Assembly: GCA_017539165.1 (NCBI GenBank) | Contig: JAFYHN010000035.1 | Location: forward strand, 1-64,000 | DNA length: 64,000 nt | Direction: 5' to 3' | DNA from: Eubacterium sp. | Lineage (GTDB): Bacteria > Bacillota > Clostridia > Lachnospirales > Lachnospiraceae | Part shown: piece by piece, positions 1-64,000 of the stretch | Position numbering within the stretch: the stretch's first letter is position 1 | Layout of the letters: every line of letters starts with the position of its first letter | Translations under genes and position numbers: made by a program | Notes under the pieces: model-generated | Told to the model about the DNA's origin: nothing | Seen by the model: the letters and a program-made list of their open reading frames with translations, nothing else | The model's database searches: none

Positions 1-909
1 ATCATCATTCGACATATAGCCTGATTCTTCCGGATATTTGTCCATACATTTTTTGCTTTCTCTATCGAAAAAAGCACTGATATATGAAGATGCAGAAAGA
101 CATAACGGACCGCTTACTCCAAAATGAGTGAAAAGCATTTCTCCAAGCTCTTCATATAGGATCTTACTCTTCTTCAGAGTCTTATATGAATCTTTTGATG
201 CAATAACCTTCAGGGATACATTCTTCAGAGAAAGACCCATCAGTTCTTTCACAAATGATTCTCTTGTCTCAATCGGTACAAGAGCACATCTTACAGGACT
301 AATAGTGACACCTCTTTTACGAAGCATTTCGTAACCCTTACCAGTTGAACCAGTAGCCTGATAAGAATATCCTCCTGTTGTAATTACGACAACATCTGCA
401 TAAAGCTTTTCTATCTTACTCCTGCCATTCTGAACATATTCAACACCAACTACAGTCTGGATAGGTTCATTTTCTTCGCCGATATATTCGTCACCTTCAT
501 CAACGATAAGATCTTTCACTTCCCGATTATAAAGAATCTTAACTCCGCATTTATTTAGTTTATTCGAAAGAGCCTTTATAACATCCGATGAATGATCTGA
601 CAATGGAAATACACGATTCCCTCTCTCAATCTTAAGCCTTACTCCCCAGCTTTCAAAATCAGATATAACTCGACTCTGATTGTAACTGTAGATCGCACTA
701 TATAGGAACTTAGGATTAGTGACCACATTCTTAAGAAATGTTTCCTCATCGGATGCATTTGTTACGTTGCATCTTCCCTTACCAGTTATATAGAGTTTCT
801 TACCAGGACGGTCATTCTTTTCTATTATCGTTACATCATAATTCTCGGATGCATGGATTGCAGTCATCATTCCAGCTGCTCCAGCTCCGATTATAATCAT
901 CCTCTTCAT
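1..909 (-). CDS. HI0933/BaiN-type FAD flavoprotein, C-terminus cut by window edge
   Basis: The frame is open from an ATG at 909 to the window edge, giving 303 residues; relatives are usually about 400, so roughly 100 C-terminal residues are missing. The N-terminus has a dinucleotide-binding GAGAAG motif (residues 8-13), an acidic end of strand two (E30), and the family signature GKGRCNVTN at 43-51. These are typical of the HI0933/BaiN NAD(P)/FAD-dependent oxidoreductases. Members include bile-acid dehydroxylation enzymes, but most have no known substrate, so no specific reaction is claimed. An AAGGGA site precedes the ATG. The gene follows the small membrane protein at 924-1355 by 14 bp, so the two are probably co-transcribed. 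Confidence 0.85.
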   Translation of the reverse strand, partial: MKRMIIIGAGAAGMMTAIHASENYDVTIIEKNDRPGKKLYITGKGRCNVTNASDEETFLKNVVTNPKFLYSAIYSYNQSRVISDFESWGVRLKIERGNRVFPLSDHSSDVIKALSNKLNKCGVKILYNREVKDLIVDEGDEYIGEENEPIQTVVGVEYVQNGRSKIEKLYADVVVITTGGYSYQATGSTGKGYEMLRKRGVTISPVRCALVPIETRESFVKELMGLSLKNVSLKVIASKDSYKTLKKSKILYEELGEMLFTHFGVSGPLCLSASSYISAFFDRESKKCMDKYPEESGYMSNDD

Positions 910-923
910 ACAATTCCCTTTTA

Positions 924-1355
924 TCAATACTCTGTTTTTATTTTATCAAGGTTATATATCTCTTTAAATCTCTGTTCATCTTCAGGCGTCCTGATCAGCA
1001 TAACATCAACAAAATGACCATCATCCTTATTCTTGAAGCCGGCAACTTTTTCACCTGTACAGATGGAACTCCTGATGACCGCATACTGTTTTTCCGGATT
1101 AAAAGCTATATCATCTGCCAGACGTTTTTCAAAATGGGGGATATTTCCATTATCCTGATGCATTTCGATTGCAAAAAGAATAAAAAACGCAAGCAGGATT
1201 ACCCCTCCAAGTATAACGAGAGACCAGATGACCTTTTCGAAGGCAAGCCAGATGATACCCGGAATAACTATGCCGATCACAAGACCAGTGAGAATCCATT
1301 TCCCACCATAATGAACTGAGTTTATCTTGGGAATACCCTTCTTTTTATCGTTCAT
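924..1355 (-). CDS. Small two-helix membrane protein of unknown function
   Basis: This 143-residue protein has no family I recognise. It has a basic N-terminus, two adjacent hydrophobic helices (about residues 19-39 and 43-65), and a soluble C-terminal part of about 75 residues rich in charged residues. The start is placed at the ATG at 1355, which has a GAGG ribosome site 8 nt upstream; a longer frame would need a TTG codon at 1379 without a good site. It sits between the oxaloacetate decarboxylase terminator and the flavoprotein, 14 bp from the latter. It could be an accessory membrane protein for that flavoprotein, but nothing proves this. Confidence 0.7.
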   Translation of the reverse strand: MNDKKKGIPKINSVHYGGKWILTGLVIGIVIPGIIWLAFEKVIWSLVILGGVILLAFFILFAIEMHQDNGNIPHFEKRLADDIAFNPEKQYAVIRSSICTGEKVAGFKNKDDGHFVDVMLIRTPEDEQRFKEIYNLDKIKTEY

Positions 1356-1402
1356 AAGCATAACCTCAATACATTTCAAACGCCCATAACAAAACCCTTC
1401 TA

Positions 1403-1431
1403 ACTATAACAAAAATCAGCACCTTCCACAA
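1403..1431 (-). promoter_or_regulatory. Candidate promoter overlapping the upstream terminator
   Basis: On the minus strand, TTGTGG (1426-1431) and TATAGT (1403-1408) are spaced by exactly 17 bp. The -35 box lies within the loop and stem of the terminator of the preceding operon, so one short stretch may both end that transcript and start the next one. The -35 match is only moderate. Confidence 0.4.
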
Positions 1432-1448
1432 TGGAAAAGTGCTGATTT
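1409..1448 (-). terminator. Intrinsic terminator of the Na+ decarboxylase operon
   Basis: The arms AAATCAGCAC and GTGCTGATTT, extended by a CTTCC/GGAAA pairing, form a long hairpin. On the minus strand it is followed by a run of T residues (1408-1413). It lies 15 bp past the stop of the gene at 1464-2870. Confidence 0.85.
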
Positions 1449-1463
1449 AATAGCATCTGTTAT

Positions 1464-2870
1464 TTATGCAGGGTATGTCTTGTTAGCTGTATCAGCCTTT
1501 GACATATCTACGCCAGTCTGCTGAGCTTCTCTATACTTGAAGAAGTCTGTAGCAACCTGTGGGAAGAGTGCATATGAAAGCACGTCCTCATCCTGCTGAA
1601 TGTACTGAGAGATCTCAGATCTAAGCTTATCAAGCTCAGGCTCAAGATCATCTGCAGGTCTATGTGTGATAGGCTTTGTATCACCGATAGCTTTCTTCTG
1701 AACTTCAGGGTTGAATGGCTTGATTGTCTGACCATACTTACCTGAAAGAAGGTCTTTAGACTCTTTAGTAACCATCTTGTATCTCTCACCCATGAGAACG
1801 TTAAGAACAGCCTGTGTACCAACGATCTGCGATGAAGGTGTAACAAGTGGTGGCTCACCGAAGTCTTTACGTACGCGAGGAACTTCCTCAAGAACTTCCT
1901 GAAGCTTGTCATCCTGCTTAGCTTCCTTAAGCTGTGAAACTAGGTTTGAAAGCATTCCACCAGGTACCTGGTAAAGAAGTGTCTTAATGTTAACACCAAG
2001 AATCTTTGTGCTCATAAGTCCAGACTCAAGGCACTCTTCTCTGTATGGTCTGAAGTACTCTGCGATCTCAGCAAGAAGCTTCTGATCAAGCCCTGTATCT
2101 CTGTCTGTACCCTTGAATGTCTCAACCATAACTTCTGTAGCTGGCTGTGAAGTACCAAGAGCGAATGGAGATATAGCTGTATCGATTACATCAACACCAG
2201 CCTCTGCTGCCTTGAGGTATGTCATAGCAGCAACACCTGATGTGTAATGTGTATGAAGCTGAATTGGAAGTTTTGAACCTTCCTTGAGAGCCTTAACAAG
2301 TCTCTCTGCCTCGTAAGGAACAAGAAGACCTGACATATCCTTGATACAGATTGAGTCAGCACCCATCTCTTCGATCTTTCTAGCTGTCTCTTTCCAGTAA
2401 TCAAGTGTATAAGCATCTCCAAGTGTATATGAAAGGGCGATCTGTGCATGACCACCTTCCTTATTTGTAGCCTTAACTGCTGTCTCAAGGTTACGAAGGT
2501 CATTGAGGCAGTCGAAGATACGAATGATATCGATACCATTTGCGATAGACTTCTGTACGAAGTACTCTACAACGTCATCAGCATATGGTCTGTAACCAAG
2601 GATGTTCTGACCTCTGAAGAGCATCTGAAGCTTTGTGTTCTTGAATCCATCCTTAAGCTTACGAAGTCTGTCCCATGGATCTTCCTTAAGGAATCTGAGA
2701 CATGAATCAAATGTAGCACCACCCCAGCACTCTACTGAATGGTAGCCGACTTTATCCATCTTATCTATGATTGGAAGCATTTCTTCGGTTGGCATACGAG
2801 TTGCGATCAGTGACTGATGAGCGTCACGGAGGACAGTCTCAGTAATGCCAAGCTTCTTAATTTCTGACAT
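1464..2870 (-). CDS. oadA: Oxaloacetate decarboxylase alpha-type carboxyltransferase (no biotin domain)
   Basis: This 468-residue protein is the DRE-TIM-barrel carboxyltransferase seen in oxaloacetate decarboxylase alpha and in pyruvate carboxylase subunit B. Visible signatures are LRDAHQSL with metal-ligand D16, CIKDMSG with the carbamylatable lysine K177, and the metal-binding pair QLHTH (H206, H208). Typical OadA chains of about 600 residues carry a C-terminal biotin domain; here the chain ends after the TIM barrel and its conserved C-terminal region. The biotin carrier is encoded separately at 4376-4756. The enzyme should move CO2 from oxaloacetate to carrier biotin, or the reverse with pyruvate. 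It is the last gene of the operon and is separated from oadB by a 270-bp gap holding a repeat-like element. Confidence 0.9.
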   Translation of the reverse strand: MSEIKKLGITETVLRDAHQSLIATRMPTEEMLPIIDKMDKVGYHSVECWGGATFDSCLRFLKEDPWDRLRKLKDGFKNTKLQMLFRGQNILGYRPYADDVVEYFVQKSIANGIDIIRIFDCLNDLRNLETAVKATNKEGGHAQIALSYTLGDAYTLDYWKETARKIEEMGADSICIKDMSGLLVPYEAERLVKALKEGSKLPIQLHTHYTSGVAAMTYLKAAEAGVDVIDTAISPFALGTSQPATEVMVETFKGTDRDTGLDQKLLAEIAEYFRPYREECLESGLMSTKILGVNIKTLLYQVPGGMLSNLVSQLKEAKQDDKLQEVLEEVPRVRKDFGEPPLVTPSSQIVGTQAVLNVLMGERYKMVTKESKDLLSGKYGQTIKPFNPEVQKKAIGDTKPITHRPADDLEPELDKLRSEISQYIQQDEDVLSYALFPQVATDFFKYREAQQTGVDMSKADTANKTYPA

Positions 2871-2903
2871 TTTTTTAATTTCCTTTCTGTTATATATTCA
2901 AAT

Positions 2904-3134
2904 ACTGTTTGCAGGCCGCCCACAATTCATTCGGGACGTCCGCACTCGAAACTCGATTTTTATTCAGCAAGCTGATAAAAATCTTCTTTCGGTGCTCTAT
3001 CGTCTGCTCCGCAGACACCTCCCTCATGTATTTTGAGCATCCTTGCTTCGCAAGGTATACCCAGCCCAAAGTATTGCCTCTTCGCAAGCAAGCTTGCACG
3101 AGTCAAACTTTTGTCTGTGTACCTGCTAAACAGT
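2904..3134. repeat. 231-bp MITE-like element with terminal inverted repeats
   Basis: The gap between oadB and oadA is bounded by the inverted ends ACTGTTTGCAGG and CCTGCTAAACAGT (12 bp matching with one extra base). Inside are several smaller hairpins: GATTTTTAT/ATAAAAATC around a CAGC/GCTG core (about 2956-2984), GTCTGC/GCAGAC (3009-3023) and CCTTGC/GCAAGG (3041-3055). No convincing protein is encoded. This could be a non-autonomous mobile repeat or a cluster of processing hairpins in the operon mRNA; other copies in the genome would decide. Confidence 0.5.
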
Positions 3135-3141
3135 TGCCCTT

Positions 3142-4263
3142 TTAGTGCACGTTGAAAATAGCCATAAATGTTCCGGCAGCAACGGCGGTTCCGATAACTC
3201 CGGCAACGTTAGGTCCCATCGCATTCATGAGAAGGAAGTTTGTAGGATCATACTCTGCTGCAACCTTCTGTGAAACTCTGGCAGCCATAGGTACAGCTGA
3301 AACTCCGGCTGATCCGATAAGCGGATTAACCTTACCCTTTGTGACAAAGCACATGAGTTTTCCAAACAGAACTCCCATCGTGGTACCAAGACTGAATGCA
3401 ATAAGTCCAAGAATAACAATCTTGATAGTTGTCATCTGAAGGAATGCTTCTGCACTTGTTGTAGCTCCTACTGAAGTACCAAGAAGGATAACAACGATGT
3501 ACATCATAGCATTTGAAGCAGTCTCTGTAAGCTGCTTAACAACACCTGACTCTCTAAAGAGGTTACCAAGCATAAGCATACCTACAAGAGGCGCTGTTGT
3601 AGGAAGTATCATAACTACAACCAGTGTAACAACGATAGGAAAAACTATCTTCTCAAGCTTAGTAACTTTACGAAGCTGAGGCATCTTGATAAGTCTTTCC
3701 TTCTTAGTTGTAAAAAGCTTCATAAATGGAGGCTGTATAACAGGTACAAGTGACATATATGAATACGCCGCAACTGCTATAGGTCCGAGAAGTGTATCGC
3801 CCATTCCAAGCTTTCCGGCAAGGAAGATTGATGTAGGACCATCAGCACCACCGATGATTGAAATAGCTGCAGCTTCCTTTCCTGTGAATCCAAGAGCGAT
3901 TGCAAGGAAATAAGCTCCGTAAATACCAAACTGTGCCGCCGCACCCAATATGAAACTCGGCGGGTAGGCTATAAGTGGACCAAAGTCCGTCATGGCGCCT
4001 ACACCCATGAATATAAGTGAAGGAAGGATACTCCATTCATCAAGTTTATAGAAGTAATGCAGAAGTCCACCTTCCTGTATAATACTTGGAAACATGTTTA
4101 CCAGAAACATACCGAATGATATCGGCACGAGCAGGAGTGGCTCAAATCCCTTGGCTATAGCAAGATACATGAAGAGAAATGCAACAAGTATCATGATATA
4201 ATTCTTCCAGTCAAGGGTAGCAAAACCTGTCTGTCCGGCAAGATTTAGAATAATATCTTTCAT
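3142..4263 (-). CDS. oadB: Na+-translocating decarboxylase beta subunit
   Basis: This 373-residue, very hydrophobic protein with about ten membrane segments is the membrane core of oxaloacetate/methylmalonyl-CoA decarboxylases. It decarboxylates carboxybiotin and exports Na+. The family signature GGADGPT (138-144, with the key aspartate D141) is present, as is the C-terminal region NPLIGSAGVSAVPMAARV (313-330) and NAMGPNVAG (347-355) implicated in Na+ and proton handling. The length matches the family. A TACCTCC-complement ribosome site precedes the ATG. It lies between the biotin carrier gene, from which a 27-bp-stem hairpin separates it, and oadA. One OadB probably serves both carboxyltransferases of the operon. 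Confidence 0.93.
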   Translation of the reverse strand: MKDIILNLAGQTGFATLDWKNYIMILVAFLFMYLAIAKGFEPLLLVPISFGMFLVNMFPSIIQEGGLLHYFYKLDEWSILPSLIFMGVGAMTDFGPLIAYPPSFILGAAAQFGIYGAYFLAIALGFTGKEAAAISIIGGADGPTSIFLAGKLGMGDTLLGPIAVAAYSYMSLVPVIQPPFMKLFTTKKERLIKMPQLRKVTKLEKIVFPIVVTLVVVMILPTTAPLVGMLMLGNLFRESGVVKQLTETASNAMMYIVVILLGTSVGATTSAEAFLQMTTIKIVILGLIAFSLGTTMGVLFGKLMCFVTKGKVNPLIGSAGVSAVPMAARVSQKVAAEYDPTNFLLMNAMGPNVAGVIGTAVAAGTFMAIFNVH

Positions 4264-4296
4264 TTTTACCTCCTCAGGTTCTTAGTAAGAACACAC

Positions 4297-4378
4297 TAGT
4301 ATAGTGTTTCTTAATTAACTGGATTATAAACACAGAATGTTTTTCTGAGAGTCCAGTTAATTAGAAATCTCTATACTA
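4297..4378 (-). promoter_or_regulatory. Long intergenic hairpin in the operon mRNA before oadB
   Basis: Inverted arms of roughly 27 bp (TTAGTATAG…TCTAATTAACTGGA against TCCAGTTAATTAAGA…CTATACTA) enclose about 28 nt, including a small CAGAA/TTCTG hairpin. The stop codon of the biotin-carrier gene lies at its base. No T run follows, so it is more likely an RNA processing or stability element setting subunit ratios than a terminator. Confidence 0.6.
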
Positions 4379-4756
4379 ATTTAATGTAACAAGTGTATCT
4401 CCTGATTCAACTGAGGCTCCAACTGTAGCGTTTACAGATGCAACTGTACCATCCTCAGGTGCCACGATCTCATTTTCCATCTTCATTGCTTCAAGAACAA
4501 GAAGTACATCACCCTTCTTAACTGACTTACCAACTTCAGTCTTTACTCCAAGGATCTTACCAGGCATAGGTGCAGATACTACAATGCTTCCCTGTGATCC
4601 AGATGCTGCAGGTGCTGCTGCGGCTGGTGCTGCTGCAGGTGCTGCCGGAGCTGCTACAGGCGCAGATGCTACTGCTGCAGGTGCTGCTCCTCCACCAATT
4701 TCTTCAACTGCTACGTCATATACGCTTCCATTAACTGTTATTCTATAATTCTTCAT
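4376..4756 (-). CDS. Biotin carboxyl carrier protein
   Basis: This 126-residue protein ends in a biotinyl domain with the canonical EAMKMEN site (K92 is the lysine that biotin ligase modifies). An Ala/Pro-rich flexible hinge (about residues 24-51) separates it from a short N-terminal segment beginning MKNYRITVNG, as in decarboxylase gamma/delta carrier subunits. The carrier shuttles CO2 between a carboxyltransferase and OadB. It is the only biotin carrier in a cluster with two carboxyltransferases (5831-7255 and 1464-2870), so it is probably shared. The hinge is encoded by a GC-rich GCW-repeat stretch. Confidence 0.95.
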   Translation of the reverse strand: MKNYRITVNGSVYDVAVEEIGGGAAPAAVASAPVAAPAAPAAAPAAAAPAASGSQGSIVVSAPMPGKILGVKTEVGKSVKKGDVLLVLEAMKMENEIVAPEDGTVASVNATVGASVESGDTLVTLN

Positions 4757-4799
4757 TTCTATTCTCCTTATACCAAATGTATTCTTATAAAAGAATCAC

Positions 4800-5816
4800 C
4801 TAACGTACTCTTCTTATAGATCTTACAACAAGCTTATCATTACTTGCAGTGTAAGCAGGTCCTCTGACACCGCTTCCGGATGCCGCATATATAGCAGCAG
4901 TGATAACTGCAACAAGTTCAGAATCATTTACCAGATTCTCACCTGTGCTTGCCGCAGGCTTCTCAGCAGAAACTTCAGCCTTTTCACTGTCTTCTGCAGC
5001 CTTAGTTCCAATAATCTGTTCCTCTGTCTTCTTCTTTGCAGCTTCTTCAGCAGCTTTCTTTTCAGCTCTCTGCTTTCTGATATCAGCATCAAAGAGCATT
5101 GGAAGATATTTCAGAAGACTGATGATAAATGATATGAATATAAGAACAGCGAAAACTACGCCCATTCCTATGATTGTATTCTTTCCTGCCTGTGAGATAA
5201 GTTCTTTCTTTGAATAAACAGCACTTACTTCACACTCTTCTGGATTATAACGTAACTCATTATACTGAAGAGCAAGAAAACTCTCTATAAATGCATCTAC
5301 AGATGACCCATCCAATCTAGCGTCATTCAAACATGTCTGAGAAACAATTGTATCTACATCTACGCCAAACTGTGCTGCCTGATTTTTGATATTCTTTTCA
5401 ACAGCATCTGCATCAAGTTCGTATTTTCTATTCTGTGTATAAGAAACAGTAATTCTTACGTCTCTCTCTTTATATTCGCATAATACAGAACAGTTAACCT
5501 TTCCATTGGCACCGTTCGTAATCTCTGCAGTACTATCATCTTTGAATGCCACAAACTCACCTACATGGTCTGTAGTCTGAGCCGCAATAAAACCGCTGAC
5601 AGCTGATTTCTCAAGCTCAGTTCCGTCATTTATGAAGTACTCCTGTTCGGTCTCATCTGTATCATAAAACCTTGATATGATATCTTTTGTAGATTTGATC
5701 ATAGAATCTCTGTTAACTTCGAAAAACAGATCTTCCTTCTTCTCACAACCGGCAAGAGCAAAAATGAATGAAAGTAACATGCAAAGAAGCAAACTCTTCT
5801 TTAAGCTTTTTTTCAT
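4800..5816 (-). CDS. Lipoprotein-type OadG (decarboxylase gamma subunit)
   Basis: This 338-residue protein has a lipoprotein signal with lipobox LAGC (C24). An extracytoplasmic domain of about 185 residues follows, then one membrane helix (213-235), a Lys/Glu/Ala-rich linker and a C-terminal segment ending SGSGVRGPAYTASNDKLVV-like, as in OadG/MmdD anchor subunits. Classical OadG proteins are about 80-100 residues with only the helix and linker; the large external lipoprotein domain is an addition. Its role would be to assemble the membrane complex, and the extra domain might sense or contact the cell surface. The gene is 14 bp from mmdA. Confidence 0.8.
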   Translation of the reverse strand: MKKSLKKSLLLCMLLSFIFALAGCEKKEDLFFEVNRDSMIKSTKDIISRFYDTDETEQEYFINDGTELEKSAVSGFIAAQTTDHVGEFVAFKDDSTAEITNGANGKVNCSVLCEYKERDVRITVSYTQNRKYELDADAVEKNIKNQAAQFGVDVDTIVSQTCLNDARLDGSSVDAFIESFLALQYNELRYNPEECEVSAVYSKKELISQAGKNTIIGMGVVFAVLIFISFIISLLKYLPMLFDADIRKQRAEKKAAEEAAKKKTEEQIIGTKAAEDSEKAEVSAEKPAASTGENLVNDSELVAVITAAIYAASGSGVRGPAYTASNDKLVVRSIRRVR

Positions 5817-5830
5817 TTGTTAACTCCTCC

Positions 5831-7255
5831 TTAGAAAGCCATATGTTTTCTATATGGTCTATCCTCTCTTTTAGTTGCAAGCATATCAAATACTGCAATA
5901 AGTCTCTTTCTAGTAGCATCAGGCTCGATTATGTCATCAACATAACCTCTCTTAGCTGCTGCAAGTGCACTTGACTGTGCCTCTGTGATCTTAGCGGCAG
6001 CATCCTTTATAGCCTGCTCTTTATCTGAAGCAGCCGCAATGTCATCTGCATACATGATCTCAGCAGCAGTCTTAGGATCAGTAAGACCGATCTTAGCTGT
6101 TGGCCATGCATATACAACATCTGCTCCGATTGATTTTGAGTTCATAACAATATATGCTGATCCGAACGCATCACCGATGATGACATTTACCTTCGGAACA
6201 GTTGCTTCTGTAAGTGCAACTGTAAGCTTAGCTGAAGCCTTAGCAACGAACTTCTCACTTTCAAATGTTGCCTCAAAACCTTTTGCAGCTGTAAGTGTAA
6301 GTACAGGAATGTTAAATGAATCTGCAAAGCTTACGAACTCTGCAGCTTTCTCAGCTCCATCCGGTGTGATAAGACCGTTAGACTCACTAACCTGATTAGC
6401 AACAACTGCAATGGTTGCTCCATCAAGTTTGATGAATCCTGTAACGATATCTTTACCGAATGCAGGCTTTGTCTCGATGAAAAGATTATCATCAGATATG
6501 CTCTGGGCGATGCTTCTTGCATCATCCTTGGATGCATCTATTCCAGGAATAGTTCTGTTAAGATCATCCTCGCATACAGATACTGCATCTTCCATGTTAT
6601 TTGATGGAAGTACAGATACAAGATTTCTGATACCGTATAATGCATCAGCATCTGACTCGTAAACTCCATCAACAAGTGATGTATTCTCGCTTACGTAATC
6701 AGCTGAAGAAGTATCACACTTCTCCTCATAGTTTCCCTTTATAGCATTTGGACTGTTAACGAAGAGCTTAGCTCCCTTAACCATGAATGTAAAATCAGAA
6801 AGTGATGCAAGAATTCCTGCTCCACCACCACAGTTACCAAAGATAGCTGTAACCTGAGGTATAACTCCTGATGCTATTGATGACTTCTTGAAAAGTGCAC
6901 CAAAGCTGTGAAGCGCATCTGTTGCTTCCTGAAGTCTGAGTCCTGCGCAATCAATAAGTCCTATGACAGGTGCTCCAACCTTCATAGCCAGATTGTATAT
7001 AGCTGCGATCTTCTTAGCATGCATCTCACCGATTGCACCGCCAAGAACAGAAGCGTCCTGACTATATACATAAACAAGTCTCCCATCGATCAAACCATAT
7101 CCAGTGATAACACCGTCTTTTGGAGTATCAAGAAGACCTTCGTTGAAATCAGTTGTTCTCGCTGTTACCTGAGATCCGATCTCAACAAAACTTGAGTCAT
7201 CAAGAAGAGTAGCAATTCTCTCACTTGCTGACAGGGTAAGCTTGTCGCTCATCAT
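5831..7255 (-). CDS. mmdA: MmdA-type acyl-CoA carboxyltransferase
   Basis: This 474-residue protein belongs to the acyl-CoA carboxyltransferase (crotonase-fold) family that includes methylmalonyl-CoA decarboxylase alpha and propionyl-CoA carboxylase beta. Visible features are the N-lobe QDASVLGGAIGEMHAKK, the glycine-rich CGGGAG oxyanion segment, and a C-lobe with a FGSAYIVMNSKSIGAD segment. The N-lobe is somewhat shorter than in MmdA of about 510 residues, so acyl-CoA specificity is not certain; methylmalonyl-, malonyl- and glutaconyl-CoA remain possible. It is the first gene of the operon, with an AGGAGG site, a strong promoter at 7403-7431 and a leader with two hairpins. Confidence 0.85.
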   Translation of the reverse strand: MMSDKLTLSASERIATLLDDSSFVEIGSQVTARTTDFNEGLLDTPKDGVITGYGLIDGRLVYVYSQDASVLGGAIGEMHAKKIAAIYNLAMKVGAPVIGLIDCAGLRLQEATDALHSFGALFKKSSIASGVIPQVTAIFGNCGGGAGILASLSDFTFMVKGAKLFVNSPNAIKGNYEEKCDTSSADYVSENTSLVDGVYESDADALYGIRNLVSVLPSNNMEDAVSVCEDDLNRTIPGIDASKDDARSIAQSISDDNLFIETKPAFGKDIVTGFIKLDGATIAVVANQVSESNGLITPDGAEKAAEFVSFADSFNIPVLTLTAAKGFEATFESEKFVAKASAKLTVALTEATVPKVNVIIGDAFGSAYIVMNSKSIGADVVYAWPTAKIGLTDPKTAAEIMYADDIAAASDKEQAIKDAAAKITEAQSSALAAAKRGYVDDIIEPDATRKRLIAVFDMLATKREDRPYRKHMAF

Positions 7256-7290
7256 AATGTCCTCCTAAGATAAATAATTTATATCCTGCA

Positions 7291-7370
7291 GTCGCACGTT
7301 TAATGCGACACATAAAAGATAAGATATAACACGATGCCATAAATTACCGTGTTATATCTTATCTTTTATG
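7291..7370 (-). promoter_or_regulatory. mmdA operon leader with a perfect 23-bp inverted repeat
   Basis: Between promoter and start codon lies an exact 23-bp inverted repeat (7311-7333 and 7348-7370) around a 14-nt loop, then a smaller GTCGCA/TGCGAC hairpin (7291-7309). It begins about 26 nt after the predicted transcript start. There is no T run, so simple termination is unlikely; an mRNA stability, protein-binding or operator role is possible. Confidence 0.65.
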
Positions 7371-7402
7371 ATACACGTGTAACCGCAACTTTTGCCTTTT
7401 AT

Positions 7403-7431
7403 ACTATACTTCTTTTTATGTTCCATTTCAA
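7403..7431 (-). promoter_or_regulatory. Promoter of the Na+ decarboxylase operon
   Basis: TTGAAA (7426-7431) and TATAGT (7403-7408) on the minus strand are spaced by 17 bp. This close match to the housekeeping consensus gives a leader of about 140 nt for mmdA. Confidence 0.75.
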
Positions 7432-7442
7432 GTAAATCATAC

Positions 7443-7471
7443 AAAAAATGCGCCCCAAAGCGCATTTTTTT
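7443..7471 (-). terminator. Terminator after pgsA
   Basis: ATGCGC and GCGCAT form a short hairpin with A and T runs on both sides, so it can act in both directions. It lies just past the pgsA stop codon and before the mmdA promoter. Confidence 0.85.
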
Positions 7472-7482
7472 GTTTACATTAT

Positions 7483-8040
7483 TTATTTAAATGTAGAGAT
7501 AACATCTCTGTTCTTGGATATATAATCATATAAAGAAATAACAGTCAGGATCATCGCAGCATATATGAGAATAAGTTCAAAAACATGTATAACTCCTGCA
7601 AGAGCCGGAACTGATGGTCCAAGGTCAGCAATAAGAACGATGACCATGATCATCTGAACAGTTGTCTTAACCTTTCCCCACATGCTGGCAGCTATAACTT
7701 TACCATTATCTGCTGCAACAAGTCTAAATCCACTTATAGTGAATTCACGGGCAATGATTATGATAACGACCCAAGCCATTATCCTTCCCATAGATATAAG
7801 TGCTATCATCGCTGAGCATACAAGAAGTTTATCTGCCAGCGGATCCATAAACTTTCCAAAATCCGTTACAAGATTATTCTTTCTAGCTATCTTTCCATCT
7901 GCCATATCAGATAATGATGCTACGATGAAAAGCACAAGTGCTATCCACTTTCCTCCCGGTATAGAAGGCACCATAAGTGCTATTAAGAAAAATGGAATAA
8001 GTACTACTCTGAAAAGTGTTATTTTGTTTGGTAGATTCAT
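7483..8040 (-). CDS. pgsA: CDP-diacylglycerol-glycerol-3-phosphate 3-phosphatidyltransferase
   Basis: This 185-residue membrane enzyme makes phosphatidylglycerol phosphate from CDP-diacylglycerol and glycerol 3-phosphate, the committed step to phosphatidylglycerol and cardiolipin. The CDP-alcohol phosphatidyltransferase motif is complete: D45 and D48-G49, A52-R53, G62, D66 and D70 (DMADGKIAR through GKFMDPLAD). Length and the hydrophobic pattern of four to six helices fit PgsA. It starts 13 bp after rimO, the conserved rimO-pgsA arrangement of Clostridia, and ends at a clear terminator. Confidence 0.93.
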   Translation of the reverse strand: MNLPNKITLFRVVLIPFFLIALMVPSIPGGKWIALVLFIVASLSDMADGKIARKNNLVTDFGKFMDPLADKLLVCSAMIALISMGRIMAWVVIIIIAREFTISGFRLVAADNGKVIAASMWGKVKTTVQMIMVIVLIADLGPSVPALAGVIHVFELILIYAAMILTVISLYDYISKNRDVISTFK

Positions 8041-8053
8041 GTTTTTTGTCCTT

Positions 8054-9388
8054 TTATATTATTTTGGCTTCCAGATCGTATATATCAGAATCAGTAACTT
8101 CAACTCTTACCATCTCACCTGATATCAGTTCTCTGTCACCATCTATAAAAATCATTCCATCGATATCCGGCGCATCCATATATGATCTGCCTACATAAAC
8201 ATCTTCATCAGGAAGATATCCATCTATTATAACATCAAGCTCTCTTCCTATATTTTTTTGAAGGATTTCACTTGATATATGCTGCTGAAGAAGCATTACA
8301 TCTTCAAATCTCTGAACTTTAATACTTTCTTCTATCTGATTCTCAAACTGAGCCGCAGGTGTACCTTGTTCTCGCGAATATGCAAATGCACCAACATGCT
8401 CAAGCCTAAGCTCTTCAAGAGTTTTAAGCATAGCTTCGTGATCATCTTGAGTTTCACCCGGAAATCCATTTATGATCGTTGATCTTATAACTATGTCAGG
8501 CATAGCCTGCCTAAGTTCTCCCACAACTTTCTTGATTCCTTCATTATCTATTCTTCTTGCCATACGTCTCAGCACTTCATCCTGAGTATGCTGAATAGGC
8601 ATATCAATATAATGAAGAACTTTAGGATTCGAAGCCATCTCATCTATCAGTTCAGGATATATTTCTTCAGGATATGCATAGAGAAGACGTATCCACTCTA
8701 TACCATCAATCTTCGAAAGTTCTCTGAGAAGAATATGAAGTCTCTTCTCATTATAGAGATCAATACCATAACATGTAGTTTCCTGTGCTACAAGTATAAG
8801 TTCTTTCACTCCTGAATCAGCAAGCACCTTCGCCTCTTCGACTACATTTTCCATAGGGATACTTTTATAAGAACCCTTGAAATACGGAATGGCACAATAT
8901 GTACATCTCTTGTCGCATCCATCTGCGATTTTAAGATATTCCATATATGGACGTTCTGTAAGAATACGTCCTATATTCTCCCTATTCGGATAAGGGGTAT
9001 CAAGTTCATCGTACTTCATGATGGTCTCCGCGGAATCTGCTCTCAGCTCATCCAGAATGTCAGCAACGCTGTCAAGACTCATCGTACCGAGAAATGCATC
9101 AACTTCAGGAAGTTCCTCACTTATTTCATCTTTATATCTCTGTGCCATACAACCGGCACATACAAGATATGAAAGCCTGCCGCTCTTGTACGCTGCAAGT
9201 TCAAGTAGTTTTTCAATACTCTCCTGAGTAGCGCTCTGAATGAAACAGCATGTATTTACTATAGCTGCATCAGCCTCTTCTATATCTGAAGTCAGGTTAT
9301 AACCTCTTTTCTGAAGCACACCGAGCATTCTTTCACTATCGGCAGTATTCTTATCACAACCAAGTGTGACGAGACAAACATTAAACAT
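8054..9388 (-). CDS. rimO: Ribosomal protein S12 methylthiotransferase RimO
   Basis: This 444-residue radical-SAM enzyme methylthiolates an aspartate of ribosomal protein S12. The N-terminal UPF0004 domain has its three cluster cysteines (C11 in TLGCDKN, C47, C80 in CAGCMAQR). The radical SAM triad is CDKRCTYC (C158, C162, C165), and a TRAM domain closes the C-terminus. The start is taken at the ATG at 9388, with AAAGGA 6 nt upstream; a longer frame from 9409 would overlap folD. It lies between folD and pgsA. The arrangement CDKN and the short TRAM region favour RimO over MiaB. Confidence 0.93.
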   Translation of the reverse strand: MFNVCLVTLGCDKNTADSERMLGVLQKRGYNLTSDIEEADAAIVNTCCFIQSATQESIEKLLELAAYKSGRLSYLVCAGCMAQRYKDEISEELPEVDAFLGTMSLDSVADILDELRADSAETIMKYDELDTPYPNRENIGRILTERPYMEYLKIADGCDKRCTYCAIPYFKGSYKSIPMENVVEEAKVLADSGVKELILVAQETTCYGIDLYNEKRLHILLRELSKIDGIEWIRLLYAYPEEIYPELIDEMASNPKVLHYIDMPIQHTQDEVLRRMARRIDNEGIKKVVGELRQAMPDIVIRSTIINGFPGETQDDHEAMLKTLEELRLEHVGAFAYSREQGTPAAQFENQIEESIKVQRFEDVMLLQQHISSEILQKNIGRELDVIIDGYLPDEDVYVGRSYMDAPDIDGMIFIDGDRELISGEMVRVEVTDSDIYDLEAKII

Positions 9389-9398
9389 ATTTTTTCCT

Positions 9399-10253
9399 TT
9401 ATAATCCATTCTGCATAAGAGCTGCCTGGTAGCAGTTGTTCATAAGACCAGCAATGGTCATAGGTCCAACACCACCCGGAACAGGCGTGATCTTTCCAGC
9501 AACTTCTGCAGCACTGTCATAATCAACGTCTCCACAGAGTTTCTTCGTTCCTTCAATTCTGTGAATTCCGACATCGATGACTGTAGCTCCCTCTTTTACA
9601 AAAGAACCATCTATAAACTTAGGCTTTCCAATAGCTACAACAAGGATATCAGCCTCTTTACAGATTTCTTTAAGGTTCTTTGTATGTGAATGGCAGATCG
9701 TAACTGTAGCATTTTCACGAAGAAGAAGGATTCCCATAGGTTTTCCAACTATATTGCTTCTTCCTACTACTACAGCATTTGCACCATCTATCTGAACATT
9801 ACTTCTCTTAAGGAGCTCAATAACCCCGGCAGGAGTACAAGATACAAAACCTCTCATGCCGATACTAAGACGTCCAACACTCTCCGGATGGAATCCGTCT
9901 ACATCTTTATCAGGATTGATTCTTCTAAGAACCGTCTCTTCATTTATATGCTTAGGAAGAGGAAGCTGAACAAGAATTCCATTAACCTCTTTATCAGCAT
10001 TGAGTTTATCAATAAGTTCCAGAAGCTCTTCTTCTGTCGTTTCTTCCGGAAGCTCATATGACTGCGAATTTATTCCTGTATATTCACAGGCTTTCTTCTT
10101 ATTTCCTACATAAACTGTAGATGCAGGGTCATTTCCAACAAGAATAACTGCAAGTGTCGTCTCGATACCCTTAGCTTTGAGGGCAGCAACATTTGCTTTA
10201 ACTTCATCTTTAAGTTCTGTGGATATTTTCTTTCCGTCGATTATCTCTGCCAT
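9399..10253 (-). CDS. folD: Bifunctional methylenetetrahydrofolate dehydrogenase/cyclohydrolase
   Basis: This 284-residue protein interconverts 5,10-methylene-, methenyl- and 10-formyl-tetrahydrofolate with NADP+. The catalytic Y48xxxK52 pair (YVGNKK), D119 in DKDVDGFHP, the nucleotide-binding GRSNIVGKP (164-172) and the C-terminal PGGVGPMT are all present. It follows fhs by 16 bp. The two enzymes form a one-carbon unit: formate is activated by Fhs and reduced by FolD. Confidence 0.96.
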   Translation of the reverse strand: MAEIIDGKKISTELKDEVKANVAALKAKGIETTLAVILVGNDPASTVYVGNKKKACEYTGINSQSYELPEETTEEELLELIDKLNADKEVNGILVQLPLPKHINEETVLRRINPDKDVDGFHPESVGRLSIGMRGFVSCTPAGVIELLKRSNVQIDGANAVVVGRSNIVGKPMGILLLRENATVTICHSHTKNLKEICKEADILVVAIGKPKFIDGSFVKEGATVIDVGIHRIEGTKKLCGDVDYDSAAEVAGKITPVPGGVGPMTIAGLMNNCYQAALMQNGL

Positions 10254-10269
10254 GTTATCTCCTTTTCTA

Positions 10270-11940
10270 TTAGAACAGACCTACTATCTCGCCTGATTCA
10301 AGAACATCTATTCTTTCTGCAGCAGGACTCTTTGGAAGTCCTGGCATAGTCATGATCGCACCAGCTATCGCAACTACGAAACCAGCTCCAGCAGAAACAT
10401 ATACCTCACGGATATTTACATTGAATCCTGTAGGACGTCCGAGAAGCTTCTGATCATCAGAAAGCGAATACTGAGTCTTAGCCATACAAACAGGAAGATT
10501 ACCGAATCCGAGAGATTCAATCCTCTTGAGTGCATTTGTTGCTTCAGCAGTATATTCAACTCCGTCAGCACCATAGATTTCTTTCGAAATAGTCTCAATC
10601 TTTTCTTTAAGTGAAAGGCTGTCCTCGTAAAGTAACTTGAAGTCATCTGAGCCCTCTTCAATAGCATCAAGAACCTGAGCGGCAAGTGCCTCTCCGCCTT
10701 CTCCACCTTTTGCCCAGACTTCAGAAACTGCAAATCTGCAGCCACTATCTTCTACGAAGCTCTTGATAGCCTCAACTTCTGCATCTGTATCTGAAACGAA
10801 CTTGTTGATAGTAACAACAACAGGAACATTATACTTCTTAAGGTTCTCTATATGTTTTCCAAGATTAACGATACCCTTCTTAAGAGCATCAACATTCTCA
10901 TTTGAAAGGTCTTCTTTTGCAACTCCACCGTTATACTTAAGTGCTCTTGCTGTAGCAACAAGAACAACAACATCAGGCTTGATACCTGCTTTTCTGCACT
11001 TAATATCAAGGAACTTCTCAGCACCAAGATCAGCACCGAATCCTGCCTCTGTGATAACATAATCAGCAACTTTAAGCGCTGTCTTTGTAGCACGGACCGA
11101 GTTACATCCATGTGCGATATTTGCGAAAGGACCACCATGTACAAAAACAGGGTTTCCTTCAAGTGACTGAATAAGATTTGGCTGAATAGCATCTTTAAGA
11201 AGAACTGCCATAGCGCCTACACACTTAAGTTCTGCAGCTGTAACTGGCTCATTGTCATAATTGTATGCAACAACAATCTTGCCAAGTCTATCCTTGAGAT
11301 CCTCAAGGTTCTCAGCAAGACAGAGAATAGCCATAACCTCTGTAGCAACAGTTATGCAGAAATGATCTTCTCTCACTACTCCGTCAAGTCTCTTACCAAG
11401 ACCAATTGTTATATTTCTGAGAGTACGATCGTTCATATCGAGACATCTCTTAACAACGACTCTCTTAGGATCTATTCTGAGTGCATTCCCCTGAAGCATA
11501 TGATTATCCAGCATTGCGCACATCAGATTATTAGCTGAAGTAATGGCATGAAAATCACCTGTGAAGTGAAGGTTCAGTTTATCCATAGGAACAGCCTGTG
11601 CATATCCACCGCCGGCTGCACCACCTTTTATACCAAAGCAAGGTCCAAGGGAAGGCTCACGGATTGCCATAACAGTATTCTTTCCGATTCTGTTAAGCGC
11701 ATCACCGAGACCAAGAGTAACTGTTGTCTTTCCTTCACCTGCAGGAGTCGGATTGATCGCTGTTACAAGAACAAGTTTGCCATCCTGCTTACCTTCCAGA
11801 CGAGAGATACATTCATTATTGATCTTAGCCATATAACGACCATACATATCGATGTCATCTTCACCAAAACCAACCTTTGCTGCCACTTCGCTGATCTTCA
11901 GCATTTTTGCACCCTGTGCGATTTCAATATCTGTTTTCAT
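10270..11940 (-). CDS. fhs: Formate-tetrahydrofolate ligase
   Basis: This 556-residue enzyme joins formate to tetrahydrofolate at the expense of ATP. The P-loop TPAGEGKTT is at 65-73, and family blocks such as [14 protein letters not shown] and [13 protein letters not shown] are intact. Full length for the family. It lies 26 bp after ftsK and 16 bp before folD, so formate assimilation is tied to this housekeeping operon. No other Wood-Ljungdahl gene is in the window, so acetogenesis cannot be inferred. Confidence 0.97.
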
Positions 11941-11966
11941 ACCGTACTCCTTTTTTATTTTATCTT

Positions 11967-14837
11967 TTACTTACCGAACGCTTCCAACGCAGACTCGAAC
12001 TCGTCAATCGTCATCAGAACCTTTCTAGGTTTTGTTCCCTCTTCAGGTCCGACTACACCGAATTCTTCAAGCTGATCCATAATACGGGCAGCTCTGTTGA
12101 ATCCAATACGAAGCATTCTCTGAAGATATCCTATAGAAGCTCTGTCTTTTTCGATAACGAATCTGGCAGCCTCATCAAAGTATTCATCGTATCTGTCTCC
12201 ATCGCCAGCTGAATCACCTGAATCTGATGAAGAACCTCCTGCTCCAGATGATTCTATTGACTGAGATATTGTCTCATCATATGTTGTCTCTCCGTAGTTT
12301 GACTTTATGAAGTTAACTACAGACAATATTTCATCATCTGACAGATATGCGCCCTGAACTCTGATTGGCTTAGTATATCCTGTCGGATAGAACAACATAT
12401 CTCCATTTCCGAGAAGTTTCTCAGCACCATTCATATCTATAATAGTTCTTGAATCAACAGCTGATGAAACTGAAAGAGCTATACGTGAAGGTACATTTGC
12501 CTTAATAAGACCGGTGATAACATCTACAGAAGGTCTCTGAGTCGCTATTATAAGATGGATACCGGCAGCTCTGGCAAGCTGACACAGTCTTACGATTGAA
12601 TCTTCCACCTCTTTGTGTGCAACCATCATGAGGTCTGCAAGCTCGTCGACGATAACCACAATCTGTGGCAAATGTCTGAACTGTGGATCATCATTAGGAC
12701 TTTCCGACTTAACCTTCTTGTTAAAGCCTTCTATATTTCTAACGTTATACTTCTCAAAGAGCTGATAACGTTTCGTCATCTCATCCACTGCCCAGTTAAG
12801 AGCACCGGCGGCCTTCTTTGCATCGGTAACGACCGGAATAAGAAGATGAGGTATATCGTTGTACATTGAAAACTCGACACGTTTAGGGTCGATCATGATC
12901 ATCTTAACGTCTTCAGGACCAGCCTTATAAAGAATACTCATGATAAGAGTATTGATACATACAGACTTACCGGAACCTGTAGCACCTGCAACAAGAAGGT
13001 GCGGCATCTTCGCTACATCCGAGATAATGATCTGTCCACTTATATCTTTACCAACTGCAAACGCAAGCTTGGACTTAAATCTTTCATATATATCATTGTC
13101 GATAAGATCTCTGAAATATACCGACTGTTTATCTTTGTTAGGTATCTCGATACCAATCGAAGATTTGCCCGGTATCGGAGCTTCGATACGTATATCAGTA
13201 GCTGCGAGTGCAAGTTTGATATCATTTTCAAGTGAAAGAATCTTATTAACTCTTACCCCCTGCTCAGGCTGAAGCTCATATCTTGTGATGGCAGGACCGA
13301 CACTACAGTTAGTTATAGTGACATTTACGCCAAAGCTTTCAAGTGATGACTTAAGAGCGATAGCCGTTTCTCTTACTGTAGCACTTCCGGTCTTACTGAA
13401 GCCGTTTCTTCCTCCAGACTTAAGAAGTTTCATAGGCGGTTTCACATACTGCTTCTTTACTTCTTTATGTCCTTCTATCTCCTGGCCTATCTCCTTGGTA
13501 GCCTGTTCCTTATCCTGTCTTGTAACCTTTTCTGCTTCTTCTGTCTGAGCAGACGCAGGTTCAACAGTTTCCTTAGGAACCTCCTGACGAGTAACTACAC
13601 TTTCAGTTTTTTCTTTTTTGGATTTAGGTCCTGTATAATCCGGAGAAACTTTTCCTGTAGCATCATTATATCTTTCAGGACCACCAAGTGGATCATCATA
13701 AGTTTTCGGATCAAGCTCAAGTTCAAAGAAATCCTTCGGCTTATAATCCGGAGCTATCGTATCTGATGGCTTACCGGAATTGTAAAGAGCATTTACACTA
13801 TTTATCTCAGATAAAAGATCTGTTCCTGCTGTAGATACAGCCTTACGAGGTCCCATATCACCGGGCATCATAATCTCACTTTCTGCTTTCGGAAGATATG
13901 TCTTCGGTGTTGCTGTATGAGTGTCATTTAAATCTACATCCGGAAGGATCTCATGTATCTCTTCCTCTGGAACTATCTTATTAGACTTCCTTCTTACCTT
14001 CTTCTTTGTAGCCGCAGAAGACTTACCCTGCTTATCCAGAACTCTTATATCATTCAGGATATCTTTGTTAGACGCAACCTTCTTCTCCAGATTACGGTTA
14101 AGTTTTGCAGGTTCCTTATATTCATAGGAAATGTCATCTTCGTCGTCATATTCATCATCATCGTAGTCATATTTTTCGACTTCACCAGGATTCAGATTGA
14201 ATATAAGTCCAAATATATCTGCAATCTTGACATTCGTAACCATTATTATCGAGATAATAATAAGAACTATGGATACGATAACTGCTCCTACTCTGCTTAT
14301 AACCTTCGCAATAAGAGTTACAAGTCCACCGAATAACACACCACCACCGCGATGATTATTGAATCCGTCAAAATAAAGAGACTTAACGGTCACACCTTTT
14401 GTTCCGGCAACGAGCTGACATATACAGCCAACAGCAAGAACAAGAACAAATATCCATATAAGTTTTTTAATAAGTTTACGCTTAGGGCCGTTAGCAAGTA
14501 TAAAACAATAACCTATAAAAAATATTATAGGAAGAACATAGAACGTTCCTCCGAATAAACCAAAGAAAAATCCACTCGCCGCAAGTCCGGCTTTCCCGCA
14601 AATGCCATAAGTACCGAGAACCAGAAGTAGCGTTAACGTAAAACAAACTATGGCATAAATCTCACGCAGATTTTCAGGCGGAGTTTTAGCCTCTTCTCTT
14701 TCAAGAGCCCTCTGCCTCTCATATGCTTTTGTATTCTTTCTCGGAGTTTTACCGGTTCTTTTAGCAGTAGTCGTTGTTCTTTTTCTAGTTCCGGTACTGC
14801 TATTTCTCTTGCCGGTCGTACTCTTCTTTGCCGCCAT
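11967..14837 (-). CDS. ftsK: DNA translocase FtsK/SpoIIIE
   Basis: This 956-residue protein pumps DNA at the division or sporulation septum. A basic N-terminal tail of about 60 residues leads into about four membrane helices (about 60-205). An acidic, low-complexity linker (about 215-470) follows. The motor has Walker A GATGSGKS (618-625) and Walker [11 protein letters not shown] (727-736), and a winged-helix gamma domain closes the chain (about 885-956). A Ser/Gly/Asp-rich spacer precedes the gamma domain. The start ATG has a GGTGG site and lies 19 bp past the terminator of the preceding gene. I could not place its promoter. Confidence 0.95.
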
Positions 14838-14856
14838 CTTCTTACCACCTTTAAAA

Positions 14857-14879
14857 CCCTCCGCAGGTCGTGCGGAGGG
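14857..14879 (-). terminator. Terminator after cellobiose phosphorylase
   Basis: CCCTCCGCA and TGCGGAGGG form a perfect 9-bp stem with a 5-nt loop, followed by TTTTA on the minus strand. It closes the pnp-cellobiose phosphorylase unit. Confidence 0.9.
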
Positions 14880-14889
14880 AAATATATAT

Positions 14890-17304
14890 CTACATTTCGA
14901 CTAAGATATCATTCTTATCTTTTAACTTATCTGCCGGAATATAGTTAGATTCTAATTTCTCTCCATTAAGTGTTACCGACTTAACTCCAGATTCGGAACC
15001 GTTCGGATTCTCGAACTTAATAGACAGATGCTTTCCGCGGAAATTCTTTGATATCTCAAAGTTCTTCCACTCAGAAGGTATAGCAGGATCTATCTTCAAG
15101 CCGTAGAAATCAGGTCTCATTCCCATCATTCCTTCAACGCAGCCAACCATAACTGTTGATGCTGTACCTGTAAGCCAATGCACATGTGCACGTCCATGTC
15201 TTGGACTATCCTTACCTTCAACAAACTGACCATAACAATATGGTTCCAGTTTTCTAATCTCTGCCTTATCGTTCATAGCTGCAGGAGCATTCTCCATAAA
15301 GTATTCAAATGCTCTGTTACCATGTCCCATAAGAGACTCAGCAAGTATTATCCAGCCCTGTGGCTGAGAGAAAATACCGCCATTTTCTTTCGTAGATGCA
15401 TTGAAGAGAAGCATAAGTGCTCCATCAAATGCATGCTCCTTATATGCAGGAGCCATAAGCATAACACCATAGTCAGTATTAAGCTCTCTATTAACACTTT
15501 CAAGTGCCTTCTCTGCCTGATCCTTTGTAGCAAGTCCACTTATTACAGACCAGCTCTGAGGATTAAGCCACATGGATGCTTCAGGATCTGACTTCTGTCC
15601 AATAACCTGTCCACTCTCCATGAAACCTCTAATGAATCTATCTCCATCCCAGCACTTGTCATTCAAAATATCGCCCAGCTTTTTCTGCTGTTCGTCTATA
15701 TAAGATATATAATCGGAATCCTTTTTGTATTCCGCGAATTTTCTAATTATTGTAAATGCATAATACAGCTGAAAAGCAACAAATGTTGATTCGCCTTTCT
15801 TACCAAGTCTTAAGCAGTCATTCCAATCCGCATGAAGCCCGGCTGGCATACCGTGAGTTCCGAGTCTGTTCATCGAAAAATCAATAGCTCTCTTCAGATG
15901 ATCATATACAGTTCCTTCATCTCTGTTTGCATAAACGATAACTTCATCTATGAAATCAAGATTACCGGATTCGGATATATACTTGAATACAGTAGGGAAA
16001 AGCCACAGTGCATCATCTGCTCTATAAGCAGGATGTCCAGTTTCTTTAGCATAAACCGAATTCTCGTCATTCTCATCAGGGCATGTCTCATGACCTGCAT
16101 TATGTGTAAATTTAACGAGCGGAAGTCCACCGCCGTTATCAACCTGTGCTGAAAGCATGAATCTTATCTTATCAGCAGCAGCTTCAGGATCAAGATGGAT
16201 AACACCCTGAATATCCTGAACAGTGTCTCTGTATCCATATCCATTTCTCAGACCGCAATATGTAAATGATGCGGCTCTGGACCAGATAAATGTCATGAAA
16301 CAGTTAAATGCATTCCATGTATTTATCATTGAATTGAATTCAGGACTTGGCGTCTTAACCTGGAAGTTCTCCAGCTTACCATGCCAGTATTCAATAAGTT
16401 CATCTACTTCTGACTGAACCTTTGCTTCCGGATCATCACTGTACTGAGCAAGGATTTTCTCAGCCTCATCATCTTCTTTCATTCCGACGATGTAAACAAG
16501 TGTCTTCGACTCTCCCGGTGCAAGTGTTATCTTGCTTGAAAGAGCTCCGCAGCTGTTTAGATTATAATTAAGCTCTCCGCCAAGATCTCCAGTTTCAACT
16601 CCCACAGGATTTGAATAATTTCTGTAGTTGCCAAGAAATGCCTCTTTATCACCACAGTAAGAAGAAACATCAGCCCCTGCAAGACCAATAAATCTGGTCT
16701 TGACAGTGCTTCCGTTTATAGCAGATTTGCTTACATTTTCATTTATTATCTGTTTAATACGGTTTCCCGTGAAATACGTTCTTGTAATGAAAAGTGTGTA
16801 CTGAAGATTAACCTGATCCTGCTCATAGTTACCCTCGTTTGTAAACTCAGCATAACTTGTAACAGTAAGGTCCTTAGGCTTGTCGGATACATTTGTCACT
16901 CTCATACTCCAGACTTCATAAGTCTTGTTTAGAGGTACATAGTATGTAGCCTCACCTCTTACGCCGGAATACTGTGAACGTATAACGGTATAAGCAGTTC
17001 CATGTTTTACCTCGCTCTTGAACTGATCAAGAGGCTTACCAACAGGCATCCATGAATTAGACCAATAATCTCCCGTTTCATTGTCGCGAAGATAGATATA
17101 TCTTCCAGGTTGATCAAAGCTGTTGAATACATATCTCAGAATTCGTCCGTCTGCTCCGGACTTCTCAAAGCTGTATCCTCCAGCATTATTGGAAATGATT
17201 GCACCGTACTCCGGCGAGCCAAGGTAATTGGCCCATGGTGCCGGTGTATCAGGTTTCGTAATGATATATTCCTTATGTTCTTCATCAAAGTATCCGTATC
17301 TCAT
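14890..17304 (-). CDS. Glycoside hydrolase family 94 cellobiose phosphorylase
   Basis: This 804-residue enzyme splits cellobiose with phosphate into glucose 1-phosphate and glucose in the cytoplasm, saving ATP. The N-terminus MRYGYFDEEHKEYIIT and the WANYLGSPEYGAIISNNAGGYSF block are typical of cellobiose phosphorylases. The catalytic segment HADWNDCLRLG (491-501) carries the general-acid aspartate. There is no signal peptide. Length fits the family. Cellodextrin phosphorylase is less likely because those are longer. It starts only 20 bp after the pnp stop, with a GGGGG site, so it is probably co-transcribed with pnp. Its substrate could come from the cellulase at 33418-35022. Confidence 0.9.
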   Translation of the reverse strand: MRYGYFDEEHKEYIITKPDTPAPWANYLGSPEYGAIISNNAGGYSFEKSGADGRILRYVFNSFDQPGRYIYLRDNETGDYWSNSWMPVGKPLDQFKSEVKHGTAYTVIRSQYSGVRGEATYYVPLNKTYEVWSMRVTNVSDKPKDLTVTSYAEFTNEGNYEQDQVNLQYTLFITRTYFTGNRIKQIINENVSKSAINGSTVKTRFIGLAGADVSSYCGDKEAFLGNYRNYSNPVGVETGDLGGELNYNLNSCGALSSKITLAPGESKTLVYIVGMKEDDEAEKILAQYSDDPEAKVQSEVDELIEYWHGKLENFQVKTPSPEFNSMINTWNAFNCFMTFIWSRAASFTYCGLRNGYGYRDTVQDIQGVIHLDPEAAADKIRFMLSAQVDNGGGLPLVKFTHNAGHETCPDENDENSVYAKETGHPAYRADDALWLFPTVFKYISESGNLDFIDEVIVYANRDEGTVYDHLKRAIDFSMNRLGTHGMPAGLHADWNDCLRLGKKGESTFVAFQLYYAFTIIRKFAEYKKDSDYISYIDEQQKKLGDILNDKCWDGDRFIRGFMESGQVIGQKSDPEASMWLNPQSWSVISGLATKDQAEKALESVNRELNTDYGVMLMAPAYKEHAFDGALMLLFNASTKENGGIFSQPQGWIILAESLMGHGNRAFEYFMENAPAAMNDKAEIRKLEPYCYGQFVEGKDSPRHGRAHVHWLTGTASTVMVGCVEGMMGMRPDFYGLKIDPAIPSEWKNFEISKNFRGKHLSIKFENPNGSESGVKSVTLNGEKLESNYIPADKLKDKNDILVEM

Positions 17305-17324
17305 AGAAACCCCCGAGTTATTTT

Positions 17325-19412
17325 TTACTGTTCAGCGTCCTTAAGTGAAAGGCTGATCTTGCCCATTCTGTCAACATCAAGAACCTTTACCTTAACAACG
17401 TCTCCGATGTTTACAACATCTTCAACTTTTTCTACTCTTTCCTGAGCGAGTTTTGATATATGGATCATTCCGTCCTTATTAGGAGCAAGCTGTACAAATG
17501 CACCGAATGGCATAATTCTAACAACTTCACCTTCATATGTCTTTCCAACTTCGATTGGATCAACTATTGAACGGATTGTCTTAATAGCTTTCTCGATACC
17601 TTCTTTGTCAGTACCGCATACAGAGATATTTCCATCATCATCGATATCAATCTTAACACCTGTCTCTTCGATGATAGAGTTGATTGTCTTACCACGCTGT
17701 CCGATAACTTCACCAATCTTCTCTGGATCGATTGTGATGAACTTGATCTTAGGAGCGTACTCATTAACTTCCTCACGTGGAGCAGGGATAGCTTTGAGCA
17801 TGCACTCATCAAGTATGAAGAATCTAGCCTGTCTTGTACGCTCGATAGCACCCTTGATGATTTCATCAGTAAGACCGTGAATCTTGATATCCATCTGGAT
17901 AGCTGTGATACCTTCTTTTGTACCTGCTACCTTGAAGTCCATATCTCCGAAGAAGTCCTCGAGACCCTGGATATCTGTAAGAAGTACGAAATCGTCATCT
18001 GTCTCACCAGTTACAAGTCCGCAGCTGATACCAGCTACAGGAGCTTTGATAGGTACACCTGCTGCCATAAGTGACATACATGATGCACATGTTGAACCCA
18101 TTGATGTAGATCCGTTTGACTCAAATGTCTCGGATACGGCACGGATTGCATATGGGAAATCTTCCTTTGAAGGAATAACTGGAAGGAGTGCTCTCTCTGC
18201 AAGTGCTCCATGTCCAATCTCACGACGTCCTGGACCACGACTTACCTTTGTCTCACCTACTGAGTATGAAGGGAAGTTGTAGTGATGCATATATCTCTTC
18301 TCTGTGATATAGTCATCAAGTCCGTCGATTCTCTGTGCCTCTGAAAGAGGTGCAAGTGTAACGATGTCACAGATCTGTGTCTGTCCTCTTGTGAACATAG
18401 CTGATCCATGAACTCTAGGGATTATATCTACTTCAGCCGCAAGTGGTCTGATCTGGTCAAGTGCACGACCATCTGGACGCTTGTGATCCTTGAGAATCAT
18501 CTTACGTACTGTCTTCTTCTGATACTGATAGAGAGCATCACCGAGGAATGCAAGCCACTCTTCGTTCTCTGCATATCTTTCCTTAAGCATATCCTTGAAT
18601 GCATCGATGTTCTTCTCTCTTGTCTGCTTATCATCTGTAAATACTGCTTCTTCCATCTGCGCTGGTGGGATAACTGACTTGATATCCTCAAAGAGCTCTT
18701 CAGGAACTGCATAACTCTTATATTCGAACTTAGGCTTTCCACAATCAGCTACGATCTTCTCGATGAACTCGATAACCTTCTGGTTAACCTTGTGAGCCTC
18801 AAATATTGCCTCAAGCATTTTATCTTCAGGAACCTGGTTAGCACCAGCCTCGATCATGATAACCTTATACTTTGTTGATGCAACTGTAAGGTTCATATCT
18901 GATACTGAAAGCTGTGCAGCGCTTGGGTTGAATACAAGGTGATCATTGATAAGACCAACCTGTGTAGTAGCACATGGACCATCAAATGGGATATCTGATA
19001 TAGATGTTGCGATAGCTGAACCAAGCATAGCTGTAAGCTCTGGTCTGCAATCAGGATCTACTGAAAGAACTAAGCTCTCAAGTGTAACATCATTTCTGAA
19101 ATCCTTTGGGAAAAGAGGACGCATAGGACGGTCGATAACACGACATGTAAGAACGGCATTTTCTGATGCCTTACCCTCTCTCTTGTTGAATCCTCCAGGA
19201 ATCTTACCAACAGAATACATCTTCTCATTGTACTCAACTGAGAGTGGGAAGAAGTCGATTCCATCTCTTGGCTCCTTGGAAGCTGTAGCTGTTGAAAGAA
19301 CTACAGTATCACCATAGTGAATAAGAACTGCTCCGTTAGCCTGCTTACCAACTCTGTCTACATCTACTCTGAGAGTCTTTCCGGCAAGCTCCATTTCATA
19401 CTTCTTGTACAT
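17325..19412 (-). CDS. pnp: Polynucleotide phosphorylase
   Basis: This 695-residue exoribonuclease degrades RNA 3' to 5' with phosphate. Two RNase PH-like domains are followed by KH (VIGQRGKTINSIIEETG) and S1 (YEGEVVRIMPFGAFVQL) domains. The catalytic GPGRREIGHGALAERAL block is intact. The start is set at the ATG at 19412, with AGGAG 7 nt upstream; an in-frame ATG six codons earlier overlaps this ribosome site. In many Firmicutes pnp directly follows rpsO; here rpsO is 3 kb upstream, with a secreted-protein gene and aroE-aroK in between. A 129-nt structured leader and its own promoter precede it. Confidence 0.96.
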   Translation of the reverse strand: MYKKYEMELAGKTLRVDVDRVGKQANGAVLIHYGDTVVLSTATASKEPRDGIDFFPLSVEYNEKMYSVGKIPGGFNKREGKASENAVLTCRVIDRPMRPLFPKDFRNDVTLESLVLSVDPDCRPELTAMLGSAIATSISDIPFDGPCATTQVGLINDHLVFNPSAAQLSVSDMNLTVASTKYKVIMIEAGANQVPEDKMLEAIFEAHKVNQKVIEFIEKIVADCGKPKFEYKSYAVPEELFEDIKSVIPPAQMEEAVFTDDKQTREKNIDAFKDMLKERYAENEEWLAFLGDALYQYQKKTVRKMILKDHKRPDGRALDQIRPLAAEVDIIPRVHGSAMFTRGQTQICDIVTLAPLSEAQRIDGLDDYITEKRYMHHYNFPSYSVGETKVSRGPGRREIGHGALAERALLPVIPSKEDFPYAIRAVSETFESNGSTSMGSTCASCMSLMAAGVPIKAPVAGISCGLVTGETDDDFVLLTDIQGLEDFFGDMDFKVAGTKEGITAIQMDIKIHGLTDEIIKGAIERTRQARFFILDECMLKAIPAPREEVNEYAPKIKFITIDPEKIGEVIGQRGKTINSIIEETGVKIDIDDDGNISVCGTDKEGIEKAIKTIRSIVDPIEVGKTYEGEVVRIMPFGAFVQLAPNKDGMIHISKLAQERVEKVEDVVNIGDVVKVKVLDVDRMGKISLSLKDAEQ

Positions 19413-19464
19413 TTCGTTTCTCCTTTGCATTATTAAGGCAGTACACGCCTTTTTGTTTTAACAA

Positions 19465-19593
19465 TGCGAGGACTTTCCGAAACGACTGAAAAGCTATGAA
19501 GCAGATAAAGCTCTGCACTATGATAATCACTTCATGGCTTTTCAGTAGTCTCGGCCGTGGGACGTCTAAATAACGCTTACGTCCAGCCTCGCA
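19465..19593 (-). ncRNA. Structured pnp leader (multi-stem RNA)
   Basis: An outer stem TGCGAGG/CCTCGCA encloses two helices: an 18-bp stem (GACTGAAAAGC…ATGAAG against CTTCAT…GCTTTTCAGT) and GGACGT/ACGTCC. A competing pairing GGACTTT/AAAGTCC uses bases next to and within the outer stem. The predicted transcript start lies only a few nt before the element. A leader hairpin that controls pnp is known in E. coli, so an autoregulatory role is plausible; a repeat element is the alternative. Confidence 0.55.
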
Positions 19594-19604
19594 AAGTCCA
19601 CTAG

Positions 19605-19633
19605 AGTTTATCATAATACAGAGCTCTATTCAA
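19605..19633 (-). promoter_or_regulatory. Candidate pnp promoter
   Basis: TTGAAT (19628-19633) and TAAACT (19605-19610) are spaced by 17 bp, 38 bp after the aroE-aroK stop. Transcription would begin at the edge of the structured leader. Confidence 0.5.
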
Positions 19634-19670
19634 GGTATTTTTATATTTTGTTTGATTTTATGTAAACCTG

Positions 19671-21053
19671 TTACAGGCATGCAGATTTTATTACCTCATC
19701 TACTATCTCATCGATATTTTTCTTATTTGTATCAATAAAGAAATCAGCTGACAGTTCATAGTATCCGCGGCGCTGTCCTATCATGGTTTCAATCCTGTTC
19801 TTCAGTTCTTCTTCATCGTTTGAACTGAGAAGCGGTCTGTTTGAATCGCCCTTCACGCGATTAAATGTAGTCTCAACATCTGCAAAGAGATAAAATACAT
19901 TTCCCATATCTTTGAGAATCTCTCTATTTTCCTGTTTCAGGACCACACCACCACCTGTCGCTATGATGGCATTTCCAAAATACTTATTATGAATTTCGCG
20001 AAGTGCTCGGGTTTCTATCATTCTGAATCCTTCTTCTCCAGCCTCTTCAAATATCTGTGGAATGGACTTCTTCTCTGATTCAACAATATATTCGTCAACG
20101 TCAATATATATTCTTTCAAGTTTCTCAGCAAGTTTCCTGCCAACAGTAGACTTACCCGAACCCATATATCCGGTCAGGACTATGTTGTCGCAACCTCTGT
20201 ATACTTTCTTGAAAAGCGCTCTTCTTGCCTTCTCACATATTTCTTCCGGAATCTTAACATCAAACCATAATTCATAAGCTATAACAGCCTGATAGAGAAG
20301 CATAGTAAGTCCATTATTATATGGAATTCCAAGGCTCTTTAGTTTTAAAGTAAACGGAGTCTCTGCAGGATTATATATCAGATCGTATCCATAGCTGATC
20401 TTCTTATAGAAGTCGTCATCATCAATCAGAAGCGGGTCGCCTGCCCGAAGACCGAGCGAAGTACACTGAAATGCAATATACTCTCCCTCTGGAATATCCT
20501 TATAAGAACCAACTGAATCATTTTCAGTTATGCCAAGTGGAACAATCTTTTCAGAAAGACTGGCTATATCCTGAGCCTTATCTATACTTCTGTTGATCAG
20601 ATATATCTTCTCTGCCCCGTAATGAACGAGCATTGCACAAACAGCACGTGATGCACCACCAGCACCAATAACGACTATCTCCTTCCCTTCAAGACACACT
20701 CCATGAAATGTAAGCGCCCTGAAAAGTCCCGGCATATCAGTATTGTATCCCTTAAAACCATCACTTGCCGGAACAAGCGTATTAACTGCTCCGATTTTTT
20801 CTGCAAGCTCGTCCACTTCAACAAGGGATTTCATTACGTCCTGCTTATATGGAACAGTTATATTCAGACCACCAAAGCCCATCGCTTCAGCACCCTGAAC
20901 AGCCTTTTCAATGTCGTATTCAACCTTGATCGGAACATATATAGCATTTATTCCCATCTTCTCGCTTATTGTATTATGTATAACCGGTGAAAGGGTATGC
21001 TCGATCGGATTCCCTATAACGCCAAGTACTGTAGTTTTTCCATCAATTCTCAT
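19671..21053 (-). CDS. Shikimate dehydrogenase-shikimate kinase fusion (AroE-AroK)
   Basis: This 460-residue protein carries two consecutive steps of the shikimate pathway. Residues 1-280 are shikimate dehydrogenase with catalytic K70 (NITVPYK), D106 (NTDMPG) and a dinucleotide-binding GAGGASRA. Residues 288-460 are shikimate kinase with Walker A GYMGSGKS (295-302), the IDVDEYI shikimate-binding aspartate and the ATGGGVV loop. The joint is a short KVYRGCDN stretch. The order makes shikimate from dehydroshikimate and then phosphorylates it. aroC, a later step, is at 22921-23991. Both active sites look intact. Confidence 0.92.
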   Translation of the reverse strand: MRIDGKTTVLGVIGNPIEHTLSPVIHNTISEKMGINAIYVPIKVEYDIEKAVQGAEAMGFGGLNITVPYKQDVMKSLVEVDELAEKIGAVNTLVPASDGFKGYNTDMPGLFRALTFHGVCLEGKEIVVIGAGGASRAVCAMLVHYGAEKIYLINRSIDKAQDIASLSEKIVPLGITENDSVGSYKDIPEGEYIAFQCTSLGLRAGDPLLIDDDDFYKKISYGYDLIYNPAETPFTLKLKSLGIPYNNGLTMLLYQAVIAYELWFDVKIPEEICEKARRALFKKVYRGCDNIVLTGYMGSGKSTVGRKLAEKLERIYIDVDEYIVESEKKSIPQIFEEAGEEGFRMIETRALREIHNKYFGNAIIATGGGVVLKQENREILKDMGNVFYLFADVETTFNRVKGDSNRPLLSSNDEEELKNRIETMIGQRRGYYELSADFFIDTNKKNIDEIVDEVIKSACL

Positions 21054-21095
21054 AATCGTATGTCCTTATAAAAATGTCCTCAAAAATCATTCTGT

Positions 21096-21124
21096 ATTTT
21101 ATCATTTACAGAAACTTATCACAA
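21096..21124 (-). promoter_or_regulatory. aroE-aroK promoter
   Basis: TTGTGA (21119-21124) and TAAAAT (21096-21101) have 17-bp spacing, 43 bp before the start codon and just past the preceding terminator. Confidence 0.65.
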
Positions 21125-21144
21125 GTTAGTTTTTACGAAACAAA

Positions 21145-21195
21145 GGAAAGGACCGACGCACACGTGAGTTAATCTCCAAGTGCGTCAGCCCTTCC
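21145..21195 (-). terminator. Terminator of the secreted-protein gene
   Basis: GGAAGGGCTGACGCAC pairs with GTGCGTCGGTCCTTTCC through one or two mismatches around a 15-nt loop, with TTTGTTTC following on the minus strand. Confidence 0.8.
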
Positions 21196-21208
21196 AAATC
21201 AACATTAT

Positions 21209-22351
21209 TTATTTAACTTTGACCTTTTTAACAGGTGAATATTTGCTGTAATACTTTTTACCATTTACCTTAACAAAAGCACGAACTTTATAATAATAAA
21301 CCTTTTTCGACTTTGTCTTTTTATCTGTAAATGTAGTTTTCTTTCCTGTTATAGTTCCAATCTTCTTAAAACCAGCTTTAGGTTTTGTAGAACGATAAAC
21401 TTCATATCCTGAAGCATAGCTAATCTTCTTATAAGTTATGACAGTTTTCTTCTCAACCGGTTTAACCTTGGTAATCTTTTCTGTCTGTTTAACTATAAGT
21501 TTGGAATATCCATTATAGTTAACAGAGAAATCATATACCATTCCAGATGGACAGAAATAATCGCCCTTTGAATTAGCCTGAATCTTGATATAGTAAACAC
21601 CTTTTTTCAGAGCAACCTTTGCAGAATTCTGAGTAGCTGTCATCTTCTTTATGGAACAAACCTCTTTCTTCATATTCGAAGTATAAACGGTCATATCCCA
21701 ACCCCATTTGAAGTCATTTGAAGTATTCAGTTCGAGATCCGGGCTAAATGAAAATGAATGAAGTCCATCCTCATTAACCGTGTACTTAAAGAAGTCTATA
21801 TCTTCACTACTATAAACAGTTCCTCTGTAATCTTGATTAACACTGATAACGTCAGCATCTTTGATAAGATTGTTATCTTCTGATTCCCAGAAGTTACTCT
21901 TAATAAATTCCACCCTCAGATCAAACGATGAATCCTTTGGAGCCATGACCTTAAAACTCGACTCATTTTGAACCTTTATATAAAAGGTGTCCTTATCATA
22001 TGCATACCACTGTGTCTGCTTATTTTCCGAAACCCTTTCTAGCTTTCCAATCTCAGCGGTCAGATTACCTTTTCTAAAAAGCTGCGCCTGCCAGCCCCAA
22101 TTAACTTCTTTCGCCTCAGAATTTGGTCCCAAGCATATTCTGAAATAACCAGGCTCTGTAATAGTAAACTTATACCAAAGCGAGCCATCAAGTTCAGAGA
22201 TGAGACCTGTTTTTGTTTGATTCAAGATAAGTTCCGGAGAACCATCTGCTTCAGCCTGACTGATTGCAAATGAATCATTGGTTTTACCGAAAACCGCAAA
22301 AATTGCAATCATAACAACAAGAACATAAGTAATTGATAATCGTTTTTTCAC
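21209..22351 (-). CDS. Secreted protein with PPC-like repeats and a C-terminal Fn3-like domain
   Basis: This 380-residue protein has a signal peptide (positive start, hydrophobic core about 8-22, likely cut near residue 30). Two related beta-rich units of about 120 residues follow (shared pattern WYKF/FFKYTV, WGW, YYIKIQ/FYIKVQ), resembling bacterial pre-peptidase C-terminal domains. A Lys-rich fibronectin-III-like C-terminus (about 295-380, ASGYEVYRSTKPKAGFKKI) closes the chain. Such Fn3-like tails occur on many secreted Lachnospiraceae proteins. No enzyme motif is visible, so a cell-surface or adhesion role is inferred only. It starts with GTG behind an AAGGGGG site, has its own promoter and terminator, and interrupts the rpsO-pnp order. 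Confidence 0.75.
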   Translation of the reverse strand: MKKRLSITYVLVVMIAIFAVFGKTNDSFAISQAEADGSPELILNQTKTGLISELDGSLWYKFTITEPGYFRICLGPNSEAKEVNWGWQAQLFRKGNLTAEIGKLERVSENKQTQWYAYDKDTFYIKVQNESSFKVMAPKDSSFDLRVEFIKSNFWESEDNNLIKDADVISVNQDYRGTVYSSEDIDFFKYTVNEDGLHSFSFSPDLELNTSNDFKWGWDMTVYTSNMKKEVCSIKKMTATQNSAKVALKKGVYYIKIQANSKGDYFCPSGMVYDFSVNYNGYSKLIVKQTEKITKVKPVEKKTVITYKKISYASGYEVYRSTKPKAGFKKIGTITGKKTTFTDKKTKSKKVYYYKVRAFVKVNGKKYYSKYSPVKKVKVK

Positions 22352-22392
22352 TTTATTACCCCCTTTAAAAAACGCACAACTCCAACATGTTC

Positions 22393-22421
22393 ATTTTATC
22401 ATCTGTATAAAATAATAACAA
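22393..22421 (-). promoter_or_regulatory. Promoter of the secreted-protein gene
   Basis: TTGTTA (22416-22421) and TAAAAT (22393-22398) have 17-bp spacing. A second candidate, TTGAAA with TTATAC, overlaps it slightly upstream. Confidence 0.55.
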
Positions 22422-22449
22422 CAGAATTTTCAATAGTTTAGTGTATAAA

Positions 22450-22487
22450 GAAAAAATGACAGTCGGAGAATCCTCTCCAACTGTCAT
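22450..22487 (-). terminator. rpsO terminator
   Basis: ATGACAGTTGGAGA and TCTCCGACTGTCAT form a 14-bp stem followed by TTTTTTC on the minus strand, 17 bp past rpsO. Confidence 0.9.
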
Positions 22488-22503
22488 CATTAGCTTTTTA
22501 GAA

Positions 22504-22770
22504 TTACTTTCTGAGTCCAAGCTTCTGAACGATAGCTCTGTAACGCTCAATATCTCTTTCCTTTAGATAAGCGAGAAGGTTTCTTCTCTGACCTACCATC
22601 TTAAGAAGACCTCTTCTTGAGTGGAAATCATTTGGATGAGCCTTGAAATGCTCATTCAGATCGTTGATTCTAGCTGTAAGAATAGCAATCTGTACCTCAG
22701 GTGAACCTGTGTCACCAGCCTTTGTACCATACTTAGCAGCGATTTCAGCCTTTTGTTCCTTAGAAATCAT
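22504..22770 (-). CDS. rpsO: 30S ribosomal protein S15
   Basis: This 88-residue protein matches S15 end to end, including [21 protein letters not shown], the [15 protein letters not shown] loop and the C-terminal [13 protein letters not shown]. It binds 16S rRNA and is needed to build the 30S platform. The gene has an AGGAGG site, a consensus promoter, a structured leader and a strong terminator, so it is probably expressed alone. Confidence 0.98.
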
Positions 22771-22799
22771 TGTTTCTACCTCCTATAATTTTATAATTC

Positions 22800-22847
22800 T
22801 CCCTGTACCGGGTTCAGGTCGGAGTGTCCATAAAACGCAGTACGGGA
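22800..22847 (-). promoter_or_regulatory. Candidate S15 autoregulatory leader stem
   Basis: In the 126-nt stretch before rpsO, TCCCGTAC pairs with GTAC-A-GGGA around an internal GGACACTCCGACC segment, ending about 30 nt before the start codon. S15 represses its own mRNA through leader structures in many bacteria, which makes this plausible. I cannot assign it to a described S15 leader class. Confidence 0.4.
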
Positions 22848-22895
22848 ACTATTTTATTACATCGAAAAAGAGTATCCTTTTCCGAAGTCACACGT

Positions 22896-22924
22896 ATTCT
22901 ATAACATTTGTATCTGCATGTCAA
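22896..22924 (-). promoter_or_regulatory. rpsO promoter overlapping the aroC stop codon
   Basis: TTGACA (22919-22924, a perfect -35 box containing the aroC TGA stop) and TAGAAT (22896-22901) are spaced by 17 bp. Confidence 0.75.
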
Positions 22925-23991
22925 GCCTTAGAAGATTTATTCATCAGAAGTAGATCTGCTATAGTTATAGCCGTCATCGCCTCAACGACAACCACCGCTC
23001 TAGGAGCTATGATAGGATCATGTCTTCCCTGAATCTCAATCTCTACTTCTTTTCCATTTCTATCAACAGTATTCTGCTTCTGATAGATTGACGGAGTCGG
23101 TTTAAACGCAGCTCTGAAAATGACATCAGCGCCGTCAGACATTCCGCCCAGAATACCGCCGGAGTGATTTGTCTTCTTGCAGACTCTATCTCCATCCATA
23201 AAGAATTCATCATTATTCTCTGAACCCCGGCTGCTAACAACATCGAATCCATCTCCGAATTCAATTCCCTTTACAGCACCAATTGACATTATAGCTCCTG
23301 CAAGTCTGGCATCAAGCTTATCAAAAACAGGTTCTCCTATTCCTACAGGCATTCCTGTAACTACACATTCAACCATCGCGCCACTAGAGTCTTTCTCACT
23401 AATAAGCCTCTTAAGATACTCTGAAGCTTTCTCGGCAGCAACCTTATCAGGCATACAGAGTGCATTCTTAGCCTCTTCCATGTCAAATGCATTCCTGTCG
23501 ATAGCTATATCACCAATCTGTGTAACATAGGCATTTATCTCAATGCCATATCCTTTAAGAAGTTTCATTGCGATAGCTCCTGCAGCAACACGACCTGCAG
23601 TTTCTCTTCCAGATGATCTTCCTCCGCCACGATAGTCTCTGAATCCGTACTTTGTGTCAAATCCAAAATCAGCATGTCCCGGACGATATACATCTTTGAT
23701 ATTAGAATAATCCTTACTAATCTGAGATGTATTCTCAATCACAAGGGATATAGGTGTTCCGGTAGTCTTACCTTCAAATACTCCAGACATTATCTTAACT
23801 GCATCAGCTTCGGAACGTTTAGTAGTAAATTCAGACTGCCCCGGCTTTCTTCTGTCCAGATAGCTTTGTATAAATTCTTCATCTATTTCAATTCCTGCAG
23901 GACAGCCGTCAACTACAGCTCCAAGCCCTGCGCCATGTGACTCTCCCCAGGTAGTTACCTTGAAAAGATTTCCAAATGATGAACCTGCCAT
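22921..23991 (-). CDS. aroC: Chorismate synthase
   Basis: This 356-residue FMN-dependent enzyme makes chorismate from EPSP, the last common step of aromatic synthesis. Signatures include [16 protein letters not shown] at the N-terminus, the RPGHAD loop, and the [19 protein letters not shown] block. The start is the ATG at 23991 with a GAGG site; the frame continues upstream without a good start. It follows the xerD-like gene, with a hairpin in the gap. The rpsO promoter is embedded at its end. Confidence 0.96.
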
Positions 23992-24021
23992 AATATTATC
24001 CTCACTTCTCTCATAAACGGC

Positions 24022-24053
24022 GTATGGACCGGGAAACGGTCCCCGGCCCATAC
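24022..24053 (-). terminator. GC-rich hairpin between xerD-like gene and aroC
   Basis: GTATGG-x-CCGGG pairs with CCCGG-x-CCATAC around a short loop. There is no clear T run after it (GCCGTTTATG), so it is a weak terminator, attenuator or processing hairpin. Confidence 0.45.
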
Positions 24054-24076
24054 ACTCTCTCACCCTATATCATACG

Positions 24077-24955
24077 TCAGGCTCTTGGATGAGCCATGTC
24101 ATATACTTCTTTAAGCTTGCTGGACTTTCCTCTCAGATAAATCTGAGTAGTAGATATATCCGAATGTCCAAGCATTTCCTGAAGACTGATCAGATCAGCT
24201 CCATTATTTACCATATGAGATGCAAATGAATGCCTTATCATATGTGGTGTTATATCCTTGTTGATGCCAGCTTTCTTTGCATAAGATTTGATCAGCTTCC
24301 AGAATCCCTGTCTAGACATCTCTTCACCTTTTATATTAGTGAACAGATATTCAGAGTTGTGACACATAGCCGGGCGAACTTCTACAAGATATCTTGTAAG
24401 AGCTGACTTAGCTGCATTCTCTATAGGAATAACTCTGCTTTTATTTCTATCGTGACACTCTATATAACTGAGTGACAGATTTATATCCGATGCCTTAAGC
24501 GATACCAGTTCAGATACTCTGAGACCAGTAGCATACAGAAGTTCAAGCATAGCTTTATCACGAACTTCTTTCGGTGTATCACCTGAAGGTTGATCGAGAA
24601 GTACATTTACTTCTTCGATAGTAAGTGTCTCTGGAATCCTCTTCTCAACCTTAGGAGGTTTTATTCCTTCAGTCGGATTTCCAGACACAATTCCCCTTTC
24701 AAGAAGATAGATAAAAAAAGACCTGATACTTGCTATACTTCTGGATACAGTTGCAGAACTCATCTTCTCATCTTCCATATACAGGACATAAGAACGAACC
24801 AATGTAGAGTTCACTTCCGATACACTCTTAATACCGTTTGTATCGAAATAATTCTGCATCTTAACAAGATCACGTCTATAAGATTGAACAGTATTCTGAC
24901 TACTGCCCTTAACATCAACTAAATATGTGATATACTTATCAATCTCTTGTTTCAC
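24077..24955 (-). CDS. xerD: XerD-like tyrosine recombinase
   Basis: This 292-residue protein has the full tyrosine-recombinase layout. An N-terminal SAM-like DNA-binding domain (about 1-95) is followed by a catalytic domain with R146 (ATGLRVSEL), H238 and R241 (HMIRHSFASH), H264 and the nucleophile Y273 (GHSDISTTQIYL). Length and motifs fit chromosome-dimer recombinases XerD/XerC rather than phage integrases. No phage or island genes surround it. Its own promoter sits 97 bp upstream at 25052-25080. Confidence 0.85.
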   Translation of the reverse strand: MKQEIDKYITYLVDVKGSSQNTVQSYRRDLVKMQNYFDTNGIKSVSEVNSTLVRSYVLYMEDEKMSSATVSRSIASIRSFFIYLLERGIVSGNPTEGIKPPKVEKRIPETLTIEEVNVLLDQPSGDTPKEVRDKAMLELLYATGLRVSELVSLKASDINLSLSYIECHDRNKSRVIPIENAAKSALTRYLVEVRPAMCHNSEYLFTNIKGEEMSRQGFWKLIKSYAKKAGINKDITPHMIRHSFASHMVNNGADLISLQEMLGHSDISTTQIYLRGKSSKLKEVYDMAHPRA

Positions 24956-25051
24956 TACACCATACCCACCGCTTATGTATTGATCCGAACTAACATACCT
25001 TCACATTTATTATGATACATTACAAAAATTTTACGAATCGTCAGTGCTTTT

Positions 25052-25080
25052 AGTATAGTGATAAATTAACATAAAATCAA
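25052..25080 (-). promoter_or_regulatory. Promoter of the xerD-like gene
   Basis: TTGATT (25075-25080) and TATACT (25052-25057) with 17-bp spacing, within a 352-bp AT-rich gap (24956-25307). Apart from this and the palindrome at 25134-25176 I see no gene in that gap. Confidence 0.65.
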
Positions 25081-25133
25081 CTATAAATTTTTATGTAAAG
25101 CTCAGTAAAAGCCCAGTTTCCATGATATTTTAC

Positions 25134-25176
25134 GCAATATAACGTGGTAACATAACGCTATGTCACTAAATATTGC
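25134..25176. promoter_or_regulatory. Interrupted palindrome upstream of xerD promoter
   Basis: GCAATAT…GGT-ACATA and TATGT-CACT…ATATTGC form an imperfect 43-bp palindrome about 55 bp upstream of the -35 box. It could be an operator or a recombination-type site. It does not resemble a known dif consensus that I can recall. Confidence 0.35.
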
Positions 25177-25307
25177 GGAAAAAATTTTTTTAAATTTTTG
25201 ATAATATTTTCCGGTCCCACATAACATTTTTGAAACCAAAATGTAACATTTTAATCAGGCAGTTAATAACATTGTTACAAAACATTTTTCGCTAAAACGC
25301 AAATAAA

Positions 25308-25964
25308 TCAAAGGATTCCGCGTTCTTTCAGGTCCTTATATGCAAGGATTGAAAGTATGGTTTTGCTGTCATTTATCTTTCCATCATATATATATGCTAG
25401 AGCCTCGTCCAAAGTAAGCTTTATAATGTCAATATACTCATCATCGTCAGGACACTGCTCTCCTTTTTTCAGTTTAGTTCCGATATAAACCGCAGTCCTC
25501 TCGCTGAAAAGACCAACTGCTGCGATTATATAATTTACAAAATACAGTTCATCAGGAATCAGACCAGTTTCTTCTTCAGCCTCTCTTACAGCACATATAT
25601 AATAAGGATTCTCAGGATTTTCAAAATCCTCTCTTGTATATCCCGATGCATTTACAGCTCTTACATCTGTAGGCTTGGTGGCATCATCACTCGTTCCCTT
25701 CATCGAAGGATTTGAAGGAACATCAGAAAAGTCATTTATCTCAGCACAGCCCGCCGGTATCTCGATATCCATATCATTGATACAGTTCCTATACTGCTTA
25801 ACGAAAAGAAGCCTTTCTTCATCATCAATAAGAAGAACCCCCGAACCATTCCTATTCTCTACGAAATCATAAAAAACAGTCTCCCCATCAGGAGTAGTAA
25901 GCTTATCCTCATACACCTTAACCCTGTGTGCCTTATATTTTAACTTTCTCTCAATCAGATCCAT
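25308..25964 (-). CDS. Nudix hydrolase, ADP-ribose pyrophosphatase type, with insertion
   Basis: This 218-residue protein resembles ADP-ribose pyrophosphatases: KAHRVKVYEDKLTTPDG at the N-terminus, the EIPAGC segment (68-73) and the core REAEEETG (127-134) of the Nudix box. In relatives these last two segments are about 14 residues apart; here about 55 residues separate them, and the glutamate normally eight residues before the RE is absent. A hydrophilic insert of about 40 residues (SNPSMKGTSDDATKPTD) interrupts the box. Activity is therefore less certain, although the REUxEExG metal site is intact. It has its own promoter at 26042-26070. I see no clear terminator. Confidence 0.75.
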   Translation of the reverse strand: MDLIERKLKYKAHRVKVYEDKLTTPDGETVFYDFVENRNGSGVLLIDDEERLLFVKQYRNCINDMDIEIPAGCAEINDFSDVPSNPSMKGTSDDATKPTDVRAVNASGYTREDFENPENPYYICAVREAEEETGLIPDELYFVNYIIAAVGLFSERTAVYIGTKLKKGEQCPDDDEYIDIIKLTLDEALAYIYDGKINDSKTILSILAYKDLKERGIL

Positions 25965-26041
25965 ATCAAATCACCTTTTTAACTCTCTAACATGCCAAAC
26001 TTAACAATTTATTTTTTTATACATCTCATTTCACTCTATTC

Positions 26042-26070
26042 ATTTTATCTCTCGTAAGCCTGTATAGCAA
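26042..26070 (-). promoter_or_regulatory. Promoter of the inserted nudix gene
   Basis: TTGCTA (26065-26070) and TAAAAT (26042-26047) have 17-bp spacing, 77 bp upstream of the start codon. Confidence 0.6.
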
Positions 26071-26177
26071 GTGATATATATGCCTGCGAGACCACACTGT
26101 ATAAGTAGTTTATTCAGCCAAATACTTTTCGTTCACCACTCTTTTAAAGAAGACATATTTCTTCTACAAATTAAATT

Positions 26178-26211
26178 ACCACCCATCTCTCCATAAGGAA
26201 AGATAGGTGGT
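26178..26211 (-). terminator. rny terminator
   Basis: ACCACC-t-ATCT pairs with AGAT-g-GGTGGT around a small CC/GG-closed loop, followed by AATTTAATTT on the minus strand, 8 bp past the rny stop. Confidence 0.75.
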
Positions 26212-26219
26212 ATTCTCAA

Positions 26220-27773
26220 TTACTTCGCGTAATCAGTAATTCTGGACTCACGGATCAAACTAACCTTGATCTGTCCAGGATACTCTAGCTCATCTTCAAT
26301 CTGTTTTGAGATATCACGAGCAAGAAGCACCATATCTGCATCACTGATCTTTTCAGGAACAACTGATACCCTGATTTCTCTACCTGCCTGAATGGCAAAG
26401 GATTTGTCTACCCCATCGAAACCATTTGCTATATCCTCAAGCTTTGTAAGTCTTGTGGTATAAGTTTCTAGAGTCTCTCTTCTAGCACCTGGACGTGCAG
26501 CTGATATAGCATCAGCAGCCTGTACAATACTAGCTATAAGAGATTCAGCTTCACAATCTCCGTGATGTGAAGCAACCGCATTGATGACCGTATTATTCTC
26601 TTTGTATTTTTTGCAAAGATCAACACCGATAGTAACATGTGAACCTTCCATCTCATGATCGATTGATTTACCGATATCATGAAGCAGGCCGGCTCTCTTG
26701 GCAAGTTTTACATCCTCACCTAATTCTCCCGCCAGAAGACCGCTCAGATGAGCAACCTCCACAGAATGCTTAAGCACGTTCTGACCATAACTTGTTCTAA
26801 ACTTCATTCTACCCAGAAGCTTGATAAGTTCTGGATGAAGTCCATGTACTCCAACTTCAAGGGCGGCAGCTTCTCCGTCTTCTTTCATCTTAGCTTCGAC
26901 TTCTTTCTTAGCCTTTTCGACCATCTCTTCAATTCTGGCCGGATGGATACGTCCATCTACGATGAGCTTCTCAAGAGCAATACGTGCAACTTCACGTCTT
27001 ACTGCGTCAAAGCTTGAAAGAACTACTGCCTCAGGTGTATCGTCAATAATAAGATCAACACCTGTAAGAGTTTCAAGTGTACGTATGTTTCGACCCTCTC
27101 GTCCGATAATACGTCCTTTCATCTCATCACTTGGAAGCTGTACTAATGAAACTGTAGATTCCGATACTACATCGGCTGCGCACTTCTGAATTGCACCAAC
27201 TACACATTCCTTAGCTTTCTTATCTGCTTCCTCCTTGGCTCTGGATTCCATTTCCTTGATCATAATCGCGGTTTCATGTTTTACATCATCTTCAACGGTT
27301 CTAAGCAAATATTCCTTAGCCTGTTCAGAGGTAAGTCCGGATATTCTCTCCAGTTCCTGTTGTCTCTTCTCAGATAATTCCTCAACTTCAGCCTGTTTCT
27401 TGGCAAGATTTGCTTCCTTAGATGAGAGTGACTGTTCTCTTCTTTCAAGAGTCTCACTCTTCTTGTCAAGATTCTCCTCACGTTGAAGAACTCTCTTCTC
27501 CATATGCTGAATCTCTGATCTTCTGTCCTTGACTTCCTTCTCAATGTCGTTCTTAGTTTTAAGAGCTTCTTCTTTGGCAGTCAGGAGAATATCTCTCTTC
27601 TTCGACTCAGCTGACTTAAGTGCATCATCGATAATGTCCTTAGCCTTATCCTCTGCTTTCCCGATCTTAGCTTCTGCTATATTCTTACGATAAGCATTTC
27701 CAGCCATAAATCCAATAATGGATGCGAGAATAAAGACGGCAACCACGATGATCACGCATACTAGAGTTGACAC
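26220..27773 (-). CDS. rny: Ribonuclease Y
   Basis: This 517-residue membrane-anchored endoribonuclease starts mRNA decay in Firmicutes. It has an N-terminal helix (about 5-24), a long coiled coil (about 30-200), a KH domain with [13 protein letters not shown] and an HD domain with HDIGKS and VASHHGD. Full length for the family. The start is GTG at 27773 behind an AGGAGG site. It is transcribed alone, with a promoter carrying an inverted repeat over the -10 box (27832-27869). Confidence 0.96.
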
Positions 27774-27831
27774 AGGAGTACCTCCTTTATTAAATTGTTA
27801 TTGAAACGTTCAGTCCATACTTTATGAATAA

Positions 27832-27869
27832 AAGTTACATATCATAAGTAACTTGAACTTTAACGTAAA
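27832..27869 (-). promoter_or_regulatory. rny promoter with an operator-like inverted repeat
   Basis: TTTACG (27864-27869) and TATGAT (27841-27846) have 17-bp spacing. The -10 box lies in the loop of the inverted repeat AAGTTAC-N9-GTAACTT (27832-27854), a layout that suits repression. Confidence 0.5.
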
Positions 27870-27872
27870 CAT

Positions 27873-27901
27873 AGTGGTGTGCGGCTAAACCGTACACCAC
27901 T
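27873..27901 (-). terminator. Terminator-like hairpin after recX
   Basis: AGTGGTGT-x-CGG pairs with CCG-x-ACACCACT. The T run is poor (ATGTTTACGTT), so termination may be incomplete. Confidence 0.6.
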
Positions 27902-27923
27902 ATATAGTATACTTATTCTAAAA

Positions 27924-28553
27924 TTATGTCAAGTAATTGTTGATTTTGTCGAAAGAAAACCCATGCCTGACCAGGAGGTTCATAGCGCGTCTTTTCTCCC
28001 TCTCATCACTCAGATCTCTATCCTTGAACTTCTTCTCCAGAAGAGACCTTATAGCATCGTCTTCAGACATATCTTCATCCTCATAAACCGTATCGAGTAT
28101 ATGTTCGATATCATCGACTTTGATATTCTTCATATCCAGTTCTTTTTTTATGAGCGACCTGCTTTTCTTCTGAAAATAACACCTGATATAGCTTTCTGCG
28201 TATCTTTCATCGTTCAGGTAGTTATATTCATACATCATTTCAATCGTTTCCGCTATTGCATACTCTGGGAACTCTTTTTTCTGAAGCTTAAGTCTTACAT
28301 CGTATGCACAACATTCAGAAACCGAAGCATATGACACTGCCTTATCAAACGCTCTGTCCCTGACAACGTTCATGATCCGAACCAAATAATCGTCAGTAAT
28401 ATCTAAGTTCAGCTCTTCTGAATCCTGATCATCTCTAGTCTTCATCTTAATACCAATCTTCTCAAAATCCGAACGATAAAGCATCCCTACGTATTCATCA
28501 TTTATAAACGTCTGAAAACTCTTGTTTCTTTTTTTTATTCTCAGATGATTCAT
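27924..28553 (-). CDS. recX: RecX family regulatory protein
   Basis: This 209-residue all-helical protein has the RecX repeat pattern, including a YEYNYLNDERYAESYIRCYF block and the LIKKELDMKNI motif. RecX binds RecA filaments and modulates their activity. It starts 12 bp after recA, the usual recA-recX coupling in bacteria. A 60-residue N-terminal extension precedes the first repeat, as in other Firmicutes. Confidence 0.85.
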   Translation of the reverse strand: MNHLRIKKRNKSFQTFINDEYVGMLYRSDFEKIGIKMKTRDDQDSEELNLDITDDYLVRIMNVVRDRAFDKAVSYASVSECCAYDVRLKLQKKEFPEYAIAETIEMMYEYNYLNDERYAESYIRCYFQKKSRSLIKKELDMKNIKVDDIEHILDTVYEDEDMSEDDAIRSLLEKKFKDRDLSDEREKRRAMNLLVRHGFSFDKINNYLT

Positions 28554-28565
28554 ACATTTATACTT

Positions 28566-29612
28566 TTATTCTTCAACTGGAACTGCGTTTTTATCTGATG
28601 CTTCTGCACCATCCTCATCCTTACTGAGATAGATCTTTCTTACCTGGTCTTCAATCTCCTTCATAACATCAGGATTCTCTCTGAGATATGCCTTTGCATT
28701 CTCACGTCCCTGACCTATCTTCTCGCCAAGGTATGCATACCATGCACCTGATTTGTTAACTACATCGCATTTAGCAGCCAGATCGAGAATATCTCCTTCT
28801 CTGGAAATGCCCTCTCCGAACATAATATCGAATTCTGCCTCTTTGAACGGAGGTGCAACCTTATTCTTAACTACTTTAACTCTTGTTCTGTTTCCTACTC
28901 CTTCTCCACCTGTCTTAATGGTTTCAATTCTTCTTACTTCCATTCTGACTGATGCATAGAACTTAAGAGCTCTACCACCTGTAGTTGTCTCCGGATTACC
29001 AAACATAACACCAACTTTCTCACGAAGCTGGTTGATGAAGATAACTACGCAGTTTGTCTTACTGATTACGGCCGTAAGTTTTCTGAGCGCCTGTGACATA
29101 AGTCTTGCATGAAGACCCACATGGCTGTCTCCCATCTCACCATCTATCTCAGCCTTAGGAACAAGTGCAGCAACAGAGTCAATAATCAGCACATCGATAG
29201 CACCTGATCTTACCATAGTCTCTGTGATCTCAAGAGCCTGCTCACCACTATCAGGCTGAGAAATATAAAGGTTATCTATATCAACACCGATATTCTTAGC
29301 ATATACAGGATCAAGAGCATGCTCTGCATCTATAAAACCTGCTATTCCTCCACGCTTCTGAACTTCAGCTACAACATGAAGCGCAACTGTTGTCTTACCA
29401 CTTGATTCAGGACCATAAACTTCAATGATACGTCCTCTAGGCATACCGCCGATTCCGAGTGCTATATCAAGACTGAGTGATCCTGTTGGTACTGCTTCTA
29501 TATTCATATACTTGGTATTGTCACCAAGTTTCATTACTGAACCCTTACCATACTGTTTTTCGATCTGCGCAAGAGCTGCGTCCAACGCTTTGAGTTTTTC
29601 TTCGTTTGCCAT
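28566..29612 (-). CDS. recA: Recombinase RecA
   Basis: This 348-residue protein is a full-length RecA: Walker [10 protein letters not shown] (about 66-74), the [21 protein letters not shown]1/L2 region and an acidic C-terminal tail. It forms filaments on single-stranded DNA for recombination and SOS induction. The ATG at 29612 has AAAGGAG five nt upstream; a longer frame starts at 29633 without support. A possible -10 box TATACT is at 29706-29711 on the minus strand, but the -35 box is poor. Only a half LexA-like site (CGAAC) is visible, so SOS control is not shown. Confidence 0.97.
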
Positions 29613-29689
29613 ATCGACTCCTTTCATCGTCAATCAGACCGACCCCTCATCGTTCTGAAAATCCATTTAAAAAAATTCTTAAAAATGCT

Positions 29690-29718
29690 CTGACGAACAA
29701 AACTTAGTATAGCATAAT
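29690..29718 (+). promoter_or_regulatory. tmcAL promoter, divergent from recA
   Basis: CTGACG (29690-29695) and CATAAT (29713-29718) on the plus strand with 17-bp spacing. It overlaps the probable recA -10 region, so the two divergent genes may compete for polymerase. Confidence 0.45.
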
Positions 29719-29730
29719 GGTTCTAAAAAT

Positions 29731-29767
29731 GCTATTCTTAAGTTCAGAGAATAGCAGTTGTTTTTTT
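29731..29767 (+). promoter_or_regulatory. Terminator-like hairpin in the tmcAL leader
   Basis: GCTATTCT pairs with AGAATAGC around a 9-nt loop and is followed on the plus strand by GTTG and seven T residues. It lies between the predicted promoter and the tmcAL ribosome site, so it could attenuate that gene. Read on the minus strand it lies upstream of recA. Confidence 0.5.
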
Positions 29768-29790
29768 GTAACCTTAAAGGAGACTTTGAT

Positions 29791-31047
29791 ATGTCCATCG
29801 TTGCTGTAATAGCCGAATATAATCCATTTCACAATGGTCATAAATACTTGATAGAACAGGCAAAAAAGCTTACTGATGCAGACAAAGTTATCGCCATTAT
29901 GAGTGGAGACTTCACACAGCGCGGCGTACCCGCCATGGCTGATAAGTATGCTCGCGCCGAGTCCGCAATAATAGGAGGAGTCGACGCTGTATTTGAGCTT
30001 CCGTGTCTCTATGCAACCGGAAGCGCCAGAGACTTTGCTATAGGTGCAGTCGGAATCATTAACAGACTCAACTGTGTTGATTATCTTGTTTTCGGTGCCG
30101 AGAATCCTGAACAGGAAATATTCGAAACGATAGCAGAAATTCTGGCAACCGAACCAGAGGAATATAAAACATGTCTCAGCAAACAACTTGCCAAGGGACT
30201 ATCTTATCCTGCTGCAAGCCAGAACAGTATACAGGAATATATGAATCATCATATGCCCGAAGGTATATCTGGCAAAAAAGACATTCATGATATAATCCTT
30301 AAACCGAACAACATTCTGGCTATCTCATATCTGACAGCACTCAGAATGAATAAGTCAAAAATAAAACCAATAATCGTCCAGAGAAGTGATGAAGGCTATC
30401 TGAATGTTTCACTCTCCGGAAAGTATTCCAGTGCTGCATCTATCAGAATGGCTCTTGAAGGCGGCGAAGATGTATCCACTTATGTTCCGTCCAAATGTCT
30501 GAAGCCATTTAAGAAGTACCAGAATCTTCCCCTTCCGTCACCTGACTGGATGAGTCCATATATAGCTTCAAGACTTATATATGACAGGAATCTCACTTCA
30601 GAAGAAAATGGTCTTGAGAATATAATGGACATGACACCGGAACTTCTAAACAGACTCAGGAAGGCACCTCTTCCTATCAAACATCTGGAACTTTCAGACT
30701 TTCTTAAAACGAGAAATGTAACTATGACAAGAGTGAGCAGAGTAATACTCCACCTGCTTCTTGGAATCACCGTTGAAGATAGAGAGATGGCAAAGAGTCA
30801 GGGATATTCCGAGTACATAAATCTTCTGGCACTCAGAAAAACCAGTTCAGAGGTGATAAATATTATTAAAGAGTCATCCAATCTCACCATCATTAATAAG
30901 AAATCTGAATATCAGCCAGCAACTGATCTTGGAGAAAGAATGTGGCAGATAGATAAGCTGGCAACAGATTTCTACAACCAGCTGATATATGAAAATATCA
31001 ATCTCAGACTACACAATGAACTTACAAGTTCTGTAAAAACTGTATAA
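29791..31047 (+). CDS. tmcAL: tRNA(Met) cytidine acetate ligase (TmcAL)
   Basis: This 418-residue protein is the YlbM/TmcAL family enzyme, which activates acetate with ATP to acetylate C34 of elongator tRNA-Met. The N-terminal nucleotidyltransferase motif NPFHNGH (11-17) and the MSGDFTQRGVPAM segment are clear. The start is the ATG at 29791, preceded by AAAGGAG; the frame extends 11 codons upstream without a better site. It is the only plus-strand gene in the window and diverges from recA. A bidirectional terminator follows at 31074-31102. Confidence 0.93.
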   Translation: MSIVAVIAEYNPFHNGHKYLIEQAKKLTDADKVIAIMSGDFTQRGVPAMADKYARAESAIIGGVDAVFELPCLYATGSARDFAIGAVGIINRLNCVDYLVFGAENPEQEIFETIAEILATEPEEYKTCLSKQLAKGLSYPAASQNSIQEYMNHHMPEGISGKKDIHDIILKPNNILAISYLTALRMNKSKIKPIIVQRSDEGYLNVSLSGKYSSAASIRMALEGGEDVSTYVPSKCLKPFKKYQNLPLPSPDWMSPYIASRLIYDRNLTSEENGLENIMDMTPELLNRLRKAPLPIKHLELSDFLKTRNVTMTRVSRVILHLLLGITVEDREMAKSQGYSEYINLLALRKTSSEVINIIKESSNLTIINKKSEYQPATDLGERMWQIDKLATDFYNQLIYENINLRLHNELTSSVKTV

Positions 31048-31073
31048 ATCAAATATAAAGCATAAGATACAGG

Positions 31074-31102
31074 AAAAGCCCCAGACGTAACTGGGGCTTT
31101 TA
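31074..31102. terminator. Bidirectional terminator after tmcAL
   Basis: AAAAGCCCCAG and CTGGGGCTTTT form a perfect 11-bp stem with a 6-nt loop and A/T flanks, able to stop transcription from both strands. Confidence 0.95.
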
Positions 31103-31161
31103 AAATCCGTTTTTCATTTTTAACTGATCTCCTATGTGGATATATTAGTTGAGTAGTTCGA

Positions 31162-31302
31162 TTAGTTTAAACTTGAATATACATCATATCTTAAATCATC
31201 ATCGTAAGGTCCACAACCATTTAATCCACACATCATTACTGCATAAGATACACGTAACGCAATCTTTAAGATTCTTAAAAGTTCATTTTCCTTATTTTCC
31301 AT
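31162..31302 (-). CDS. Unannotated 46-residue peptide with an amphipathic helix and a CxxxxC motif
   Basis: The ATG at 31302 has a strong AAAGGAG site 8 nt upstream, and 46 codons run to TAA at 31162. The peptide has a charged start, an amphipathic hydrophobic stretch (LLRILKIALRVSYAVMM, 8-24), then C25-GLNG-C30-G-P, and an acidic tail (DDD then LRYDVY). Helix, cysteine motif and acidic tail in that order recall AgrD-type peptide precursors, but no agrB or peptidase is nearby. It lies alone between two terminators (31074-31102 and 31445-31473). No promoter could be fixed. A toxin, lantibiotic-like or regulatory peptide, or a chance frame, are alternatives. Confidence 0.5.
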   Translation of the reverse strand: MENKENELLRILKIALRVSYAVMMCGLNGCGPYDDDLRYDVYSSLN

Positions 31303-31444
31303 AGCAATTTCTCCTTTCATATTTGCTTTGTTTTCTTTGTATGTACAAATAATAAGATATAAACCTTAACAATAATAATCTGAGAAATTAAAAAATGTTC
31401 ACGGCAATCTTAAAAAATTATTAAGACCGCAGCGAACTATGTCA

Positions 31445-31473
31445 AAAGAGCCCCGGTCACCCGGAGCTCTTCT
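31445..31473 (-). terminator. Terminator after the acidic coiled-coil gene
   Basis: AAGAGCTCCGGG and CCGGGGCTCTT form a stem with a short loop, followed by TTGAC on the minus strand. The rest of the 460-bp gap 31048-31508 holds the tmcAL terminator and the small peptide gene. Confidence 0.8.
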
Positions 31474-31508
31474 AAAATAATATATCAAAATGTCTTATGA
31501 CTATTTTC

Positions 31509-32246
31509 TTAGTCATCTAAGAAATCATCATCGTCATCATAATCATCGTAGTCGTCATCATCATCGTAGTCATCATCGTCTACAGATGCAGCACTCGGAC
31601 CAGCCTTCGGCTCATCATAATCATCATAACCTTCATCGTAATCATCATATGAAGCTGTTGCTCCCATAGAAGCAGCCGCTTTAGGATCATTGTTGATGAG
31701 AGAAAGACTTGTCTCAACCTCGTTAAGATTTGTCTCCATTGTATAGATACCATTCTCAAGACTGTCAATGATGCTGTGATAATTCTCCTGCTCTGATTCA
31801 AGTGTAGCCTGAAGGAACTGCTTGATATCTGTTACCTTCTGCTTTGTATAGAGCATAGCGCCCATACGTACTTCAGTAGCTTCAGCTGTCGCATCGTCAA
31901 CAATCTGCTGAGCCTCTGAACGAGCTGACTCAAGAATCTCATTTGCTCTTGCATTTGCAAGTTCTGTTATATGATTGGAATCAACAAGACGATTTGCCTC
32001 GTTTACAGATTCAGAGATAATAGCATCTGATCTTGTTCTAGCTGAAGCAAGTATAGCCTCTTTATTTCGCATTATCTTCTTACATCTTTCAATTTCGCTA
32101 GGAAGCTTGAGCTTAAGTTCATTAAGCATACGTTCCAGCTCATCTTTAGGCACTACGATCTTGTTTGATGAAAGAGGCTGATATTTACAACTTTCAATAA
32201 AAACCTCTATCTCCTCGATCATTTCTTCAACGCCCTGTTTACCCAT
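31509..32246 (-). CDS. Coiled-coil protein with a poly-Asp/Tyr tail
   Basis: This 245-residue protein has a central Ala/Glu-rich coiled coil (about 50-150) resembling DivIVA or ATPase b/H-subunit stalks. After residue about 195 comes an extreme acidic tail, DYDDYDE-type repeats and finally almost only D and Y. The start is the ATG at 32246 with AGGAGG; the longer frame overlaps coaD. It is the last gene of rsmD-coaD and is followed by a terminator. No enzymatic motif is visible; a scaffold or cell-division role is a guess from the fold. The tail is encoded by TCA/TCG trinucleotide repeats (31518-31580) that could vary by slippage. Confidence 0.7.
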   Translation of the reverse strand: MGKQGVEEMIEEIEVFIESCKYQPLSSNKIVVPKDELERMLNELKLKLPSEIERCKKIMRNKEAILASARTRSDAIISESVNEANRLVDSNHITELANARANEILESARSEAQQIVDDATAEATEVRMGAMLYTKQKVTDIKQFLQATLESEQENYHSIIDSLENGIYTMETNLNEVETSLSLINNDPKAAASMGATASYDDYDEGYDDYDEPKAGPSAASVDDDDYDDDDDYDDYDDDDDFLDD

Positions 32247-32269
32247 GTTAAAGTCCTCCTGTACTTTTT

Positions 32270-32758
32270 TTAAAGACTGTTCTTTACCTTCTCTTCTATA
32301 TATGGTAGTACGGCTTTTGGTACGAGACACTCAACGGATCGACCGTATGACGCTATCTCCCTCACCATACTCGAACTTATAAAAGATAACTTTGGATCTG
32401 TTGCTAAAAACAACGTGTCAATATCAGGTGACACCTGATGAATGCCCTGAGCCATCTGAATCTCCGGCCCTGCATCAGTTGCACCCCTGAGTCCTCTGAT
32501 AATAACTCCGGCACCTTGTTCCTTCACATAATCAACCAGCAGACCCTGATATGAATCCACATATACGTTGTCTAACTCTCCGACAACATCTTTTAACATA
32601 TTAACACGTTCATCGTGAGAAAACAACGGAGTTTTTTTAGACGCATTATTCAGAATGCACACTATAACTTTATCAAATATTTTTGATGATCTTCTAATAA
32701 TATCTACATGTCCCAGGGTAACCGGATCAAAGCTCCCCGGATAAACTGCTGTAATCAC
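32270..32758 (-). CDS. coaD: Phosphopantetheine adenylyltransferase
   Basis: This 162-residue enzyme makes dephospho-CoA from 4'-phosphopantetheine and ATP. The GSFDPVTLGHVD nucleotidyltransferase motif and the FISSSMVREIA signature are present. The start is taken as GTG at 32758, whose codon overlaps the rsmD stop in a GTGA arrangement, with AAGGAG 5 nt before it; this gives the usual N-terminus (VITAVYPGSFDP). rsmD-coaD translation coupling is common in Firmicutes. Confidence 0.95.
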   Translation of the reverse strand: MITAVYPGSFDPVTLGHVDIIRRSSKIFDKVIVCILNNASKKTPLFSHDERVNMLKDVVGELDNVYVDSYQGLLVDYVKEQGAGVIIRGLRGATDAGPEIQMAQGIHQVSPDIDTLFLATDPKLSFISSSMVREIASYGRSVECLVPKAVLPYIEEKVKNSL

Positions 32759-33312
32759 TCTGTCTCCTTCAAGCATAAGAATACATGCTTATTTGTTTTA
32801 TAGTTTTTAGTCTTGTATATCCTGAACTGGGTATCGGAAATGTACTCCAGATCCTCTTCCAGTTTAGCCTCAACTATTATGATAACATCCTGATTCTTGA
32901 ACTTCTTGGTATCAAGAATCTCGATAGCCTGTTTTTCAAGTCCCATGCTGTATGGTGGATCGATAAATATAATGTCGAAATCTATCATTGGAAGCCTCCT
33001 GAGATAACTCAGTGCATCACCTCTGATAATATCGGATTCATTTTCAAACTTAGTAAAATGAACATTCTGCTTAACTATATCGAGTGCCTCTCTGCTATTC
33101 TCAATAAATACAGCATGTTTAGCACCTCTGGACAAAGCCTCTATACCAACAGCCCCGCTCCCCGCAAAGAGATCCAGAAATCTGCTGTTAGGAACATCCA
33201 TCTGTATACAGTTGAATAATGTTTCTTTATATTTATCTGCCGTAGGACGGGTAGCATCTCCTTCTAATGTCTTAAGAGGAAGACTCCGTCTTGAACCCGC
33301 GATTACTCTCAT
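32755..33312 (-). CDS. rsmD: 16S rRNA (guanine-966-N2)-methyltransferase
   Basis: This 185-residue enzyme methylates G966 of 16S rRNA. Motif I FLDLFAGSGAVGIEAL and the catalytic IIFIDPPYSMG are visible, with the N-terminal MRVIAGSRRS typical of the family. It is the first gene of a unit continuing to coaD and the acidic coiled-coil protein. A promoter at 33376-33405 and a perfect palindrome at 33347-33360 lie in its leader. Confidence 0.95.
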   Translation of the reverse strand: MRVIAGSRRSLPLKTLEGDATRPTADKYKETLFNCIQMDVPNSRFLDLFAGSGAVGIEALSRGAKHAVFIENSREALDIVKQNVHFTKFENESDIIRGDALSYLRRLPMIDFDIIFIDPPYSMGLEKQAIEILDTKKFKNQDVIIIVEAKLEEDLEYISDTQFRIYKTKNYKTNKHVFLCLKETE

Positions 33313-33346
33313 AATATCATTTCCTTATGTATGATCATGATTCTCA

Positions 33347-33360
33347 TTGTGATATCACAA
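33347..33360. promoter_or_regulatory. Perfect 14-bp palindrome in the rsmD leader
   Basis: TTGTGATATCACAA lies just downstream of the predicted transcript start (about +9 to +22). TGTGA/TCACA half-sites recall CRP/FNR-family or GntR-type operators, but the spacing is shorter than a CRP site. Confidence 0.45.
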
Positions 33361-33375
33361 CAAAAACCACCCCAT

Positions 33376-33405
33376 ACTATACCACAAAACGCTCTTTCAT
33401 TTCAA
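33376..33405 (-). promoter_or_regulatory. rsmD-coaD promoter
   Basis: TTGAAA (33400-33405) and TATAGT (33376-33381) with 18-bp spacing, immediately after the cellulase stop codon. No terminator for the cellulase gene is visible. Confidence 0.65.
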
Positions 33406-33417
33406 GTCGTTGTTGCT

Positions 33418-35022
33418 TTACTGACTCATCTCAGACTTAAGCCAGATTCCGGTTTCTGAAAGATCATCATCCTTCCATCCTGAAGTCTTATCACAGGATG
33501 GATCAATCAGAGAAGAAGTCTCATTCTTATTTGCCAGGTTCCAACCAGCATATGACATATTGCATTCATCAATCATGTCAAACCATTCATCCGCAGAATC
33601 ATAATCGATACCACCGTTTCCAGAAGCATCACAGATACTGAACTCGGAAATGAACACGCATAGTCCCTTGTCTCTGGCTGCCTTTACTTTATCTCGTATA
33701 TTGTCCTTATGCGTAGCCGCATAGAAATGTACAGCATAGCATATATTATACTGATCTGTTATAGGATCTTCAGCAGCTATATCAACATCCTGCGACCAGG
33801 TCGGTGTACCAACTATGATCACAGCGTCTTTATCATTTGCTCTTATCACAGGAATTATCTTCTCAGCATATTCTTTGATGTCCGCCCACGAAGTACTTCC
33901 ATTAGGTTCATTACATATCTCGTAGAGAACATTTTCATAATTTGCATACTTAGATGACATTTCATCGAAGAACGAAACAGCTTCATCCTCATTGATCTGA
34001 GGATTATTATCACTCAGTATATGCCAATCGATTATTGCATACATCCCAAGATCAGAAGCATATTCAACACCGTCACTGACGAGCTTCTTCAACTTATCCT
34101 TGTCACCATCCTGGCAGTAACCACCCGACTCGCCTGTATACATAGCAAGTCTTATCAGATTGGCGCCCCATTCATCTCTTAGTGTCCTGAAGCCTTCCTT
34201 ATCTACATACTGAGGGAACCACGCAAGGCCATGTGTACTGACACCTTTAAGCTGATAAGGTTTTCCATCCTTATCAACGATATCAGTTTCCTTAACCGAA
34301 AGTGATCCGTGATTAGCCAGAGGAGTTCCCGTTTCTGCTTCCTTCTTCTCCTTCTTTGTCTTTTCCTTCTCTTCCTTCGATCTAGTAGTAGGCTCTTCCT
34401 TTTCTGTAGTATAGAGCTTTCCGTCTATATACACTTCTGCAGTCTTATCAGAAGTGCCAGCATCCTGACTTTTGAACTTGGCCTGAAATCCGAAATTTAT
34501 CGTAGACTTTGCAGCCAATGTCTCATTATAGTCAACAGCGGTACAATATAACGTGTCTCCTTTTATATTATACTTTGCATTCCATCCATCTCCCATCTTT
34601 GCACCTTCGAAGCCGGATATCCTTATCTCCCAGTCTTTCAGGTCTTCAGATGAAGTGTTATGAATATCAACGTTGTACTGATATACAAAGTCATTTCCAT
34701 CCTGCCAGTTATTTTCAGGTGAAATAGTCACATAGCACGCATATTTCTTAGAATCAGAAGCCTTATTCTCGTCTTTCTTACCGTCATCCGTTTTATCTTC
34801 TTTAGCTTCTTTTTCGTCATCAGTTTCTTTATTATCTTCCTCTGTTACCTCTTCGGTATTCTTCTCTGTTTCTTCCTCTGTTTTTACCTCAGTTGTAGCA
34901 GTAGTTTTTTCCTCTGCCTTTTCTGACTTATTTATATTTTCATTTATTATGATATACGCCACAAGTACCAGAATGATAAATGCCATAAAGGCGATTACAA
35001 CTTTAAAATTTAACTTATCCAT
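33418..35022 (-). CDS. Membrane-anchored GH5 cellulase with CBM2-like domain
   Basis: This 534-residue protein starts with an uncleaved-looking membrane helix (about 7-26). Next come a Thr/Glu/Lys/Asp-rich linker (27-92), a beta-rich CBM2-like cellulose-binding domain (about 94-185), a second charged linker (205-237) and a GH5 (GH5_2-like) catalytic domain (about 240-534). The acid/base E372 is in YEICNEPNG and the nucleophile E460 is in VFISEFS. It should cut cellulose or beta-glucans at the cell surface and release cellobiose-type products. The start codon directly follows the recG stop, and recG carries its ribosome site. The arrangement makes it co-transcribed with recG. Confidence 0.9.
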   Translation of the reverse strand: MDKLNFKVVIAFMAFIILVLVAYIIINENINKSEKAEEKTTATTEVKTEEETEKNTEEVTEEDNKETDDEKEAKEDKTDDGKKDENKASDSKKYACYVTISPENNWQDGNDFVYQYNVDIHNTSSEDLKDWEIRISGFEGAKMGDGWNAKYNIKGDTLYCTAVDYNETLAAKSTINFGFQAKFKSQDAGTSDKTAEVYIDGKLYTTEKEEPTTRSKEEKEKTKKEKKEAETGTPLANHGSLSVKETDIVDKDGKPYQLKGVSTHGLAWFPQYVDKEGFRTLRDEWGANLIRLAMYTGESGGYCQDGDKDKLKKLVSDGVEYASDLGMYAIIDWHILSDNNPQINEDEAVSFFDEMSSKYANYENVLYEICNEPNGSTSWADIKEYAEKIIPVIRANDKDAVIIVGTPTWSQDVDIAAEDPITDQYNICYAVHFYAATHKDNIRDKVKAARDKGLCVFISEFSICDASGNGGIDYDSADEWFDMIDECNMSYAGWNLANKNETSSLIDPSCDKTSGWKDDDLSETGIWLKSEMSQ

Positions 35023-37014
35023 CTAAAGAACAATCCTTCCTTCTATTTCATCTCCGATTTCAAGTGATATATCCTGAGCAAGTTTCAGCATATCGGCATG
35101 CTTATATATATCAGCTATCTGAAAATCCATATCTCCGCTCTGCCTTATCCCAAAGAAGTCACCGGGACCGCGAAGTCTTAGATCTTCGGAAGCTATATAG
35201 AATCCATCATTTGATTCTTCAAGTACCTTAAGACGTTTAACACTGTCTTCAGTCTTTTTTACATTTATAAATATGCAGTAGCTCTGAGCCTCTCCTCTTC
35301 CAACACGCCCTCTCAGCTGATGAAGCTGGGCAAGACCGAAGCGTTCTGCATTCTCTATCATCATCACTGTTGAATTAGGATTATTTATCCCAACCTCTAT
35401 AACAGTTGTAGAAACAAGCACATCTATCTCTCGGTTTACATAACTCCGAAAAATATCTGCTTTTTCCAGTTCTTTCATCTTACCGTGGAGATACGATATC
35501 CTTATATCAGGACCAAGATTATCGCGAAGTTCCTCAGTATAATTAATGACATCTTCCGCATCAGTTTTATCACTTTCTTCAACCATCGGACATATAACAT
35601 ATGCCTGATGTCCCTCAGCTACCTGCTGTCTTATAAAACTATATGCTGAATGTCTGTAATCCGTTCCAACCACGCAGTTCTTGATCCGCTTCCTCTCCGC
35701 CGGCAGTTCCTTAATGACCGATATATCCATATCAGCATACAGTATTATAGCCAGAGTCCTAGGAATAGGAGTAGCACTCATTACAAGTGTATTAGGACAT
35801 ATGCCCTTCTCCGACAGATTCTCTCTCTGCTTCACTCCAAACCTGTGCTGTTCATCAGTTACTACCAGTCCCAGATCTTTATATTCAGCCTTTTCCTGAA
35901 TCAGAGCATGAGTACCTATCACTATATCGCAGCTCCCATCCTTCAACCGCTCATAAACAGTTCTCTTCTCTTTTGCAGTCATGGATCCAGTCAGGAGCTC
36001 CACATTCAGTTTATATGGTTTAAGTACTCGGCTCAGTTCCTCATAATGCTGAAGCGCCAGCACTTCTGTCGGAACCATGAGCGCCCCCTGATACCCGGAT
36101 AAGGAATTCATTAAAAGTGCTACTGTTGCAACAACAGTCTTACCTGAACCCACATCTCCCTGAACAAGGCGGTTCATCATATATTCTGAACTCATATCGT
36201 GAACTATGTCTTCTATTGCAGAGAGCTGCCCTTCCGTCAGGCTAAAAGGAAGTCCACTGATAAATGCATTTTTCTTAAGTACAGCCTCTTTATTGATTAT
36301 ATGCTCATTCGGAATTGTAACAGTAGTTTCTCTTAGCTTCTTAACCTTGATCAGGAAAAGCAAAAATTCGTCAAATGCAATCCTGCTGAGAGCCCGTCTC
36401 AGATTCTCTTCATTCTCCGGGAAATGTATCTGCATAAGAGCCTGACTTCTGGTCATAAGCCCCTTAGCCCGCATAACATCCTCCGGAAGATATTCATCAA
36501 GCCCAACTATAACATCCTTAACGGATGCAACCGCTCTTGTTATGGCATTATTAGTAATCCCCGCCTTAAGCGGATATACTGGCTGCATAGTAGAAAGCAT
36601 TTCCTGATATTTAAACTGAGTAAAGTATTCAGGCATTTCCATAACACGCATATTACCGGAATATTTCACCGTACCGTAAAAGATGTAGGATTCCCCTTTA
36701 TGAAATGTACTCCTGAGAAAAGGCATGTTGAACCATACCATCCTGATAGTGCCGGAATCATCCGACGCCGAAAGACTTGTAATGTTATAACGTTTTCCTT
36801 TATGAGACTCGACATAGGTAACTACCTTGCAAAACACAGCAACCCTGTCCCCTTCAGACACACTGCTGACGGGAACAGGTTCGCTATAAGTCTTATATGT
36901 TCTGGGATAGTAAAAAACCAGGTCCTTCACAGTGTGAATCCCAAGCTTAGAAAAAGCCGTCCTGGTTTTATCACCTATACCTTTAATACTGATAATGTCA
37001 TCACTTAGTTTCAT
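35023..37014 (-). CDS. recG: ATP-dependent DNA helicase RecG
   Basis: This 663-residue helicase remodels stalled replication forks and Holliday junctions. An N-terminal wedge/OB domain (FYYPRTYKTYSEPVPVSS, GDRVAVFCKVV) precedes Walker A GDVGSGKTV, the DEQH box, motif III SATPIPRTLA and motif VI QLRGRVGRGE. The length is slightly short of some relatives because the N-terminal extension is absent. It follows fakA by 14 bp and abuts the cellulase gene. Confidence 0.95.
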   Translation of the reverse strand: MKLSDDIISIKGIGDKTRTAFSKLGIHTVKDLVFYYPRTYKTYSEPVPVSSVSEGDRVAVFCKVVTYVESHKGKRYNITSLSASDDSGTIRMVWFNMPFLRSTFHKGESYIFYGTVKYSGNMRVMEMPEYFTQFKYQEMLSTMQPVYPLKAGITNNAITRAVASVKDVIVGLDEYLPEDVMRAKGLMTRSQALMQIHFPENEENLRRALSRIAFDEFLLFLIKVKKLRETTVTIPNEHIINKEAVLKKNAFISGLPFSLTEGQLSAIEDIVHDMSSEYMMNRLVQGDVGSGKTVVATVALLMNSLSGYQGALMVPTEVLALQHYEELSRVLKPYKLNVELLTGSMTAKEKRTVYERLKDGSCDIVIGTHALIQEKAEYKDLGLVVTDEQHRFGVKQRENLSEKGICPNTLVMSATPIPRTLAIILYADMDISVIKELPAERKRIKNCVVGTDYRHSAYSFIRQQVAEGHQAYVICPMVEESDKTDAEDVINYTEELRDNLGPDIRISYLHGKMKELEKADIFRSYVNREIDVLVSTTVIEVGINNPNSTVMMIENAERFGLAQLHQLRGRVGRGEAQSYCIFINVKKTEDSVKRLKVLEESNDGFYIASEDLRLRGPGDFFGIRQSGDMDFQIADIYKHADMLKLAQDISLEIGDEIEGRIVL

Positions 37015-37028
37015 AAGTTCTTGTCCAT

Positions 37029-38747
37029 CTATTCAACTGACAACAGATAGTAATAGATCGGCTGTCCTCCGGATCTTATCTCAACTTCAAGATCCTCGTA
37101 TTTCTCGGATAATCTGGCCTGAACTTCACCGGCCTTATCCTCACTTATATCTTCACCATAATAGAGACTGATAAGTCCCGAATCTTCATCCACAAGACTT
37201 TCCACAAGTTCATCGAGAACCGCATCAACATCTGTACCAACACTGGCAAGTCCTGAGTCTGCAAGTCCCATGATATCATCCTTGTGAATTTCTTTTCCAT
37301 CTATAGATGTATCTCTGACTGCATATGTAATCTCTCCAGATTTAACATCCTTCATCGCAGCAGTCATTCCCTCAAGATTCTTCTCTGGCTCAATAGCTTC
37401 ATTGAAACTGAGAAGCGCAGCTATCCCCTGCGGAATAGTTTTTGAAGGCACTACAAATATCTTCTTATCTTTGGATATAGCCGAAGCCTGGTTAGCAGCC
37501 AGAATGATATTCGAATTATTAGGCAGGATGAATACATTTTCAGCATTCACCTTATCCGCCGCATCAAGAATATCCTGCGTACTTGGATTCATAGTCTGTC
37601 CACCACTCACTACGTAGCTTGCACCGATCTCCTTAAAAAGTTCTGTAAGACCGTCACCGGTAGAGATAGCGATGAATCCATATTTATCCTTAGGAGCTGA
37701 TTTTTCTGCCTTAAGCTGTTTAAATGCTTCTTCCTGCTCAGCAGCCTTCTGCTTCTCGCTCTCCATTATAACTCGTTCCGAGTGTTCTTCTCTCATGTTA
37801 TCGACTTTACATCTGGTCAGCTGACCGTATTCCAGCCCCTTCTCAAATGCACGACCAGGATGATTTGTATGAACATGTATCTTAACAAGTTCTTCATCAG
37901 CCACACAGACAAGAGAATCGCCGATAGAAAGAAGGTATTCCTTTATTCCTTCTACCTGTTTATCAGTAAGTTCTTTCTCAAGCAGAATGATGAATTCAGT
38001 ACAATAACCGAACTTAATATCAGCAGTAGAGATATCTTCCTTACCACTTCCCTTGGCCTTTGGTATATCTTCAAGTACTCCGGCACCTCTCGCCAGCTTT
38101 TGAGGCTGTGCATCAAGAAGAGCCACAGGTTCATCTTTGAGTCCAAGAAGAAGCCCCTTCATTACTTCAATAAGCCCCTGTCCACCTGAATCGACCACTC
38201 CGGCTTCTTTAAGTACCGGAAGCATATCAGGTGTCTTAGCGAGCACTGCCTCGCCATGCTCAATAACCTGCTCAAGAAAAAGTATTATATCATTTTCAAC
38301 ATCTATTATATCAGCAGCTTTCTGTGACATTCCTCTTGCAACAGTAAGGATTGTTCCTTCTTTAGGCTTCATAACAGCCTTATATGCAGTCTCAACACCT
38401 CTTGCAAAACCCGATGCCAGATCTTCTACTCCAAGTGACTTCTTGCCCTTTACATCTTTACAGAACCCTCTAAAGAGCTGGGAAAGGATAACTCCTGAGT
38501 TACCTCTCGCACCACGGAGAGAACCGCCTGATATAGCCTTAGCTATAAGATCAATAGTAGGCTCCTGCAGAGCTTCAACCTCTGAAGCAGCCGTCATGAT
38601 CGTTAGTGACATATTCGTTCCTGTATCTCCGTCGGGGACCGGAAATACATTTAATTCATTTATATATTCCTTATTATTACTAATATTATTCGCACCAGAT
38701 ATAAATGCTTTCTGCATTGATTTAGCATCAATAGTGGTTAGTGACAT
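37029..38747 (-). CDS. fakA: FakA-type fatty acid kinase (DAK2 domain)
   Basis: This 572-residue protein is the YloV/FakA family: an N-terminal DAK2 nucleotide-binding domain with NVFPVPDGDTGTNM and GARGNSGVILSQL, a middle segment, and a C-terminal domain. With a FakB (DegV) lipid-binding partner it phosphorylates fatty acids for phospholipid synthesis. No fakB is in the window. It lies between the Asp23-family gene and recG, the conserved yloU-yloV-recG order of Firmicutes. Confidence 0.9.
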   Translation of the reverse strand: MSLTTIDAKSMQKAFISGANNISNNKEYINELNVFPVPDGDTGTNMSLTIMTAASEVEALQEPTIDLIAKAISGGSLRGARGNSGVILSQLFRGFCKDVKGKKSLGVEDLASGFARGVETAYKAVMKPKEGTILTVARGMSQKAADIIDVENDIILFLEQVIEHGEAVLAKTPDMLPVLKEAGVVDSGGQGLIEVMKGLLLGLKDEPVALLDAQPQKLARGAGVLEDIPKAKGSGKEDISTADIKFGYCTEFIILLEKELTDKQVEGIKEYLLSIGDSLVCVADEELVKIHVHTNHPGRAFEKGLEYGQLTRCKVDNMREEHSERVIMESEKQKAAEQEEAFKQLKAEKSAPKDKYGFIAISTGDGLTELFKEIGASYVVSGGQTMNPSTQDILDAADKVNAENVFILPNNSNIILAANQASAISKDKKIFVVPSKTIPQGIAALLSFNEAIEPEKNLEGMTAAMKDVKSGEITYAVRDTSIDGKEIHKDDIMGLADSGLASVGTDVDAVLDELVESLVDEDSGLISLYYGEDISEDKAGEVQARLSEKYEDLEVEIRSGGQPIYYYLLSVE

Positions 38748-38777
38748 TTCAAATATTCCTCCTGATCAACAGTTTAC

Positions 38778-39137
38778 TTAGTCGATAACTCTTACACCTT
38801 CGACGTAAACATTTATAGCCTTAACCTTCATGGATGTATAGTCTTCAACCTGATACTTTACAGTACTTATAAGATTCTTAACAACGGTTTTGATATTTAC
38901 CCCATAAGCCATGATAATATGGAAGTTGATGGTAAGCTCGTCATCCGAATCTCTGACAACACTTACACCCTTACTGACATTATCACCCTTAAGAAGTTTT
39001 GCCAGACCATCTTTCACACTTATAGTCGCCATTCCGACAATACCGAAACAGTCAAGTGCAGCATGACCGGCAAACTGTGCTATAACTTCTGTGTCTATAT
39101 AAATCTTACCCTGTGCATCACTATAGTATTCTGACAT
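38778..39137 (-). CDS. Asp23/Gls24 family protein (YloU-like)
   Basis: This 119-residue protein matches the Asp23/Gls24 alkaline-shock family: VIAQFAGHAALDCFGIVGM and a C-terminal VKYQVEDYTSMKVKAINVYVEGVRV. Such proteins associate with the cell envelope; YloU lies next to FakA in Firmicutes, as here. The start is the ATG at 39137, which has an AGGAGG site; the frame continues 11 codons upstream without a good site. Confidence 0.9.
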   Translation of the reverse strand: MSEYYSDAQGKIYIDTEVIAQFAGHAALDCFGIVGMATISVKDGLAKLLKGDNVSKGVSVVRDSDDELTINFHIIMAYGVNIKTVVKNLISTVKYQVEDYTSMKVKAINVYVEGVRVID

Positions 39138-39218
39138 ACGAAACCTCCTATCACATGTGAACAGTAACATAAATCATTCCCGTCTAATATATCACATTAA
39201 AGCATACAAATCAAAAAA

Positions 39219-39250
39219 ATGTAGCAAACACCCGAAGGCATTTGCTACAT
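39219..39250 (-). terminator. rpmB terminator
   Basis: GTAGCAAATGCC pairs with GGTGTTTGCTAC around TTCG, followed by ATTTTTTTG on the minus strand. Confidence 0.92.
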
Positions 39251-39281
39251 TTTCTAACTCTCTCACACAAATTAAAAAGAC

Positions 39282-39467
39282 TTATGCTCTCTCTACCTTA
39301 CCGGATCTGAGGCACTTTGTACATACGTAGATAGTCTTTGGTGATCCATCTACCTTAGCCTTTACTCTCTTTATGTTAGCTTTCATTATACGATTGGATC
39401 TTCTATGTGAATGACTCACATTATTTCCAAAATGAACTGACTTATCACAATAAAAACACTTAGCCAT
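39282..39467 (-). CDS. rpmB: 50S ribosomal protein L28
   Basis: This 61-residue protein is L28: MAKCFYCDKSVHFGNNVSHSHRR and a second cysteine pair CTKCL. The CxxC pairs mark the zinc-binding (C+) form. It has an AGGAGG site, its own promoter (39524-39552) and terminator, and is transcribed alone as in many Firmicutes. Confidence 0.97.
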   Translation of the reverse strand: MAKCFYCDKSVHFGNNVSHSHRRSNRIMKANIKRVKAKVDGSPKTIYVCTKCLRSGKVERA

Positions 39468-39523
39468 CTCCAGGCACCTCCTTTAACCAGATACTTGGAC
39501 TTCTCCAGCCCGCAACATTTGGT

Positions 39524-39552
39524 ATACTATCATATTTCATAAAGCAATGCAA
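39524..39552 (-). promoter_or_regulatory. rpmB promoter
   Basis: TTGCAT (39547-39552) and TAGTAT (39524-39529) with 17-bp spacing. Confidence 0.55.
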
Positions 39553-39568
39553 GTAGTTTTTTAAAATT

Positions 39569-40576
39569 TTACTTTACTTTTTTTGCCACAACAACGTAGC
39601 GTCCTTCATCAGCATGATATGCACATGTAGAAAGCGTTAACAGCTTTTCTCCATATTCTGCAGATTTGTTAATATGATACGGCGTCAAACTCTTTGCTTT
39701 CTCAACAAACAAGGCAAATGCCTCTTTTGAATCTGCATTGTAGAAGTCATAATACTTAAAACTTCCATCATCATCACTGATCTCAGTTCTGAAAGCGGCT
39801 ATGACTTCATATGTTCCATCTCCTTCAAGAGTATCAAAATGTATTATATGATGCTCCTGGTAAAAATCTTCCTTCTCATAGTCGAGAAGAAGATTGAACA
39901 TAGTTCCCGCTTTCATATTATGTCCATATATAAGTACATTATCAGAAGGACTCCGAAAATCCGACTTAGCTGACAGGAATAAAGTTCCAGAAGTACTATC
40001 TTCTTTATTAAAATCCTTGTGAAGATAGTATTCTTCATCTTCCTTGGTCTGCATCACAGGATAATCAACCTTTGTACCAGGTATACTGAGCCAACCAACA
40101 AAATCCTTGTTAGTTGTGTAGATCTTCTCAAACTTCTCCTGAACTGTTATACCATCAATATCAAGGAACTTGGCTACATCTTTGGTAGAATCCGTACCTG
40201 CACCAGACTTTTTTTCACTCTTTCCAGAAGCAGTTCCTGATGAAATCATACTCTTAACACTGTCAAATCCTTTCTCAGCTTTTCTGATCTTAAGATAATA
40301 TCTCAGAAGATAACCACCACATCCGATAAATGCGACTATACAGATGCCCAGTACAACATTCATAATCATGTTGACTACTCTTCTCTTCCTCTGCTTCTTA
40401 GCTTGTTCTATAGCATCTCTTTTATTCTGTTCCCTCTGTTCTCTCTTCTTAGAAATGATTCTGTCTTCAAGAGACTGGGGCTTTGCCATCCTCTGACCAT
40501 ACGATCCAGTTTTCGAATATTTTTCCAAAAGAGAATCTAATTCATCAGAATCTAGTAATACTTTTTCTTTCCCCAT
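39569..40576 (-). CDS. Class B-type sortase
   Basis: This 335-residue protein has a basic, cytoplasmic N-terminus, a membrane helix (about 68-91), a linker rich in S/G/K, and a sortase barrel. The active-site triad is visible: H in IYGHNM, C318 in LTLSTC and R326 in EGRYVVV. The layout fits a class B sortase that attaches proteins to the wall or polymerises pilins. No sortase substrate with a recognisable sorting signal is in the window. Its start overlaps the end of the nudix gene by 25 bp, so the two are translationally coupled. Confidence 0.9.
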   Translation of the reverse strand: MGKEKVLLDSDELDSLLEKYSKTGSYGQRMAKPQSLEDRIISKKREQREQNKRDAIEQAKKQRKRRVVNMIMNVVLGICIVAFIGCGGYLLRYYLKIRKAEKGFDSVKSMISSGTASGKSEKKSGAGTDSTKDVAKFLDIDGITVQEKFEKIYTTNKDFVGWLSIPGTKVDYPVMQTKEDEEYYLHKDFNKEDSTSGTLFLSAKSDFRSPSDNVLIYGHNMKAGTMFNLLLDYEKEDFYQEHHIIHFDTLEGDGTYEVIAAFRTEISDDDGSFKYYDFYNADSKEAFALFVEKAKSLTPYHINKSAEYGEKLLTLSTCAYHADEGRYVVVAKKVK

Positions 40577-41004
40577 AATCCTTCCTTCTTAAGCGCCAAA
40601 TATTCACTATATGCCTCATCCAGTATCTGCTTTTCATTTGGGAACTTCAACAGATGATATGCCTCATGAAACTTATAGTACCCGGAATCACAAAAGTATT
40701 CTTCTCTCTGAGGTTTACTATAGAAACTGTTAGCCATCATCAGATACCAATGAACATTCTTTGATACCGTATCCTGAGTAGTATTAAAAGTATAACTGCT
40801 TCTCCCCACATACTTTATAATCGTCGCATCTACGCCAGACTCTTCCTTCACCTCTCTGAGTGCCGTTTCCGAATGTTTCTCTCCATCCTCTACTGTACCT
40901 TTCGGAAGTACCCATCCTTCATACCTGTTTCTGTAATTCTTATAAAGGACAAGTATTTTCCCTCTGAAGATCACCACGCCACCACAACTAACTGCTTCGA
41001 CCAT
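40552..41004 (-). CDS. Nudix hydrolase
   Basis: This 150-residue protein has a complete Nudix box (G36-x5-E42-x7-R50-E-V-K-E-E-S-G-V58), with WVLPKGTVEDGE before it. The metal-binding glutamates E54 and E55 are in place. Substrate cannot be told; relatives include ADP-ribose and Ap4A hydrolases. It has a GGGAGG ribosome site and overlaps the sortase gene. A palindrome (41033-41050) lies before the ribosome site. Confidence 0.85.
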   Translation of the reverse strand: MVEAVSCGGVVIFRGKILVLYKNYRNRYEGWVLPKGTVEDGEKHSETALREVKEESGVDATIIKYVGRSSYTFNTTQDTVSKNVHWYLMMANSFYSKPQREEYFCDSGYYKFHEAYHLLKFPNEKQILDEAYSEYLALKKEGLWGKKKYY

Positions 41005-41032
41005 TGACAGTTCCTCCCTTCGGTGTGCGAGT

Positions 41033-41050
41033 TTGCATTAATCAATGCAA
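41033..41050. promoter_or_regulatory. Short inverted repeat upstream of nudix gene
   Basis: TTGCATT-N4-AATGCAA is a perfect 7-bp inverted repeat about 28 bp before the start codon. It could be an operator, or a small hairpin in the leader. Confidence 0.35.
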
Positions 41051-41141
41051 TATCAGTTCCGAAATCTTGATCCGGACCTCTTCCTCTGACCTTATCATTA
41101 TGAATAGTATAAATCTTGTCTTAGAAATACAGTATACTCTT

Positions 41142-42620
41142 TTACTCATTATTTGTATAGTATGCATCTAATATTTTTGATGCAACATATGCACCTGATA
41201 TTTCATATGTTGTGTAATCCTCTACAACAACGCTTACTACGATATCCGGATTTTCAACATTACTGAATCCTACAAACCATGAATTACAGTTTCCGTTATT
41301 ATCATATTCAGCTGTTCCAGTCTTACCTGCAACGGTATATTCTTTATCAGACATATTCTGAGCAGCCGTACCATAGTTACATACTTCATGAAGCATAGGG
41401 ACAAGTATCTTAGTGAGTTCAGGATCAACAACAGTTCCATATGCACGAGTTCTCGTCGAACTTAACTTGACTCCATCTGCATTATCAATCTCCGATACAA
41501 GACGCGGACGCATCATTACTCCGCCATTTGCGATGGCCTGCATGATCATCGCATTGTGGAGCGGAGTTATAAGAGTATCTCCCTGTCCTATAACCGTCTG
41601 TGGAATCATATTTCTATCAGTTGAACCATCCATAACGAATTCCGATTGATTATATTCACATGCATCAAACGGTAATTCTTTATTGAACAGAAGAGTTTCC
41701 GCTGTATCATGGAGCTTATCCATGTCGATCTCATTAACACCTATATTCGCAAAACTTGTATTACATGAATATGCAAGAGACTCAGTCAGACCCACTTCTC
41801 CGTGTACATTTCCATGACTACAGCTTATATCGACATCGCCAAATGTAGCTTCACCTAAACATTCATAATTATAGTTCTCATAATCAGGATGCTCTTTAAG
41901 GAATTCAATACTGGTTACAACTTTAAATGTCGAACCTGGAGCATAGAGTCCCTGTGTAGCTCTATTAAGCAGAACTGTACTTTCGCTTCCTTCTTCAGAA
42001 TGGATCTCATCCCATACATAATCAATCTCATTAGGATCATATGTGGGGCTTGAATACATAGTCAGGATATCACCTGTGTCGACATCAAGAACTACCGCAG
42101 CACCATTCATATCCCCTATCGCTTCAGCTGCCGCATTCTGCAGTTTATAGTTTAGCGTGGTTACAATAGTATCACCTGGATTCTTTTTGTCTGCGAGGTC
42201 ATTTCCTACCTTTTCTACAACATTCACATGTGATCTCATAAGATCGAAGTTGTACGCAAGTTCGATTCCTGATCTTCCGTAATCATTATATCCTACCGTA
42301 TGTGCAAAAAGACCGCCATACGGATAAACTCTGGTCTCATTTCCCTCTTCATCTGTCTCTGATGTTGCTATAACAACATCATCAGATGTAATGATATCTC
42401 CTCTTTGAACAAACTTCGAAAAGCTGTCCTGTCTCTTGTTCGATGAATTCGCAACGATAGAATCTGATTTGGTCAATACAAAATAAACGACATAACCGAA
42501 CATCGAAAGAAATGTCAGGACCATAACATAGGTCATGAACACAATAGGACGATTCTTTATTCTGTTTCTTCTAGCCTTTTCACGTTCCTTATCCAGGAAC
42601 ATTTCCATATCCGTTGGCAT
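41142..42620 (-). CDS. Penicillin-binding protein (transpeptidase, PBP2/PbpA-like)
   Basis: This protein of about 492 residues has a short cytoplasmic part, one membrane helix and a transpeptidase domain that cross-links peptidoglycan. The active-site motifs are SxxK (APGSTFKVV), SxN (SYSCNTSFAN) and KTG (AGKTGTAEY). The start is uncertain: the frame opens with TTG at 42683, and the first ATG is at 42620, others at 42608 and 42602; no ribosome site is decisive. All overlap the end of the FtsW/RodA gene, so the pair forms one synthesis unit. Confidence 0.9.
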   Translation of the reverse strand: MPTDMEMFLDKEREKARRNRIKNRPIVFMTYVMVLTFLSMFGYVVYFVLTKSDSIVANSSNKRQDSFSKFVQRGDIITSDDVVIATSETDEEGNETRVYPYGGLFAHTVGYNDYGRSGIELAYNFDLMRSHVNVVEKVGNDLADKKNPGDTIVTTLNYKLQNAAAEAIGDMNGAAVVLDVDTGDILTMYSSPTYDPNEIDYVWDEIHSEEGSESTVLLNRATQGLYAPGSTFKVVTSIEFLKEHPDYENYNYECLGEATFGDVDISCSHGNVHGEVGLTESLAYSCNTSFANIGVNEIDMDKLHDTAETLLFNKELPFDACEYNQSEFVMDGSTDRNMIPQTVIGQGDTLITPLHNAMIMQAIANGGVMMRPRLVSEIDNADGVKLSSTRTRAYGTVVDPELTKILVPMLHEVCNYGTAAQNMSDKEYTVAGKTGTAEYDNNGNCNSWFVGFSNVENPDIVVSVVVEDYTTYEISGAYVASKILDAYYTNNE

Positions 42621-43992
42621 TCTCTCGGATATGTCTTTCGATTTCTTCTTTCTCTCTTTCAAATTCGTCTGCCTCTTTACCAACTAAAATATATGAATAC
42701 TGAACTATTGAGAACATTATAAGTGTACTAAACACGCTGCTGACACCATAACTTATAAGTGGCAATGTAACACCCGTAGACGGGATAAACTTAGTTGCAC
42801 CGCCAATATTCAGGAATACCTGGAATATATAAACTATGGCTATTCCAAATGTTATGTACTTATAAAATGGTGTATGCAGTTTCATCGCAATATTCTGCAT
42901 AGCTATAAAACTGCTCAAATATATAAGAATAAGTGAAAGTCCAAAGACCACACCTAGTTCTTCACAAAGAGCTGAGAATATAAAATCACTTTCTGCAACA
43001 GGTATCAGATAAGGCATTCCATTTCCAAGTCCGCTTCCACCAAATCCTCCAGTACCTATAGCAAAGAGGGATTCACAAACCTGATATCCTCCCGTCTGCT
43101 GAAACTTAAACGGATCCTGCCAGGCTTGTACTCTGACCATAATATGCGCAAATAACGAATTCCGCAGCAGCAGGTACCCCATTAGACAAGCCAGTACCAT
43201 GAGACCTAATCCTATGAATACAAATCTTGTTCTGGATGTAGCAAGATAAACCATCATAAAGTAACATATGTAGAATAAGACAACAGCACCAAAGTCCTTT
43301 TCAAGAACAAGGATCAGCATAAATGCCGCCGCGATACTCGCATTTACCACGAGCTCTTTCATACTGTTAATCTTAACAAGTGAACTCGCCACAAAAAATA
43401 TAAATACGATCTTAACGAATTCCATCGGCTGGAGTGTTACACCGGCAATACTTATCCAGTTTCGGGAACCATTTATTTCTTGTCCGATTCCCGGGATAAA
43501 AACAGATGCAAGTAAGATCATTCCAGTAACACCATAGAAGATGTTCCAGTTCTTCGCATTTTTAAGCTTACCTAATATATATGGTATAAAAAGTGTAAAT
43601 ATCAGTCCTACTGTAGCAAGAATAAACTGTCTGATAGCATAGCTTTTATTGATTCTAAGAAGCATCGTATAACCAATAAGCATAAGGAATGCTACGTTAT
43701 TCGTCAAAAGGCGCGACGAATTTTTATAGACTAGTCTGAAAGCCACAATATACACAACCGCAATACATATCTCAACCAGATAGTAAAGCAGTATTTTCGG
43801 GTCACGCATATTGATCAAAAGACATACGTGACACAGAAAATGTATCATAAATATGTAAAAAACCTGTTTATTAAGATTGCTGTTCCTCTTCTCTCTGTCT
43901 TTAGCCGTAAAATACGTATAACAAATAATCGTATAAAGGGCCATAAATATCAAGACAAGATATCTGGCAATCACGCATATAAGATTCAGCAT
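42589..43992 (-). CDS. FtsW/RodA/SpoVE family glycan polymerase
   Basis: This 467-residue membrane protein has about 10 helices and the SEDS signature NIGGATKFIPSTGVTLPLISYGVSS. SEDS proteins polymerise peptidoglycan glycan strands and work with a partner PBP, here the overlapping gene downstream. A cytoplasmic Glu/Arg-rich tail ends the chain. The start ATG overlaps the stop of the U32 gene (TAATG) and has an AAAGGG site. RodA, FtsW and SpoVE cannot be told apart from sequence alone. Confidence 0.93.
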   Translation of the reverse strand: MLNLICVIARYLVLIFMALYTIICYTYFTAKDREKRNSNLNKQVFYIFMIHFLCHVCLLINMRDPKILLYYLVEICIAVVYIVAFRLVYKNSSRLLTNNVAFLMLIGYTMLLRINKSYAIRQFILATVGLIFTLFIPYILGKLKNAKNWNIFYGVTGMILLASVFIPGIGQEINGSRNWISIAGVTLQPMEFVKIVFIFFVASSLVKINSMKELVVNASIAAAFMLILVLEKDFGAVVLFYICYFMMVYLATSRTRFVFIGLGLMVLACLMGYLLLRNSLFAHIMVRVQAWQDPFKFQQTGGYQVCESLFAIGTGGFGGSGLGNGMPYLIPVAESDFIFSALCEELGVVFGLSLILIYLSSFIAMQNIAMKLHTPFYKYITFGIAIVYIFQVFLNIGGATKFIPSTGVTLPLISYGVSSVFSTLIMFSIVQYSYILVGKEADEFEREKEEIERHIRENANGYGNVPG

Positions 43993-46349
43993 TACAATAT
44001 ACCCTTTCTGTAATGTCCTCTTGTGAAGAATTTATTATTTATATACTGAGGGCTACCTGACAGCACATTTTTTACCACATCTTTCTTCTCGGTAGTAAAA
44101 TCATATCTGGCTATCGGTATCTCATAAACGTACTCATGAAGACTGAGCGGTCTGTCGCTCAATAGGAGACTATAACACAAATCTTTAGTCGAAATGGCAT
44201 CAACCGATCTATGTTGATCATCCGACAAATGAATATCTTTTTCTCCCAGTGCATCAGTAACCATAAGAGGCAGTCTTCCATATATATCACGAACTATTTT
44301 AACGCCTTCCGGATACCTGATAAGCGACTGCTCAGCCGACGTCAGTTCAAGAGATGCATCCATGATGATCTTTAAATCCATCATCTCTCGAGCCGTACTG
44401 ATCATGTCCATCAACTCAGATACCGCTTCTGAATTATATGCATATAACGAAGACGCAAGGATAAGTGTCTTTCCGAATAGAAATCTCTTTGAGCTCTGTT
44501 CTTCAGCTATATCTATAAATTCAGCCAGGTCATCAATACATCTGATATAGATGCCATCCACTTCTTTCAAGATATCTTCATAATCAGATATAGAATAAGT
44601 GCTTCTATTAATATACGGAAGTGCAAGAACAATACCAGATGAAGCATTTTCCTTTATCAGCTTGCAAGCTGTCTTTAGATCATTTCTCGATATTCTCTCC
44701 AGAGCGATATCAAGATACAGATACTCCGGCTTCACATCAGTCTCAAGCACCGCCTTTAACTGTTCCATATCTGATACAGATATATGTACTTGGGTAGATG
44801 TTTGTTCATCTAATGCTTTTTTCTGTGTTTCGTCTCCCGATTTATATGTCGACACTCTTCTGTAAGATTTAAGGATAAGATCTTCAAGTTCTTCTATAGC
44901 CTGACGCCTAAGTCCTTTAAGGACGGACGCAGGTACAAATGAATTATCATCTATATACACTTCAAAATTATCGAATACATAATGGGTATTTCCAAGAGCG
45001 GTCATTTTATCTCGAACCACTTCTTCTGTAACCGGTTTCGATGACGCCGCCTGAACAGTGTCTCCCTTAACAGAAATGGTCGTATCGGAATCTTTAATTC
45101 CCAGACTAAGTTCTATCTGTTTTCCGGCTCTTATCTTTACACGCCCTTCCAAACCAATCTTTCGTCCAGCTTTAATCTGTTCATCTATCTCATCAAGAAG
45201 TTTTCTGCATCTTGTCCTGTATATTGCTGTACCTCTTTTTATCTTCCTTGTTTCGGGAGCATTAAGAGATATAGTACTTCCCTTCTGTGCCCTCTTGTTA
45301 GATGTTATGTTAACTGGCGCATCTGAATCTATCAAGAATTCATCACCTTCAAATATATCCGTTACAGCCTTAAAAGATATCTTTCCATTACCGACTTCAG
45401 ATACATTTCCGACCAAAACTCCACGTCTGCCAGACATGCTGTTATCTATTAGCTTTTCAGTTCTGTTCTTATCCTGTTTCGGGAGTACAAGATATCCATC
45501 TGTAAATCCGCCTCTGTTAAATGTATCAAGAAGACGTTTTTCATACTTCTCTGCTCTAGCCTCCGAGAAACAGCCTCTCAGATAGTCATCCACCATCTGC
45601 TTATAAGCATCTACTGCAGCCGCAGTATAATACTCATTCTTCATACGGCCTTCAATCTTGAGGGAATCAACACCCGCCTCGATAAGTTCAGGAACGTGTC
45701 TAAGCGTACACATATCACGCATTGACATCTCATACTTTCCGTTATATCTCTGCCTGCACGGCTGCGCACATCTTCCTCTGTTGCCGCTTCTGCCACCAAC
45801 CATTGAGCTGAAGTAACATCTTCCACTGTAACAGAAACACATCGCACCGTGAACAAATGCCTCAAGTTCTATATCTACCTCACGTTTTATGGCCGCCATC
45901 TCCTCAAGCGTCATTTCGCGAGCTGCAACAACACGCTCTGCGCCGAGTTTAAGCGCAAGTTTCGCACCTGCAGGGGTTGTGATATTCATCTGAGTACTTG
46001 TGTGTATCGGAAGTCCGGGAAAATCACGTCTTATCATTCTAAGTACACCATAATCCTGAACGAGGACCGCATCAAGACCAGCCTCATACAAAGGTACCAG
46101 ACTTTCTCTAAGCATATTCATTTCATTTTCTTTTACGAGAGTATTCGCAGTAAGATATATCTTAACTCCGTAAAGATGAGCAAAATCTATAGCCTCGACT
46201 AATTCTTTTTCAGAAAAATTCTCCGCATATGCTCTTGCTCCAAAAGAATTCCCCGCCAGGTAGCATGCATCTGCGCCGGCGGCTAATGCCGCCTTAAGAG
46301 ATGTCATATTACCACACGGGGCTAATACTTCAGGTTTATTTCCTGTCAT
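43992..46349 (-). CDS. U32 family peptidase-like protein (RlhA/TrhP group)
   Basis: This 785-residue protein has the U32 TIM-barrel motif, EAFVHGAMCFCYSGRCYFSS, with its Fe-S-binding cysteines in GGRSGNRGRCAQPCR, and a long C-terminal DUF3656-type region. E. coli relatives RlhA and TrhP hydroxylate 23S rRNA C2501 and tRNA; protease activity is claimed for only a few. RNA hydroxylation is thus the likelier role, but specific target is unknown. The start is the ATG at 46349 with AAAGGA; it overlaps the end of zapA by 14 bp. Confidence 0.85.
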   Translation of the reverse strand: MTGNKPEVLAPCGNMTSLKAALAAGADACYLAGNSFGARAYAENFSEKELVEAIDFAHLYGVKIYLTANTLVKENEMNMLRESLVPLYEAGLDAVLVQDYGVLRMIRRDFPGLPIHTSTQMNITTPAGAKLALKLGAERVVAAREMTLEEMAAIKREVDIELEAFVHGAMCFCYSGRCYFSSMVGGRSGNRGRCAQPCRQRYNGKYEMSMRDMCTLRHVPELIEAGVDSLKIEGRMKNEYYTAAAVDAYKQMVDDYLRGCFSEARAEKYEKRLLDTFNRGGFTDGYLVLPKQDKNRTEKLIDNSMSGRRGVLVGNVSEVGNGKISFKAVTDIFEGDEFLIDSDAPVNITSNKRAQKGSTISLNAPETRKIKRGTAIYRTRCRKLLDEIDEQIKAGRKIGLEGRVKIRAGKQIELSLGIKDSDTTISVKGDTVQAASSKPVTEEVVRDKMTALGNTHYVFDNFEVYIDDNSFVPASVLKGLRRQAIEELEDLILKSYRRVSTYKSGDETQKKALDEQTSTQVHISVSDMEQLKAVLETDVKPEYLYLDIALERISRNDLKTACKLIKENASSGIVLALPYINRSTYSISDYEDILKEVDGIYIRCIDDLAEFIDIAEEQSSKRFLFGKTLILASSLYAYNSEAVSELMDMISTAREMMDLKIIMDASLELTSAEQSLIRYPEGVKIVRDIYGRLPLMVTDALGEKDIHLSDDQHRSVDAISTKDLCYSLLLSDRPLSLHEYVYEIPIARYDFTTEKKDVVKNVLSGSPQYINNKFFTRGHYRKGIL

Positions 46350-46749
46350 GTGACTTTTCCTTTTCGGTCTCAAGCTGTACTATCTTTCGCTGAAGCTGAC
46401 TAACCTGTTCTTTATATTCCTCAACAAGTTTAAGTGCCGCTTCATGTTTTATCTGCGATTCGATAACTTCATGTCTAAGTTCATACAACTGCTGCTCTTT
46501 ATCACTGTTATCGCCCGCCATGTCATCCGCTATGGATTTAGCCTTGAAATAATCGTCAGCTATATTTAAAGCAAGTAGGACACCCTGATATTCTGAATTC
46601 ATTCTTCTGTATTCTTCAGATGTCTTACATTCTGCTATCTTGCCATTAATATATGTGGCAACATTCTGCAGATAATCTTCACCTTCATATCCACTGAGAG
46701 TATATACCTTGTTGTTGATAACTACGGGAATATCTATCTTCTTACCCAT
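46336..46749 (-). CDS. zapA: Cell division protein ZapA
   Basis: This 137-residue protein has the ZapA beta-strand start (IPVVINNKVYTLSGYEGEDYLQNVATYIN) and a long coiled coil at the C-terminus. It bundles FtsZ filaments. It is 14 bp after ruvB and overlaps the U32 gene, the usual ruvB-zapA-U32 order in Clostridia. Confidence 0.88.
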   Translation of the reverse strand: MGKKIDIPVVINNKVYTLSGYEGEDYLQNVATYINGKIAECKTSEEYRRMNSEYQGVLLALNIADDYFKAKSIADDMAGDNSDKEQQLYELRHEVIESQIKHEAALKLVEEYKEQVSQLQRKIVQLETEKEKSHDRK

Positions 46750-46763
46750 TTCGCACCCCTTTA

Positions 46764-47771
46764 TTATTCTTCATTCATCAGACTTTCAAGTCCAAGATGT
46801 CGATATGCTTTTTCTGTAGCTGTACGGCCCTTTGGAGTTCTGTTTATAAGACCGTTCTTTATAAGATATGGTTCATAAACATCTTCTATGGTCCCTGCAT
46901 CCTCTCCGATTGCAGCAGCCAAGACCTTAAGTCCGACAGGTCCTCCACCAAAATTACGAATAATGGTATTGAGTATATTCTTGTCAGTATCATCAAGTCC
47001 AAAGCCATCTACGTCCAGCTTGTCCAGAGCACTTCTTGCTACATTATAATCAATTTCGCCTTCATGTTCAACCTCTGCAAAATCTCGAACTCTTTTCAGA
47101 AGTCTGTTTGCTAGTCTTGGCGTACCTCGTGACCTTAATGCTATCTCATGAGCACCCTCTTCGTCTATCTTAACGCCAAGAACCTGAGACGATCTCATTA
47201 TAATGCTCATCAAATCAACAGTATTATAAAACTCAAGTCTGTTAACAACTCCGAATCTGTCTCTTAGAGGAGCGGATAACATACCAGCTCTTGTTGTTGC
47301 ACCAATTAGAGTAAACTTCGGAAGCTCAATTCTGAGAGACTTTGCCTGTTCACCTTTTCCAATGACTATATCGATAGCAAAATCTTCCATAGCAGGATAG
47401 AGAACCTCTTCAACCTGCTTATTCAGACGATGGATCTCATCTATGAAAAGTACATCATTTTCTGAAAGCTGACTGAGTATCGCAGCTATCTCTCCAGGTT
47501 TTTCGATAGCCGGACCTGATGTAACCTTTATATTTACTCCCATTTCCTCTGCGACTATAGTAGCAAGAGTTGTCTTACCAAGACCCGGAGGTCCATATAA
47601 GAGAACATGATCAAGCGGTTCTTTCCTGTTAAGTGCAGCCTTAATATATACAGTAAGGTTTTCCTTAACCTTGTTTTGTCCTATATATTCACTGAGACTC
47701 TTTGGTCGAAGACTTTTGTCGATTGACTCATCTTCGAATGTCTCATCAGTTGTTATTATCTTATTCCTCAT
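46764..47771 (-). CDS. ruvB: Holliday junction helicase RuvB
   Basis: This 335-residue AAA+ ATPase drives branch migration with RuvA. Walker [12 protein letters not shown], Walker [10 protein letters not shown], sensor 1 GATTRAG and the C-terminal winged helix ([16 protein letters not shown]) are intact. It lies 22 bp after ruvA. Confidence 0.97.
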
Positions 47772-47793
47772 GAAAACCTCAATAACCTAATAG

Positions 47794-48396
47794 TTATAAT
47801 AATCGCAGAGCTTTACTTACTATAGCCTCTGCTTTAAGTGAAGCAGCATCTTCAATCTTTCTCACTGCTTTCATTGCATCACTTCTGCTGTATCCTAGTG
47901 CACAAAGTGCTTCGATAGCTTCACCTATAACACCTGAATCTGAATCATCTTCAAAAACAGCTGAATCAGAATACTTTTCATAGATGGTTCCTTCAAGACT
48001 CACCTTATCCTTAAGCTCCAGACATACCTTCTGAGCTGTCTTGCCACCTATTCCATTTGCCTTAGATATAGACTTAGAATCTGATGCTATGATAGCAGCC
48101 ACAAGACTGTCTGGACCAAGCTCATTAAGAATGGATAAAGCTCCTTTAGGTCCAACACCACTTACAGTAAGAAGCTGCCTGAAAAGCTTCTTTTCCTGGA
48201 CGGATAAAAATCCAAATAACCTTATATCATCTTCTTTAACATCCATATAGGTAACTATCTTTACTTCACTTCCAAGATCTGGAAGATGATCTATAACAGA
48301 TGCATATGTCAAAATCTCAAATCCGACTCCTCCCGATTCAACAACGATATAATCCGTATCTACCTCGGCAAGAGTACCACTAATATATGATATCAT
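47794..48396 (-). CDS. ruvA: Holliday junction protein RuvA
   Basis: This 200-residue protein tetramerises on Holliday junctions and loads RuvB. The OB-fold start MISYISGTLAEV, helix-hairpin-helix segments with VSGVGPKGALSIL and GIGGKTAQKVCLELKDK, and a small C-terminal domain are visible. The start is the ATG at 48396 with GGAG 6 nt before it; the frame opens 15 codons earlier without a good site. Confidence 0.93.
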   Translation of the reverse strand: MISYISGTLAEVDTDYIVVESGGVGFEILTYASVIDHLPDLGSEVKIVTYMDVKEDDIRLFGFLSVQEKKLFRQLLTVSGVGPKGALSILNELGPDSLVAAIIASDSKSISKANGIGGKTAQKVCLELKDKVSLEGTIYEKYSDSAVFEDDSDSGVIGEAIEALCALGYSRSDAMKAVRKIEDAASLKAEAIVSKALRLL

Positions 48397-48426
48397 TCCA
48401 TGCTCCGATATATCTATTCTAACTGC

Positions 48427-48460
48427 GAAAGGGAGTGCCACGCTTATGCAGCACTCCCTT
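48427..48460 (-). terminator. Hairpin between DivIVA-like gene and ruvA
   Basis: AAAGGGAGTGC and GCACTCCCTTT form an 11-bp stem around 12 nt. Only three T residues follow on the minus strand, so some read-through into ruvA is likely. Confidence 0.65.
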
Positions 48461-48483
48461 TAATAACCTCACAAATGTTCGAT

Positions 48484-49041
48484 TTAAAGGAACTCGAAGT
48501 CGTCTGCTCCTTCTTCCTCTCCATCACCAATCATTACCTTGTTTGGCTTTCTGTTATCTTCAATCTCACCAACGAATACATCATCGCCATCATCTCCGAA
48601 AACAGTATCACTCGAAGAATCCTTGAAGAACTGAGATGTAGCAGAAGAAGAATCACCTGACATTTTAAGCTTAGAACTATCATCCTTAGCTCCTGATTCT
48701 GCAGAATCAACTCCAGCTATTGAATCACTATGTTCTTTTGCATTTGCAATAATCTCAGCTGCAGCTTTTCTAGCTTCAGCGATAATACGCTCGCTCTCTT
48801 TCTCAGCTGCACTTGTATCAATTACGCCGTCTGCCTTGCTCTGAAGCTCAAATACTTTAACATTAGCTTCTTCTACAGCCTTATTCAGTCTATCTTTCTC
48901 ATCACGAAGATTTTTATTCTCTGAAAAAAGTTCATCATAAGCTCTGTAGACTGTATCAACGTACTGATCAACATCAGACTTCTTGTATCCAAAAAGACCG
49001 GTTCCAAAGCTCTGTGACTTAATATCCATAGGTTGCATCAT
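48484..49041 (-). CDS. DivIVA-domain protein
   Basis: This 185-residue protein has the DivIVA/GpsB N-terminal motif FGYKKSDVDQYVD, which binds curved membrane or division partners. A coiled coil with an Ala/Glu repeat (EAEESERIIAEARKAA-like, about 80-105), a Ser/Asp-rich segment and an acidic C-terminal tail follow. It probably serves in cell-wall growth or division and lies upstream of ruvA. Start chosen at the ATG at 49041, 12 nt after GGAGG. Confidence 0.8.
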   Translation of the reverse strand: MMQPMDIKSQSFGTGLFGYKKSDVDQYVDTVYRAYDELFSENKNLRDEKDRLNKAVEEANVKVFELQSKADGVIDTSAAEKESERIIAEARKAAAEIIANAKEHSDSIAGVDSAESGAKDDSSKLKMSGDSSSATSQFFKDSSSDTVFGDDGDDVFVGEIEDNRKPNKVMIGDGEEEGADDFEFL

Positions 49042-49100
49042 GATTACTATCACCCTCCAAATAGAATAATCGTCAATAAATCAAGACGTAGTTTTATTTG

Positions 49101-49128
49101 ATTATAACACATTTTTAGACAGTTTCAA
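49101..49128 (-). promoter_or_regulatory. Promoter of the DivIVA-like gene
   Basis: TTGAAA (49123-49128) and a perfect TATAAT (49101-49106) with 16-bp spacing. Confidence 0.7.
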
Positions 49129-49182
49129 TACATAAAATAGAATTTTATATCATAAAAGACCATAAAACAAGTATTTTCTACT

Positions 49183-50244
49183 TTACCGCTTTCCTCGGTC
49201 AGCCATCACCTGATTGATTACCGAAGATACATATTTCTTAACAAAGTCAGGATTACCGAGAAATTCATCATTAAGCATAACATATCCTCTCTTATCCCTG
49301 GCTTTATCTTTATAGCATGGGATTGTATCCGAAAGGTCAGAAATACAAAGAGCCGGAACAAAGTATCCCTCTCTTTCCTCATATCCAGACTTCTCATCAC
49401 ATCCATAATAGAACTTATGTTTTTCGGTAGATATAGGGATCCTGACACTGGCAGAATCTTTTTCAGCGTCAAAATCTATACCGCATCCCATCGTACAGAT
49501 TGGTTTGATAAGCGGATAATCGAGCTTGCATTCAACTACTAGGCTAAGTGAATTACCTTCTTCAGTATGCTTCATCCTGCTTTCGGTTCTTATGTCATTT
49601 ACAGAAAGACATCCCTCACACATCGCTTCAATACTCAGGATAGATGAAAGGAAGATCATACCTTCCATATCATCACGATTATGACGAAGAACAAGTTTTC
49701 TACTCTTCTCATCATGCGCGCCAAGATATCCAAGATACACATCAATCAACTGACCGCCATTATACATATCCACTCTGTCGATTCCAAGGTACTTCTCAAC
49801 AGTCTTCTGCTTTACATTCGGAAGACCAAGCGAAAACTTATACTTTCTAATCATCTTCAGAAGATCATACGGTTCCAGATTGCCAAAATTATCAGTCAGA
49901 CTGATATGATACTTCTTCTCTATGGTATTCATACGTTTTCTGATATACGGAATATCAAATGTATCTCCGTTAAACTCTATCAGAACATCCGCATCAGAGA
50001 TAATATTGTGAAACTCTCTGATCATATCAGGTTCTGACTTACCATCATCATTAAACAGCTGAATGATCTGCCAGTTTTCGTCTTTGAATACATTCACACC
50101 GATAATATATGTAAACGAAGAAATAGGTGACAGACCGGTAGTTTCAATATCAAACATCATAACGGTTCTGTCACCAAAATACTTCGTAACCATGTCATAT
50201 TCAGTTATCTTACTGCCTGAGACAGTTTCTACGATTTTTTCCAT
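49183..50244 (-). CDS. DEDD-family RNase H-like exonuclease (YprB-like)
   Basis: This 353-residue protein has the DEDD exonuclease triad: DIETTGL, LIEFNGDTFD and VLRHNRDDMEG. The layout matches YprB-like ribonuclease H-like proteins, which carry a C-terminal extension of unknown role. Substrate is unknown; DNA repair or RNA processing are both open. Its start lies 24 bp after the 3' end of tmRNA, with no terminator between, so the two may be transcribed together. The ribosome site is weak (GAGAAT). Confidence 0.7.
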   Translation of the reverse strand: MEKIVETVSGSKITEYDMVTKYFGDRTVMMFDIETTGLSPISSFTYIIGVNVFKDENWQIIQLFNDDGKSEPDMIREFHNIISDADVLIEFNGDTFDIPYIRKRMNTIEKKYHISLTDNFGNLEPYDLLKMIRKYKFSLGLPNVKQKTVEKYLGIDRVDMYNGGQLIDVYLGYLGAHDEKSRKLVLRHNRDDMEGMIFLSSILSIEAMCEGCLSVNDIRTESRMKHTEEGNSLSLVVECKLDYPLIKPICTMGCGIDFDAEKDSASVRIPISTEKHKFYYGCDEKSGYEEREGYFVPALCISDLSDTIPCYKDKARDKRGYVMLNDEFLGNPDFVKKYVSSVINQVMADRGKR

Positions 50245-50268
50245 ATATTATTCTCATATATTTAAACA

Positions 50269-50608
50269 TGGAGTAGAGGGGAATTGAACCCCTGTCCGAA
50301 AGCTCTTCCATCAAGGTGTCTTCCATCATAGTAAGTGTTTTAACATTCCCTACGTCACACGTCCACTTACAGACTTATGATTTCAGTAGCTTGTTATTCT
50401 TCCCGAGCCTACAAGCTTTGGCAAGGAAGTACTCCGCCTCTTTGATGCCAGTACCCCACGCAGCGGATGACGCAGGACTGACAGCTGCACTTAGGCAGCG
50501 AGTGCTAATTTATTATCAGCGTTTATATTTAATAGATGTTTTTACGAGGTCACCCGCCTCGGATGGCTGCCCTAATTTCTAAACCCCCGTCGAAACCTTT
50601 ACTACCCC
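50269..50608 (-). ncRNA. ssrA: Transfer-messenger RNA (tmRNA)
   Basis: The 5' end GGGGTAGTAAAGGTTTCGAC and the 3' end with the TTCAATTCCCCTCTACTCC T-arm/acceptor strand pair as an alanine-tRNA-like domain (GGGGUAG with CUACUCC). The CCA is not encoded. The coding part reads GCT GAT AAT AAA TTA GCA CTC GCT GCC TAA, giving the tag ADNKLALAA. tmRNA rescues ribosomes stalled on non-stop mRNA with SmpB (51397-51864) and RNase R (52028-54157). No clear promoter of its own is visible. Confidence 0.96.
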
Positions 50609-50611
50609 AGA

Positions 50612-50661
50612 TAACGATTTTCTTTGAAAATCGTTGTCATTAGCAATCTCGAAGAGATTGC
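50612..50661 (-). repeat. Two perfect hairpins just upstream of tmRNA
   Basis: AACGATTTTC/GAAAATCGTT (10-bp stem, 3-nt loop) and GCAATCTC/GAGATTGC (8-bp stem, 3-nt loop) lie between the tandem modules and the tmRNA 5' end. They may be 5' processing signals of the tmRNA precursor, or terminator-like stops lacking T runs. Confidence 0.6.
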
Positions 50662-50824
50662 GTAGTAAGCGACAGTGCATGACTTGCATTATCATGCAAG
50701 TCTTGGCAGGTCGCGTTAACTTCATATAAAAAAGTTAGAAAATATAGTAGTAAGTCACAGCTTGGGCTTGCACCAACGTGCAAGTCCAAGCAGGTGACGT
50801 TAACTTCATCAGTTCGTTAGAAAA
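50662..50824 (-). repeat. Two tandem structured RNA-like modules, period 85 bp
   Basis: Two copies (50662-50742 and 50747-50824) each contain, on the minus strand, TTCTAAC, GAAGTTAACG, an outer 5-bp stem, an inner stem ACTTGCA/TGCAAGT (or CTTGCA/TGCAAG), and TTACTAC. The outer stem is GCGAC/GTCGC in one and GTCAC/GTGAC in the other, so two base pairs have changed in compensation. Conserved structure with changed sequence points to RNA function rather than simple duplication. Confidence 0.6.
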
Positions 50825-50850
50825 CAATTCCAATCTACAAATGATATTCT

Positions 50851-51273
50851 TTAGTCATCTTCTTCCATCTGCAGATCATCAAGATTGATCTCTTCATCAC
50901 CGTCTTCGATATCACCATAATCGATATCAACTCCGTTGTCATCAACCTCCATAGCATCTGCATCTGTTGCTGTAGCTGCATTAAGCTGATCAAGTATATC
51001 ATTAACTCCATTTGGATTCAAAGCGTCTGAGTAATTCTTACCCCAGTATTCTTCAAACCATGTATCAAGATTAGCAGTAGCTATAGTTCTATGCCTTGCT
51101 TCCTCTGCTTTTCTTTCGTTATATATATATTTACCAAGTGGAATTCCGATAATTGCTCCAACACCAAGTGCTGCGACAAGAACTCCAACTACTTTAGCAA
51201 TCTTCTGACGTTTGATAGTCTTTGCTCTGTTCTTTTTTTCCTCTTTGTATTTATCAACTTTTGCCTGACTCAT
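50851..51273 (-). CDS. Membrane protein with an acidic cytoplasmic or external tail
   Basis: This 140-residue protein has a Lys/Arg-rich start (about 1-25), one membrane helix (about 27-50), a short basic stretch, an aromatic segment (TWFEEYWGKNY) and a very acidic C-terminal tail (about 105-140). I do not recognise the family. It lies between smpB and the tmRNA leader modules and has its own promoter at 51337-51365. No terminator separates it from the tmRNA region, so tmRNA could be processed from its transcript. Confidence 0.7.
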   Translation of the reverse strand: MSQAKVDKYKEEKKNRAKTIKRQKIAKVVGVLVAALGVGAIIGIPLGKYIYNERKAEEARHRTIATANLDTWFEEYWGKNYSDALNPNGVNDILDQLNAATATDADAMEVDDNGVDIDYGDIEDGDEEINLDDLQMEEDD

Positions 51274-51336
51274 GTCATATTACCTCTGTCTCTAAATCTA
51301 TTTGGATGAACTAAAACATTCAACCACCAAGTAGTA

Positions 51337-51365
51337 ATAATAACTAAAAATGCCGCTAAAATCAA
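51337..51365 (-). promoter_or_regulatory. Promoter of the acidic membrane protein, possibly of tmRNA
   Basis: TTGATT (51360-51365) and TATTAT (51337-51342) with 17-bp spacing, 30 bp after the smpB stop. Confidence 0.6.
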
Positions 51366-51396
51366 TAATAAATTGAAATTTATATATAAAACGTTA

Positions 51397-51864
51397 TCAT
51401 CTCAGTTTTACTTTAAAATCTCTCTCGGCTTCTCTTTTTTGGTCTCTCTTCGCAAGATCATCTCTTTTATCGTAGAGTTTTTTACCTCGAGCCAGACCTA
51501 TTTCAACTTTAACAAGACTTCCGCTGAAATACACTTTAAGCGGTACAACGGTATAACCCTTCTCTTTCGTCTTACCAATCAGCTTATTGATCTCCGACTT
51601 ATGAAGAAGCAGTTTTCTCTTTCTAAGAGGATCCTTATTAAATATATTTCCCTTCTCATAAGGATTGATATGCATATGAATTATGTAAACCTCACCTTTA
51701 TCTATGGAAATGTAACTCTCTTTGATACTGCACTGCCCCATTCTGAGTGACTTAACCTCAGTTCCTGCCAGTTCAATACCAGCTTCATACGTCTCATCTA
51801 TAAAATAATCATGATATGCTTTTTTGTTATTTGCTATCAGTTTAGTTCCACTATCTTTTGCCAT
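51397..51864 (-). CDS. smpB: SsrA-binding protein SmpB
   Basis: This 155-residue protein binds tmRNA and delivers it to stalled ribosomes. The beta-barrel segments [20 protein letters not shown] and the [19 protein letters not shown] block, and the basic C-terminal tail [17 protein letters not shown], are clear. The gene lies 1.2 kb from tmRNA and 163 bp after rnr. Confidence 0.97.
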
Positions 51865-51901
51865 TATTATATTCCTTTATGTTATTACATTCACTATTTC
51901 A

Positions 51902-52019
51902 TATTCACAGCAACTCACAATTCACTCTTAAGTCCACCCTGCTTACAAGTCTGTTCTTAAGCAAGCTTAAACAGAATTGCAAGCAGTTTTTTTCTTACTT
52001 TTATCATGAGCTGTGAATA
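51902..52019. repeat. Structured intergenic element between rnr and smpB
   Basis: A 10-bp outer inverted repeat TATTCACAGC/GCTGTGAATA flanks a strong inner hairpin (about 51940-51986) with arms CTGCTTACAAG…CTGTTCTTAAG and their complements. The inner hairpin is followed by seven T residues only on the plus strand, so it is not an rnr terminator. The terminal repeats and size suit a small MITE-like element or a processed mRNA element. Confidence 0.45.
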
Positions 52020-52027
52020 GAAACTAT

Positions 52028-54157
52028 TTATACAAATTCAAAATCAATCACTCTGTCTATCTTATCTGCATTTATAACCTTGATCCTGCACTTATCGCCA
52101 AGTTTCAGAACCTTTCCGCTGTCTCTTCCAACCATCTCATACTTATCTTCATAGTAGGTGTAATAATCATCTGTGAGTTCAGAAACCCTAACAGCTCCTT
52201 CAACAGTTGATTCCAATTCGACAAATATATTCTGATTAGTAAAGCCAGAAATAATTCCGTCAAACTCCTCACCGATATGCATAGACATATATTCTATCTG
52301 CTTAAGTCTGACAACATCACGCTCAGCATCAACCGCTCTTCTTTCCTTAGCAGAGTTATCCTCAGCCACTTTAGGAAGAAGTTTTGAATAATGCCTGATT
52401 CTATCTTCATTCAGCTGACCATGCAGGTTTTCTTTTATGATTCTATGAATCTGTAAATCAGGATATCTTCTGATAGGAGAAGTGAAATGGCAATAATACT
52501 TACATGCCAGTCCAAAATGTCCTATACACTCAGTAGCATATCTCGCCTGCTGCATCGAACGAAGCGTCATCCTGGTAACAAGAGCCTCATACGGTTCACC
52601 TGTTATCTGATTCAAAAGCTTCTGATATTCCTTCGGATGAATCCTGTCAGTACTCACTTTGAAGTATATTCCAAAATTCCTTATAGCATCTCTAAGCATA
52701 TCAACCTTTTCCTGAATAGGAGTTTCATGCACTCTGTATTCAAATGGAATCTCTGCCCAGTAGTACTCTTCAGCTACCGTTTCGTTCGCCATAAGCATAA
52801 AGTCTTCTATGATCTTTGTAGCACAGTTTCTATCATAAGGATGAATATCTATAGGCTTTCCATCTTCATCAACTATGATCTTCGTCTCAGCCACATCAAA
52901 ATCTATAGAACCTCTCTTCTCTCTTGCTGCTCTGATTATGTCAGAAAGCTCTTTCATTCTTTCGAAAAGAGGAATCAGAGACTTATATCTCTCAACCGGT
53001 GCATCATCCTTTTTATCAAGGATAGCTGCCACATCAGTATAATTCATTCGTTCATTTACATTTATCAGACCTTCGACTATCTCATGTCCAATAACCTTAC
53101 CCTTCTCATCGATATCCATAAGACATGAAAGCGTAAGTCTGTCCACACCCATATTAAGGGAGCAGATACCGTTCGAAAGTTTGTGAGGAAGCATAGGAAT
53201 AACACTATCTACGAGATAGTTACTCGTTCCCCTCTTCAGCGCTTCTTTATCAAGCGGACTTCCTTCACGGACATAATTCGACACATCAGCTATATGAACA
53301 CCCAGATGGTAAATGCCATCTTCATATTCAAGTGTAATAGCGTCATCCAGATCCTTCGCATCTTCGCCATCTATAGTAACAGTATCAAGATGTCTCAGAT
53401 CTCTTCTGCCGACCTTATCTTCCTCAGCTACTTCTTCCGGAATCGATTCAAGCTGTACATTAACATCATCAGGGAATTCAACCGGAATTCCGTAAGTCTT
53501 CACAACCTGCAAAATATCGGTTCCCGGATCATCTATATGTCCGATAACCTCAGACACATAACCCTCTGGTGATTTTTTATCATCACCATAGTTCTTCAGT
53601 TCTACTATGACCAGACTTCCGGTAACAGCGCCCATAGAAGATCCCTTAGGGATAAATATATCATCAGCTATTTTTTTATTATTCGGAATAACAAAACCAT
53701 ATCCATCACACTGCTGAAATACACCTATAAGCTGTTCTGTATTTCTCGAAAGAATTCTTGTTATAACAGCTTCTTTTCTAGGACCTCTTGCACTGCTATT
53801 TACATTTATAAGAACCTTGTCTCCATGAAATGCATTCAGCGTATCTTTTGCAGCAACAAAGAAATCCTCTTCATAACCTTCAACAGTTACAAAACCGAAT
53901 CCTCTCTTAGTTCCACTGTATATTCCAACCAGAACACCCTTTGGCGGAAGCATATATCTGTTATTCTTTGTTTTTACGATTCTCACTTCATCACACAAGG
54001 TATTCAACATTTCAAGAAACTTCTGTTTCTCCTCCTCGTCAGAAACATCAAGAAGATAACAGAGTTCCTTAAACTTAAGCGGTCTATAATCATTTTTCCC
54101 CATCAATTCATTGAAGAACATCATTAGTTCTTCTATATCATAATATTTAGTATCCAT
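52028..54157 (-). CDS. rnr: Ribonuclease R
   Basis: This 709-residue 3'-5' exoribonuclease digests structured RNA and helps tmRNA remove non-stop mRNAs. Cold-shock domains at the N-terminus (VLVGIYSGTKRGFGFVTVEG) precede the RNB catalytic domain with TIDGEDAKDLDDAI (metal-binding aspartates), and an S1 domain closes the chain. It lacks the long basic C-tail of E. coli RNase R. It starts 105 bp after the secG stop and precedes smpB, the secG-rnr-smpB order common in Firmicutes. Confidence 0.95.
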   Translation of the reverse strand: MDTKYYDIEELMMFFNELMGKNDYRPLKFKELCYLLDVSDEEEKQKFLEMLNTLCDEVRIVKTKNNRYMLPPKGVLVGIYSGTKRGFGFVTVEGYEEDFFVAAKDTLNAFHGDKVLINVNSSARGPRKEAVITRILSRNTEQLIGVFQQCDGYGFVIPNNKKIADDIFIPKGSSMGAVTGSLVIVELKNYGDDKKSPEGYVSEVIGHIDDPGTDILQVVKTYGIPVEFPDDVNVQLESIPEEVAEEDKVGRRDLRHLDTVTIDGEDAKDLDDAITLEYEDGIYHLGVHIADVSNYVREGSPLDKEALKRGTSNYLVDSVIPMLPHKLSNGICSLNMGVDRLTLSCLMDIDEKGKVIGHEIVEGLINVNERMNYTDVAAILDKKDDAPVERYKSLIPLFERMKELSDIIRAAREKRGSIDFDVAETKIIVDEDGKPIDIHPYDRNCATKIIEDFMLMANETVAEEYYWAEIPFEYRVHETPIQEKVDMLRDAIRNFGIYFKVSTDRIHPKEYQKLLNQITGEPYEALVTRMTLRSMQQARYATECIGHFGLACKYYCHFTSPIRRYPDLQIHRIIKENLHGQLNEDRIRHYSKLLPKVAEDNSAKERRAVDAERDVVRLKQIEYMSMHIGEEFDGIISGFTNQNIFVELESTVEGAVRVSELTDDYYTYYEDKYEMVGRDSGKVLKLGDKCRIKVINADKIDRVIDFEFV

Positions 54158-54206
54158 ACTTCTCCCTCTTTACATTAAAAAATCCTTTTATAATCTCCAT
54201 AATACA

Positions 54207-54231
54207 AAAGGGTGCTTATACAAAGCACCCT
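54207..54231 (-). terminator. secG terminator
   Basis: AGGGTGC and GCACCCT form a 7-bp stem with TTTTGT after it on the minus strand, between secG and rnr. It is short, so some read-through is likely. Confidence 0.7.
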
Positions 54232-54262
54232 GATAAATTCACATATAAAACTAAGGGAATAA

Positions 54263-54499
54263 TTAGCCCATCCACTTAGAACTAAGTATAGCGGCAATTA
54301 TGATGAATGCAGCACCAAGTACAGCAGTAAGTCTCTGAATACGTGCTTCCTTAGAATGCTTCTTATTCTTTCCCCAATATGAATCAACTGAACCTGTAAA
54401 GGAAGCATTAAATCCATTGTCTTTACCTTCCTGGCTAAGTACAAGTACAGCAAGTGCTATTCCAATTATTATAAATACGATTGTAAGTACAGTTTTCAC
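54263..54499 (-). CDS. secG: Preprotein translocase subunit SecG
   Basis: This 78-residue protein has two membrane helices joined by a polar loop with the SecG-type VLSQEGKDNGF segment. It is part of the SecYEG channel. It starts with GTG at 54499 behind a GGAGG site and has a consensus promoter (54557-54585). Confidence 0.93.
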   Translation of the reverse strand: MKTVLTIVFIIIGIALAVLVLSQEGKDNGFNASFTGSVDSYWGKNKKHSKEARIQRLTAVLGAAFIIIAAILSSKWMG

Positions 54500-54556
54500 T
54501 TTATTTTCCTCCGAAAAAATCCACTAAATGTTCGTTTTTCCAAAACATACTCAGTG

Positions 54557-54585
54557 ATAATACCATATCGCCATATGAAATGCAA
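54557..54585 (-). promoter_or_regulatory. secG promoter
   Basis: TTGCAT (54580-54585) and TATTAT (54557-54562) with 17-bp spacing, 58 bp before the start. Confidence 0.7.
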
Positions 54586-54618
54586 CAACTTTTTCAATCA
54601 ATAATTAATTGATAAAGA

Positions 54619-55215
54619 TTATTCTTTAAAATGCGTCTTTATAAAGAAATCAATATGTTTTTCAACAAGTTCCATCGCTTCTTCTTTTCTCTCAGGCTGC
54701 CTGTCACAAAGTTGTATAAGAACCGAGGTAGGAGACATATATTCCAGTGCAAGAATCTTTGGATCAGCTTCAGTTACAGCCCCGATCTTAACCAGCTTCT
54801 CAAATATCTTGGTAAATAGATTTACAAGACTGTCATACTGATACTCAGATGTATTACTTGCAAACTCAGCATCACGAAACTGTTCAATAGTTCCCATCTT
54901 CCTCAGCTTGATAACCATCGGATCATTAATGGTACGTTCAATCTGTTTCATGCTGAACATCTTTAATTCTTCGCTATTATGTATCCATACAGGAGTTTCA
55001 GGATCTATTCCGAATCTCTTAATATAGGGATTATCATAATTATTCTTAAGAACTTCGAGAATATCTTCCTTCTTCTTAAAGTACTTATATATGTTCGGCC
55101 CCTGCATGCCTATGGACTTAGCGATCTCATCAACGCTTGTGGCATCATATCCTTTCTGAGAAAAAAGCTCCAATGCGCCATAAACGATTCTTTGTCTAAC
55201 AGATAATTCTTTCAT
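54619..55215 (-). CDS. TetR family transcriptional regulator
   Basis: This 198-residue regulator has an N-terminal TetR helix-turn-helix, ARQRIVYGALELFSQKGYDATSVDEIAKSIGM followed by IYKYFKKKEDIL, and a ligand-binding C-terminal part of no recognised class. The start is the ATG at 55215, with AAAGGG 8 nt before it. It lies 66 bp past the GTPase-nuclease fusion gene, in the same direction, so it may be co-transcribed with it. Its target and ligand are unknown; a link to the fusion is inferred from position only. Confidence 0.88.
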   Translation of the reverse strand: MKELSVRQRIVYGALELFSQKGYDATSVDEIAKSIGMQGPNIYKYFKKKEDILEVLKNNYDNPYIKRFGIDPETPVWIHNSEELKMFSMKQIERTINDPMVIKLRKMGTIEQFRDAEFASNTSEYQYDSLVNLFTKIFEKLVKIGAVTEADPKILALEYMSPTSVLIQLCDRQPERKEEAMELVEKHIDFFIKTHFKE

Positions 55216-55281
55216 GAGCATCACCCTTTCAATGCAGAGATTATATCAATTTTTTCTCATTTTATCGTAATATACCGGCCA

Positions 55282-58158
55282 CTATAAGTCAACCGAAATA
55301 CGATTATAAATTTCCTTTTTTTCAGCTCCTTCAACTATCGAATTACGACAGCCCTTAACATCCAGCAGAAGGTCGTTTGCCGACATGAGTTTTGAGTTCT
55401 CGCCTCGGATGATGAGCTGAATTAATCCATCCGATGTTGCTACCGTGATATCCATGTTTTTAGTGTTCTGGATTGTAAATCTTGCGATATACTGATCAGC
55501 CGTTTCAGCCTCTTTAGTATAGACCACATGAACACCCATATAGTCGAGTTTTTCTGTAAAATGTCCTCTTACGTTATAGGCATCGAAGACAACGATAACT
55601 TCCGTATCTCTCATAACCCTGTATTCGGACATTATATCCAGTAGTCTGTATCTGGCGCCTTCCAGTTCAATAGAATCCTGATTAGATCTTCTTCCTGAAG
55701 CCCCTTCAGGATTAGAAAGAAGACTTTTAAGTTCGTCCCATGCATGGATTATATTGTAACCATCGACGAGAAGATACTTTGGCTTAATTTTTGTAACCTT
55801 ATTTCCCGTTATCGACTTACCAGATTCTGTTGTACTGTTTTCTGACTGACATAATTCAGTAACGCGAGAACTATAACTTGCTCTGTCACGAGCAATACTT
55901 GTATTCTTCCTCAGATAAACTCTCTTACCATTCCTCTTCTCTTTACCGGCATTGGCATGAGTTGTGCTCATAAGGATGGAATCGATCTCATCTGTACCTA
56001 TAGCTTCAAGTCCTGATTCAACCAAGGTCTGTCTATTTCTTGCCTGGGCAGCATTTCTTACTCTTTCAGCTTCCCTTTCCAGCGCTTCATCATCACTCTC
56101 AGTGATAACGTCGAAATACTCATCTTCCTTTGAATCCAGGTGCATCAACTCTTCACATTCGAACCAAGGAACATAGTATCCTGCCCCATGAGATATAAAT
56201 ATACTTCCAGACGGATTCTTTGCATCTGTATCCGGATCATATGTAACGCCTAAACTCTCAACATATTCATGAGAACATGCTCTGTACGCACCAGGCTGAA
56301 GGCTTATCCTGCCCCTTCCCGATGTATACTTTGTAAGTTCAGCCTGATAATTCTTCAGATGTCGTGCAGGAGCCGAGCCCGTTATGACAGCAACTTCATC
56401 AGTCTGACTTTCAAGAGAACAATTACCCTCCATCTGATTAATGTCTGTCATAGCTCTCCCCATAGAAAGCGCAGGAAGGGTTATCCTGAAATCAAAGTAA
56501 GGTTCAAGAAGGACATTTTCAGTCTTCATCAGAGCCTGTCTGACAGCCCTTCTGGTCGCCTCCTTAAAGTCCTGACTATCACTGTGTTTTATATGACTCT
56601 TACCGGCAACAAGTGTAATCCTGATATCAGTCAGCTCAGAACCAGTGATCACTCCCGGAGGGAGATCATTTTCAAGAGTAGACAGTATCGTCTTCTGCCA
56701 GTTTATTCCGAGTTCACTCACGCTCAGATTACTTGCAATCTCTATTCCACGTCCTTCATCAAGCGGTTCAATCAGAAGCTGAACCTCGCTGTAATGCCTT
56801 AATGGTTCAAAATGCCCATAACCCATAACAGGAGAAGCAATAGTCTCTTTATAGATCAGGCTTCCTTCATCAAATGTCACTTTAACGCCATATCTTTCAA
56901 AAATCATAGCAGCAAGTATCTCAAGCTGAAACTCGCCCATAACAGAAACGTGGATTTCCTGACTATCCGGGTCTGATTCAATATTAAGCAAAGGATCTTC
57001 TGATATCATCTCTCGAAGTTTAGGCATAAATGTTATAACCGGTGTATCTATTGGAAGAATCATGTTATACCTAAGAACAGGACGTGACATAGTTTTATCA
57101 TCATCTGATTCATCTCCAAGACCCATTCCTATAAATGCATCCTCCAGACCAAGCAGAGTTACAACATCGCCAGAAGCAGCAGTTTTTATACTCTCATACT
57201 TCCCGCCACTATAGAGACGTATCTGACTTATCTTAGCTCCTTTAAGTCTTTCATCATCAGGAATATCTCTTACAGATATCTCTCCACCCGCGATTTTTGC
57301 AAAGCAAAGCTTGTGACCATCTTCAAAGCTGATCTTAAATATCTTTGCTGACGGATTCTGTCTATACTTAAATTCGGTCGTATAACCAGTAAGCAATCTA
57401 ACCAAACTGTCAGTTCCTGTATTCTTCAAAGCACTTCCAAACAGGACCGGATGGAACAATCCTTTATATAAGAGTTCTGCTATCCTTTCATCGGTTATAT
57501 CTCCATCTTCAAGAAATTCTTCGATAGAGTCTTCAGATAAAGAAGCTATCTCCTCTTTTATCTCCATCAAATCATCTGTAGATGAAACGCCGGTAGAAAC
57601 GCCTCTAGAATCATCACCAAAGCCTTCAACATGACCTTCAGCAGAACCACACACAAGAAGCTCCGACGATATCATTCCGGAACCAAATGTATCTTTTAGT
57701 TCTGAAAGAACATCTTCATGACTCCTCTCGCACATATCCATCTTGTTTACATACACGATATAAGGAACACGGTAAACGCCAAGAAGTGCAGCAAGTCTCT
57801 TAGTACTTTCTGTAACACCATCAGGTCCACTCACAACCAGAACAGCCATATCCATAACAGACATAGCCCTCTCCGTCTCTCCTATAAAATCCACATGTCC
57901 GGGAGTATCAATTATTGTAATTCTGATATCGTCGTCAGACATATTAAGAGGACCGCCCTTAGGACAGTCTATTATAGCCTGTTTAGAAACTATGGTAACT
58001 CCACGCTTCTTTTCAAGAAGTTCTGTATCCAGAAATGCATTTCCATTATCCACACGACCAGCTCTTCTGATCATACCCGTTTCCAGAAGCAGACTTTCTG
58101 TAAGTGTTGTTTTTCCGGCATCTACATGCGCCAGGATTCCAAGAGTAATCTTTTTCAT
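55282..58158 (-). CDS. TetM/EF-G-like translational GTPase fused to a YacP/Rae1-type NYN nuclease
   Basis: This 958-residue protein joins two translation-linked parts. Residues 1-680 form an EF-G/TetM-type factor: G1 AHVDAGKTT (10-18), RGVTI (52-56), DTPGHVD (84-90), NKMD (139-141 region) and GSA (241-243), then domains II-V. Charged, Ala-rich linker 680-790 follows. Residues 795-958 match a whole YacP/Rae1 NYN domain: LLVDGYNIIHAW, VVFDAYN, TKEAETADQYI and TSDG, with acidic residues D799, D859, D888 and D910. Bacillus Rae1 cuts mRNA in the ribosomal A site. The TetM loop YYSPVST is replaced by KSHIKHSDSQDF (520-531), so classic tetracycline protection is doubtful. TetR gene lies next to it; ssrA, smpB and rnr are nearby. 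Confidence 0.85.
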   Translation of the reverse strand: MKKITLGILAHVDAGKTTLTESLLLETGMIRRAGRVDNGNAFLDTELLEKKRGVTIVSKQAIIDCPKGGPLNMSDDDIRITIIDTPGHVDFIGETERAMSVMDMAVLVVSGPDGVTESTKRLAALLGVYRVPYIVYVNKMDMCERSHEDVLSELKDTFGSGMISSELLVCGSAEGHVEGFGDDSRGVSTGVSSTDDLMEIKEEIASLSEDSIEEFLEDGDITDERIAELLYKGLFHPVLFGSALKNTGTDSLVRLLTGYTTEFKYRQNPSAKIFKISFEDGHKLCFAKIAGGEISVRDIPDDERLKGAKISQIRLYSGGKYESIKTAASGDVVTLLGLEDAFIGMGLGDESDDDKTMSRPVLRYNMILPIDTPVITFMPKLREMISEDPLLNIESDPDSQEIHVSVMGEFQLEILAAMIFERYGVKVTFDEGSLIYKETIASPVMGYGHFEPLRHYSEVQLLIEPLDEGRGIEIASNLSVSELGINWQKTILSTLENDLPPGVITGSELTDIRITLVAGKSHIKHSDSQDFKEATRRAVRQALMKTENVLLEPYFDFRITLPALSMGRAMTDINQMEGNCSLESQTDEVAVITGSAPARHLKNYQAELTKYTSGRGRISLQPGAYRACSHEYVESLGVTYDPDTDAKNPSGSIFISHGAGYYVPWFECEELMHLDSKEDEYFDVITESDDEALEREAERVRNAAQARNRQTLVESGLEAIGTDEIDSILMSTTHANAGKEKRNGKRVYLRKNTSIARDRASYSSRVTELCQSENSTTESGKSITGNKVTKIKPKYLLVDGYNIIHAWDELKSLLSNPEGASGRRSNQDSIELEGARYRLLDIMSEYRVMRDTEVIVVFDAYNVRGHFTEKLDYMGVHVVYTKEAETADQYIARFTIQNTKNMDITVATSDGLIQLIIRGENSKLMSANDLLLDVKGCRNSIVEGAEKKEIYNRISVDL

Positions 58159-58180
58159 CTGTATCCTTTATAAACCAACA

Positions 58181-58203
58181 CAGCTGCCGATAAACGGCAG
58201 CTG
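58181..58203 (-). terminator. Hairpin between mscL and the fusion gene
   Basis: CAGCTGCCG and CGGCAGCTG form a perfect 9-bp stem with a 5-nt loop. It lacks a T run (TGTTGGTTT), so it is a weak terminator or attenuator before the fusion gene's ribosome site. Confidence 0.55.
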
Positions 58204-58246
58204 CTAGTATTTAGATATTTAATTCAACGTACCTCAAAAAGCAAAA

Positions 58247-58663
58247 TCACTCTTTGATATCGCTTGTACAATGAGGACACTTCGTAGCGTGAATATCAAT
58301 CTCTGAACAGCAGTACGGACACTTCTTTGTTGTAGGTTCTGCTTCAGCCTCTTCCTTCTTACGAAGGTTCATAAGCTTGTTCATAGCTTTTAACATCGAG
58401 AACAGTATCAAAGCAACAATTACAAAATTAATTATCGCTGATATAAAATCACCCCAGAGGATCGCATTTCCTTCAGGACCGGGAAGTGGAATCTTTCCAC
58501 CAAATTCTGTTCCGCCAAAGATGCTGATGATTGGTGTGATAAAGTCATCTGTAAACGCTGTAACGATCGCTGTGAACGCACCACCGATGATAACACCGAT
58601 TGCCATGTCCATAACATTGCCCTTAAGTGCAAACTCTTTGAATTCCTCTAAAAACTTTTTCAT
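58247..58663 (-). CDS. mscL: Large-conductance mechanosensitive channel with C-terminal zinc ribbon
   Basis: This 138-residue protein has the MscL core: KKFLEEFKEFALKGNVMDMAIGVIIGGAF and a second helix INFVIVALILFSMLKAMNKL. It opens under hypo-osmotic stress to release solutes. After the usual cytoplasmic helix it gains a zinc-ribbon with CPYC (C115, C118) and CPHC (C129, C132), not present in standard MscL. The start is set at the ATG at 58663; an ATG four codons earlier has its ribosome site too close. It has a promoter of its own. Confidence 0.88.
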   Translation of the reverse strand: MKKFLEEFKEFALKGNVMDMAIGVIIGGAFTAIVTAFTDDFITPIISIFGGTEFGGKIPLPGPEGNAILWGDFISAIINFVIVALILFSMLKAMNKLMNLRKKEEAEAEPTTKKCPYCCSEIDIHATKCPHCTSDIKE

Positions 58664-58709
58664 GCCTTGTACCATTCCTTTCTAGATATTAATGATAAAC
58701 ACCTAGTCG

Positions 58710-58738
58710 ATTGTATCATCTATGGCACAAAAAATCAA
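58710..58738 (-). promoter_or_regulatory. mscL promoter
   Basis: TTGATT (58733-58738) and TACAAT (58710-58715) with 17-bp spacing, just past the lacZ stop. Confidence 0.65.
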
Positions 58739-58756
58739 CATGTTAAGGGTCGTTAA

Positions 58757-61700
58757 TCAGACACCTCTAAACTCAAATCCGAAGACTACAGGACCACTTA
58801 CATCGATATGATATTCATCATGCACAGGCGCTCCCCAACTGTCATCTCCACCTATACCAAGCTGCTGCTTTGAAACTCTCACAACTGTATAATGCACAGC
58901 AGGAAGTTCATAATCATGCATAGCATTTTCTATCTCATGAGGAGTATAAGGAAGTGCTGAGAAGTTGATATTATCTCCCGAGAAGTATATTCCTCTTCCC
59001 TTCATATCAGTAAGCTTAGCATATCTTACCTCAGTCTTGTTACCACATTCCTGAGGAACAAGATACTTAGCCATGTTATCTTCAACTTTATTCGAATAGA
59101 TTCCTATCTTGCCACCATGTTTTCTGTCTTCATACGTCTCGGCAGGTCCATTACCGTACCACTCAACATTATCATAGTCAGCATCAAACTTAAACATAAC
59201 ACCGAATTCCGGCATATCTCCAAGTCCGGATATAGGATCATACGACATAACAACCTGTATTCGTCCATCACCATGAACCTTATATTCAAGCTTACATTCA
59301 GCTTCAGGAGTAGTCGGAAGCGTATACGTATATGTAATACTTGCGTAATCAGCTTCTTCTTTAATCACAGGATCTTTAGTATACGAATAAAGACTTGCAA
59401 GTTTCCACTGTCCCATCTTCGCAGGCATATTATTACCCCTGTCATTATCTACAGGAGCACGCCAGAAGTTTGGCTTAGGAACTGCTTTAAGCATCTCTTT
59501 ACCAGCATACTTGTATGAAACAAGTCCACCTGCGATAAATGAAAATAAGGCTTCAAAGCTTTCACCCTTAACACCGATGTTATAATCACCCTTGGTTACT
59601 TTATAAGGCTTCTCTTTTATCTCAGCCTTAGCAGTCTTGGCAATCACGCCCTGACCAAATGCAATCTCATATCCAGCCTTAGCCCAGATAGTATCGGTCT
59701 TAAGTCTAAATGATATAGTAACAATATATTCGCCAGCAAACTCAGGCTTTTCAAATGGAATATCAAAAGTTTTAGAGCTGCAAGCTTCTACGCTGACACC
59801 ACTAATAACTTTCGAATCAATAAGAACACCATCTCTCAGAAGTTCAGCAACACATTCAAACTTGTCTACATTTACAAAAAGGTTCTTATTTACTACCGTA
59901 AAACTCTCTGAACCAACTTCAACGGAAATGTTCTGATATACGAACTTTACTTCCTGCATCTTTGGTGATTCATTTCTCTCACCACCATAGGCGATACCGT
60001 TACCACTGAAGTTAAAGTCGGTCGGTCTTTCATCAAAATCACCGCCATATGCCTGGAACCACTTTCCATATCTATCCTTCTTATAAATGGACTGATCGAT
60101 ATAATCCCATATGAATCCACCCTGATAAGCAGAATTCTCTTTATCAGCGAGCTCTGTATACTTATGGATAGCTCCGCACGAATTACCCATAGCATGTGAA
60201 TACTCACAGCATATGAAAGGACGATCATCATCACCTTCTATATACTCAATAATATCCGTAACCTTTGGATACATACGACTTTCCATATCAGATGTTTCGT
60301 TATAGCTTCTGTCATTGAAAACACCTTCGTAATGAACTAGTCTCGAAGGATCTTTTTTTCTGACATAATCCGCTACATCACGAAGTACACTTCCACCAAA
60401 GGATTCATTTCCAACAGACCATATAAGAACTGCCGGATGATTCTTATCTCTCTGATAAGTAGAATTCATTCGGTCAATAAGCATAGGTCTCCATTCGTCT
60501 TTATCCTTAGGAACCACATATTCCAGAGGCTCTTTTCCCTCAAGATACGGCATCCATGAACCATGACTTTCAATATTACACTCTGCTATCATGTACAGAC
60601 CATATTTATCGCACAGGTCGTAAACAGCTTCCGAGTCAGGATAATGACAAGTACGGATGGCATTGATATTATTCCTCTTCATGGAAATAATATCCTTCTC
60701 AAGTTCCTTGAAAGAAACCACTCTTCCTGATATAGAACTGAATTCATGGCGATTAACACCTTTGAATACAATTCTCTTACCATTAAGAAGCATTCTGTTA
60801 TCCTTCATTTCGAACTTTCTGAAGCCAACATACTGCGGTATATATTCCACAATCTCGTTATCAGAATTATAAATCTCAATATCGAGACGATAAAGATAAG
60901 GTTCTTCTGCACTCCAAAGCTTAGGCGATTCTATCACCTGTTCGATAACAAGATTACCATCAGCTTCACACGAAGTGTTCATTACTTCTTCACAGCCATC
61001 ATAAAGCCTTGCAACAACTTTACCATTGCCATTAACAGCCATATTGATTGAGAGTGTTGATTTAGAAAAATCATTTCCCTCAAATAAAGTTTTGATCAGC
61101 ATATCTTCAACATGAACTTCCGGTACCATATATATAAATACATCTCTGAAAATCCCTGAAAATCTGAAGAAATCCTGATCCTCGCACCAGCTTGAAGATG
61201 TCCATTTAAATACCTGGACTGCAAGCTTATTTATTCCATCTTTTACATATTTTGTTATATCGAATTCTGAAGGTGTAAATGTATCCTCACTATAACCGAC
61301 ATATTCTCCGTTCAGCCACAGCGCCATGCCGCTTTCAACACCCTGAAATACTATACGAACTTCCTTACCCATCATCTGGTCAGGAAGTTCGAAGTGTTTT
61401 ACATATGAAGCCACAGGATTAAAAAACTCCGGAATCTCACCGGGGTTTATTCTCTCATGGCCATCCCATGGATACTGTGTATTTGCATATTGTGGAGAAT
61501 CGTATCCTTCAAGCTGAATATGCGCTGGGACTCTTATATCGTCCCAAGCGCATACATCATATTCAACTTGTTCAAATCCTTTTATTACGGAATCATAATT
61601 CTTTGCATATGCAAACTTCCAGATTCCGTTAAGGCAATATCTTAGTGAGTTTTCCTTCGAATTCGCTTCTGCTTTACATCCATAGATCTTAAGATCTGAA

Positions 61701-61768
61701 TGAGCAGGTAAAACATTCTCCTTGAAAAACAAGGGATCTTTTACTTTATTAAAATCGAAAGAACTCAT
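58757..61768 (-). CDS. lacZ: GH2 beta-galactosidase
   Basis: This 1003-residue enzyme hydrolyses terminal beta-galactosides such as lactose or galacto-oligosaccharides in the cytoplasm. The GH2 sugar-binding, immunoglobulin-like and TIM-barrel parts and the bgal small chain are in order. The acid/base E455 is in WSVGNESFGG, and the nucleophile E522 is in FICCEYSHAMGNS. The start is the ATG at 61768 with AAGGAG; the frame continues upstream into the permease gene without support. It ends an operon with the two permeases and the binding protein to its right, which suggests imported galactosides as its substrates. Confidence 0.93.
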   Translation of the reverse strand: MSSFDFNKVKDPLFFKENVLPAHSDLKIYGCKAEANSKENSLRYCLNGIWKFAYAKNYDSVIKGFEQVEYDVCAWDDIRVPAHIQLEGYDSPQYANTQYPWDGHERINPGEIPEFFNPVASYVKHFELPDQMMGKEVRIVFQGVESGMALWLNGEYVGYSEDTFTPSEFDITKYVKDGINKLAVQVFKWTSSSWCEDQDFFRFSGIFRDVFIYMVPEVHVEDMLIKTLFEGNDFSKSTLSINMAVNGNGKVVARLYDGCEEVMNTSCEADGNLVIEQVIESPKLWSAEEPYLYRLDIEIYNSDNEIVEYIPQYVGFRKFEMKDNRMLLNGKRIVFKGVNRHEFSSISGRVVSFKELEKDIISMKRNNINAIRTCHYPDSEAVYDLCDKYGLYMIAECNIESHGSWMPYLEGKEPLEYVVPKDKDEWRPMLIDRMNSTYQRDKNHPAVLIWSVGNESFGGSVLRDVADYVRKKDPSRLVHYEGVFNDRSYNETSDMESRMYPKVTDIIEYIEGDDDRPFICCEYSHAMGNSCGAIHKYTELADKENSAYQGGFIWDYIDQSIYKKDRYGKWFQAYGGDFDERPTDFNFSGNGIAYGGERNESPKMQEVKFVYQNISVEVGSESFTVVNKNLFVNVDKFECVAELLRDGVLIDSKVISGVSVEACSSKTFDIPFEKPEFAGEYIVTISFRLKTDTIWAKAGYEIAFGQGVIAKTAKAEIKEKPYKVTKGDYNIGVKGESFEALFSFIAGGLVSYKYAGKEMLKAVPKPNFWRAPVDNDRGNNMPAKMGQWKLASLYSYTKDPVIKEEADYASITYTYTLPTTPEAECKLEYKVHGDGRIQVVMSYDPISGLGDMPEFGVMFKFDADYDNVEWYGNGPAETYEDRKHGGKIGIYSNKVEDNMAKYLVPQECGNKTEVRYAKLTDMKGRGIYFSGDNINFSALPYTPHEIENAMHDYELPAVHYTVVRVSKQQLGIGGDDSWGAPVHDEYHIDVSGPVVFGFEFRGV

Positions 61769-61778
61769 TTTTTGCTCC

Positions 61779-62627
61779 TTATTTAACAGCGCCTGTGATA
61801 CCCTCTGTAAAGTGTCTCTGTAATACAAAGAATATAATGATTGTAGGTATCGAACAGAACAGAACACCCATCATAAGCACACCGTAATCAACTGCGTAAC
61901 CAGCTGACAGGTTAGCGATAAGCATAGGCATTGTCTGTGCTCTGTTGTCAAGCATAACAACCTTTGGCCACATGTATGAATTCCAAGCATTCATGAATGT
62001 GATAACGGCAGCAGCCGTGTATGTTGACTTCATGACAGGCATATACATTCTAAAGAATATCTGTACCTCATTTAATCCATCAATTCTGGCCGACTCAAGA
62101 ATATCTACAGGGAAGTTTCTTGAGTTATTTCTGAACATCATTATAAGGAATGGTGTTGAAATCGATGGAAGTATAAATCCCCATACTGAGTTAAGAAGTT
62201 TCATAGAAGAAATCATCTTGAACAGAGGAATCATAGTAGCAACCTGAGGAACCATCATTCCCAGAAGTAATATTCTGAAAAGTCTATCCTTAAATCTATC
62301 ATGGTTAATCTCAAATCCATAACCAGCCAAAGAACATATCAGAAGCGCAATCAATGTCTGAATTGTTGCGTATAAGAACGAATTGAACAATGAACGTCCA
62401 AGGTTCTGAGCCTGAATCAGCCCCTTAAAGTTTTCTAATGCATATGAACCGAATGAAAGCTTTCCTCTTGATACATCAACAGTCGCATTTGTAGCTGATG
62501 ATATCATCCAAAAAAGTGGAAATACAGAGAAAAACGATGCAATGATCAGAAATACATAAGCAGCGATTCCGCGTAATCTATAATTTGAAATACCTCTATT
62601 TGCTGAATCTTTAATCACGTTTATCAC
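61779..62627 (-). CDS. Sugar ABC transporter permease (MalG/LacG type)
   Basis: This 282-residue protein has six membrane helices and the inner-membrane EAA loop (ESARIDGLNEVQIFFRMYMPVMK), which contacts an ATPase subunit. The C-terminus FVLQRHFTEGITGAVK is typical of carbohydrate permeases. No ATPase gene is in the operon, so a shared MsmX-type ATPase is likely. It overlaps the other permease by 17 bp and is 10 bp before lacZ. Confidence 0.92.
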   Translation of the reverse strand: MINVIKDSANRGISNYRLRGIAAYVFLIIASFFSVFPLFWMISSATNATVDVSRGKLSFGSYALENFKGLIQAQNLGRSLFNSFLYATIQTLIALLICSLAGYGFEINHDRFKDRLFRILLLGMMVPQVATMIPLFKMISSMKLLNSVWGFILPSISTPFLIMMFRNNSRNFPVDILESARIDGLNEVQIFFRMYMPVMKSTYTAAAVITFMNAWNSYMWPKVVMLDNRAQTMPMLIANLSAGYAVDYGVLMMGVLFCSIPTIIIFFVLQRHFTEGITGAVK

Positions 62628-63507
62628 CTACTCCCATATTAATATTTGATAAGATAGCTACCATCAAAAATACTACGAATGATAAGGCTGTTGAATAACC
62701 GAAGTTAGCAACACCTTCACCAAATGAATTATTGTAGATATAATGTGACATGGTGATCGTTGAGTTTGCTGGTCCACCACTTGTAAGGTTAACAGATTCA
62801 TCGAACAGCTGAAGAGTACCGTTGATAGACATAACAACTGTCATAACGATAACCGGCTTAAGAAGCGGAACCGTTATACGCCAGAATGTCTGGAATGCAT
62901 TAGCACCATCAATCTTAGCTGCTTCATATATAGAATATTCAATATTCTGAAGTCCTGCGAGGTAGAATACCATGTTGTATCCTGTCCATCTCCAAATAAG
63001 AGCAATGATAATAACCATTCTCGCAGTTCCTGTCTGTCCAAGAAAGTTAATGTTCTCAGATATTAATCCCATCTTCAAGAGAATAGAATTAACAAGACCA
63101 TTTGTTGCAAACATCGCCTTAAAGATCAGCGAATATGAAACCAGAGATGTTGCACAAGGAAGGAATATGCATGTACGGAAGAGACCTTTCAACTTAAGAT
63201 CCTTCTGATTCAAAAGATTCGCCAGTACCAATGCCAGAACAAGCATTATAGGAACCTGAACAATCAGATACAGGAATGTATTGAAAAGAGATCTCTTAAA
63301 CAGGTTGTCCTGGAACATTCTCTGATAATTAAATATAAATGGATCTGCCCAATGCATATTCGCACTTGATCCGGACTTAAAAGACATGATCAAAGCGTTT
63401 ATGATCGGATAGAAGCTCATAACAAATATGAGTATTGATGCCGGCGCTAAAAATATCCAACCTGAGATATTTCTTTTCAGCGTGACTCTTTTTGATTTAT
63501 TCTTCAT
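62611..63507 (-). CDS. Sugar ABC transporter permease (MalF/LacF type)
   Basis: This 298-residue protein has six membrane helices and the EAA loop (YEAAKIDGANAFQTFWRITVPLLKP). It pairs with the next permease to form the channel. The start is the ATG at 63507 with GAGAGGG; the frame opens 15 codons earlier without a good site. It overlaps the downstream permease gene by 17 bp and is separated from the binding-protein gene by a strong hairpin. Confidence 0.92.
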   Translation of the reverse strand: MKNKSKRVTLKRNISGWIFLAPASILIFVMSFYPIINALIMSFKSGSSANMHWADPFIFNYQRMFQDNLFKRSLFNTFLYLIVQVPIMLVLALVLANLLNQKDLKLKGLFRTCIFLPCATSLVSYSLIFKAMFATNGLVNSILLKMGLISENINFLGQTGTARMVIIIALIWRWTGYNMVFYLAGLQNIEYSIYEAAKIDGANAFQTFWRITVPLLKPVIVMTVVMSINGTLQLFDESVNLTSGGPANSTITMSHYIYNNSFGEGVANFGYSTALSFVVFLMVAILSNINMGVGDKRD

Positions 63508-63526
63508 TTTGTGCCCTCTCTCATCT

Positions 63527-63569
63527 GATAACAAGGCAGGAAGATTTCTCACTTCCTGCCGTTGTAATC
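63527..63569 (-). promoter_or_regulatory. Hairpin between binding-protein and permease genes
   Basis: GGCAGGAAG and CTTCCTGCC form a perfect 9-bp stem, extended by GAT-ACAA/TTGT-ATC. No T run follows. Such hairpins protect the binding-protein mRNA and lower permease expression in sugar operons such as malE-malF. Confidence 0.6.
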
Positions 63570-63593
63570 ATATGTCACTACATTTTAATTTTT

Positions 63594-64000
63594 TTATTCA
63601 GATTCCATAGCGAACTTAAGGTTATCTTCTGCTGTCTTAAGCTCTGTCTTAAGGTCTGAACCCTGAACTGCATTGATAATAGCAGCTGCCATCTGTGTTC
63701 TACACTTATAGTGATAATCACTCTGCTCAACAACTGGAACATGAGATCCCATCTCAACTATCTTAGTATAAATAGGATCATTCTCAAAATATGGAACACC
63801 CTTGTTGTAAACTTCAGACTTACCTGCTGAGATACAGCATGTGATAACTCCACCGTCCTGAAGTGCAGCATCATAAGTTACTGTACTACCACCAAATGTG
63901 TAAGCAAGGAACTTCTTAGCAAGATCAGCATTCTTGCAGTTTCCTGTAATATAAAGTGAAGATCCACCATTAGAAGCATATCCTTCGCCACCACCAAGTG
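63594..64000 (-). CDS. Sugar ABC transporter solute-binding protein, N-terminus beyond window
   Basis: The frame runs open from the right edge to TAA at 63594, giving 135 C-terminal residues. Features such as NAAKKFLAYTFG-type and the C-terminal helix AAAIINAVQGSDLKTELK are typical of family 1 carbohydrate-binding proteins. Extracytoplasmic and probably lipid-anchored, but the N-terminus is not visible. It is the first gene of the lacZ transport operon within the window. Confidence 0.88.
   Translation of the reverse strand, partial: LGGGEGYASNGGSSLYITGNCKNADLAKKFLAYTFGGSTVTYDAALQDGGVITCCISAGKSEVYNKGVPYFENDPIYTKIVEMGSHVPVVEQSDYHYKCRTQMAAAIINAVQGSDLKTELKTAEDNLKFAMESE

Follow-up and report, generated by a model that had tools for sequence, protein, structure and literature searches.

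A Rae1-type NYN nuclease fused to an EF-G/Tet-type GTPase in a Eubacterium sp.: a candidate ribosome-associated mRNA endonuclease of the Lachnospiraceae

The closest described proteins are those of Atkinson 2015, where Tet proteins of ten clostridiales species were stated to have acquired a YacP-like NYN domain, and where it was proposed that the RNase activity may serve in antibiotic resistance (PMC4342817). They have the architecture considered here, a Tet-subfamily GTPase joined to a YacP-like NYN domain in clostridial hosts; this architecture has therefore been in print since 2015 and is not new here. The passages of that paper that deal with these proteins make no mention of a linker motif, tail loss, a tree of the fusion or the loss of a separate yacP. 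Both halves also resemble separate proteins. Bacillus subtilis Rae1/YacP (structures 5mq8 and 5mq9), which acts on mRNA lying in the A site (PMC12320835), has the NYN fold and four aligned acidic residues in common with our protein, whereas our protein is fused to a GTPase, lacks the tail motif of the standalone enzyme and carries a 14-residue insert. TetM, TetO and TetW share the EF-G-like domain order and fold, whereas the fusion scores below the curated cut-offs and has its own tip motif and its own C-terminal extension. In both EF-G and Tet proteins, domain IV extends as far as the decoding site (PMC4342817). The 862 aa protein WP_320690501.1 of Monoglobus pectinilyticus is the same kind of fusion, because it has the same tip motif and the nuclease motif DGYN; its NCBI name, 'translation factor GTPase family protein', gives neither nuclease nor function. 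No function test of such a fusion was recognised among the papers listed from an open-licence library, a scope outside which the main Rae1 papers lie.

The window, i.e., the whole stretch of DNA that was analysed (64,000 nucleotides), contains the fusion gene as a single frame of 958 aa with an ATG start (ORF translation). The order of its Pfam domains is GTP_EFTU, EFG_III, EFG_IV, EFG_C and NYN_YacP. Its features are as follows.

55282-58158, minus strand: fusion gene, EF-G/Tet-type GTPase plus Rae1-type NYN nuclease (translation, Pfam)
57379-58149, minus strand: G domain GTP_EFTU, residues 4-260 (Pfam, 162 bits)
Residues 380-429, minus strand: EFG_III (Pfam)
56521-56856, minus strand: domain IV, EFG_IV, residues 435-546 (Pfam)
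56566-56604, minus strand: domain IV tip loop, residues 519-531, H-x-K-H-x4-D-F (fixed in 42/42 fused rows)
56263-56514, minus strand: domain V, EFG_C, residues 549-632 (Pfam)
56131-56241, minus strand: C-terminal extension of the GTPase, residues 640-676, S-x-F-x-x-H-G-x-G ... W ... MH (alignments)
55780-56130, minus strand: linker, residues 677-793, for the most part lacking a confidently predicted structure (pLDDT)
55948-55998, minus strand: fusion-specific linker motif GTDEIDSILMSTTHANA, residues 721-737 (68/70 fused linkers)
55315-55773, minus strand: Rae1/YacP NYN domain, residues 796-948, with acids D799, D859, D888 and D910 (Pfam, alignment, fold)

The first-pass annotation had read this gene as an EF-G/TetM-like GTPase fused to a Rae1-type NYN nuclease. 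The fusion is real, with the Pfam domains of both parts in one frame. The NYN_YacP match reached 128.6 bits against a cut-off of 24.6 and covered positions 1-141 of the 166 in the profile, so that the end of the profile was unmatched. Because 27 aligned Lachnospiraceae fusions keep invariant columns in the GTPase and nuclease halves alike, the fusion is not a chance event. We put the probability at roughly 45% that the gene is this bacterium's Rae1, i.e., an mRNA endonuclease that associates with ribosomes and is mounted on a Tet/EF-G-type GTPase, with the two halves using the A site in sequence.

The GTPase half was described in the first-pass annotation as complete in its G motifs, and all four are present: AHVDAGKT (residues 10-17), RGVT (52-55), DTPGH (84-88) and NKMD (138-141), as identified by eye. 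By pattern search, DTPGH and NKxD were found in 71/71 unique fused frames, G1 in 70/71 and G2 in 69/71. The residues of these motifs were invariant, or almost so, across the 27 fusions. The full-chain AF2 model, built from 19 rows, had a pLDDT of 77 and was weak at residues 35-56 (switch region) and 173-192. In this model the GTPase half has an EF-G fold by Foldseek. TetO and TetM are the closest solved structures by sequence, over residues 1-625. The extension that follows domain V was kept in fused and solo GTPases alike (alignments), with its glycine-rich part detected by pattern in 70/71 fused and 29/31 solo frames; the TET and EFG alignment rows end before the extension, having been cut to the profile match.

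The tip of domain IV had been quoted as evidence that the TetM loop is not conserved and that a plain resistance label is doubtful. Residues 520-531 read KSHIKHSDSQDF, where the first-pass annotation had placed them, and a TetM-type tip is indeed absent. The loop is nevertheless not an eroded TetM loop, as H522, K524, H525, D530 and F531 were fixed in 42/42 fused rows of the tree set. The same residues were fixed in the 31 solo GTPase rows, except K524 (24/31). At this site, the EF-G rows (n=7) read H-D/E-V-D-S-S-E-M/L-A-F. Three Tet rows (L320-L322), which we take to be tet(W/O/M)-type from likeness and not from annotation, read YSPVSTPADF where the fusion reads HIKHSDSQDF. Four further Tet-like rows have H522, H525, D530 and F531 but not K524. 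The tip has a conserved motif of its own, which is new here. Scores against curated NCBIfam Tet models were far too low, at 393.5 for NF012153 (cut-off 775) and 271.3 for NF033148 (cut-off 1100), and the Tet and EF-G models among the best 25 of 37 matching NCBIfam models were all below their cut-offs. The tetracycline-resistance label is doubtful because of these scores and the different tip loop, and as a plain label it was ruled out on the same grounds.

A wider form of that idea, the Atkinson 2015 proposal, makes the protein a factor that protects ribosomes from tetracycline or from some other drug or toxin of the A site, the RNase being an added arm. The proximity of TetO and TetM among solved structures speaks for it, as does the match of residues ~1-675 to a Ligilactobacillus salivarius plasmid protein annotated as Tet and to viral contigs. 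The NF012153 score, far under its cut-off, and a tip loop that differs from the TetM/O/W-type rows speak against it, and together with the distribution and neighbourhood data below we consider it quite unlikely.

In the nuclease half, D799, D859, D888 and D910 lie at the places given in the first-pass annotation, and their aligned counterparts in B. subtilis Rae1 are D7, D53, D81 and D104. We take these four acids to be catalytic. Their motifs were retained in nearly all of the 71 unique fused frames: DG[YF]N in 69, [FYV]DA in 71, TAD in 70 and [TSA]SD in 69. Two of the three exceptional frames keep the acids (DAYN in one, DAYN and TGD in the other), and the third ends early. The AF2 model of residues 784-958 had a pLDDT of 81, and its best structural matches were the Rae1 structures 5mq9 and 5mq8, with an E-value of 1e-10 and a TM-score of 0.65-0.66 by query, which upholds the Rae1 fold that had been assumed. 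A 14-residue insert is located at residues 815-828 (55675-55716) and has no counterpart in the other 11 rows of alignment A4. As to whether a separate yacP is missing, the genome (112 contigs, 99.5% complete) yielded one NYN_YacP domain, that of the fusion, with no second one detected.

These data bear on the possibility that the protein is an rRNA or tRNA maturation or decay factor, in which structured RNA would be the substrate of the NYN domain and the GTPase would sense the assembly of subunits. Anantharaman and Aravind 2006 proposed rRNA/tRNA maturation for YacP-like NYN domains (cited in PMC4342817), but B. subtilis Rae1 attacks A-site mRNA (PMC12320835) and the fused NYN domain has a Rae1-like fold. 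Maturation is the least likely of the explanations weighed here.

Standalone and fused nucleases differ at their C-terminal ends. With a pattern picked by eye (hydrophobic-R-[RKLQ]), and leaving aside frames without a [TS]SD match (3/46 solo, 2/71 fused), the Rae1 tail motif was found in 38/43 solo but only 7/69 fused frames. The solo count is a low estimate, because at least one clear tail (FEKWRR in L271) escapes the pattern. Similarly, 52 or fewer residues follow the TSD motif in 24/69 fused and 0/43 solo frames. In our protein, none of the 48 residues after D910 match hydrophobic-R-[RKLQ]. The loss of the Rae1 C-terminal tail motif from most fused nucleases is new here. The end of the tail matters in B. 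subtilis, since the Rae1 change R166P is among the listed loss-of-function suppressors (PMC6613710). We infer that the tail docks on the ribosome.

The linker between the GTPase and the nuclease is ~117 residues long, and in the full-chain AF2 model its pLDDT is below 50 over residues 708-722, 724-726 and 728-789. Between residues 674 and 796, just two columns, E724 and I728, were nearly invariant across the 27 fusions. The linker carries the motif E-[ILV]-[DE]-x-I-[FL]-x-R-T-[YF], which was present in 68/70 fused linkers at a score above 99.9% of shuffled linkers in a leave-one-out test; one of the 71 fused frames yielded no linker, and fragment L092 was omitted. When whole solo proteins were scanned at the same threshold, the motif was found in 0/46 solo NYN frames and 1/30 solo GTPase frames, where the sole match (L312) sits at residue 367, inside the GTPase body. 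L039, L046 and L075, being fragments, are not part of the solo set. The fusion-specific motif of the linker is also new here. Tail loss and the linker motif together point to adaptation to the joined state. Because the rows are related, the counts for tail and linker reflect conservation or loss within lineages, not independent events.

Another explanation is a tethered pair without GTP coupling, in which a GTPase with its own job holds Rae1 near ribosomes and the two activities are independent. In its favour, each half is found alone in other genomes, and the linker is long, with most of it modelled at low confidence. Against this, the linker motif is kept in 68/70 fusions, and most fused forms have lost the tail motif of Rae1. 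We regard an uncoupled pair as possible, though rather doubtful.

A quick GTPase tree of 87 sequences, with SH-aLRT support only and with 42 of the 71 unique fused frames, placed the GTPases of the subfamily on one branch (support 100), apart from EF-G and other Tet-like rows. The 42 fused GTPases fell into one clade (99), together with four solo rows and one mis-tagged fragment (L092, a contig-end fragment wrongly tagged as solo). The four solo rows (L093, L096, L162 and L163), from Collinsella, Bifidobacterium avesanii and two viral contigs, group together (99); the remaining solo GTPases formed a separate clade of 25 (97) with one alone. The genome of B. avesanii gave no NYN_YacP match. Because these solo GTPases nest inside the fused clade, the Collinsella/Bifidobacterium/viral group seems to have lost the nuclease. 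This arrangement, a single supported clade of fused GTPases with a nested nuclease-less group, appears in our tree and is new here. In the NYN tree, whose bootstrap had not fully settled, 41 fused and 12 standalone domains from the same family and order formed a clade (99/99) apart from 34 standalone domains. The basal forks had support of 85/26 and 83/48, at which the order of fusion and fission is not fixed. The simplest reading of both trees would be one fusion from a local Rae1, followed by loss in one group. As regards a mobile origin, two records labelled 'Bacteriophage sp.' from human faeces also match the fusion: MT835514.1 (15276-17816; Mexico, marked unverified) over 99% of its length and MT835563.1 (5421-7958) over 85%. 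They may be mis-binned bacterial DNA.

The first-pass annotation had suggested searching for the architecture across genomes. In a sample of 150 Lachnospiraceae, one genome per genus, NYN_YacP was detected in 135, and in 119 of the 150 it was in a frame of at least 780 aa. The remainder comprised 6 short, broken or contig-edge fusion frames, 10 small standalone NYN frames and 15 genomes with none. The fused form is the usual one in this family. Five of the 10 standalone-NYN genomes carry a solo subfamily GTPase and five show none. All 130 Lachnospiraceae genomes with a subfamily GTPase also have NYN, but just 5 of them are informative because the other 125 are fusions or broken fusions. Among 291 Clostridia genomes, the subfamily GTPase (at least 710 bits to profile A2; next full-length Tet-like match 544) was present in 119, contig-edge fragments such as G329 and G288 not being counted. 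It was in a frame of at least 780 aa in 100, from 25 families, all with an NYN call. Fusion-bearing named loci (L082-L091 and L094) are from Lachnospiraceae, Oscillospiraceae, Clostridiaceae and other Clostridia. The 241 genomes of other Bacillota classes contained 11 fusions (GTPase frames of 877-909 aa, with an NYN_YacP frame of equal length in every case) and two solo GTPases with a separate small NYN gene. In the class of Neobacillus cucumis, the GTPase was found in 20/200 genomes (N. cucumis included) and a long frame in none. The fusion is frequent and old. For a protection factor, the sporadic solo relatives in those 20/200 genomes are favourable, but the core-like presence of the fusion in Lachnospiraceae is not.

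Co-occurrence of the unfused halves was examined as Rosetta-stone support and ruled out. In unfused Clostridia genomes, with the short GTPase frames G200, G280 and G372 left out as broken fusions, NYN was present in 10/16 genomes with the GTPase versus 77/172 without it (Fisher p = 0.20); hence no GTPase-NYN link is shown outside the fusion. NYN was present in 4/5 named solo-GTPase genomes and 2/2 of the phylum sample. Three genomes (G285, G350 and G390) have two NYN_YacP matches each, one of them in the fusion frame; the second may be a standalone Rae1. In G135 (contig C43, 27866-29818), the G-domain half (query 3-436) and NYN share a 690-aa frame in which domains IV and V are for the most part unmatched; it is a shortened fusion or an assembly error.

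The genes downstream of the fusion (TetR, rnr, smpB and ssrA) had also been pointed out in the first-pass annotation. All of those named are in the window, with RNase R, SmpB and tmRNA within 5.1 kb, and MscL is a further neighbour.

54619-55224, minus strand: TetR-type regulator (PF00440), 57 bp downstream of the fusion (Pfam)
52028-54157: gene of RNase R-type RNB protein
51397-51864: SmpB gene
50266-50608: tmRNA gene

No terminator-like site separates the fusion from the TetR gene; upstream of the fusion there is a terminator-like stem. As support for function, however, this neighbourhood did not hold. In 31 loci of relatives (20 Lachnospiraceae and 11 named, 7 to 23 kb each, several cut by contig ends), SmpB, RNase R, MscL and beta-galactosidase were found in 0/31 flanks by tblastn, and tmRNA in 0/31 by ARAGORN. 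A neighbourhood link to trans-translation was ruled out by the absence of SmpB, RNase R, MscL and tmRNA from these loci. The sole TetR match in the 31 loci was 48 residues long and ~7 kb from the fusion (L091, tblastn), so a TetR partner was likewise rejected. The TetR gene downstream of the fusion would suit a protection factor, but it adjoins the fusion in none of the 31 other loci. Two further observations concern this region. Between tmRNA and smpB, positions 50851-51273 encode a 140-aa protein with a hydrophobic stretch, an acidic tail and no Pfam match. In the nearest relative (L286), a single case, the last 4 bp of a YlmH_RBD gene (4035-4778) are shared with the start of the fusion (4775-7468); in B. 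subtilis, YlmH takes part in ribosome-associated quality control (PMC11317155).

Returning to the fusion as this bacterium's Rae1, the following sequence of events can be envisaged. The GTP-bound GTPase would bind ribosomes with a free A site, or with one obstructed by an object other than cognate tRNA, and the tip of domain IV would clear or probe the site. GTP hydrolysis would then free domain IV, after which the tethered nuclease could move into the same A site and cut the mRNA; the cut ribosome would become a substrate for tmRNA-SmpB. The coupling would have to be sequential, because domain IV and the nuclease would hardly fit into one A site. The GTPase may take over whatever the C-terminal tail provides to standalone Rae1. 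A more specific version, which we hold only tentatively and would not expect to be correct in full, is a GTP-gated mRNA-cutting rescue factor, in which the EF-G-like arm clears a blocked A site, the nuclease cuts the exposed codon and the linker motif acts as a dock or latch. Such a factor would be the standard Rae1 in much of Clostridia and would feed tmRNA rescue.

The architecture itself is real, widespread and already reported. Rae1-type A-site cleavage is so far known from the standalone B. subtilis enzyme. The linker motif and the lost tail offer handles on the fusion, through single mutations and domain swaps. If the proposed reading is true, genes that are labelled Tet-like today would need renaming, and mRNA cleavage on stalled ribosomes would gain an energy-dependent branch in many gut-type bacteria.
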